Shown: positions 1 to 28,635 of the stretch, one piece after another
Layout: every line of letters starts with the position of its first letter
Numbering within the stretch: position 1 is the stretch's first letter
Assembly (NCBI GenBank): GCA_030615745.1
Contig: JAUWYR010000032.1
Coordinates: 1 to 28,635 of the forward strand
Source of the DNA: Candidatus Zixiibacteriota bacterium
GTDB taxonomy: Bacteria > Zixibacteria > MSB-5A5 > SM23-73-2
Length of the DNA: 28,635 bases
Direction: 5' to 3'
Notes under the pieces: model-generated
The model's input: only the letters and a program-made list of their open reading frames with translations
What the model was told of the DNA's origin: nothing
Database searches by the model: none
Made by a program: the position numbers and the translations under genes

Positions 1-192
1 CTCCTCCCCGTTCGAAGTCCTCGGGATTATCTCCAAAAGAATTGCTTCAGTTGTTGCCTCCTTGGCAGACTCCCATAAAAAGTAGCCGATCTTTCTTAAA
101 GGTTGGTCGGTGATGACCAAAACAGTCTCCCCCTTTTTCACAGCCATGCAGTTGTTAATAGCTATCTCTGCAGATTTTTTAAGCTCTTCCAT
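1..192 (-). CDS. Aminopeptidase, N-terminal part (M29-like leucyl aminopeptidase), cut by window edge
   Basis: Only the first 64 residues are present, because the gene runs off the left edge. The visible part begins MEELKKSAEIAINNCMAVKK and continues with GETVLVITDQPLRKIGYFLWE. This matches the N-terminal Rossmann-like segment of thermophilic-type M29 leucyl aminopeptidases (a start such as KPGETVLVVTDEPLR is typical of the family). Those are metal-dependent cytosolic exopeptidases that release N-terminal amino acids. No metal ligands can be checked here because they lie in the missing C-terminal part. The ATG is at 190-192 and its ribosome site (AGAGGT) lies inside the end of the OPT transporter gene, whose stop is only 5 nt upstream, so the two are surely co-transcribed. 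A role in digesting imported peptides is inferred from that pairing. Confidence 0.75.
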   Translation of the reverse strand, partial: MEELKKSAEIAINNCMAVKKGETVLVITDQPLRKIGYFLWESAKEATTEAILLEIIPRTSNGEE

Positions 193-197
193 TGTTT

Positions 198-2144
198 TTA
201 CCTCTTTTTAATTTTAGGCAAAATTGTTGATCTCCATAAGAAAAGTGCAACCACCCCAAAGGCTAAAAGTGTCAGCCACGGAGCAAAAGTTCCAGCAAGT
301 GGTGCTCCCTCGTGAAGTTCATAAAAAGCTCTATATTTGGTGAAGAAAGCGATGAAAAATGCTATTAGAACACCAATTAAAGCATCACCTGCTACCAGAC
401 CGGAACCAAAAAGGATCCCGCGCTCCTGTCTTTTCCCTGCCTCTTGTGTTCTTGAAATTTTGCTCACGAAAAGGGAGATGAGTCCACCAGCCATAATCGG
501 AGTTGATAGCTCTAAGGGGAGATAAAGACCTATGGCAAAAGGCAAAGAGGAGATCCCAACAAGCTCGATAGCAGAGGCTAACATCACCCCGACAATTATA
601 TAGAGCCAGGGGATATTTCCTGTCATCACCCCTTTCACAATGGTTGCCATAACATTAGCCTGAGGAGCCAAAAGGGGTGTTGGATGAGCCGCGGAGCGAA
701 CAAATCCAAAAGCGGTATTCAGTAAAAATATGGTGAATCCCATAACCAGCGCAGGAGCTAAAAGACCTACAAATTCCATAGTCTGCTGTTTTTGGGGTGT
801 CGCTCCTAAAAGATATCCGGTCTTTAAATCCTGGGCAATATCTCCTGAAAGGCAGACCGCAATACATACTACTGCTCCTATTGACATCACTGTTATCATA
901 CCCTGAAATCCTGAGATGCCGAATGAAAGCAAAATTAAACTTGTGACTAAAAGTGTGGCAATGGTCATTCCTGAGACAGGTGAGGAGGAGGAGCCAACTA
1001 TTCCTACAATCCTCGCTGCTACTACCACAAAGAAAAATCCGAAGATTATAACAAGGATTGTTCCCAAAAAATGAAGCTCTGTTTTAGGATAAGCCCAGAT
1101 AGCCAGAGCAACTAAAAGTGAGCCGATAAGAACAACTGACATGGAAAGCTCTTTTTCTGTTCTTATCTCTTTAGTCATTTCTTTTCTTTTAGCGAAGATC
1201 TGCTTTGCTCCGACTTTAAAGGAATGGACAATCACCGGCATCGATTTTATCAAGCTTACAAATCCACCCAGGGCTACTGCCCCAACTCCAAAATATTTAA
1301 TATAGTTAGTTCTCAGCTCTGCCGGAGACATCTCGGATATCAGTTTTGTCGCTGGTGGAACAGCATCAGGGATATGTGCTCCCAGATAAGCTATAAGTGG
1401 TGATAGTCCAAGATAGCCTAAGACAGCACCTCCAAGCATTAAAGCTGATATACGTGGTCCGATTATATACCCTACTCCTAAAAGTGCTGGAGTTGCATCT
1501 ATTCCAAGATAAGCCCCTTTAAGAAAGGGAAGGTTATATTGAGGGGTCTCAGGCCAGAGCCTTACTCCGCCCATTAAAACTTTATATAATGCACCTAAAC
1601 CTATCCCACCGAAAACCGTCATGGCTTTGCTTCCACCCTCATCTCCAGCTTTGATTATCTCAGCACAGGCAGTTCCCTCGGGAAAAGGCAGTTTGCCATG
1701 TTCTTTGACGATTAGATATCTTCTCAAAGGTATCATGAAAAGTATGCCTAAACAGCCTCCTAACATCGATAAAAAGAAAATATCCCAGGTGGAGATTGGG
1801 TGGAAAAAACCCGGAATGGTCTCGTTCCAGATGAAAAATGCCGGGATGGTGAAGATGATTCCAGCAGCTAAAGATTCTCCTGCTGAACCGATTGTCTGCA
1901 CCATGTTATTTTCCAGAACAGTTCCTGTTTTTAATATCCCTCTTAGGACCGCCATGGATATAACCGCTGCAGGTATTGATGCACAAATGGTCATCCCCAC
2001 TTTCAATCCTAAATAGGCATTGGCAACTCCGAATACTATCGATATTAAAACACCTAAGATAACAGCCCTTAGGGTGATTTCAGGCATAGTCTTTTCTGGC
2101 TTTATGTATGGCTCAAACTGGTTATTTCCTCTGGTTTCAGGCAT
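198..2144 (-). CDS. OPT-family oligopeptide transporter
   Basis: A 648-residue polytopic membrane protein of the oligopeptide transporter (OPT/YSL) superfamily, which couples proton movement to uptake of small peptides or metal chelates. The N-terminal FGVANAYLGLKVGMTICASI segment followed by NMVQTIGSAGESLAAGIIFT (about residues 78-98) is the prokaryotic OPT signature. About fourteen to sixteen hydrophobic segments follow, and the length is normal for the bacterial group. The reading frame stays open to 2210, but ATG 2142-2144 is the better start because GGAGGT lies just upstream. A TTGACA box on the minus strand at 2215-2220 could be the -35, but no good -10 matches it. The aminopeptidase follows after 5 nt, which favours peptides as the substrate (inference). 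Confidence 0.93.
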   Translation of the reverse strand: MPETRGNNQFEPYIKPEKTMPEITLRAVILGVLISIVFGVANAYLGLKVGMTICASIPAAVISMAVLRGILKTGTVLENNMVQTIGSAGESLAAGIIFTIPAFFIWNETIPGFFHPISTWDIFFLSMLGGCLGILFMIPLRRYLIVKEHGKLPFPEGTACAEIIKAGDEGGSKAMTVFGGIGLGALYKVLMGGVRLWPETPQYNLPFLKGAYLGIDATPALLGVGYIIGPRISALMLGGAVLGYLGLSPLIAYLGAHIPDAVPPATKLISEMSPAELRTNYIKYFGVGAVALGGFVSLIKSMPVIVHSFKVGAKQIFAKRKEMTKEIRTEKELSMSVVLIGSLLVALAIWAYPKTELHFLGTILVIIFGFFFVVVAARIVGIVGSSSSPVSGMTIATLLVTSLILLSFGISGFQGMITVMSIGAVVCIAVCLSGDIAQDLKTGYLLGATPQKQQTMEFVGLLAPALVMGFTIFLLNTAFGFVRSAAHPTPLLAPQANVMATIVKGVMTGNIPWLYIIVGVMLASAIELVGISSLPFAIGLYLPLELSTPIMAGGLISLFVSKISRTQEAGKRQERGILFGSGLVAGDALIGVLIAFFIAFFTKYRAFYELHEGAPLAGTFAPWLTLLAFGVVALFLWRSTILPKIKKR

Positions 2145-2255
2145 CTCACCTCCTCTATAAAGTGAGTGATCCAAGTATAATAATTTGGCTAAAGCTAATA
2201 TCTTCACCAAAAGGTGTCAAGTAAAATCTATCCGGTATCTGAATACTTTTATTTT

Positions 2256-2280
2256 GGAGCAGGATAAAGCCTGCTCCTAT
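2256..2280. repeat. REP-like hairpin with ATAG foot
   Basis: An 8-bp perfect stem (GGAGCAGG / CCTGCTCC, 2256-2277) with a 6-nt loop, followed by CTAT. On the minus strand it reads ATAG then the hairpin, a one-base variant of the GTAG-foot REP pattern seen elsewhere in this window. It lies in the divergent OPT/thiC gap and has no T-run, so it is not a convincing terminator. Confidence 0.5.
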
Positions 2281-2377
2281 AAAGTGCCCAAATTATAATC
2301 ACCCATATTTTTTGATTAATACTGTTTTCCAATGGTTTGAATGAAATCTATCGTATAAATTATCCTTAAGAGAATGC

Positions 2378-2406
2378 TTGACAAAGGTATTTTCTTTTAT
2401 TTAACT
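2378..2406 (+). promoter_or_regulatory. Probable thiC promoter
   Basis: TTGACA at 2378-2383 is followed after 16-17 nt by TTTAAC/TTAACT (2400-2406). The transcription start would fall near 2412, leaving a very short leader, so there is no room for a TPP riboswitch between this promoter and thiC. Confidence 0.5.
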
Positions 2407-2440
2407 TAACCAGAGCTTGAAGGAAGTCGATAAAAAACTT

Positions 2441-3715
2441 ATGAAAGATAATTTAGAAAAAGTTGCCCGGGCTGAAGGTGTTTCAGTTGAATTTTTAGAA
2501 GAGGGGATTGAGAAGGGCAGGATTGTAATCCTGAAGAATAAAAATCACCAGATAGCTCCAGTTGGAATTGGAAAGGGTTTAAGAACTAAGATAAATGCCA
2601 ATCTGGGTACCTCCCCTGATTTAGTGGACTTCGATTTGGAGCTTAAAAAGTTGCAAATAGCTGTAAAATACGGAGCTGATACAGTTATGGATTTATCCAC
2701 CGGAGGAGAGATAAGAGATTTAAGACTCGAGATTTTAAAAAAATCGACTGTGCCGATAGGCACAGTTCCTATTTATGAGGCGGTTTGCAATTTAGCTAAA
2801 GGTGGCAAATCTTTAGAGGATATGACCGCAGATTTACTTTTCGATGTTATAGAGGACCATCTAAAAACAGGGGTCGATTTCATTACAGTTCACTGCGGAT
2901 TTACCAGAAGAGCACTTAAAATAATTGAAGAGGACAAGAGATTAACTGGAGTTGTGAGCAGAGGTGGAGCTTTTTTATATCGTTGGATGAAGCATAACAA
3001 CAAGGAAAATCCTTTATACCAGCATTATGATAGGCTTTTGGATTTAGCTAAAGAGTATGGTGCCACTTTGAGCTTGGGTGATGGGCTCAGGCCCGGTAGC
3101 ATAGCTGATTCAACTGACCGCACCCAGGTGGAGGAGCTTTTGATCTTGGGTGAGCTTGTTAAAAGGGCAAAGGGGAAGAAAGTGTTTGCGATAGTTGAGG
3201 GACCGGGCCATATTCCGATTCATGAGGTAAAAGCTAATGTTTTTTTAGAGAAAAAGCTTTGCGATGGAGCTCCATTTTATGTGTTAGGTCCTTTGGTTAT
3301 CGATTGTGCTCCAGGATATGACCATATCGTCTCAGCTATTGGAGGAGCGATTGCAGGGGCAGCTGGTGCTGATTTTTTATGTTATGTTACTCCCGCAGAG
3401 CATCTGACCCTCCCTGACTCTGAGGATGTCAGGGAAGGGGTGATTGCTTCAAAAATAGCTGCTCATGCGGCTGATATTGCCAAAGGGAGAGCTGAGGCGC
3501 TCAATCTGGATGAGGAAATATCAAAAGCGCGAAAAGCTTTTGATTGGGAAAAACTTATAAGCCTGAGTTTGGACCCAGAGATGGCTAAAAAGAGAAGGGG
3601 AGAAGTATCTGAAGACTATAAAAAATGCACGATGTGTGGAGAGTTCTGCGCTATGAGGCAGACTCTGGAGGGATTTGGGGCAGATCCTGAAGAAAAATCC
3701 AAAAATGACGAATAA
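2441..3715 (+). CDS. thiC: Phosphomethylpyrimidine synthase ThiC
   Basis: Radical-SAM enzyme that rearranges aminoimidazole ribotide into the pyrimidine moiety of thiamine (HMP-P). The family signatures are plain: GIGKGLRTKINANLGTS, YGADTVMDLSTGG, TVPIYEAV, ITVHCGFTR, EGPGHIP and, near the C-terminus, the iron-sulfur cluster motif CTMCGEFC (CX2CX3C, the short-form spacing). About 424 residues, normal for the short bacterial/archaeal class. The start is uncertain. The frame is open from TTG 2417, but that codon has no ribosome site and would sit almost at the predicted transcript end. ATG 2441 has AAGGAAG 14 nt upstream and fits the family N-terminus. No other thi gene lies in the window, and no TPP aptamer is seen upstream. 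Confidence 0.95.
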   Translation: MKDNLEKVARAEGVSVEFLEEGIEKGRIVILKNKNHQIAPVGIGKGLRTKINANLGTSPDLVDFDLELKKLQIAVKYGADTVMDLSTGGEIRDLRLEILKKSTVPIGTVPIYEAVCNLAKGGKSLEDMTADLLFDVIEDHLKTGVDFITVHCGFTRRALKIIEEDKRLTGVVSRGGAFLYRWMKHNNKENPLYQHYDRLLDLAKEYGATLSLGDGLRPGSIADSTDRTQVEELLILGELVKRAKGKKVFAIVEGPGHIPIHEVKANVFLEKKLCDGAPFYVLGPLVIDCAPGYDHIVSAIGGAIAGAAGADFLCYVTPAEHLTLPDSEDVREGVIASKIAAHAADIAKGRAEALNLDEEISKARKAFDWEKLISLSLDPEMAKKRRGEVSEDYKKCTMCGEFCAMRQTLEGFGADPEEKSKNDE

Positions 3716-3777
3716 GATAAAAAGAAATTTTTTTAAAGATGTTTCTTAATAAATCAATTAAGAGAAAAGGAGGAGAG

Positions 3778-4350
3778 ATGAGCAGAGGTTTGACCTCGAT
3801 TTTTTTCCTTATTTGTTTTCTAATTTTTTCATCGGTTGCTTTTGCTCACACTGATAAGTTCGGCGCCCCGGATACCATAAGGATAACTGTTTTACAAGAT
3901 GACAGTTCGAAACAGGTTCAGGTAAAAGTTTTTCTTTCAAACGATGAGGATATTGTTGCTATTACTGTGCCAATAAAATTCGGTGAGATAGGGAAAGAGC
4001 CTGACCTTTATCTGGATTCTGTAAACTTTCACGGGACAAGGGTTGATTATTTTCAATGGCAAAGTGCCTGGCTTGATTCTTCTGAGAACAGGCTAAAGAT
4101 AGGTTTGATATCTGCTATTTCATCGAATGTTCCAATGTTAAAGCCCGGGGCAGGAGATATAGCCAAGATATTTTTCACTATAAAGGAGAATGCCAAACCA
4201 CAAGAGATCATTTTGGATACCTGCTTAGTAAAACCCTCTATCACTTTACAGATTGTGCATCAGGATAATAAACAGAAATTGTTCAGTTTCACCCCGGTTT
4301 TTGATAATACCAAAGGGAAGATAGTGATTAAGAAGGCAGTAGGCAGGTAA
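3778..4350 (+). CDS. Exported cohesin-like domain protein
   Basis: A 190-residue secreted protein. Residues 1-23 are a Sec signal peptide: a short charged start, a hydrophobic core and a SVAFA cleavage site before HTDKFG. The mature part looks like one beta-rich cohesin-type domain (about residues 28-185). It has alternating strands such as VQVKVFLSNDEDIVAITVPI, a middle LDSVNFHGTRV turn and a LKPGAGDIAKIFFTI strand, the usual layout of single cohesin-like modules in exported proteins of uncultured FCB-type bacteria. The start at 3778 follows an AAAGGAGGAG ribosome site; an upstream in-frame ATG at 3739 has none. It sits 62 nt after thiC with no promoter visible between them. The dockerin-like protein 2 kb downstream makes a binding partnership possible. 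Domain assignment is by eye, so treat it as probable only. Confidence 0.6.
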   Translation: MSRGLTSIFFLICFLIFSSVAFAHTDKFGAPDTIRITVLQDDSSKQVQVKVFLSNDEDIVAITVPIKFGEIGKEPDLYLDSVNFHGTRVDYFQWQSAWLDSSENRLKIGLISAISSNVPMLKPGAGDIAKIFFTIKENAKPQEIILDTCLVKPSITLQIVHQDNKQKLFSFTPVFDNTKGKIVIKKAVGR

Positions 4351-4437
4351 CGGTAAATGGTGAACGGAAAACGGTGAACGGTAAACGGAAAACGGTGAAC
4401 GGAAAACGGTGAACGGAAAAAGGGAAACGGTAGGCAG
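4339..4437. repeat. Heptamer array with 8-bp direct repeats at its ends
   Basis: From 4353 to 4429 the DNA is eleven consecutive 7-nt units without slippage, in two alternating flavours (GTGAACG and GAAAACG, with GTAAACG variants). The array is bracketed by the same 8 bp, GTAGGCAG, at 4339-4346 (inside the last codons of the preceding gene) and at 4430-4437. Confidence 0.85.
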
Positions 4438-4759
4438 AAATTCGACTCGATTGATTTTTTCCAAGGCTTGCAATTTAGGCCACACTTATCTCTTGATCAA
4501 TACTGATTTTTTGAAGTTGATCTGTAAGAATTAAAGCTCTTCTGGTTTAAATCGATAGGGCATCCTGTGTTGTTTCTGCATTTCGAATGCAGAAAAAGAA
4601 ATTGCCGAATTACAAATTCAGCAACAACAAAATAAAAGATTTGCACCATAACAAAAGTTTTTTTAATTTGAACTTTGTTAATTTTTTCACAAATTTACTT
4701 GACAAACCTACATTTTTTAGCATCTTAGTTATGGCAATCCTTTATAAGGAGGAAAGAAA
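4438..4759. other. Gene-free AT-rich gap with a hairpin
   Basis: No gene is supported here; a 60-codon open frame from 4587 has no ribosome site and AT-run composition. The region holds a perfect 9-bp hairpin at 4574-4594 (TTCTGCATT / AATGCAGAA, loop TCG) without a T-run, and the promoter of the aminotransferase gene near its right end. Confidence 0.6.
4699..4726 (+). promoter_or_regulatory. Probable promoter of aminotransferase gene
   Basis: TTGACA at 4699-4704, then a 16-nt spacer and CATCTT at 4721-4726, which resembles the TATCTT -10 of prfB here. The start codon lies about 34 nt downstream. Confidence 0.45.
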
Positions 4760-5941
4760 TTGTATTTGAATTGGATATTTTCAGAGCGTACCTGGGAGAT
4801 GAAGTCTTCTGCTATTCGTGAGATACTTAAAATTACTGAGCTTCCGGATGTCATCTCTTTTGCTGGAGGGCTTCCTGCTCCAGAGCTTTTTCCGGTTGAT
4901 GAACTCAAAGAAGCCTGCGAGTCAGTTTTAACTAAATTTGGACCTCGATCACTTCAATACAGCATCACCTTGGGTTATCCACCTTTAAGGAAGTTTCTGG
5001 CTGAAAGGCTTTCTAAAAGAGGAATAAAGGTTGGTTTTGAGGATGTAATGATCACCGCTGGTTCGCAGCAGGGATTGGACCTTGTGGGGAAGGCTTTTCT
5101 TGACCGGGGGTCTTTTGTCATCGTTGAGAATCCTACTTATCTGGGAGCGCTACATGCTTTTAAGGCATATAATCCCCATTTTATCACAGTTGAGATGGAT
5201 GAGGAAGGTATGATTCTGGAGCAGGTTGAAGAGCACATTAAAAAATCCAAGCCCCGCTTAATCTATGCTGTTTCAAATTTTCAGAACCCTTCAGGAATCA
5301 CCATGAGCAAAAAAAGAAGGGAAAGGTTGGTCGAGCTGGCTAAAGAATATTATATTCCGGTAATAGATGATAATCCCTATGGTGAGCTGAGGTTCAAGGG
5401 AGAAGACCTTCCATATTTAAAGGAGTTGGGAGGGGATTGGATTATAGAGCTTGGAACCTTCTCCAAACTCATCTCCCCAGGACTGAGAATTGGATGGATT
5501 GTTGTGTCAAAAGAGGTGATGGGAGTTTTCGAGAAGCTGAAGCAGGGAGCAGATCTTCATACCAGCACCTTTGCCCAGCATATGATCTATGAATATGTCA
5601 AGAATGGGAATCTGGACAGGCATATAGAGCTTTTAAAAAAAGAATATAGCAAAAGAAGAGATGCTATGATTTCAGCTTTAAAAAAGTATTGTCCAGAAGG
5701 TGTGAGATGGACTGAGCCAGAGGGTGGACTTTTCTTATGGGTATTTCTGCCAGAGGGAGTTTCAGCCACAGGTCTTTTGGATAAGGCGGTTGAAAGGAAA
5801 GTGGCTTATGTTCCGGGCAAGCCATTTTTTGCAAAAGAGGATAAGGATAACACTTTAAGGCTTAATTTTTCAAATGCTTCCTGTGAAAAAATCGAGGAGG
5901 GAATAAAAAGGCTTGCTCAGGTGTTTAAAGAGTATCTTTAA
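4760..5941 (+). CDS. PLP-dependent class I/II aminotransferase (LysN / MocR-like)
   Basis: A 393-residue fold-type I aminotransferase that moves amino groups between amino acids and 2-oxoacids in the cytosol. The family pattern is clear: FAGGLPAPELFP (residues 34-45), GSQQGLDLVGKAFLD (101-115), the FQNPSG cofactor segment with Asn176, DDNPY (203-207) with the Asp that binds the pyridine nitrogen, and the Schiff-base Lys236 in GTFSKLISPGLRIGW. It resembles Thermus LysN (2-aminoadipate aminotransferase) along its whole length, including KQGADLHT. The substrate cannot be fixed from sequence; these enzymes are often broad (aromatic, Leu, 2-aminoadipate). It lacks the GntR DNA-binding domain of true MocR regulators. 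The start is TTG 4760, with TAAGGAGGA 7 nt upstream. No lysine-pathway genes are adjacent. Confidence 0.92.
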   Translation: MYLNWIFSERTWEMKSSAIREILKITELPDVISFAGGLPAPELFPVDELKEACESVLTKFGPRSLQYSITLGYPPLRKFLAERLSKRGIKVGFEDVMITAGSQQGLDLVGKAFLDRGSFVIVENPTYLGALHAFKAYNPHFITVEMDEEGMILEQVEEHIKKSKPRLIYAVSNFQNPSGITMSKKRRERLVELAKEYYIPVIDDNPYGELRFKGEDLPYLKELGGDWIIELGTFSKLISPGLRIGWIVVSKEVMGVFEKLKQGADLHTSTFAQHMIYEYVKNGNLDRHIELLKKEYSKRRDAMISALKKYCPEGVRWTEPEGGLFLWVFLPEGVSATGLLDKAVERKVAYVPGKPFFAKEDKDNTLRLNFSNASCEKIEEGIKRLAQVFKEYL

Positions 5942-6020
5942 AATTCAAAATTTAAAGTTAAAAATTCAAAAATAAAAATTAAAAATTTAAAAATTTAAAG
6001 TTAAAAATGCAAAAATTTTG
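5942..6020. repeat. AT-only phased array after the aminotransferase gene
   Basis: Beginning right after the stop codon, about ten units of roughly 8 nt of the type TTAAAAAT / TCAAAAAT / TTAAAGTT. It is degenerate but phased. The rest of the gap to 6105 is AT-rich with nothing recognised. Confidence 0.6.
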
Positions 6021-6105
6021 GTAAGTTATTGGATTTCATAAACTTAATAAAAAAATTGTCGTAAATTAAATTTTGAAAATTTTAGAAAAAAACCTCATTT
6101 TTTAC

Positions 6106-6133
6106 TTGACAAAAAAAAGTTTTAAGGTATATT
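6106..6133 (+). promoter_or_regulatory. Promoter of the exported C39/dockerin-like gene
   Basis: TTGACA (6106-6111), a 16-nt spacer and TATATT (6128-6133) make one of the best sigma70-type promoters in the window. Transcription would start near 6140, giving an untranslated leader of about 300 nt. Confidence 0.75.
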
Positions 6134-6140
6134 ATTTATT

Positions 6141-6439
6141 GAAAGGACAAAAGGTTAAAAGCCCTTTCAAGTAGCCCCTGAAATCGAATGGATTCGGTAG
6201 AGGAGGGGGGAGAAAGTTTTACTGCTATCCCTTCTGGTTAGGTGAGGGATTAGCAAAAGTGTTGTTTTACCCCAATTGATCTCGAGTATCTTTGCTTAAA
6301 AAAGGTAGCGAAGAGAAAGGGACAATTATGCTTTCTTCAACAACTTTCATTTAAGTGAGGGGACTTTTTAAGGAGGTGATGAGAAAAAAGAAAAATTAAC
6401 TTAATCGTTCACTTTTGTATTAACCTTTAAGGAGGAAAG
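6141..6439 (+). promoter_or_regulatory. Long structured 5' leader, unknown class
   Basis: Several hairpins can be drawn by eye: GAAAGG/CCTTTC (6141-6168), CGAAT/ATTCG (6185-6196) nested inside CCCCT/AGGGG, GCTATCCCT/AGGGATTAGC (6224-6254, one bulge) and CTTTGCT/AGCGAAG (6290-6313). No known riboswitch core was recognised; TPP, cobalamin, c-di-GMP, glycine and SAM patterns were considered. Near the end lies TAAGGAGGTGAT (6369-6380), fully complementary to the usual 16S 3' tail, but with no start codon at a usable distance. The gene has its own AAGGAGG at 6429-6435. Function unknown. Confidence 0.45.
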
Positions 6440-9403
6440 ATGAACAAGAAACTTTTATTAGTTCTTTTGATCTCGGCTTTGATGCTTTTCTGTTTTGCCT
6501 GGGTATATGCCCGGCATTCAGACGAGACTAAAGGGACTACCGAATCTCAAGAGGCTTTGAAGGAGCTGGCTAAAAAGATGAAACCTCAGATAGGGGATGC
6601 GCTTCCGGTTCCAGAAATGCTCCGTTCTGGTGTACTGCCTCGGACTGATGCATTGACCCAAGAGGATGCGATAGAAGATTTTTCTGTGAAAGGCAGGACA
6701 CTATTAAGGGAAGCTGACATTGAGGAGCCGGCTGAGCAAGCGATATTGGACCCATTAACCTATTGTAGGGCGTGGAATACCATTCCTCCACATTCTGCTT
6801 ATTTTTACGACCCCTATTCTGTGTGTATGGACACTGTCGAATTTTACACTTTGCAGGATCCAGAGTTTGACCCCGCTATGAGTGGTTGCCCCTATCCGAT
6901 CTATCCCTGGGAGATCACAGACGTTCAACTGAGGGTCTATACCTCAGATACCTGCACCTTCATTCTCAGCGCAGAGCTTTTCCCAATTTATTGGGGATTT
7001 GGATTCACATTTCCATTCTACCCGGCACCCCTTGCACACAGTGACACTTATGCTGTCTTTGCTCCTGGAGGATGGGCATATCTTCAGGTTCCTTTGAAGG
7101 ACACGATATGCGTCTATGATAGGTTCTTCGCTTCGGTGACCTGGCACAATACTAATGACTATATCTTCCCTTTAAATGGTGATACTTTGTGCTTAGATGG
7201 ACCACCTGATTACCTATATGGTGCATCACCAGCTTTTGACGGGTCCGGTAGAGATTACATTAGCTGGGTTGGATATTCCTGGGCAGCTGGGCTTTACAAT
7301 GCCAATGACCTGTATGGTGGAGTTTTTCGGTTAGAGGCTATGGGCTTCACTCGGGACCAGAACGATTGTCCTTATATAGAGGAATACTGGACCTTCAAAG
7401 ATCCTTATCTGGAGCCTGATCCTTATGTGCTGCCAGGAGTTAGATATGCTCCTTCTGGAGTCCCCGATTTCCACCAGTATGATGCTGACTTCCCCAATGG
7501 TGGTTTAGCTTATTGTGGACCAACAGCTCTGGCTAACTGCCTGTGGTGGATGGCTGCTGCAGGAATTATCCCTCCTTTCTGGGATGATACTGATGGGGAT
7601 GGAGACAACTGGGATCCAGATGAGGTGGATTCATTGATTCTGAGGCTTGCAACCTGCATGGGCACACATCCTGATTCTGGAACCTATATCTGGGATATGG
7701 ATACGTGCTTAGCGGGGTTAGCAGAGGAGATTCCACTCTGGATTACCCATGAGGAAGTTAAGGAGCCAGAATTTGATTATCTGGCGTATCAGTCGAGATT
7801 GTGTCAGGATGTGATTCTGCTTTTAGGGTTCTGGTATGAGGACCCACCGGGTTCAGGCGAATGGTATAGGATCGGAGGTCACTATGTGACCATAGCTGGA
7901 GTAGACCATATTCTGTGGCAGATGGCGATAAGCGATCCGGCTCTGAACCCCTTCTGTATAGGTCAAGGATTCTATCGTCCACATATCCCGCCACCTGACT
8001 TTTCTCATGATGATGCAGGTAATGTGTCCCATGATCCGTATCAGGTTCTTCCTGATTCGCCCAGCCCGGGTGGAGTGATCTGGCTACCTGAATATACTTA
8101 TGAGATCTTTCCGCTATTGTTGCAAGGGCTTTTCACGGGTGTGAATGTGCCAACGGAGTTTGAGCCGTTCCAGACTACTTACGTACCAGAGAACCCGGAG
8201 CTGATTCGCACTGAGGTCGAATATGCCAAGATTATCTGCCCAGGTGATAAGCGTGTGTGGAAGGAAACCGAGTCCTCAAGGGTCCTTCCGATGAGATTCA
8301 ACAACGAGGGTGGTTTCGATTGGTTCGATTGGGATGGTCGCGATGGTGCTTGGCATTATGTGGGCTATTCAGGCACGCTCATCTTAGGAATCACTCCTGC
8401 TGATTTGCAACAGGACTACGGTGGTGAGGCTGGCGCAGGATTTGAGCCTTACCAGAAATGGGACCAGTGGACAGATTCTCTCGAAGACTGGACCTTTGGG
8501 TGGCATCACACCAAATATTACTGTCAGAAGGGCTTGCCTCTGGACATTGACCAGTATGTGATTGGTGCTTTTGACCCTGAGGATGGTGCGTGTGAGGATG
8601 CTATTACCGTCAAGTATGTGATTCACAATCGTGGACCAGAGCCACTTTATAATATCGAGAAGGCGATCTATTTTGATATGGATGTTGGAGACTACAATAT
8701 GAACAGGGTTGACGGTATGGAGCAATACTGCACCATCTGGAGTTATGAGGTCGGATATGAGGAGATGTTGTTCGGTTTGACTCAGAAGCCTATTTATGAA
8801 GACAGGTATTGCTGTGGTGGCTTTGGTGTAAGCCAGCCTTACTGGATCTATACTGGTGGACCAGGAGGAGGAGATGGAGGTTGGAATCATGATACTCTTA
8901 AGATGATAATGGAGCTTAATCCTTGGGAGATGGATCCGACCGGAGACCAGCCTACAGATGTTGGTCATATGCTCATTGACGAGCCATTCAACTTAGATTC
9001 GTGTGAGACCTATTGCAACGAGTATCTGTTCTGGGCTTTTAATGAGAACTTCCCTCCGCCGAATGCACCGACCTTGAAGAAGTTCCTCTTCCAGTTGCTG
9101 AAGCAAGAGGGCTTCTACAGAGGAGATGTGACCCCCCCTGGTGCTCTCAACTATGGTGATGTGATTTATCTGGCTAACTTTCTTGGTAAAAGTGGACCAG
9201 CACCTATGCCATTCACGGATCAGGGCGATGTGACCCTCCCTCCTGCTATCAACTATGGAGATGTGATTTATCTGGCTAACTATCTTGGTAAAGGTGGACC
9301 AGCACCGACCGACTATTCGCGTCTGCAGAAAGAGATAGACCAATGCTACTGGGTGAGACCAAGCCTGTTTGTGGATGATAGATTTAAAGACTTAGGTCAG
9401 TAA
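6440..9403 (+). CDS. Exported C39-like cysteine peptidase-fold protein with two dockerin-like repeats
   Basis: A 987-residue secreted protein. Residues 1-24 form a signal peptide (MNKKLLLVLLISALMLFCFA core, cleavage near VYA). A Tyr/Trp/Asp/Pro-rich, beta-type region (about 60-320) follows. Residues 352-510 look like a papain-fold C39-type peptidase domain: YCGPTALANCLWW with candidate nucleophile Cys359, GGHYVTIAGVD with His481 and ISDPALNP with Asp499, the right order and spacing for a Cys-His-Asp triad. A further region of unknown fold carries CARDB-like strands (ITVKYVIHNRGPEPLYN). Two dockerin-like repeats lie at 895-922 and 929-956, each GDVT...NYGDVIYLAN..LGK.GPAP. Codon use is richer in G and C, and Lys is rarer, than in neighbouring genes. 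It has its own promoter, long leader and terminator, so it is a single-gene unit. The substrate is unknown. Confidence 0.7.
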   Translation: MNKKLLLVLLISALMLFCFAWVYARHSDETKGTTESQEALKELAKKMKPQIGDALPVPEMLRSGVLPRTDALTQEDAIEDFSVKGRTLLREADIEEPAEQAILDPLTYCRAWNTIPPHSAYFYDPYSVCMDTVEFYTLQDPEFDPAMSGCPYPIYPWEITDVQLRVYTSDTCTFILSAELFPIYWGFGFTFPFYPAPLAHSDTYAVFAPGGWAYLQVPLKDTICVYDRFFASVTWHNTNDYIFPLNGDTLCLDGPPDYLYGASPAFDGSGRDYISWVGYSWAAGLYNANDLYGGVFRLEAMGFTRDQNDCPYIEEYWTFKDPYLEPDPYVLPGVRYAPSGVPDFHQYDADFPNGGLAYCGPTALANCLWWMAAAGIIPPFWDDTDGDGDNWDPDEVDSLILRLATCMGTHPDSGTYIWDMDTCLAGLAEEIPLWITHEEVKEPEFDYLAYQSRLCQDVILLLGFWYEDPPGSGEWYRIGGHYVTIAGVDHILWQMAISDPALNPFCIGQGFYRPHIPPPDFSHDDAGNVSHDPYQVLPDSPSPGGVIWLPEYTYEIFPLLLQGLFTGVNVPTEFEPFQTTYVPENPELIRTEVEYAKIICPGDKRVWKETESSRVLPMRFNNEGGFDWFDWDGRDGAWHYVGYSGTLILGITPADLQQDYGGEAGAGFEPYQKWDQWTDSLEDWTFGWHHTKYYCQKGLPLDIDQYVIGAFDPEDGACEDAITVKYVIHNRGPEPLYNIEKAIYFDMDVGDYNMNRVDGMEQYCTIWSYEVGYEEMLFGLTQKPIYEDRYCCGGFGVSQPYWIYTGGPGGGDGGWNHDTLKMIMELNPWEMDPTGDQPTDVGHMLIDEPFNLDSCETYCNEYLFWAFNENFPPPNAPTLKKFLFQLLKQEGFYRGDVTPPGALNYGDVIYLANFLGKSGPAPMPFTDQGDVTLPPAINYGDVIYLANYLGKGGPAPTDYSRLQKEIDQCYWVRPSLFVDDRFKDLGQ
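9122..9306 (+). repeat. Tandem duplication of the dockerin-like coding unit
   Basis: The 83 nt at 9122-9204 and at 9224-9306 differ at only eight positions by my count, with a period of 102 nt. The two protein repeats they encode keep Asp1, Asn9 and Asp12 of the dockerin calcium loop but have Thr and Pro at positions 3 and 5. Confidence 0.85.
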
Positions 9404-9429
9404 TCTGAAACCTCTTACGGATAAAGAAA

Positions 9430-9463
9430 CCCTTCCCGCATTTTGCGGGAGGGGTTTTTTTTT
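9430..9463 (+). terminator. Intrinsic terminator
   Basis: An 11-bp stem (CCCTTCCCGCA / TGCGGGAGGGG, one G-T pair) with a tiny TT loop is followed by nine T residues at 9455-9463. It ends the 987-residue gene 27 nt after its stop codon. Confidence 0.93.
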
Positions 9464-9471
9464 AATATTAT

Positions 9472-9650
9472 TCCCAACAGATGGAACGGATTGAACGGAG
9501 AATTCCCAACAGATTAAACTGATTAAACGGATTTAACAGCAGATTGAGCAGATTAAACGGATGATTCCCAACGGATTAAACAGATTGGTCAACGGATTAA
9601 ACGGATTGAACGGATGATTCCCAACGGATTAAACAGATAAAACAGATAAG
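9472..9650. repeat. Phased 9-nt array (AACGGATTA type)
   Basis: Degenerate 9-nt units of the type NAACGGATT / NAACAGATT, broken at intervals by the phrase ATTCCC, fill the gap between the terminator and the rqcH end. The same units and the same ATTCCC breaks recur at 21565-21672 after queA, so these two loci share one repeat family. Confidence 0.8.
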
Positions 9651-9689
9651 AGGTTTTCGGTAACACACGTTGTTTCCAATGTGTGTCAT

Positions 9690-9710
9690 CACAGGTTGGG
9701 ACAACCTGTG
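9690..9710. repeat. Palindromic hairpin CACAGGTTG/CAACCTGTG
   Basis: A perfect 9-bp stem with a GGA loop immediately beyond the rqcH stop codon. The same CACAGGTTG arm is found at 13507-13515 and, inverted with a CTAC foot, at 13677-13689. A second imperfect hairpin (ACACACGTTG / CAATGTGTGT) lies next to it at 9664-9687. Confidence 0.7.
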
Positions 9711-11516
9711 TTACTTTCTGTCCTCACCCCCTGGCCCCCTCTGCACAAGTGGGGAGGGGGAAAGAGGAAGGGAGGGGGAAACTATTATGGTCTTCTCTTT
9801 TTGAACAAAGACCAAACCGGGCTTTGCCCCTTTTGGCTTTTTCACATATTTTATGAGTGTGAAAATCACAGGGGCTTTGCTTGATTTTTTTGCCCGGCTG
9901 AAATAGGCGGCTATTTTGGCTGTCTCGGTTATGGAGCTTTTTGAGGGGCTTTTGTCTTTATTTTGTTTTTTCAAGATAACATGGGAGCCGGAAACATCCT
10001 GGGCGTGAAACCAGAGGTCGTATGATTTTGCTAAATGAAAGGTTAGATAGTCGTTTTCTTTGTTGTTTTTTCCGACTAAAACTTTCAAACCATCTGAGGT
10101 TAAAAACTCACGCGGGGAGTAAGGTGTTTTTTTCTTTTTTTTCTTCTTTATCTTTTCTTTTTTTCTTATTAAACCTGACTTCAAAAAAACATTTTTTATA
10201 TCTTCAAGTTCAGATAGTTTTTCTTTTTTGTTTAAATCAAAAAGGAGCTTTTCCAAAATCAAGACCTCTTTCCGGGTTTTTTCTTTTCTTTTCTTGATTA
10301 TTTTAAGCCCTCCCTTTAATTTTTTGTATTTCTTAAAATAGGCTTGCGCATTTCTTAAAGGGGATAAAATAGGGTTTAATTTTATTTCTACTTCTCTTTG
10401 ACCTTCTTCAAATATGTCTTTTAAAATAATTTTTTCTTTCCCCTTTTTTATCTGGTTTTTATAGAAAAGTAATAGGCCGCCGAATTTTTTGTATAGTTCG
10501 TAATTTTCAGCTTCTTTTAAATCTTTTTTTAAGTTCTTCTCTCTCTTTTTAAGTTTCGAGATATTTTTTTGAATAATTGTGGATAGATATTTTTTCTGTT
10601 CTTTTAATTTTTCTTTTTCGATTTTAAGGAAAAAGAATTTCTTTATCGCTAAGTTGAGCTTACTGAATCTGATCTTCTTTTGGTCTGGAACAAATGGTAG
10701 GTCAAAAAGGGATAAAGATATTGGGTTTTTATTTTTATCTAAGATTATTTGAGGTGAGATTTTGTAGTTTGAGATTTCTTTAATTTTTTTGAAAAAGTTT
10801 TCCCATAAAAATCTTTTCAGCTCAGAGGTCAAATCTTTTATTTTACTCTCAAATTTTATGGATGAGTCAAAAGAGATGGTTTTTGCTAAATTCAGGTCTA
10901 TTCCGTTGAAATTGTTTATAAGAAAAAAGAGTATGTCATTTTCTTTTTCTTTTTTTAAAAGTTTAAAAAACCCCTCTTTTTCAAGCTCAAAAGGATTTTT
11001 TTTCTTGTGAGGTGGAGGGGGTTTGTATTTCAATCCAACTTCTATCTGGCGATATCTGCTTTTTTGTGGGTCTATTTTTTTTAAACAATTCAGGATTACA
11101 TTATCCTTAAATCTTTTGAGGATTAAATTGCTGTTTCTCCCTGTTAGCTCTAGGACCAGCTCGATTTCTTCTGTTCTCTTGATACAGAAAATCTTTACTA
11201 TTCTGTCAAAATTCATCTGTTCTATTTTTTGGATTAAGCTAAATTCTGCTTGTTTGAAAAGATTGGTTGGAGCAAAGTCTTTTCTTAAGGATGCGTATGC
11301 ATCAGGAGATTGGATTTCTTTTTCATCCAATATCTCAATTCTAAAAAAATCAGGATGCGAACAGAAAAGAAAAGCGTTTCTCTCTTTTTTATCCTGAGTT
11401 AAAAATAAAACATCTTTTTTGTCCTCGGATAAAAGTATTCTTGTAATTTTTTTACCCAGAAGATTTTGTCTTAATTCTTGTATAAGACAAAAGATGTAAA
11501 TGGAGCTAATGACCAT
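9711..11516 (-). CDS. rqcH: Ribosome quality-control protein RqcH (NFACT family)
   Basis: A 601-residue NFACT protein. In bacteria RqcH binds obstructed 50S subunits carrying peptidyl-tRNA and recruits tRNA-Ala to add C-terminal alanine tails that mark the stalled chain for destruction. The NFACT-N domain starts at residue 1 and has the Asp104-Arg105 pair (NFDRIVKIF) known to be needed for tailing, plus TGRNSNLILK. A long Lys/Glu coiled coil spans roughly 300-430. The NFACT-R domain (about 455-580) has VGKNNKENDYLTF, DLWFHAQDVSGSHVIL and KPKGAKPGLVFVQ. The last 22 residues (9711-9779) are encoded by an intergenic GC-rich repeat and are not expected in homologues, so the original stop was probably lost. 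The gene is very AT-rich and lies opposite to both neighbours. Confidence 0.93.
   Translation of the reverse strand: MVISSIYIFCLIQELRQNLLGKKITRILLSEDKKDVLFLTQDKKERNAFLFCSHPDFFRIEILDEKEIQSPDAYASLRKDFAPTNLFKQAEFSLIQKIEQMNFDRIVKIFCIKRTEEIELVLELTGRNSNLILKRFKDNVILNCLKKIDPQKSRYRQIEVGLKYKPPPPHKKKNPFELEKEGFFKLLKKEKENDILFFLINNFNGIDLNLAKTISFDSSIKFESKIKDLTSELKRFLWENFFKKIKEISNYKISPQIILDKNKNPISLSLFDLPFVPDQKKIRFSKLNLAIKKFFFLKIEKEKLKEQKKYLSTIIQKNISKLKKREKNLKKDLKEAENYELYKKFGGLLLFYKNQIKKGKEKIILKDIFEEGQREVEIKLNPILSPLRNAQAYFKKYKKLKGGLKIIKKRKEKTRKEVLILEKLLFDLNKKEKLSELEDIKNVFLKSGLIRKKEKIKKKKKKKTPYSPREFLTSDGLKVLVGKNNKENDYLTFHLAKSYDLWFHAQDVSGSHVILKKQNKDKSPSKSSITETAKIAAYFSRAKKSSKAPVIFTLIKYVKKPKGAKPGLVFVQKEKTIIVSPSLPLSPSPLVQRGPGGEDRK
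9720..9782. repeat. GC-rich CCCCCTGGCCCCCTC-type repeat overlapping the rqcH 3' end
   Basis: A strongly strand-asymmetric segment that folds as CCCCCTCT / GGGGAGGGGG around 9735-9763. It is far more GC-rich than its surroundings and looks like a dispersed intergenic repeat of a kind seen in many bacterial genomes. It now forms the last codons of rqcH. Confidence 0.6.
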
Positions 11517-11537
11517 TTTGAACTCTTTTTTAATTTT

Positions 11538-11565
11538 AATCTATTTCTTTTTAAAGGGGTGTCAA
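11538..11565 (-). promoter_or_regulatory. Probable rqcH promoter
   Basis: On the minus strand TTGACA (11560-11565), a 16-nt spacer and TAGATT (11538-11543) lie 22 nt upstream of the ATG. Only a weak AGAG ribosome site is visible. Confidence 0.55.
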
Positions 11566-11593
11566 GGGTAATTGTTACTATAGCTTTTTAAAA

Positions 11594-11648
11594 TGTAGGC
11601 ACAGATTTATCTGTGCAAATAAAATACACGAATAAATTCGTGCCTACA
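11594..11648. repeat. Pair of inverted GTAG-foot REP hairpins (BIME-like)
   Basis: Two hairpins face each other: GTAG plus GCACAGA/TCTGTGC (11595-11616), and CACGAAT/ATTCGTG plus CTAC (11627-11647). Outer ends TGTAGGCAC and GTGCCTACA are perfectly inverted. This is the classic arrangement of a bacterial interspersed mosaic element built from two REPs, each with GTAG at its 5' foot. Confidence 0.75.
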
Positions 11649-11712
11649 AGTTTACAGTGATTTGGGTTGTAATCTAACTGAATCATAATTCTTCTATTCA
11701 CTCCTGTGGCAT

Positions 11713-11735
11713 CGGAGCCGTAAAGGCTCCGCTAC
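11713..11735. repeat. GTAG-foot REP hairpin
   Basis: CGGAGCC / GGCTCCG stem with a GTAAA loop (11713-11731), followed by CTAC (11732-11735). On the minus strand this is GTAG followed by the hairpin. Nothing else is seen in the 11517-11923 gap apart from the two promoters and the REP pair. Confidence 0.65.
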
Positions 11736-11871
11736 GCGTAACAAAGGGTTTATCCCAATGCCGGAGCAGGTAACGAAATGTCACTTCAAAAATAGTTCGT
11801 TTATGATTTTATTTTTACTTTTATTTCAAGAAAATGGATTTTTAGCATGCCGACAATAGTATATAAAGAAA

Positions 11872-11899
11872 TTGACTTTTTTTATAAAAGTTTTATCTT
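11872..11899 (+). promoter_or_regulatory. Probable prfB promoter
   Basis: TTGACT (11872-11877), a 16-nt spacer and TATCTT (11894-11899), 24 nt before the prfB ATG and its AAAGGAGAG ribosome site. Confidence 0.6.
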
Positions 11900-11923
11900 A
11901 AGGTCTGAAACAAAGGAGAGCAT

Positions 11924-13001
11924 ATGGAAGAGGAGTTGAAACAAAGGCTAAAAAATTTAAGGGATTATCTTTGACCTCTCTGCAAAAGAAAAAGAGGTTA
12001 TAAACTTAGAGAAAAAGACAACTGAGCCGGATTTCTGGAAAGACCAAAAGAAAGCTTATTCTATACTGAAAAGAATTGATTCATTAAAGAATTTGATTCA
12101 GAGATGGGAGAAGCTGAAAGAGGAGCTGGATGATGGTTTAATCCTATATGATTTAGCTTCTGAAGATTCGGATCCAAAGAGCTTAAAAGAGGCTGAAAGA
12201 AACCTTTTTGAGATAAAAGAAAGAATCGAAAAATTTGAGCTTTTGACCATTCTTTCAGATGAAGATGACCCAAAGGATGCTTTATTGACCATTCATCCAG
12301 GAGCAGGTGGGACTGAGTCTTGCGATTGGGCGGAGATGCTTTTGCGAATGTATCTGAGGTGGGTTGAGAAAAAGGGTTTTAAGCATAACATCATAGATTA
12401 TCAACCAGGGGATGAAGCTGGTATAAAAAATGCCACAGTTGAAGTTTTAGGAGGATATGCCTATGGATTTTTGAAGGCTGAATCAGGGGTTCACCGTCTG
12501 GTAAGAATATCACCTTTTGATGCAAATAAACGTCGCCATACCTCTTTTGCCTCTGTTTTTGTCTATCCTGAGGTGGAGGATATCATAATTGTGGAGTTAA
12601 AAGATGATGATTTAAAGATAGATACCTTCAGAGCATCTGGTGCCGGAGGACAGCACGTTAATAAGACTTCCTCTGCTGTGAGGATAACTCACATTCCAAC
12701 CGGGATGGTTGTGCAATGCCAGTCAGAGCGCTCCCAGTTCAGAAACAAGGAGAATGCGATGAAGGTATTGAAATCGAGGCTTTATCAATATTACAAAGAG
12801 AAAGAAGAGGAAAAGCAGGCCAAGATCGAATCGACTAAAAAGAAGATCGAGTGGGGTTCCCAGATAAGGTCATACGTTTTCCACCCTTATAATATGGTTA
12901 AAGACCACCGCACCGGAGTTGAGACCTCTGATATTCAAAAGGTTATGGATGGGGAGTTGGATGAGTTTATACATTCATATTTGAGTAAGAAGGAGAAATA
13001 A
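11924..13001 (+). CDS. prfB: Peptide chain release factor 2 with programmed +1 frameshift
   Basis: RF2 reads UGA and UAA stop codons and triggers peptide release. Translation starts at ATG 11924 (AAAGGAGAG upstream), reads 16 codons and meets an in-frame TGA at 11972-11974 in the canonical slippery context TAT CTT TGA C, with AGGG a few bases upstream as the stimulatory Shine-Dalgarno. Skipping one base continues with GAC at 11973, and the frame is then open to 13001, giving about 358 residues, the normal RF2 size. The low-RF2 autoregulation known from other bacteria therefore applies. In full-protein numbering the SPF stop-recognition tripeptide is at 196-198 and the catalytic GGQ at 241-243 (SGAGGQHVNKTSSAVR). 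EPDFW in the N-terminal helix bundle also fits. Confidence 0.97.
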
Positions 13002-13041
13002 TATTTGATTTAGTAATTGTCCAATAAAATAAACATAATAC

Positions 13042-13140
13042 GTAGGGGAGACCCTCGTGGTCTCCCGCTGGTAGTTGGGAGGGGACCCCCCCCGCCAGAG
13101 GCGGGGGGATTTCGCCAAGCTCAACAAGCCCCTCCCCTAC
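13042..13140. repeat. 99-bp palindromic element with GTAG/CTAC ends
   Basis: It starts GTAG GGGAGACC-loop-GGTCTCCC (13042-13066) and ends CCCCTCCCCTAC, so both ends read GTAGGGGAG inwards. A GC-rich inner hairpin (CCCCCGCC / GGCGGGGG, about 13086-13108) lies between. It is far more GC-rich than the flanks, has no open frame, and fits a composite REP/MITE-like element between prfB and the next gene. Confidence 0.75.
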
Positions 13141-13203
13141 AGAAAAATTTGCATTATTTAATTGGAATGGTATTAGATTGTGCATAGAATAAAAACTTAA
13201 GTT

Positions 13204-13488
13204 ATGTTCTGCTGGAAATGTAAAAATGAAATTGAATTGGATAGAAAGCCAAATCGGGGTGATGTCTGTCCTAAGTGCGGAGCTTATCTGCGCTGTTGTT
13301 ATAATTGTAGTTTCTATGATTCTGGAGCTCATAATAGGTGCAGGGAGCCTCAGGCTGAGTGGGTGGGGGATAAAGAGAAAGCTAATTTCTGCGATTATTT
13401 TCAGATTGGAAAGACTCCTTTTTCTAAGGATAAGAAAAAATCTAAGGGAGATGTGAAGAAGAAGTGGGGTGATTTGTTTAAGGATTGA
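13204..13488 (+). CDS. Small cysteine-rich zinc-ribbon protein, function unknown
   Basis: A 94-residue cytosolic protein with seven to eight cysteines arranged as CWKC (3-6), CPKC (22-25), CCYNC (31-35), Cys46 and Cys63. The first four form a typical zinc ribbon. The segment CSFYDSGAHNRCREPQAEWV and the NFCDYF motif recur in conserved hypothetical proteins of several Gram-negative groups. The C-terminus (after residue 70) is a lysine-rich tail. No ribosome site is evident before the ATG, and no other in-frame start precedes the first Cys pair. It stands alone between two repeat clusters, so context gives no functional clue. Confidence 0.75.
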   Translation: MFCWKCKNEIELDRKPNRGDVCPKCGAYLRCCYNCSFYDSGAHNRCREPQAEWVGDKEKANFCDYFQIGKTPFSKDKKKSKGDVKKKWGDLFKD

Positions 13489-13504
13489 GAAGATTATCAC
13501 ATAG

Positions 13505-13689
13505 AGCACAGGTTGCCCGACAAGATAGTGTAGATAATTTGTCAAGTAGTCCTCCGGACATACTTGACCTATCCTGTCATTCCGGGCAAAGCGAGGAATC
13601 TCGGTAAGAGATTGCTTCGCCCATGTGGGCTCGCAATGACAGTGTAAAGAAATGTTAGAGACACCACACTAGGAGACAACCTGTGCTAC
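13505..13689. repeat. Nested composite palindrome, copy A, upstream of pta
   Basis: Three palindromes nest here. Outer arms are AGCACAGGTTG (13505-13515) and CAACCTGTGCT plus AC (13677-13689, giving a CTAC foot). Inside is a REP of the RAYT-linked type, GTCAAGT...ACTTGAC with a CTAT foot (13541-13572). It is followed by a CTGTCATT...AATGACAG palindrome (13574-13642) rich in GCGAAGCG-type motifs, a pattern common to many bacterial phyla. The core 13532-13668 recurs on the other side of pta. Confidence 0.85.
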
Positions 13690-13717
13690 CGAAGAAAAGG
13701 AGCAAAAGGAGTCGGGG

Positions 13718-14707
13718 ATGGATATTATTTCTGAGTTAAGAAAGAAGGCTAAGGAGAAAAGAAAAAGGGTGGTTCTGCCTGAGGGGGAGGAGGAGAGGAT
13801 AATTAAAGCGGCGAAGATTATATCGGAGCAGGGAATCGCTTTTGTTACTTTGTTAGGTGAGGAGAAAAAGATTGAGAAACTTGCTTCTGAAAATGGATTG
13901 GTTTTAAATAAGGTTAAAGTGATAAATCCTGAAAAGTCTTTTGAATTCGATGAATACACACAAGAATATTTCAAACTCAGAGAGAAAAAGGGTATAACTT
14001 TTGATAGGGCAAAAAAGATGATGAGAAATCCTTTATATTATGGTGCGATGATGGTGAGAAAAGGTGAGGTGGATGGGTCAGTTGCTGGGTCTGTGAACAC
14101 CACTGCTGATGTCCTGAGGGCTGGTATCCAGATAATCGGCTTGGCCTCTGGAATAAAATCTGTTTCAAGCTCTTTTCTTTTGGTTTTTCCTGAGTTTATG
14201 GGAGTGAAAGATAAGGTCTTCGTTTTTGCAGACTGCGCTGTTATACCTGACCCTGATCCTGAAGATTTAGCAAGCATCGCTGTCTCATCAGCTAAAACAA
14301 TGAAAATTTTGGTAGGAGAAGAGCCTAAAGTTGCCATGCTCTCTTTTTCCACCAAAGGCTCTGCTAAACACGAGATGGTGGATAAAGTTGTTGAAGCCAC
14401 ACAGATAGCTAAAAAAATAGCACCTGGCATTAAAATAGATGGGGAGCTTCAATTGGATTCCGCTATAATTCCTGATGTTGCCAAAAAGAAGTCCCCTGAA
14501 TCGACTGTGGCAGGTCTTGCCAATGTTTTGGTATTCCCTGATCTGAACTCTGGAAATATAGGTTACAAGCTTGCCCAGAGGTTGGCCGGAGCTTTTGCTA
14601 TCGGTCCTATTATTCAGGGTCTGGCTAAACCAGCAAATGACCTTTCAAGAGGATGTAGTGTTGACGATATAGTAAATGTGGTTGCTGTTGCAATGCTTTT
14701 GACTTAA
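13718..14707 (+). CDS. pta: Phosphate acetyltransferase
   Basis: A 329-residue short-form Pta, the enzyme that interconverts acetyl-CoA and acetyl phosphate; with acetate kinase it makes ATP from acetyl-CoA or activates acetate. Family signatures include [16 protein letters not shown] near the N-terminus, [20 protein letters not shown] (ligand-binding loop), [38 protein letters not shown] and the C-terminal [18 protein letters not shown]. The ATG has AAAGGAG at good distance. It lacks the N-terminal regulatory domain of the long enterobacterial form. No ackA follows, so acetate kinase must lie elsewhere or be replaced. The gene is a single unit bracketed by two near-identical composite repeats. 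Confidence 0.95.
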
Positions 14708-14708
14708 G

Positions 14709-14834
14709 AGATAATTTGTCAAGTAGTCCTCTGGACATACTTGACCTACTATTCTGTCATTCCGAGCGAAGCGAGGAATCTCGGCAAGAGATTGCTTTGC
14801 AATGACGGTGTAAAGAAATGTTAGAGACACCACA
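14709..14834. repeat. Composite palindrome, copy B, downstream of pta
   Basis: Same order and orientation as the core of copy A: AGATAATTT, the REP GTCAAGT...ACTTGAC with CTAC foot (14718-14749), a CTGTCATT...AATGAC palindrome (14754-14806, shorter by an internal deletion) and the tail TTAGAGACACCACA. It starts 1 nt after the pta stop codon. Confidence 0.85.
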
Positions 14835-14861
14835 TCAGTGTTGCAATGACCTTAGCTTAAG

Positions 14862-15308
14862 ATGAAAAGAAAAGATATCGGTATTGATCAAAAGATAAAA
14901 AAAATATTCTTAGCAGGGATTATTCAGGGCTCAAATAAGGGAAAGGTGTTGTATAATCAGGATTACAGGAAAAGGATAAAGTCCATTTTTAAAAAATACC
15001 TACCTGAAACAAAAATCATCGATCCGGTTGAACTTCATCCGAAATCAGCTTATTATGATTCAAAAAAAGCAAAAAAGGTCTTTTATCAATCTGTAAAGCA
15101 ATGCTTGTGTTCTGATTTGATCATTGCTTATATCCCTGAGGCAAGCATGGGAACTGCTATTGAGATGTGGGAGTGCTTTAAAAATAAAATTCCTGTGTGG
15201 ACAATATCTACTCTTAAAGAAAACTGGGCAATAAAATTTTTATCTAAGAAAAATTTCTTGTCATTTGATGAATTGGAAACGTATTTAAAAAATAACTTAA
15301 AGGGATAG
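14862..15308 (+). CDS. Nucleoside 2-deoxyribosyltransferase-like protein
   Basis: A 148-residue cytosolic protein. IFLAGIIQGS near residue 15 resembles the first beta-strand and loop of nucleoside 2-deoxyribosyltransferases and related small Rossmann-like proteins. CSDLIIAYIPEASMGTAIEM (about 103-122) resembles their acidic active-site region, where a Glu attacks the sugar C1. Family members exchange bases between deoxynucleosides or cleave nucleotides, but many are uncharacterised and the catalytic set here is not secure. The remaining sequence is Lys-rich. Only a weak ribosome site precedes the ATG. It ends 5 nt before the fmdB-type gene, so the two are probably co-transcribed. The family call is tentative. 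Confidence 0.55.
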   Translation: MKRKDIGIDQKIKKIFLAGIIQGSNKGKVLYNQDYRKRIKSIFKKYLPETKIIDPVELHPKSAYYDSKKAKKVFYQSVKQCLCSDLIIAYIPEASMGTAIEMWECFKNKIPVWTISTLKENWAIKFLSKKNFLSFDELETYLKNNLKG

Positions 15309-15313
15309 AAAGT

Positions 15314-15592
15314 ATGCCAACATACGAATATCTTTGTGAGTCCTGCGGATTTAAGTTCGAGACTTTTCAAAAGATGACCGATGAGCCTTTAAAAAAATGT
15401 CCGAAATGCAGGGGGAAATTAAGAAAGCTTATCTCAGGTGGTGGAGGTCTTTTGTTCAAAGGCTCCGGTTTCTATACCACAGACTACAGAAGCGAGTCCT
15501 ACAAAGCTAAAGAGAAGCAGGAGAAAAAATCATATTCAGAAGTAAAGGACAAAGAGGTTGTTCCCAAGCCGAAAGTAAAATCATCTGATTGA
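15314..15592 (+). CDS. FmdB-family zinc-ribbon protein
   Basis: A 92-residue protein that starts MPTYEYLCESCGFKFETFQ and continues with CPKC at about residues 29-32, the exact N-terminal signature of the FmdB regulatory/zinc-ribbon family (four Cys, one zinc). The ribbon is followed by the usual LISGGGGLLFKGSGFYTTDY segment and a charged disordered tail. The name comes from the formamidase operon of Methylophilus, but the general function of the family is not established. It is translated 5 nt after the previous gene. Confidence 0.9.
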   Translation: MPTYEYLCESCGFKFETFQKMTDEPLKKCPKCRGKLRKLISGGGGLLFKGSGFYTTDYRSESYKAKEKQEKKSYSEVKDKEVVPKPKVKSSD

Positions 15593-15809
15593 ATTTTACC
15601 AAATAAAGTCCCCAATAATTTTAATCATTTTAAGCTTTTTTTATTGCATTTTGTCTGTTATTATATTAAAATGTAAAAAAGAGGTGGTGCTTTATTATGC
15701 TTAAGACAATTTTTTGTCTGATCAGGATAATTTATTTGAGCGGGAGCTTGGGCAGATTTGACCTCCATAAAATATAATGTTTTAAAATTCAAAAAAAAGG
15801 AGGTTAGAG

Positions 15810-16559
15810 ATGTCAGGACATTCCAAATGGGCAAGTATTAAAAGAAAAAAGGGGAAGACAGATGCGCAGAGGGGGCAGCTTTTTACCAGGTTAATAAAAG
15901 AGATAACAGTTGCTGCACGTGAAGGAGGAGGAGATCCTGAGGGTAATCCGAGATTGAGGGTAGCTATCCAGTCAGCAAAGGGCGCTAATATGCCCCAGAC
16001 TAATATCGATAAGGCGATAAAGAGGGGAACAGGGGAGCTACCCGGGGTCTCTTATGAGTCGGTAAGCTATGAGGGATATGGTCCAGGTGGAGTTGCGATG
16101 TTGATCGAGACTTTGACTGACAACAAAAACCGAACGGTGGCTGAGATCAGACACATTATGTCAAGGCATGGAGGAAACATAGGAGAGGTCGGGTGCGTTG
16201 GCTGGATGTTCCATAAAAGAGGTGCGATCTCTGTGGATAAAGAGAAAGTGGATGAGGAAAAGCTTTTTATGGTGGCTGTTGATGCTGGAGCTTTAGATGT
16301 TAAGCTCGAGGGTGATAGCTTTGAGATCCTCACCGAGTTTGAGAATTTTGATAAGGTGAAAAAGGGTTTGGAGGAGAACAATATCCCACTTGATCAGGCT
16401 GAGATCACTATGATTCCACAAACCGTTGTAAAACTGGAAGGTAAAGAAGCTGAGCAGATGTTGAAACTGATGGAGGATCTGGAGGGGCACGATGATGTGC
16501 AGAAGATCTATGCTAACTTCGATATAGCTGTGGAGATTATGGAGAAAATGACAGCATAA
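15810..16559 (+). CDS. yebC: YebC/TACO1-family protein
   Basis: A 249-residue member of the universal YebC family, beginning [20 protein letters not shown] as nearly all members do. Further family signatures are [60 protein letters not shown] and [14 protein letters not shown]. YebC proteins were first called transcription regulators; more recent work ties them to ribosome function at proline stretches (with mitochondrial TACO1 as homologue). A strong AAAAGGAGG precedes the ATG. It is followed by ruvC after about 40 nt, the usual yebC-ruvC order. Confidence 0.96.
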
Positions 16560-16602
16560 AAAAAATCGTTTGAATGTCCGAAGGACTCTTGGCGCTTCGC
16601 AT

Positions 16603-17085
16603 ATGAAAAAAAACCTTTTAATCTTAGGAGTAGACCCTGGGTCATCAAAAACTGGATTTGGACTGATTCGGGTTGAAAACAAAACCTTTTGCCTTCTGGA
16701 TTATGGGGTTATTTCCACCTCTCAAAAAGATCTCCCTTATAAACTCAAGGAGGTCTATGAGGGTCTTTTGAAAATAATAAAAAAAAATAAACCGGATGCT
16801 TTAGCTGTAGAGGATGCTTTTTATAAAAAGAATGCGAAGACCCTTTTAGTTATGGGTCAGATCAAAGGCGCTGTGATTCTGGCTGGGATTAATTCAAATC
16901 TTTCAGTTTGGGAGTATTCCCCTACCCAGATAAAATCCGCAGTGGTCGGGATTGGAAACGCATCAAAAGTTCAGGTTCAATATATGGTAAAAAACCTTTT
17001 AGGATTGGAAAAAATTCCAGAGCCAGAAGATGCTTCTGATGCCTTAGCTGTTGCTTTGTGCCATCTTCAAAGGAGAGGAAATTGA
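16603..17085 (+). CDS. ruvC: Holliday junction endonuclease RuvC
   Basis: RuvC is the dimeric, magnesium-dependent resolvase that nicks Holliday junctions symmetrically. With the ATG at 16603 it has 160 residues, the normal size. Acidic active-site residues are visible: Asp in LGVDPGSSKTGFG, Glu in AVEDAFY, and the two Asp of PEDASDALAVALCH near the C-terminus. The frame is open upstream to TTG 16570, but that extension (encoded by a GTCC-GAA-GGAC hairpin region) is not family-like. No strong ribosome site exists for either start, so translation may depend on coupling with yebC. Its stop overlaps the ruvA start by 4 nt. Confidence 0.94.
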   Translation: MKKNLLILGVDPGSSKTGFGLIRVENKTFCLLDYGVISTSQKDLPYKLKEVYEGLLKIIKKNKPDALAVEDAFYKKNAKTLLVMGQIKGAVILAGINSNLSVWEYSPTQIKSAVVGIGNASKVQVQYMVKNLLGLEKIPEPEDASDALAVALCHLQRRGN

Positions 17086-17681
17086 TAGCCTATTTGGAGG
17101 GAAAACTCGTTGAGAAAACTCCAACTGAATTGGTTTTAGATGTGGGTGGAATTGGGTATCATCTTCAGATTCCTTTATCCACCTACGAGAGATTAGGGAA
17201 AAATGGTTCCCGAATCAAAATTCTGACCTATCAATATGTGCGTGAGGATGCGTTCAAGCTTTTTGGATTTGTAACTTTGGAGGAAAAAAATCTTTTTGAG
17301 CTTTTGCTCTCAGTCTCAGGGATCGGACCCAAAATCGCCCTGGGAATTTTATCCTGTATCTCAGTGGATGATTTCAATCGTTTTATAACTTTAGAAGATC
17401 TGGATTCTCTAACTGGGATCTCAGGTATAGGTAAAAAGACTGCCAAAAGGTTAATCGTTGAACTGAAGGATAAAATAGACCAGGATTTCAAAATAGAAAA
17501 AGGGACCATATTTAAGGACAAAGTCAAGTTGGATTTAGCAGGACAGGCAATAAATGCTTTGATCTCTTTGGGGTTTACCAAATATCAGGCTAAAGAGGCT
17601 GTAAAAAGTGCAATAGAGAGGGCTCAAAAAAAGCTCGGATTGGAGGAACTCATTAAACAATCGCTTAAGTTTTCTAAATAA
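17082..17681 (+). CDS. ruvA: Holliday junction DNA helicase subunit RuvA
   Basis: RuvA binds four-way junctions as a tetramer and loads the RuvB motor. 199 residues. It starts IAYLEGKL after the initiator, then [16 protein letters not shown] (OB-fold domain I), [15 protein letters not shown] and [20 protein letters not shown] (the two helix-hairpin-helix motifs that contact DNA) and a C-terminal RuvB-binding domain ([16 protein letters not shown]). The start is TTG 17082 inside the sequence ATTGA, overlapping the ruvC stop, with AAGGAGAGG upstream. The longer frame from 17058 would add residues foreign to the family. Confidence 0.96.
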
Positions 17682-17695
17682 AAAAAGGAGCTTTT

Positions 17696-18715
17696 TTGAA
17701 AAAGAGATTAACAATACCTAACCGTCTTTCTGATGAACTTGAATTTGATCTAACATTAAGGCCAACTTCTTTAGGGGAGTTTGTGGGTCAGAAGAAGATC
17801 AAGGAGAATCTAAGAATTTTCATCCAGGCAACAAAGAAAAGAGGTGAGGCATTAGACCACGTTCTTTTTTATGGTCCTCCTGGTCTGGGCAAGACCACCT
17901 TGGCTTATATAATGGCGAGGGAGTTAGGTGTCCAGATCAAATCCACATCAGGTCCGGTCTTAGAGCGTCCAGGTGATTTAGCAGGTATTCTCACTAACCT
18001 GGAAGAAAAGGAGGTTTTATTTATAGATGAGATCCACCGTCTTAGCCATGTGGTGGAGGAGTATTTGTATCAAGCCATGGAGGATTTCTCCATTGATATA
18101 ATGATAGATAAAGGACCTTCAGCTCGTTCAGTTAAACTGAGTTTAAAGCCCTTCACTTTGATCGGAGCCACAACCAGAGCAGGACTTTTGACCTCTCCAT
18201 TAAGGGAGAGGTTCGGAGTTGTTGGAAGATTAGATTTTTATAATTCTTCTGATCTGGAAAAGATAATTTTGAGATCAGCTAAGATATTAAATATAATGAT
18301 AACAAAGGATGGGGGAGAGGAGATAGCAAAAAGATCAAGAGGGACCCCGAGGGTTGCAAACAGACTTTTAAGAAGGGTCAGGGATTTTGCTGAGGTTAAA
18401 GCTCAAGGCAAAATAGATAAAGCTGTTGCTATAGATGCTTTGAGGATGCTGGATGTGGATGAGTTAGGTCTGGATGAGATGGACAAAAAAATAATTAGCA
18501 CCATAATTTTTAAATTCAACGGTGGTCCAGTTGGGATTGGCACTCTGGCAGTTGCAGTTGGAGAGGAGGGTGAGACTATTGAGGAGATCTATGAGCCTTA
18601 TTTGATCCAGGAGGGTTTTATCAACCGAACTCCGAGGGGCAGAGCAGCAACGCCATTTGCTTACAAACATATGGGAGTTGAATTTGATAAGGATATTCAA
18701 AAGAGGCTTTTATGA
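17696..18715 (+). CDS. ruvB: Holliday junction branch migration ATPase RuvB
   Basis: A 339-residue AAA+ motor that drives branch migration with RuvA. Walker [10 protein letters not shown] (residues 60-68), Walker B LFIDEIHR (108-115), sensor 1 GATTRAG and arginine-finger region TSPLRERFG are all present, as is the C-terminal winged helix with [13 protein letters not shown]. The start is TTG 17696, with AAAAAGGAG about 6 nt upstream and 14 nt after the ruvA stop. The stop overlaps the queH ATG, so ruvCAB and queH form one translationally coupled operon. Confidence 0.97.
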
Positions 18716-19251
18716 GGATACTTCTGCACTGCTGTTGTGCTCAATGCGCAATCTATCCTTTGAAAAAATTAAGAAAAAAAGGTCATGATGTCACCGGGTT
18801 CTGGTATAACCCCAATATCCATCCATTCACCGAATACCGTAATCGATTGGAGGCTCTAAGATATTTTGAGGGGATAGAAGGTTTTCCAGTGATATATAAA
18901 GATTCTTACGACTTGGAGAAATACTTAAAGAAGGTGATAGATGAGTTAGATAATCGATGTCGAAATTGCTATGAGCTAAGGCTTTTTAAAACAGCAGAGG
19001 TTGCAAGAAAGGAGGGATTCGACAGATTTTCCACCACCCTTCTGGTCAGTCCTTATCAGAAACATTCTTTGATAAATGAGGTCGGTGAAAAAGTGGCAAA
19101 GGAGATCGGTGTCGATTTTTTTTATGAGGATTTCAGACCGGGGTTTTACGAGGGGAAAAACTTCGCAAAAGAGAACAATATCTACCGTCAAAAATATTGT
19201 GGATGTATCTTCAGTGAGAGGGAGAGATACCAAAAAAAGAAGGGGAGATGA
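18712..19251 (+). CDS. queH: Epoxyqueuosine reductase QueH
   Basis: A 179-residue DUF208 protein. QueH reduces epoxyqueuosine to queuosine in tRNA and is the unrelated substitute for the cobalamin enzyme QueG. The metal-binding cysteines are clear: HCCCAQC (C7-C9, C12), CRNC (C83, C86) and YCGC (C163, C165). [12 protein letters not shown] and FRPGFYEG are family motifs. It overlaps ruvB by ATGA. queA, which makes the epoxyqueuosine precursor, lies 1.3 kb downstream, so the pathway's last two steps share a locus that has been split by a small membrane gene and a RAYT insertion. Confidence 0.95.
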
Positions 19252-19280
19252 GATTTGAGATAACTTAAAAAAAATTTATT

Positions 19281-19505
19281 ATGTTTATCAATCTCGGAAA
19301 GCTTCTTATTCTCTTTGGAGCGTTACTTATCCTTTTAGGGGCTTTCCTTTTACTTGTGGGGAAAATCCCCTTTTTAGGAAAGCTACCCGGCGATATTCAT
19401 ATCCATAAAAAAGGTTTCGATTTCTATTTTCCCCTGGCAACCTGTATTTTGATTAGCATTGTGTTATCAATAATATTGATTTTTTTCGGAATTTTTAGAA
19501 AGTAG
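19281..19505 (+). CDS. DUF2905-family small membrane protein
   Basis: A 74-residue protein with two transmembrane helices (about 4-27 and 49-71) joined by the conserved KIPFLGKLPGDIHIHKKGFD loop and followed by FYFPLATCILIS, matching the DUF2905 family. Its function is unknown, but it commonly sits beside ruvB and queA in unrelated bacteria, as here. The TAG stop is itself part of the GTAG foot of a REP element, so the REP insertion abuts or supplies the stop codon. Confidence 0.9.
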   Translation: MFINLGKLLILFGALLILLGAFLLLVGKIPFLGKLPGDIHIHKKGFDFYFPLATCILISIVLSIILIFFGIFRK

Positions 19506-19541
19506 GTCAAGTATTCCCCGCTTATAGCGGGAATACTTGAC
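19502..19541 (+). repeat. REP element, RAYT-linked family, forward orientation
   Basis: GTAG (19502-19505), then a long stem GTCAAGTATTCCC(C)GC / GCGGGAATACTTGAC (19506-19541) with one bulged C and a TTATA loop. It has the same outer GTCAAGT/ACTTGAC arms as the four REPs of opposite orientation. It is followed by AGATAATTTGTCC, a phrase that precedes three of the other copies. Confidence 0.85.
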
Positions 19542-19710
19542 AGAAGATAATTTGTCCGGATCGCTGCGGCGGGTGGAAGATGCAGTGGCTGCTTATTTGG
19601 CTGTCTATTTAGCGATGGTGGTTATTGGCACTGTTTAACCATCTGTTGTGGAGCAGGAGTGATAGGCGGAGGCATAGGTTGTTTAATAGCTATGACATAA
19701 TGAGACAATT

Positions 19711-19920
19711 ATGAGGAAATTCCTATTCTATCTTATCTTTGTTATTACCTCTGGTGTTATCTGCGGTCTAGTAGTGAAGATAATAAGTCTTCCAGAAAAT
19801 TTTTGGTCTTACTTTTTCGCTTTCGGCTTTATTTGGTTAATTCTCTGGCAGGTTTTTGATTTCTTCTACCAAAGATTATTCCCGGGTGAAAAAATGTTCC
19901 GCTCTCAGAAAAAGGGTTAA
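19711..19920 (+). CDS. Small two-helix membrane protein, unrecognised
   Basis: A 69-residue predicted inner-membrane protein with two hydrophobic helices (about 4-25 and 31-51) and a short basic tail ending FRSQKKG. No family was recognised. The gap before it (19542-19710) contains only short open frames without ribosome sites. The ATG itself has no good ribosome site, so expression is uncertain. It may belong to the DUF2905-queA stretch or be a decayed gene. Confidence 0.4.
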   Translation: MRKFLFYLIFVITSGVICGLVVKIISLPENFWSYFFAFGFIWLILWQVFDFFYQRLFPGEKMFRSQKKG

Positions 19921-19929
19921 AGATAATTT

Positions 19930-19961
19930 GTCAAGTAGTCCTCCGGATATACTTGACCTAC
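19930..19961 (-). repeat. REP element upstream of RAYT
   Basis: On the minus strand: GTAG foot, GTCAAGT arm, mismatched middle around TCCGGA, ACTTGAC arm. Preceded on the plus strand by AGATAATTT, as in the two copies beside pta. The RAYT start codon is 14 nt beyond the foot. Confidence 0.85.
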
Positions 19962-19974
19962 AAAAGAATTTTTT

Positions 19975-20487
19975 ATGGGTAATATCAGAAGATATTATAT
20001 TCCTGATGCGATCTATTTTATTACTTGTGTTAGTTATCATAGGAAAGAACTGTTTAATAAAGTTGTCAATATCGATTTGTTCTGGAGAATTTTTAAGGAA
20101 GTGAAGAAAATATATTCTTTAAAGATTTATGCTCATGTTTTGCTTTATGAGCATTTCCATTTTTTGATAAATCCTGCAAAAGGTAATATTTCAAAGGTGA
20201 TGCACTCTTTAAAAATCAGTTTCTCCAAAGAATATAAAAAAATACATAATATCGAAGAAAATATCAGGCTTTGGCAATATAGGTTTTGGGATCATATAAT
20301 TAGAGACGAGAATGATTTCAAGACCTACTTCGATTATATTCATTACAATCCGGTAAAACACCGACTGGTAAAGAGACCTGAAGATTTTGGAGAATCAAGC
20401 TATAGATTTTGGGTTAGGAAGGGAGTTTATCAGCTTGGCTGGGGTTATGGTATAGATGAGAAATTGGAAGAGTTAGATTTGGAATAA
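19975..20487 (+). CDS. REP-associated tyrosine transposase (RAYT, TnpA_REP)
   Basis: A 170-residue IS200/IS605-superfamily Y1 single-strand nuclease. The HUH motif is His60-Phe61-His62 (LLYEHFHFLI, in place of the common MPNHVHLL). The catalytic tyrosine is probably Tyr124 in YIHYNPVKH. WDHIIRDENDF and RPEDFGESSYR are typical RAYT C-terminal motifs. RAYTs cut and join single-stranded REP hairpins that carry a GTAG foot; unlike IS200 they are usually single-copy and thought to be domesticated. No ribosome site is seen, only a T-run before the ATG, consistent with low expression. Codon use matches the AT-rich neighbours, so recent acquisition is not obvious. Confidence 0.93.
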   Translation: MGNIRRYYIPDAIYFITCVSYHRKELFNKVVNIDLFWRIFKEVKKIYSLKIYAHVLLYEHFHFLINPAKGNISKVMHSLKISFSKEYKKIHNIEENIRLWQYRFWDHIIRDENDFKTYFDYIHYNPVKHRLVKRPEDFGESSYRFWVRKGVYQLGWGYGIDEKLEELDLE

Positions 20488-20496
20488 TAGTCACTC

Positions 20497-20526
20497 GTCA
20501 AGTGCCCTTCAGGACACTTGACCTAC
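20497..20526 (-). repeat. REP element downstream of RAYT
   Basis: On the minus strand: GTAG foot then GTCAAGTGTCC / GGGCACTTGAC with a TGAA loop, the best-paired copy of the family. It lies 9 nt after the RAYT stop and 11 nt before the queA ATG, so it occupies the queA ribosome-binding region. Confidence 0.85.
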
Positions 20527-20537
20527 AAAAGAGCTTT

Positions 20538-21575
20538 ATGAAAATTGCTGATTACGATTTTTACCTGCCTCCGGATTTGATAGCACAATACCCTCTGGGA
20601 AAAAGGGATCATTCAAAGCTTTTGGTTTTACACAGAGATTCAGGTGAAATCGAGCATAAGATTTTTTATGAAGTAATAGATTACTTCGAACCAGAAGATG
20701 GACTAGTTATAAACCAGACCAAAATTTTCCCAGCTCGGCTTTTTGGTAATTTAGATGGGACATCTTCGAAGATTGAGATTTTGCTTTTAAGAAAAGTTAA
20801 AGATGATCTCTGGGAGGTTCTGGTTAAGCCTGGGAGGAAAGCAAAAATCGGGAAAAGGATCGTTTTCAATCAAGATAAATTGAGTTGTGAGATTCTGGAT
20901 AATGCCCTTTCTGGTGGGAGATTGGTAAAATTCTTTTATCAGAAGGATTTTTTTGATATAATAGACAAAATAGGGGTGATTCCCTTGCCACCTTATGTCA
21001 AAAGGGAGCCGGAGCCAAAAGATAAGATAACTTACCAGACCGTTTATGCTAAAGAAAGAGGAGCTGTTGCTGGACCAACTGCGGGGTTTCATTTCACAGA
21101 AAAGCTTTTGGAAAAAATTAAAGCTAAAGGTATATTGGTGATACCTCTGGTTTTGCATGTGGGATTGGGAACTTTCAGACCGATTAAAGTTAATGAGCCT
21201 GAAAAGCACAGGATGGAACCAGAATATTTCAAAATTGAAAAAGACTCAACGGAGGTGATAAACAAGATTAAATCAAAAGGAAAAAGAATAATCGCTGTTG
21301 GAACCTCGACTGTGAGAGCCTTGGAGACAGTAGCAAGCGATGATGGCTTTGTAAAACCTCAAAGAGGATGGACTGATAAATTCATCTATCCCCCTTATGA
21401 GTTTAAAGTAGTCGATGCTATAATCACCAATTTTCACCTACCTAAATCGACTTTGCTACTTTTGGTCTCCGCTTTTGCAGGGAGGGATTTAATCTTAAAA
21501 GCATACAAGAATGCTATTAAAAAAGAATATAGATTTTATAGCTATGGAGATGCAATGTTATTGGTCAACGGATAG
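20538..21575 (+). CDS. queA: S-adenosylmethionine:tRNA ribosyltransferase-isomerase QueA
   Basis: QueA transfers and isomerises the ribosyl part of SAM onto 7-aminomethyl-7-deazaguanine in tRNA, giving epoxyqueuosine, the substrate of QueH. 345 residues from ATG 20538: MKIADYDFYLPPDLIAQYP at the N-terminus, then DHSKLLVL, FPARLFG, VAGPTAGFHFTEKLL, LHVGLGTFRPI, EPEYFKIE, AVGTSTVRALE and ITNFHLPKSTLLLLVSAFAG, all family signatures. The frame runs upstream to GTG 20502, but that part lies within the REP and is rejected. No clear ribosome site remains because the REP abuts the gene. The final residues (VNG and stop) are encoded by the first unit of a phased 9-nt array. Confidence 0.96.
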   Translation: MKIADYDFYLPPDLIAQYPLGKRDHSKLLVLHRDSGEIEHKIFYEVIDYFEPEDGLVINQTKIFPARLFGNLDGTSSKIEILLLRKVKDDLWEVLVKPGRKAKIGKRIVFNQDKLSCEILDNALSGGRLVKFFYQKDFFDIIDKIGVIPLPPYVKREPEPKDKITYQTVYAKERGAVAGPTAGFHFTEKLLEKIKAKGILVIPLVLHVGLGTFRPIKVNEPEKHRMEPEYFKIEKDSTEVINKIKSKGKRIIAVGTSTVRALETVASDDGFVKPQRGWTDKFIYPPYEFKVVDAIITNFHLPKSTLLLLVSAFAGRDLILKAYKNAIKKEYRFYSYGDAMLLVNG

Positions 21576-21674
21576 AACAACGGATGGAACGGATTAAACG
21601 GATAAATCCCAACGGATGAAACGGATTGAGCGGATAATTCCCAACAGATTAAACGGATTGAACAGATAAGTCAA
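21564..21674. repeat. Phased 9-nt array after queA (AACGGATTA type)
   Basis: Units such as GAACGGATT, AAACGGATT and CAACAGATT with two AT(T)CCC breaks. The array begins inside the last codons of queA and ends with GTCAA, the same five bases that open it. It is the same family as 9472-9650. Confidence 0.8.
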
Positions 21675-21693
21675 TTAATAAAGCGGAGGATAG

Positions 21694-22380
21694 ATGAGGA
21701 CGGTTGCGATAATAGTTGCAGCAGGCAAAGGCACCCGGATTGACAATAAGGTTTTAAAGCAGTTTATAGAGATTGCTGGTAAGCCTGTTGTGGTTCATAC
21801 TCTCGAGAAATTCGAATTATGTAGTTCTGTAGATGAGATGCTTCTGGTTGTTCCTGAAGATTACCTGTCTTATAGTATGGAGATGGTGAATAAATTCAAT
21901 TTCAAAAAGATAAATAAGATAATTCCTGGAGGTGAAAAGCGACAGGACTCTGTATATAAAGGTCTTTTGGCTATACCCCATAATACAAAAATTGTGATGA
22001 TTCACGATGGAGTTAGAGCATTGGTAAAAGTGTCCAGGATAACAGAGTCAATTAAGCTGTGCAGAGAATGTAGCGCGGTGATATTGGCAGTTCCGGTTAA
22101 AGAAACTGTCAAAAGAGTTGAGGATTTCTCTGTTATCACAACTTTAAATAGAGAGAGATTATGGAGTGTGCAAACTCCTCAGACTTTCGATTATAAGCTA
22201 ATTTTGGATGCTTACAAAAAAGCTAAAGAAGATGAGTTTGTGGGCACTGATTCCTCCTCATTGGTTGAGAGGTTGGGGATTGAAGTTAAAGTTATAGAAG
22301 GGGATTATGATAATATTAAAATTACCACCAAAGAGGATTTGTTGTTTGCACAGGAGATTTTGAAAGATGAAAGGTTATAG
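21694..22380 (+). CDS. ispD: 2-C-methyl-D-erythritol 4-phosphate cytidylyltransferase
   Basis: IspD activates MEP with CTP in the non-mevalonate isoprenoid pathway. 228 residues. The nucleotide-binding start AIIVAAGKGTRI, then KQFIEIAGKPVVVHTLEKFE, GGEKRQDSVYKGL, MIHDGVRALV, PVKETVKRV, LWSVQTPQTFDYKLI, GTDSSSLVE and VIEGDYDNIKITTKEDL are all canonical. AAAGCGGAGG-type ribosome site upstream of ATG 21694. The last codons and the stop fall inside a heptamer array, so the natural C-terminus may have been altered by a few residues. ispF follows, as in many genomes. Confidence 0.96.
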   Translation: MRTVAIIVAAGKGTRIDNKVLKQFIEIAGKPVVVHTLEKFELCSSVDEMLLVVPEDYLSYSMEMVNKFNFKKINKIIPGGEKRQDSVYKGLLAIPHNTKIVMIHDGVRALVKVSRITESIKLCRECSAVILAVPVKETVKRVEDFSVITTLNRERLWSVQTPQTFDYKLILDAYKKAKEDEFVGTDSSSLVERLGIEVKVIEGDYDNIKITTKEDLLFAQEILKDERL

Positions 22381-22428
22381 GTTATAGGTAATAGGTAATA
22401 GGTAATAGGTATTAGTTGTTAGTTTTTA
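22373..22428. repeat. Heptamer array across the ispD stop codon
   Basis: Eight in-register 7-nt units: GGTTATA twice, GGTAATA three times, GGTATTA, then degenerate GTTGTTA and GTTTTTA. The first unit encodes the last residues and stop of ispD. Confidence 0.85.
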
Positions 22429-22472
22429 AAGCAGACCTAAAGGTTTGTCCTGAAATTGTGCGGAGGCGTGGA

Positions 22473-22955
22473 TTGCTAAATATTGGCTTTGGTTATGATG
22501 TTCATAAGTTAGTTGAGGGGAGGGAGCTGATTTTAGGTGGGGTCAAAATCCCTTTTGATAAAGGGCTTTTGGGGTTCTCTGACGCGGATGTTCTATCCCA
22601 TGCTATAGGAGATGCATTGTTGGGCTCTCTGTGTTTAGGAGATCTGGGAAAACATTTTCCAGATACAGACAAAAAATATAAAGGGACTTCCAGTCTGAAG
22701 CTTTTGAGAATTATAAATGAAAAATTAAAAATTAAAAATTCAAAGATACTCTCTATCGATTCTACTATTGTGGCTGAAAAACCTAAGCTTAAAAATTATA
22801 TAGATGATATGAGAAAAAACATTTCGAATGCTTTGAACCTAAAAATTGAGCAGGTCTCAGTTAAAGCAACAACTACTGAAGGATTGGGTTTTACTGGTAG
22901 AGGTGAGGGAATGGCTGCTTTTGCTGTTGTTCTGGTGGAAAGTAGAGAAATTTAG
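22473..22955 (+). CDS. ispF: 2-C-methyl-D-erythritol 2,4-cyclodiphosphate synthase
   Basis: IspF cyclises CDP-ME 2-phosphate, the step two after IspD. 160 residues from TTG 22473, with GGAGG 6 nt upstream. The metal-binding Asp9 and His11 are in [10 protein letters not shown]; further signatures are [40 protein letters not shown] and [15 protein letters not shown]. The longer open frame (to 22416) encodes a repeat-derived peptide and is rejected. A stretch at about 22721-22744 repeats AAAATTAA-type octamers identical in style to intergenic arrays, yet stays in frame at a surface-loop position. The next gene starts at the base after the stop. Confidence 0.95.
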
Positions 22956-23591
22956 ATGGCGGATTTTTTAATCACAAAAGCTGATGACCTTTCGAATCTG
23001 ATTTTTATCTATGGTGCATTCTGGTTTTATCTTTTTTTATTTTTTAGCAACATCGCAGAGAATCTTTTCCCACCTTATCCGGGAGATACGGTGATTTTAG
23101 TTGGTGGATATCTAGCATCTGCGGATAAATTGAGCTTTTTCGGTGTTTTTTTAACCTCCCTTTTTGGATGTTTAACCGGAGCTATGATCTTATACTTTTT
23201 GGGTTTGAAAAAGGGAAGGAAGGCGTTCAAAAAAGGTAAGATTTTAAATCTTTCTAATCTAACTAAAATCGAGAGATGGTTCAAAAAATATGGGGAGGAG
23301 GTTATATTAGGTTCAAGGTTTCTAACTGGAATAAGGTCAGGTGTGGCTCTTGGCGCTGGAGTAGGAAACGTTAAAATTGAAAAGATGGTTATCTACAGCT
23401 CTATAAGCATTGCTTTATGGAATGGACTTTTAATATTTTTAGCGGCTATCTTTCATAAAAATTGGCAAGCTTTATATAGATTCTTCGTAGTATACAACAG
23501 AGTGGTTTTGATTTTAGTTATCGTCATTTCAGCAGTAGCCTTATTTATATTGGTTAAAAAAAGGTTAAAAAATACTCAGAACACAAACTAA
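22956..23591 (+). CDS. DedA/VTT-family membrane protein
   Basis: A 211-residue protein with about five hydrophobic segments. The DedA hallmarks are ENLFPPYPGDTVILVGGYLA (re-entrant loop, residues 35-54) and the GSRFLTGIRSGVALGAGVGN motif with its conserved arginines (113-132). DedA members flip lipid carriers; some translocate undecaprenyl phosphate across the membrane. The position between isoprenoid genes and D-Ala-D-Ala ligase makes an undecaprenyl phosphate role attractive (inference). The ATG directly follows the ispF stop. The C-terminus is basic. Confidence 0.9.
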   Translation: MADFLITKADDLSNLIFIYGAFWFYLFLFFSNIAENLFPPYPGDTVILVGGYLASADKLSFFGVFLTSLFGCLTGAMILYFLGLKKGRKAFKKGKILNLSNLTKIERWFKKYGEEVILGSRFLTGIRSGVALGAGVGNVKIEKMVIYSSISIALWNGLLIFLAAIFHKNWQALYRFFVVYNRVVLILVIVISAVALFILVKKRLKNTQNTN

Positions 23592-23602
23592 AAGGAGAAA
23601 AG

Positions 23603-24631
23603 TTGAAAATTTTGGTCCTTTTGGGGGGAACATCTTTTGAAAGGGATGTTTCTTTGGCAAGTGGAGAGGCTATAGTTGACGCTTTGAAAAAAGCTGGCCA
23701 TGAGGTTATTCCAGTTGATACCGCGAAAGGGAAAAAGCTCCTATCTTCTTCGACTCAATTTTTGCCTGAAGGGGTAAAGCAAAAACCTCCGGATGTTAAG
23801 TCTCTTCAGAGGATAAGAAAAGAGCTAACTTTAAAAACTATCGAATCTTTTGACTTAAAAGAGGCGGATGTTATCTTCTTAGCCTTACATGGTGCACCGG
23901 GTGAGGATGGAACTATCCAGGCTTTATTGGATATGACCGGAAAGCCCTATACCGGCTCAGGAATGCTTGGTTCAGCTTTGGCGATGAATAAGGCTATGGC
24001 TAAAAAAATCTTTGAATATGAGGGGATTTTAACCCCGAAATGGCTCCTTTTAGAATCCTCAAATCTGACCGATATAGCTGAAATAGAAGATGAGATTGAA
24101 AAAAAACTCGGTTTCCCCTGTGTGGTCAAGCCGAATGATCAAGGTTCGACTGTGGGGTTTTCTTTAGTAGAGGAGATGAAAGATTTAAAGGAAGCTTTTG
24201 AAAAAGTGAAAAAATTTACAGGTCAAATCCTTATTGAGGAATATATTTCTGGAAGGGAGCTCACAGTTGGGATTTTAGATGATAAGCCACTCCCAGTAAT
24301 AGAGATTATCCCTGAGCACGGAATCTATGATTACGAGTGCAAATATACCAAAGGTAAAAGCGGTTATATATGTCCTGCAAAGCTTTCAAAAGAGAAGACT
24401 GAAGAGATTCAAAAAATCGGTTTGAAAGCTTTTAAAGCCTTGGGGTGTCAAGATTATGGGAGAGTTGATTTCAGGTATTCGGAGGATGAGAAGTTTCTTT
24501 GTCTGGAGGTGAATTCTTTGCCAGGGATGACCGTAACGAGCTTGGTTCCTAAGGCAGCAAAGGCAATTGGAATTGAGTTTCCAGAACTTGTGGACAGGAT
24601 TGTAAATTTGGCTTTAAAGAAGAAAAAATGA
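23603..24631 (+). CDS. ddl: D-alanine--D-alanine ligase
   Basis: An ATP-grasp ligase of 342 residues that makes the D-Ala-D-Ala dipeptide for peptidoglycan. Motifs: LLGGTSFERDVSLASGEAI at the N-terminus, LALHGAPGEDGTIQALLDM, YTGSGMLGSALAMNKAMAKK, FPCVVKPNDQGSTVGFSLV, IEEYISGRELTVGIL, and the metal-binding end with YGRVDFR and LEVNSLPGMT. The start is TTG 23603, with AAAGGAGAA upstream. The stop overlaps the next ATG (ATGA). It implies a peptidoglycan wall. Confidence 0.96.
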   Translation: MKILVLLGGTSFERDVSLASGEAIVDALKKAGHEVIPVDTAKGKKLLSSSTQFLPEGVKQKPPDVKSLQRIRKELTLKTIESFDLKEADVIFLALHGAPGEDGTIQALLDMTGKPYTGSGMLGSALAMNKAMAKKIFEYEGILTPKWLLLESSNLTDIAEIEDEIEKKLGFPCVVKPNDQGSTVGFSLVEEMKDLKEAFEKVKKFTGQILIEEYISGRELTVGILDDKPLPVIEIIPEHGIYDYECKYTKGKSGYICPAKLSKEKTEEIQKIGLKAFKALGCQDYGRVDFRYSEDEKFLCLEVNSLPGMTVTSLVPKAAKAIGIEFPELVDRIVNLALKKKK

Positions 24632-25377
24632 ATAATAAACAAAAATTAGATGCAATTATTTTCGATATGGGAAGCACTCTAATTGAGTTCGAGAACTCCT
24701 CCTGGGAAGTTCTTAATAAATTGTGCGCTAAAAATAGTTACGAGTTTCTGAAAAAGAAAAACCTAATCGAGATAGATTACAAGATTTGGCTTTTTTTACT
24801 TGAATCAGGGTTTGAAAAAGTTTTTAAAGATTCAGACAAAAACTTAAAAGAGATTAAATTTGAAGATATGATGGCATCTTTTTTTAAAAGACTGAAGTTT
24901 GAAATCTCTGATGGATTGTATTCGAATTTTCTTGAGGCATACTATAAGCCGGTTACCGAACAGATAACATTGGTTGATGGAGCAGTTGATGTTTTAAGAT
25001 TTTTTAAAGGTAAAAAAATAAAAATTGGATTGATCTCCAATACCATATTTTCTGAAAGGTTTCATTTAGATGAGCTGAAAAGATTTGGGATCTTTCCTTT
25101 TCTGGATGTTTTCTTGTTTTCCTCAGAGGTAGGATATAAAAAACCTCATCCTGAAATCTTTAAATTATGTCTTAAAAAATTAAATGTCAAACCGAAAAAC
25201 TCAGCCTTTCTTGGGGATAGATTAGTGGAGGATATTGGGGGCGCACAAAATATGGGAATCAAGGCTATTTTGTTGGCTAAAAAAGGAAGGGATTATTCAA
25301 AACCTATTGTTCCTGATGGGAAAATAGAGGATTTATATCAGCTTGAAAATGAGGTTCTGAAATTTTTTGAAATCTAA
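24628..25377 (+). CDS. HAD-superfamily hydrolase
   Basis: A 249-residue haloacid-dehalogenase-fold protein with a helical cap (about residues 25-95). Motif I is FDMGSTL (residues 12-18), with the nucleophile Asp13 and Gly in place of the usual second Asp; motif II is the LISNT segment; the lysine is in GYKKPHPEIF; motif IV is FLGDRLVEDIGGAQNMG. Proteins of this layout are small-molecule phosphatases or dehalogenase-like enzymes, but no substrate can be given. The DxG form is found in a subgroup and may change the reaction. It is translated by overlap with ddl and ends 9 nt before cysS. Confidence 0.88.
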   Translation: MNNKQKLDAIIFDMGSTLIEFENSSWEVLNKLCAKNSYEFLKKKNLIEIDYKIWLFLLESGFEKVFKDSDKNLKEIKFEDMMASFFKRLKFEISDGLYSNFLEAYYKPVTEQITLVDGAVDVLRFFKGKKIKIGLISNTIFSERFHLDELKRFGIFPFLDVFLFSSEVGYKKPHPEIFKLCLKKLNVKPKNSAFLGDRLVEDIGGAQNMGIKAILLAKKGRDYSKPIVPDGKIEDLYQLENEVLKFFEI

Positions 25378-25386
25378 AGGTAAAAG

Positions 25387-26784
25387 ATGGCTTTAAGATT
25401 TTTTAACACGCTCACAAGAAAGAAAGAGGAGTTTGTTCCGATTGAACCAGGGAAGGTTGGGATGTACTGCTGTGGTCCCACAGTTTACGATTATGCTCAT
25501 ATTGGAAACTTCAGAGCCTATATGTTTGAGGACCTTTTAAGAAGATACTTAGAATACAAAGGGTTTAAAGTAACTCAGGTGATGAACGTAACCGATGTTG
25601 ATGATAAGACCATTGCTGGTTCTCGGGCAAAGAATATATCTTTGTCCGAATATACAAAAAGGTATAAAGATGCTTTTTTTGAAGACCTCGATTATTTAAA
25701 TATAGAGAGGGCTGAACACTTTCCTGAAGCAACCGCACATATAAAAGAGATGGTCGATTTGGTAAAAAAACTTCTGGATAAAGGTTATGCTTATCGTTCA
25801 AACGGGGATATTTATTTTAAGCTATCGAGTTTTAAAGAGTATGGGAAGCTTTCGAAGATGAAGCTTGAAAATTTAAAAATCGGAGCAAGGGTTGCATCAG
25901 ACGAATATGAAAAAGAACAGGCTTCAGATTTTGCTTTATGGAAAGGATGGGACCAAAAGGATGGTGATGTTTTCTGGGAGACTGAGCTGGGCAAAGGTAG
26001 GCCGGGATGGCATATCGAATGCTCAGCTATGAGCATGAAATATCTTGGCGAGCATTTCGACATTCATACTGGAGGGGAAGATAATATATTCCCTCATCAT
26101 GAGAACGAGATCGCTCAGTCTGAATCGGCAACCGGTAAAAAATTCGTCAATTTCTGGCTCCATAATGGGTTTCTTATGGTCGAGGGAAAAAAAATGGCTA
26201 AATCATTTGGAAACTACTACACTTTAAGAGACCTTTTAAACAAAGAGTATAATCCTATGGCAATAAGGTATCTTTTGATGTCCACCCATTACCGACAGCA
26301 ACTAAATTTCACCTTTCAGGGATTGGAGGCAGCTAAAAATGCAATACAAAGGCTTTTTGACTTCCTTGATAATCTAAAAAGGGTGAAAGAAGAAAAAGAT
26401 AATTCAGAAGTAGATAGTTTATTACAAAAGGCAAAAATGAAATTTGAGGATGTCTTAGATGATGATTTGAATATCTCCGAAGGATTGGGGGTTATATTTG
26501 ATCTGGTGAGGGACATTAATAGATTAATTGATGATGAAAAGATCTCAAGAAATGATGCTTTAAAGGTAATAGAGCAGATGAGAAGTTTTGATAAGGTCTT
26601 AGGTGTTTTGGAAAAAGATGAGCTGGTCTTAGATGAGAGGATAAAGGAATTGATCAAAAAAAGAGAGCTTGCAAGATTTGAGAAAAATTGGGAATTGGCT
26701 GATAAGATAAGAAAAGAGATTGAAAAGGAGGGGATAATAATAGAGGATACACCGGAGGGACCAAAGGCTAAAAGGAAAATCTAA
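25387..26784 (+). CDS. cysS: Cysteinyl-tRNA synthetase
   Basis: A 465-residue class Ia synthetase that charges tRNA-Cys. Zinc-site and HIGH regions are in YCCGPTVYDYAHIGNFRAY (HIGN at 38-41), with further signatures VMNVTDVDDKTI, GRPGWHIECSAMS, HTGGEDNIFPHHENEIAQSE and GKKMAKSFGNY (KMAKS 269-273). The C-terminal helical DALR-type domain ends with EKEGIIIEDTPEGPKAKR, typical of the family. It is the last gene of the ispD-to-cysS run. No T-box is seen upstream. An octamer array starts 6 nt after its stop codon. Confidence 0.97.
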   Translation: MALRFFNTLTRKKEEFVPIEPGKVGMYCCGPTVYDYAHIGNFRAYMFEDLLRRYLEYKGFKVTQVMNVTDVDDKTIAGSRAKNISLSEYTKRYKDAFFEDLDYLNIERAEHFPEATAHIKEMVDLVKKLLDKGYAYRSNGDIYFKLSSFKEYGKLSKMKLENLKIGARVASDEYEKEQASDFALWKGWDQKDGDVFWETELGKGRPGWHIECSAMSMKYLGEHFDIHTGGEDNIFPHHENEIAQSESATGKKFVNFWLHNGFLMVEGKKMAKSFGNYYTLRDLLNKEYNPMAIRYLLMSTHYRQQLNFTFQGLEAAKNAIQRLFDFLDNLKRVKEEKDNSEVDSLLQKAKMKFEDVLDDDLNISEGLGVIFDLVRDINRLIDDEKISRNDALKVIEQMRSFDKVLGVLEKDELVLDERIKELIKKRELARFEKNWELADKIRKEIEKEGIIIEDTPEGPKAKRKI

Positions 26785-26790
26785 AGTTTT

Positions 26791-26837
26791 GTTCAAGGGT
26801 TCAATAGTTCAATGGTTTAAGGGTTTAAGGTTCAAGG
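26791..26837. repeat. Octamer array after cysS (GTTCAANN)
   Basis: Six units: GTTCAAGG, GTTCAATA, GTTCAATG, GTTTAAGG, GTTTAAG (7 nt), GTTCAAGG. Six positions are nearly constant and two vary freely. Confidence 0.85.
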
Positions 26838-26873
26838 AGAAAATCAAGTTCTCGCCTTGACTTCCAACTTATC

Positions 26874-26896
26874 GCAAGGCTGAAAGCCTTGCCTAT
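26874..26896. repeat. REP-like hairpin with ATAG foot
   Basis: GCAAGGCT / AGCCTTGC stem with a GAA loop (26874-26892), followed by CTAT (26893-26896). It could help end cysS transcription, but there is no T-run directly after it. Confidence 0.5.
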
Positions 26897-26921
26897 GGGT
26901 TCTTTTGAACGTATATTTTTA

Positions 26922-26949
26922 TTGACAAAGAGAGTTTTTAATATATATT
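26922..26949 (+). promoter_or_regulatory. tRNA cluster promoter
   Basis: TTGACA (26922-26927), a 16-nt spacer and TATATT (26944-26949), about 55 nt before tRNA-Thr. Confidence 0.75.
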
Positions 26950-27004
26950 CGTTTTTTGTCAGATGGATCGCGAAGGATCTTCGAGTTGACGATTCGATTT
27001 ATTT

Positions 27005-27076
27005 GCCGATGTAGCTCAGCGGTAGAGCAAGTGATTTGTAATCACTAGGTCAGAGGTTCGAATCCTCTCATCGGCT
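27005..27076 (+). tRNA. tRNA-Thr (anticodon TGT)
   Basis: Full cloverleaf: acceptor GCCGATG/CATCGGC, D arm GCTC/GAGC, anticodon stem AGTGA/TCACT with loop TTTGTAA, T arm AGAGG-TTCGAAT-CCTCT. The 3' CCA is not encoded. It is the first tRNA of a Thr-Tyr-Gly cluster. Confidence 0.97.
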
Positions 27077-27082
27077 AGAAAG

Positions 27083-27115
27083 ACAGTTTATAAGTTTATA
27101 GAGTTTAAGAGTTTA
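27083..27115. repeat. Left phased array of the four-helix-bundle gene
   Basis: Units ACAGTTTA, TAAGTTTA, TAGAGTTTA, AGAGTTTA (consensus NNAGTTTA), ending at the base before the GTG start codon. Inverted relative to the array downstream of the gene. Confidence 0.85.
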
Positions 27116-27487
27116 GTGAAAGGAAAAGAAAAGGAGTTTGGCTTTAAAAAATTAGTGGTGTGGCAGAAATCAGTTGATTTAGCAGAGGAGGTATATAAAG
27201 CTGTCAAGGGTTTTCCGAGAAAGGAATCCCACATCTTGGTGCCACAGCTTTTAAGATGTGCCAACTCAATTCCAGCAAATATTGCAGAAGGGAGTTATCG
27301 AAGATCAAAAAAGGAATTTGTTCAATTTCTTTATGTAGCAAAAGGTTCCCTTGGAGAGACAGTAACTTATTTAGAATTAGCTTTCAGGCAAAGGTATTTA
27401 AGTCAATTAGTTTATGAACGATTAATTACAAAATATAAGGAGGTTTTGACCCTTTTAGTCGGTCTGATCAATTCGTTACGAAAATGA
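27116..27487 (+). CDS. Four-helix-bundle protein, S23 / 23S rRNA intervening-sequence type
   Basis: A 123-residue all-helical protein of the S23/IVP family: FKKLVVWQKSVDLAEEVYKA in helix 1, FPRKESHILVPQLLRCANSI, then the signature PANIAEGSYRRSKKEFVQFL and YVAKGSLGETVTYLELA. Members were named from genes inside 23S rRNA intervening sequences, though most are free-standing; the fold forms pentamers and is related to the Avd accessory protein of diversity-generating retroelements. Its cellular role is unknown. The start is GTG 27116, the first base after the left array, without a ribosome site. The right array begins with the last base of the stop codon. The gene lies between tRNA-Thr and tRNA-Tyr, so it would be carried on the tRNA transcript. 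Confidence 0.9.
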   Translation: MKGKEKEFGFKKLVVWQKSVDLAEEVYKAVKGFPRKESHILVPQLLRCANSIPANIAEGSYRRSKKEFVQFLYVAKGSLGETVTYLELAFRQRYLSQLVYERLITKYKEVLTLLVGLINSLRK

Positions 27488-27542
27488 CTTATAAACTTGT
27501 AGACTTATAAACTTCTAAACTTGTAGACTTATAAACTTATTG
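27487..27542. repeat. Right phased array of the four-helix-bundle gene
   Basis: Seven perfect-register octamers: ACTTATAA, ACTTGTAG, ACTTATAA, ACTTCTAA, ACTTGTAG, ACTTATAA, ACTTATTG. The first base is the final A of the TGA stop codon. The units are the reverse complement type of the left array (AGTTTA against TAAACT). Confidence 0.9.
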
Positions 27543-27550
27543 ATTAACCC

Positions 27551-27632
27551 GGAGGGGTACCCAAGTGGCCAAAGGGAACAGACTGTAAATCTGTCGGCGT
27601 AGCCTTCGGAGGTTCAAATCCTCCCCCCTCCA
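27551..27632 (+). tRNA. tRNA-Tyr (anticodon GTA)
   Basis: Class II tRNA with long variable arm (CGGCGTAGCCTTCGG region). Acceptor GGAGGGG/CCCCTCC, anticodon stem ACAGA/TCTGT with loop CTGTAAA, T arm GGAGG-TTCAAAT-CCTCC. CCA is not encoded. Confidence 0.97.
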
Positions 27633-27639
27633 GGAAAAG

Positions 27640-27717
27640 GCAGTTTAGAAGTTTAAAAGGTTTAGAAGGTTTAAAACATAATTTATAAACTAATAAACTT
27701 ATAAACTCTTAAACTGC
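27640..27717. repeat. Gene-less inverted array (empty counterpart of the four-helix-bundle locus)
   Basis: The left half is GCAGTTTA, GAAGTTTA, AAAGGTTTA, GAAGGTTTA. The right half is TAAACTAA, TAAACTTA, TAAACTCT, TAAACTGC, separated by a short AAAACATAATTTA centre. The ends GCAGTTTA and TAAACTGC are perfect inverted octamers. Same unit type and same left/right orientation as 27083-27115 and 27487-27542. Confidence 0.85.
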
Positions 27718-27723
27718 TTTACT

Positions 27724-27797
27724 GCGGGAGTAACTCAGTTGGCAAGAGTCACAGCCTTCCAAGCTGTTGGTCGCGGGTTCGAGTCCCGTCTCCCGCT
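27724..27797 (+). tRNA. tRNA-Gly (anticodon TCC)
   Basis: Acceptor GCGGGAG/CTCCCGC, D stem ACTC/GAGT, anticodon stem ACAGC/GCTGT with loop CTTCCAA, T arm GCGGG-TTCGAGT-CCCGT. CCA is not encoded. It is the last tRNA before the terminator. Confidence 0.97.
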
Positions 27798-27800
27798 TTG

Positions 27801-27827
27801 AAATTTTGCCCTGGTGGGCAAAATTTT
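27801..27827 (+). terminator. Probable terminator of the tRNA cluster
   Basis: Perfect 11-bp stem AAATTTTGCCC / GGGCAAAATTT with TGGT loop, 3 nt after tRNA-Gly. The T-rich 3' arm supplies a short T-run, and the symmetric stem could act in both directions. Confidence 0.65.
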
Positions 27828-27828
27828 A

Positions 27829-27863
27829 GTTGATGGTTAATAGTGGATAGTTAATAGTTTTGA
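27829..27863. repeat. Heptamer array after the tRNA terminator
   Basis: Units GTTGATG, GTTAATA, GTGGATA, GTTAATA, GTTTTGA in register, close in type to the array across the ispD stop. Confidence 0.75.
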
Positions 27864-28421
27864 ATTTAAACTCTATAAAAACTTTGCGGTCAATGGTTTT
27901 TAAAAGGATTTTGTAAATAGGGTAGACATTCTTTAATTTGCTAGTTAAGGTTAATTTTTAAGAAATTTTTTCGAACTAAATTTACCTTTAAACTCTTTAA
28001 AATAATTATCCCTTTAAACAAACAAAAATCAAAGATAAGCGTATAAAAAATCGAATATTATCTTTGGAGAAAAAACAAAACTTTTAAGTGAACTTTTGTC
28101 TGAGGTGGTGTTTAATTATCTAAATCGAAAAAGAAATTGAAAATATATTAAAATTTAGGATAGTTAGGGGTTTAAGCTTTCAATTCTTTTTGTAAATTTC
28201 TTTCTATTAAGGGTTTAGATTTTTTCTTTTTGTTCGATAAAATTGTTATAGAAGATTTTGCCTCGATTGTTCCAGATACAAAAGGTTTTGAGCTATATAT
28301 TTTTAGCAATACAGTTTGTGAATAAAAATAATCGATTTTTTTTGTGAGCAAAGATTTTACCTGAGATAGTTTTAAAGTCTTGCTCTTTTATTATGTGTAT
28401 TTTTTTCATTAAAAAAACAGT
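27864..28421. other. Long gene-free AT-rich region before cysK
   Basis: No open frame with a ribosome site is seen on either strand. Two weak hairpins can be drawn: AAGGTTAATTT / AAATTTACCTT (27947-27988) and AAAGATAA / TTATCTTT (28031-28065). No riboswitch or T-box pattern is recognised, and no clear promoter for cysK could be placed. It may hold an unrecognised small RNA or be decayed sequence. Confidence 0.5.
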
Positions 28422-28635
28422 ATGATTTTTAATAACATTCTTGAAACTATCGGTAGAACACCTTTGGTTAAGATTAACAAATTAGTTGGGGAAAATGATG
28501 CCACCTTGATTGCCAAGCTTGAGTCTTTTAACCCATGTGGATCGGTCAAGGATCGGATAGGACTTTCCATGATCGAGGCGGCGGAAAAAGATGGTTCGTT
28601 AAAACCCGGAATGACTATTGTGGAACCGACCTCAG
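28422..28635 (+). CDS. cysK: Cysteine synthase, N-terminal part, cut by window edge
   Basis: The first 71 residues are present: [19 protein letters not shown], then [20 protein letters not shown] and [20 protein letters not shown]. These are the canonical start of fold-type II PLP O-acetylserine sulfhydrylases; the lysine in SVKDRI forms the Schiff base with the cofactor. The enzyme makes cysteine from O-acetylserine and sulfide. CysK, CysM and cystathionine beta-synthase share this segment, but the [10 protein letters not shown] start favours CysK. No strong ribosome site precedes the ATG. Cysteine biosynthesis lies near cysS here only after an intervening tRNA cluster. Confidence 0.9.

Follow-up and report, generated by a model that had tools for sequence, protein, structure and literature searches.

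The window, as the whole stretch of 28,635 nt analysed here is called, contains close to its right end a cluster of tRNA genes in which an S23 gene flanked by arrays of short tandem units lies inserted between tRNA-Thr and tRNA-Tyr and not inside a 23S rRNA gene (Table 1); no rRNA was matched within the window by ARAGORN or Rfam. The GTG start codon lies directly 3′ of the left array, and the TGA stop codon (27485–27487) has its last base in common with the right array, both true to the base as the preliminary description of this DNA had claimed. Its further claim that the right array is inverted relative to the left is borne out by the pairing of the arms, 27085–27115 with the reverse complement of 27508–27537. 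The arm unit is 8 nt long, 7 nt being commoner at other loci. Also present is the gene-less pair of arrays reported between tRNA-Tyr and tRNA-Gly, with the perfect octamers GCAGTTTA at 27640 and TAAACTGC at 27710.

Table 1. The S23 element, its tRNA neighbours and the S23-less arrays of the window.
Feature	Position	Strand	Evidence and remarks
S23-less single-orientation array, AACGGTA/AACGGAA unit	4349..4430	.	TRF, array scan
S23-less array, AGGTAAT/TAGGTAA unit	22361..22428	.	Array scan; like arms of the resident S23 gene L007
S23-less single-orientation array, GTTCAAGG unit (8 nt)	26791..26830	.	TRF, array scan
tRNA-Thr(TGT)	27005..27076	+	ARAGORN, Rfam; left neighbour of the S23 element
Left arm, phased array of 8-nt units, AGTTTATA type	27085..27115	+	TRF; pairs with right arm
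S23 / 23S_rRNA_IVP four-helix-bundle gene, 123 aa, GTG start	27116..27487	+	
Right arm, inverted phased array, ACTTATAA type	27487..27540	+	TRF; complementary to left arm
tRNA-Tyr(GTA)	27551..27632	+	ARAGORN, Rfam
S23-less hairpin, same unit as the S23 arms, terminal octamers GCAGTTTA/TAAACTGC	27640..27717	+	
tRNA-Gly(TCC)	27724..27797	+	ARAGORN, Rfam

S23 (four-helix-bundle) proteins are common in bacterial genomes; they are short and of unknown function. S23 is not known to carry a nuclease or transposase motif. In profile searches the protein of the window matches PF05635 (4.1e-35) and TIGR02436 (3e-35), and its matches comprise 23S_rRNA_IVP and, weakly, bAvd, with no transposase domain among them; the score against DivGenRetAVD is 27.1 where the cut-off is 80, while the fold is the same as that of Avd. 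The predicted structure (pLDDT 94) resembles 2GSC and 2RLD and, more weakly, Avd in Foldseek comparisons, with Avd from the reverse-transcriptase complex of a diversity-generating retroelement (DGR; 8UB7) among the matches; 2GSC, the structure of XCC0516 of Xanthomonas campestris and a solved relative, is described as a pentamer. Differences fall on the three codon positions as 113/64/323, and the gene is kept by purifying selection. No catalytic partner of S23 was identified.

All eight S23 genes of this genome lie between inverted phased arrays, the unit of which differs from gene to gene. The complementarity score of one flank to the other is 30–38 in seven of these genes and 18 in the eighth (L008), against a maximum of 23 among the 56 cross pairs formed from flanks of different S23 genes; the scores of 270 genes, those of S23 among them, average 19.1 with a 95th percentile of 27.6, and S23 genes hold five of the ten highest. 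In a 994-kb sample of the genome, in which S23-bearing contigs are over-represented, phased arrays number 130 (99 with a period of 7) and only 1 after block shuffling, and this excess, together with the seven scores above all cross pairs, means that the arrays around S23 genes are not there by chance. An inverted partner lies within 2 kb of 21 of the 130 arrays, the other 109 being single, and S23 is the enclosed gene at seven of the places between such partners. The top score of all genes tested, 49, belongs to a non-S23 gene, an AlkD-like DNA-alkylation-repair gene (L116:534-1265; PF08713, 6.9e-41) that lies near a tRNA-Gly gene inside inverted 7-nt arrays.

In related genomes, too, most S23 genes show the same layout of array, gene and array. 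A further, independent set covers 80 loci of about 20 phyla, two archaeal loci included; its flanks are complementary (score at least 28) at 66 S23 genes but at only 5 of 119 neighbouring genes of the same loci, a difference from which the enrichment of arrays is taken to be specific to S23; 1.7% of 1933 cross pairs reach this score, and a clear arm pair is missing at 14 of the 80 loci. The preliminary description had staked its idea of a linked unit on an excess of inverted arrays at S23 flanks over those of other genes, and both the excess and the linkage hold across phyla. The arm period is 7 nt at 90 of 117 loci and 8 nt at 24, and arms are present at all 7 plasmid S23 loci examined. Small GIY-YIG genes of the same clade, used as a control for short mobile-looking genes, have no paired phased flanks and were therefore rejected as a further cargo of the arrays. 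Small GIY-YIG genes in relatives (L340, L349, L350, L351) have inverted copies of TGTCATTCTGAGCGAAGCGAAGAATCT, not phased, on either side and perhaps form another gene-repeat pair. The open-access PMC literature yielded no earlier description in which phased arrays are linked to S23 genes at large.

The array unit is common to orthologous S23 loci, and non-syntenic S23 genes often have a common unit too when their proteins are at least about 60% identical. Mean arm similarity is 19.3 at 60–65% protein identity and 31.5 at 65–80%, against 11.8 below 50%, and none of 2000 label permutations reached the observed mean. When all pairs are taken, protein identity and unit similarity show no rank correlation; the coupling is thus confined to close relatives, above some 55–60% identity. 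Between families f1 and f2 the AGTTTA unit of the tRNA-cluster element became AGTTTG, in both arms together. The unit belongs to the element and is coupled to its S23 protein. Since the unit goes with the S23 subfamily, arms made anew from the target sequence at each insertion are disfavoured, although one empty site discussed below retains two or three units. The arms are G-rich inward in 110 of 118 cases, a polarity that may partly reflect the ribosome-binding sequence.

The preliminary description proposed that the S23 element and the neighbouring hairpin are occupied and empty forms of one element, and it called for a search for gene-less arrays and for presence or absence between strains. 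Both were found, and real pairs of occupied and empty sites exist, but the hairpin at 27640–27717 is not one of them: it lies in a different spacer, and in related genomes nearly every spacer of the tRNA-Thr/Tyr/Gly cluster has a hairpin, for which reasons it was rejected as an empty allele and is a sibling S23-less copy or a derivative. In one related genome (G001) an S23 element lies between two genes, where a congeneric genome (G000) has at the same junction about 37 nt and no S23; this empty junction carries two or three units of the motif of the G001 element. Another S23 gene is gone from genomes G006 and G008, in which the arms and a C-terminal remnant remain. At L258 and L259 a hairpin repeat, TAGGGACGTTC/CCCCTACGCG, sits between the arms of a deleted S23 gene, in its place. 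Comparison of the L002 region with G001 gave no match and is uninformative.

Cleaner cases than these come from named plasmids of the cyanobacterial order Nostocales, in which occupied and empty forms were found at four junctions: one in Calothrix brevissima compared with Tolypothrix, Aulosira and Nostoc carneum; two in a single operon, among plasmids of Nostoc ATCC 53789, C052, C057 and Peltigera cyanobionts; and one at a TraM gene, in Nostoc C052 and N. edaphicum compared with C057. On a third plasmid the TraM junction holds two inverted arrays of a related unit with no gene between them (L315), and at a further plasmid junction hairpins of the TCAGGAG unit, that of the neighbouring S23 gene, come and go. 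The empty forms are ordinary or overlapping stop/start junctions common to several plasmids, so that the occupied state is the insertion. Arrays are absent altogether from most of these empty plasmid sites, true empty alleles mostly lacking both arrays, and no clear target-site duplication was seen, plasmid sites 3a and 3b showing only ambiguous repeats of 3–5 bp (ATG, TTCTA). On the strength of the empty sites between congeneric genomes and at the four plasmid junctions, the gene with its two arrays is shown to behave as an inserted unit, gene and arms having been gained together.

Arrays also lie away from S23 genes. Among 120 such arrays, 42 match arms of the eight resident S23 genes, where eight arms drawn at random from other phyla give a mean of 7.6 matches and a 95th percentile of 23, and none of 5000 such sets reaches 42. 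Arrays with the unit of a resident S23 gene are thus dispersed through the genome, an organisation into master gene and short repeats like that of RAYT and REP. Another large family, CAGTAGAC, matches the arms of S23 genes in relatives (L011, L012), the TAGGTGG-type family includes the L007 arm, and the GTTCAAGG-type array of the window (Table 1) belongs to a type seen on the flanks of S23 genes L013, L032, L033 and L035 in relatives. Many arrays of this genome match no resident S23 arm, and many S23-less arrays have a single orientation. Two intergenic regions of the window, 9470–9650 and 21566–21669, are filled with single-orientation 9-nt arrays of the AACGGATTA type, a family that recurs elsewhere in the genome and has no match to resident S23 arms. 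The window also encodes, at 19975–20487, a REP-associated tyrosine transposase (RAYT; NF047646, 1.7e-37).

It could be that the arrays came first, with an unrelated process of slippage and template switching producing inverted intergenic arrays and S23 as a tolerated passenger, or the best survivor, in their loops. Most arrays being without S23 or an inverted partner would fit, as would the AlkD-like gene between inverted arrays and the motif units at the empty G000 site, but such a process would not by itself favour S23 over small GIY-YIG genes, carry the unit with an S23 subfamily to new loci, or leave most plasmid empty sites free of arrays. Array density speaks against it as well, at 1 in 400 kb over four S23-less genomes vs 10 per 100 kb here, in a comparison that is small and not phylogenetically controlled. 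Arrays that precede S23 are thus held to be quite unlikely.

Within the clade, S23 elements occupy five different positions adjoining tRNA or SRP RNA genes, one of them in a second tRNA operon, where the element is adjoined by its own gene-less hairpin with the same unit as S23; only 2 of the 80 loci of the broad set directly adjoin tRNA genes. Most related S23 loci in the clade are syntenic, so movement there is rare. In related tRNA clusters (L058:740-1320, L059, L061), broken or intact GIY-YIG genes and also tRNA-Gly fragments lie between array hairpins. S23 is co-oriented with both neighbours at 44 loci of the broad set and opposed to both at 3; in relatives the ratio is 45 to 1, over loci that are not independent. 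This sense bias is predicted alike by selection on expression and by a transcript-based mechanism.

Insertion in the sense orientation within transcription units is also what would be expected if the element worked at the level of RNA, its arms being kept for a stem that RNase III cuts so that S23 is excised harmlessly from tRNA, rRNA or mRNA precursors, with DNA mobility incidental or ancient. Such processing is known for the intervening sequence (IVS) of Coxiella (PMC4990558), and the S23-less hairpin of the window folds well as RNA (−25.7 kcal/mol, z −6.1, equalled by 0 of 200 shuffles), but the large fold with the S23 gene in its loop reaches only z −1.8. Mispaired positions of the arms are G·U in 132 cases and A·C in 147 (p 0.40), and the want of a G·U excess suggests that pairing is maintained in DNA and not in the sense RNA, pointing to a constraint on the arms at the DNA level. 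The many S23-less arrays with a single orientation can form no local stem, and excision would leave unexplained why the unit follows the protein. Selection for RNA processing is therefore judged unlikely.

Very improbable is a retroelement in which S23 pairs with a reverse transcriptase as Avd does and movement passes through RNA. The fold of S23, shared with Avd including that in 8UB7, and the sense orientation of the insertions would suit such a partnership; yet RVT_1 found no match in this genome or in most relatives that are rich in arrays, 17 of 20 genomes being negative. A retroelement with a resident RVT_1 enzyme is thereby largely refuted; a polymerase may still act in trans or have escaped detection.

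The feature in the window is best read, with a probability of about 0.6, as a copy belonging to a class of small insertion elements that are widespread, resemble the IVS but lie outside rRNA, and in which S23 is the probable binder of the arrays. Such an element consists of a phased array, an S23 gene and an inverted phased array, some 450–550 bp in all, and would be a relative of the 23S rRNA IVS that has settled mostly in other transcription units, such as tRNA clusters and the stop/start junctions of operons. S23, with its Avd fold, may recognise its cognate array in DNA form, whether as a hairpin or as a cruciform, and might direct to the hairpin those enzymes of host replication or repair that would copy or insert it; the arrays would lengthen by slippage, template switching in DNA would keep the two arms complementary and homogenised, and insertion between genes on the sense strand would allow S23 to be translated from the host transcript. 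Both the recognition of the array by S23 and the mechanism of movement are inferred here.

The generality over phyla and the insertions on named plasmids are the main result, and together gene and arrays look like a widespread and little-recognised mobile element. An experimentally accessible system is offered by the cyanobacterial plasmids, some of which are conjugative and in which the insertions fall precisely between genes. Heptamer arrays recur in intergenic DNA without an explanation, and the link gives both sides a testable role, S23 as a repeat-specific binding protein and the arrays as its sites; it would also turn the IVS, so far an oddity of rRNA, into one case of a general class of insertion element. 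A bolder reading, tentative and somewhat short of even odds, is that S23 proteins form array-specific DNA-binding rings and that the elements are a hitherto unnamed class of mobile element that has no transposase of its own, each subfamily reading its own array code of 7–8 nt and dispersing S23-less arrays, with the rRNA IVS as just the best-known insertion site of the class. If so, arrays dispersed by S23 would account for many heptamer arrays across bacteria.

The nearest known kind to the element of the window is the IVS of 23S rRNA, found with an S23 open reading frame (ORF) in Coxiella, Leptospira and Brucella (PMC4990558). In Coxiella the IVS comprises an S23 ORF and a 28-bp stem at which RNase III cuts; directly 5′ of the S23 start it has the heptamer GACAGAT three times in tandem, with variation between strains (PMC4990558). 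Both kinds have an S23 ORF between complementary, stem-forming ends and both occur as ORF-less hairpins (PMC4990558), but elements of the present type lie at tRNA spacers and operon junctions in place of 23S rRNA, have long phased arrays as arms and are accompanied by dispersed S23-less arrays of the same unit. RAYT-REP systems, or REPtrons (PMC2817692), likewise place one gene between inverted repeats; protein and repeat vary together, and the genome contains many repeats of the same type that enclose no gene. S23 with its arrays, if correctly read, would be a second, unrelated instance of that arrangement; S23 has no Y1/HUH transposase, however, and its repeat is an array of 7–8-nt units where REP is a single palindrome with a GTAG-type head. 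From a classical insertion sequence the element differs in an arm unit that varies by locus and in having neither fixed terminal inverted repeats nor a transposase. With Avd of the DGRs (4DWL, 8UB7) S23 shares the four-helix fold (Foldseek probability 1.00, TM about 0.8), whereas sequence identity is about 17%, the profile match is weak and below the curated cut-off, and no reverse transcriptase, template or variable repeat was found with S23. Published heptamer arrays have the unit GGGAATC in Xanthomonas, GGGGAYT in Nostoc (PMC4692102) or TAACTGA in Beggiatoaceae (PMC4679880); like those described here they are 7-nt, degenerate and intergenic, and for Xanthomonas 70 cases are reported in which two repeats converge (PMC4692102); a search for S23 within these two papers found no mention of it. 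What sets the S23 arrays apart from them is the tie to a gene family and to a mobile unit, and the occurrence of GGGAATC arrays in the species that supplied 2GSC makes the link between S23 and arrays a direct prediction there.
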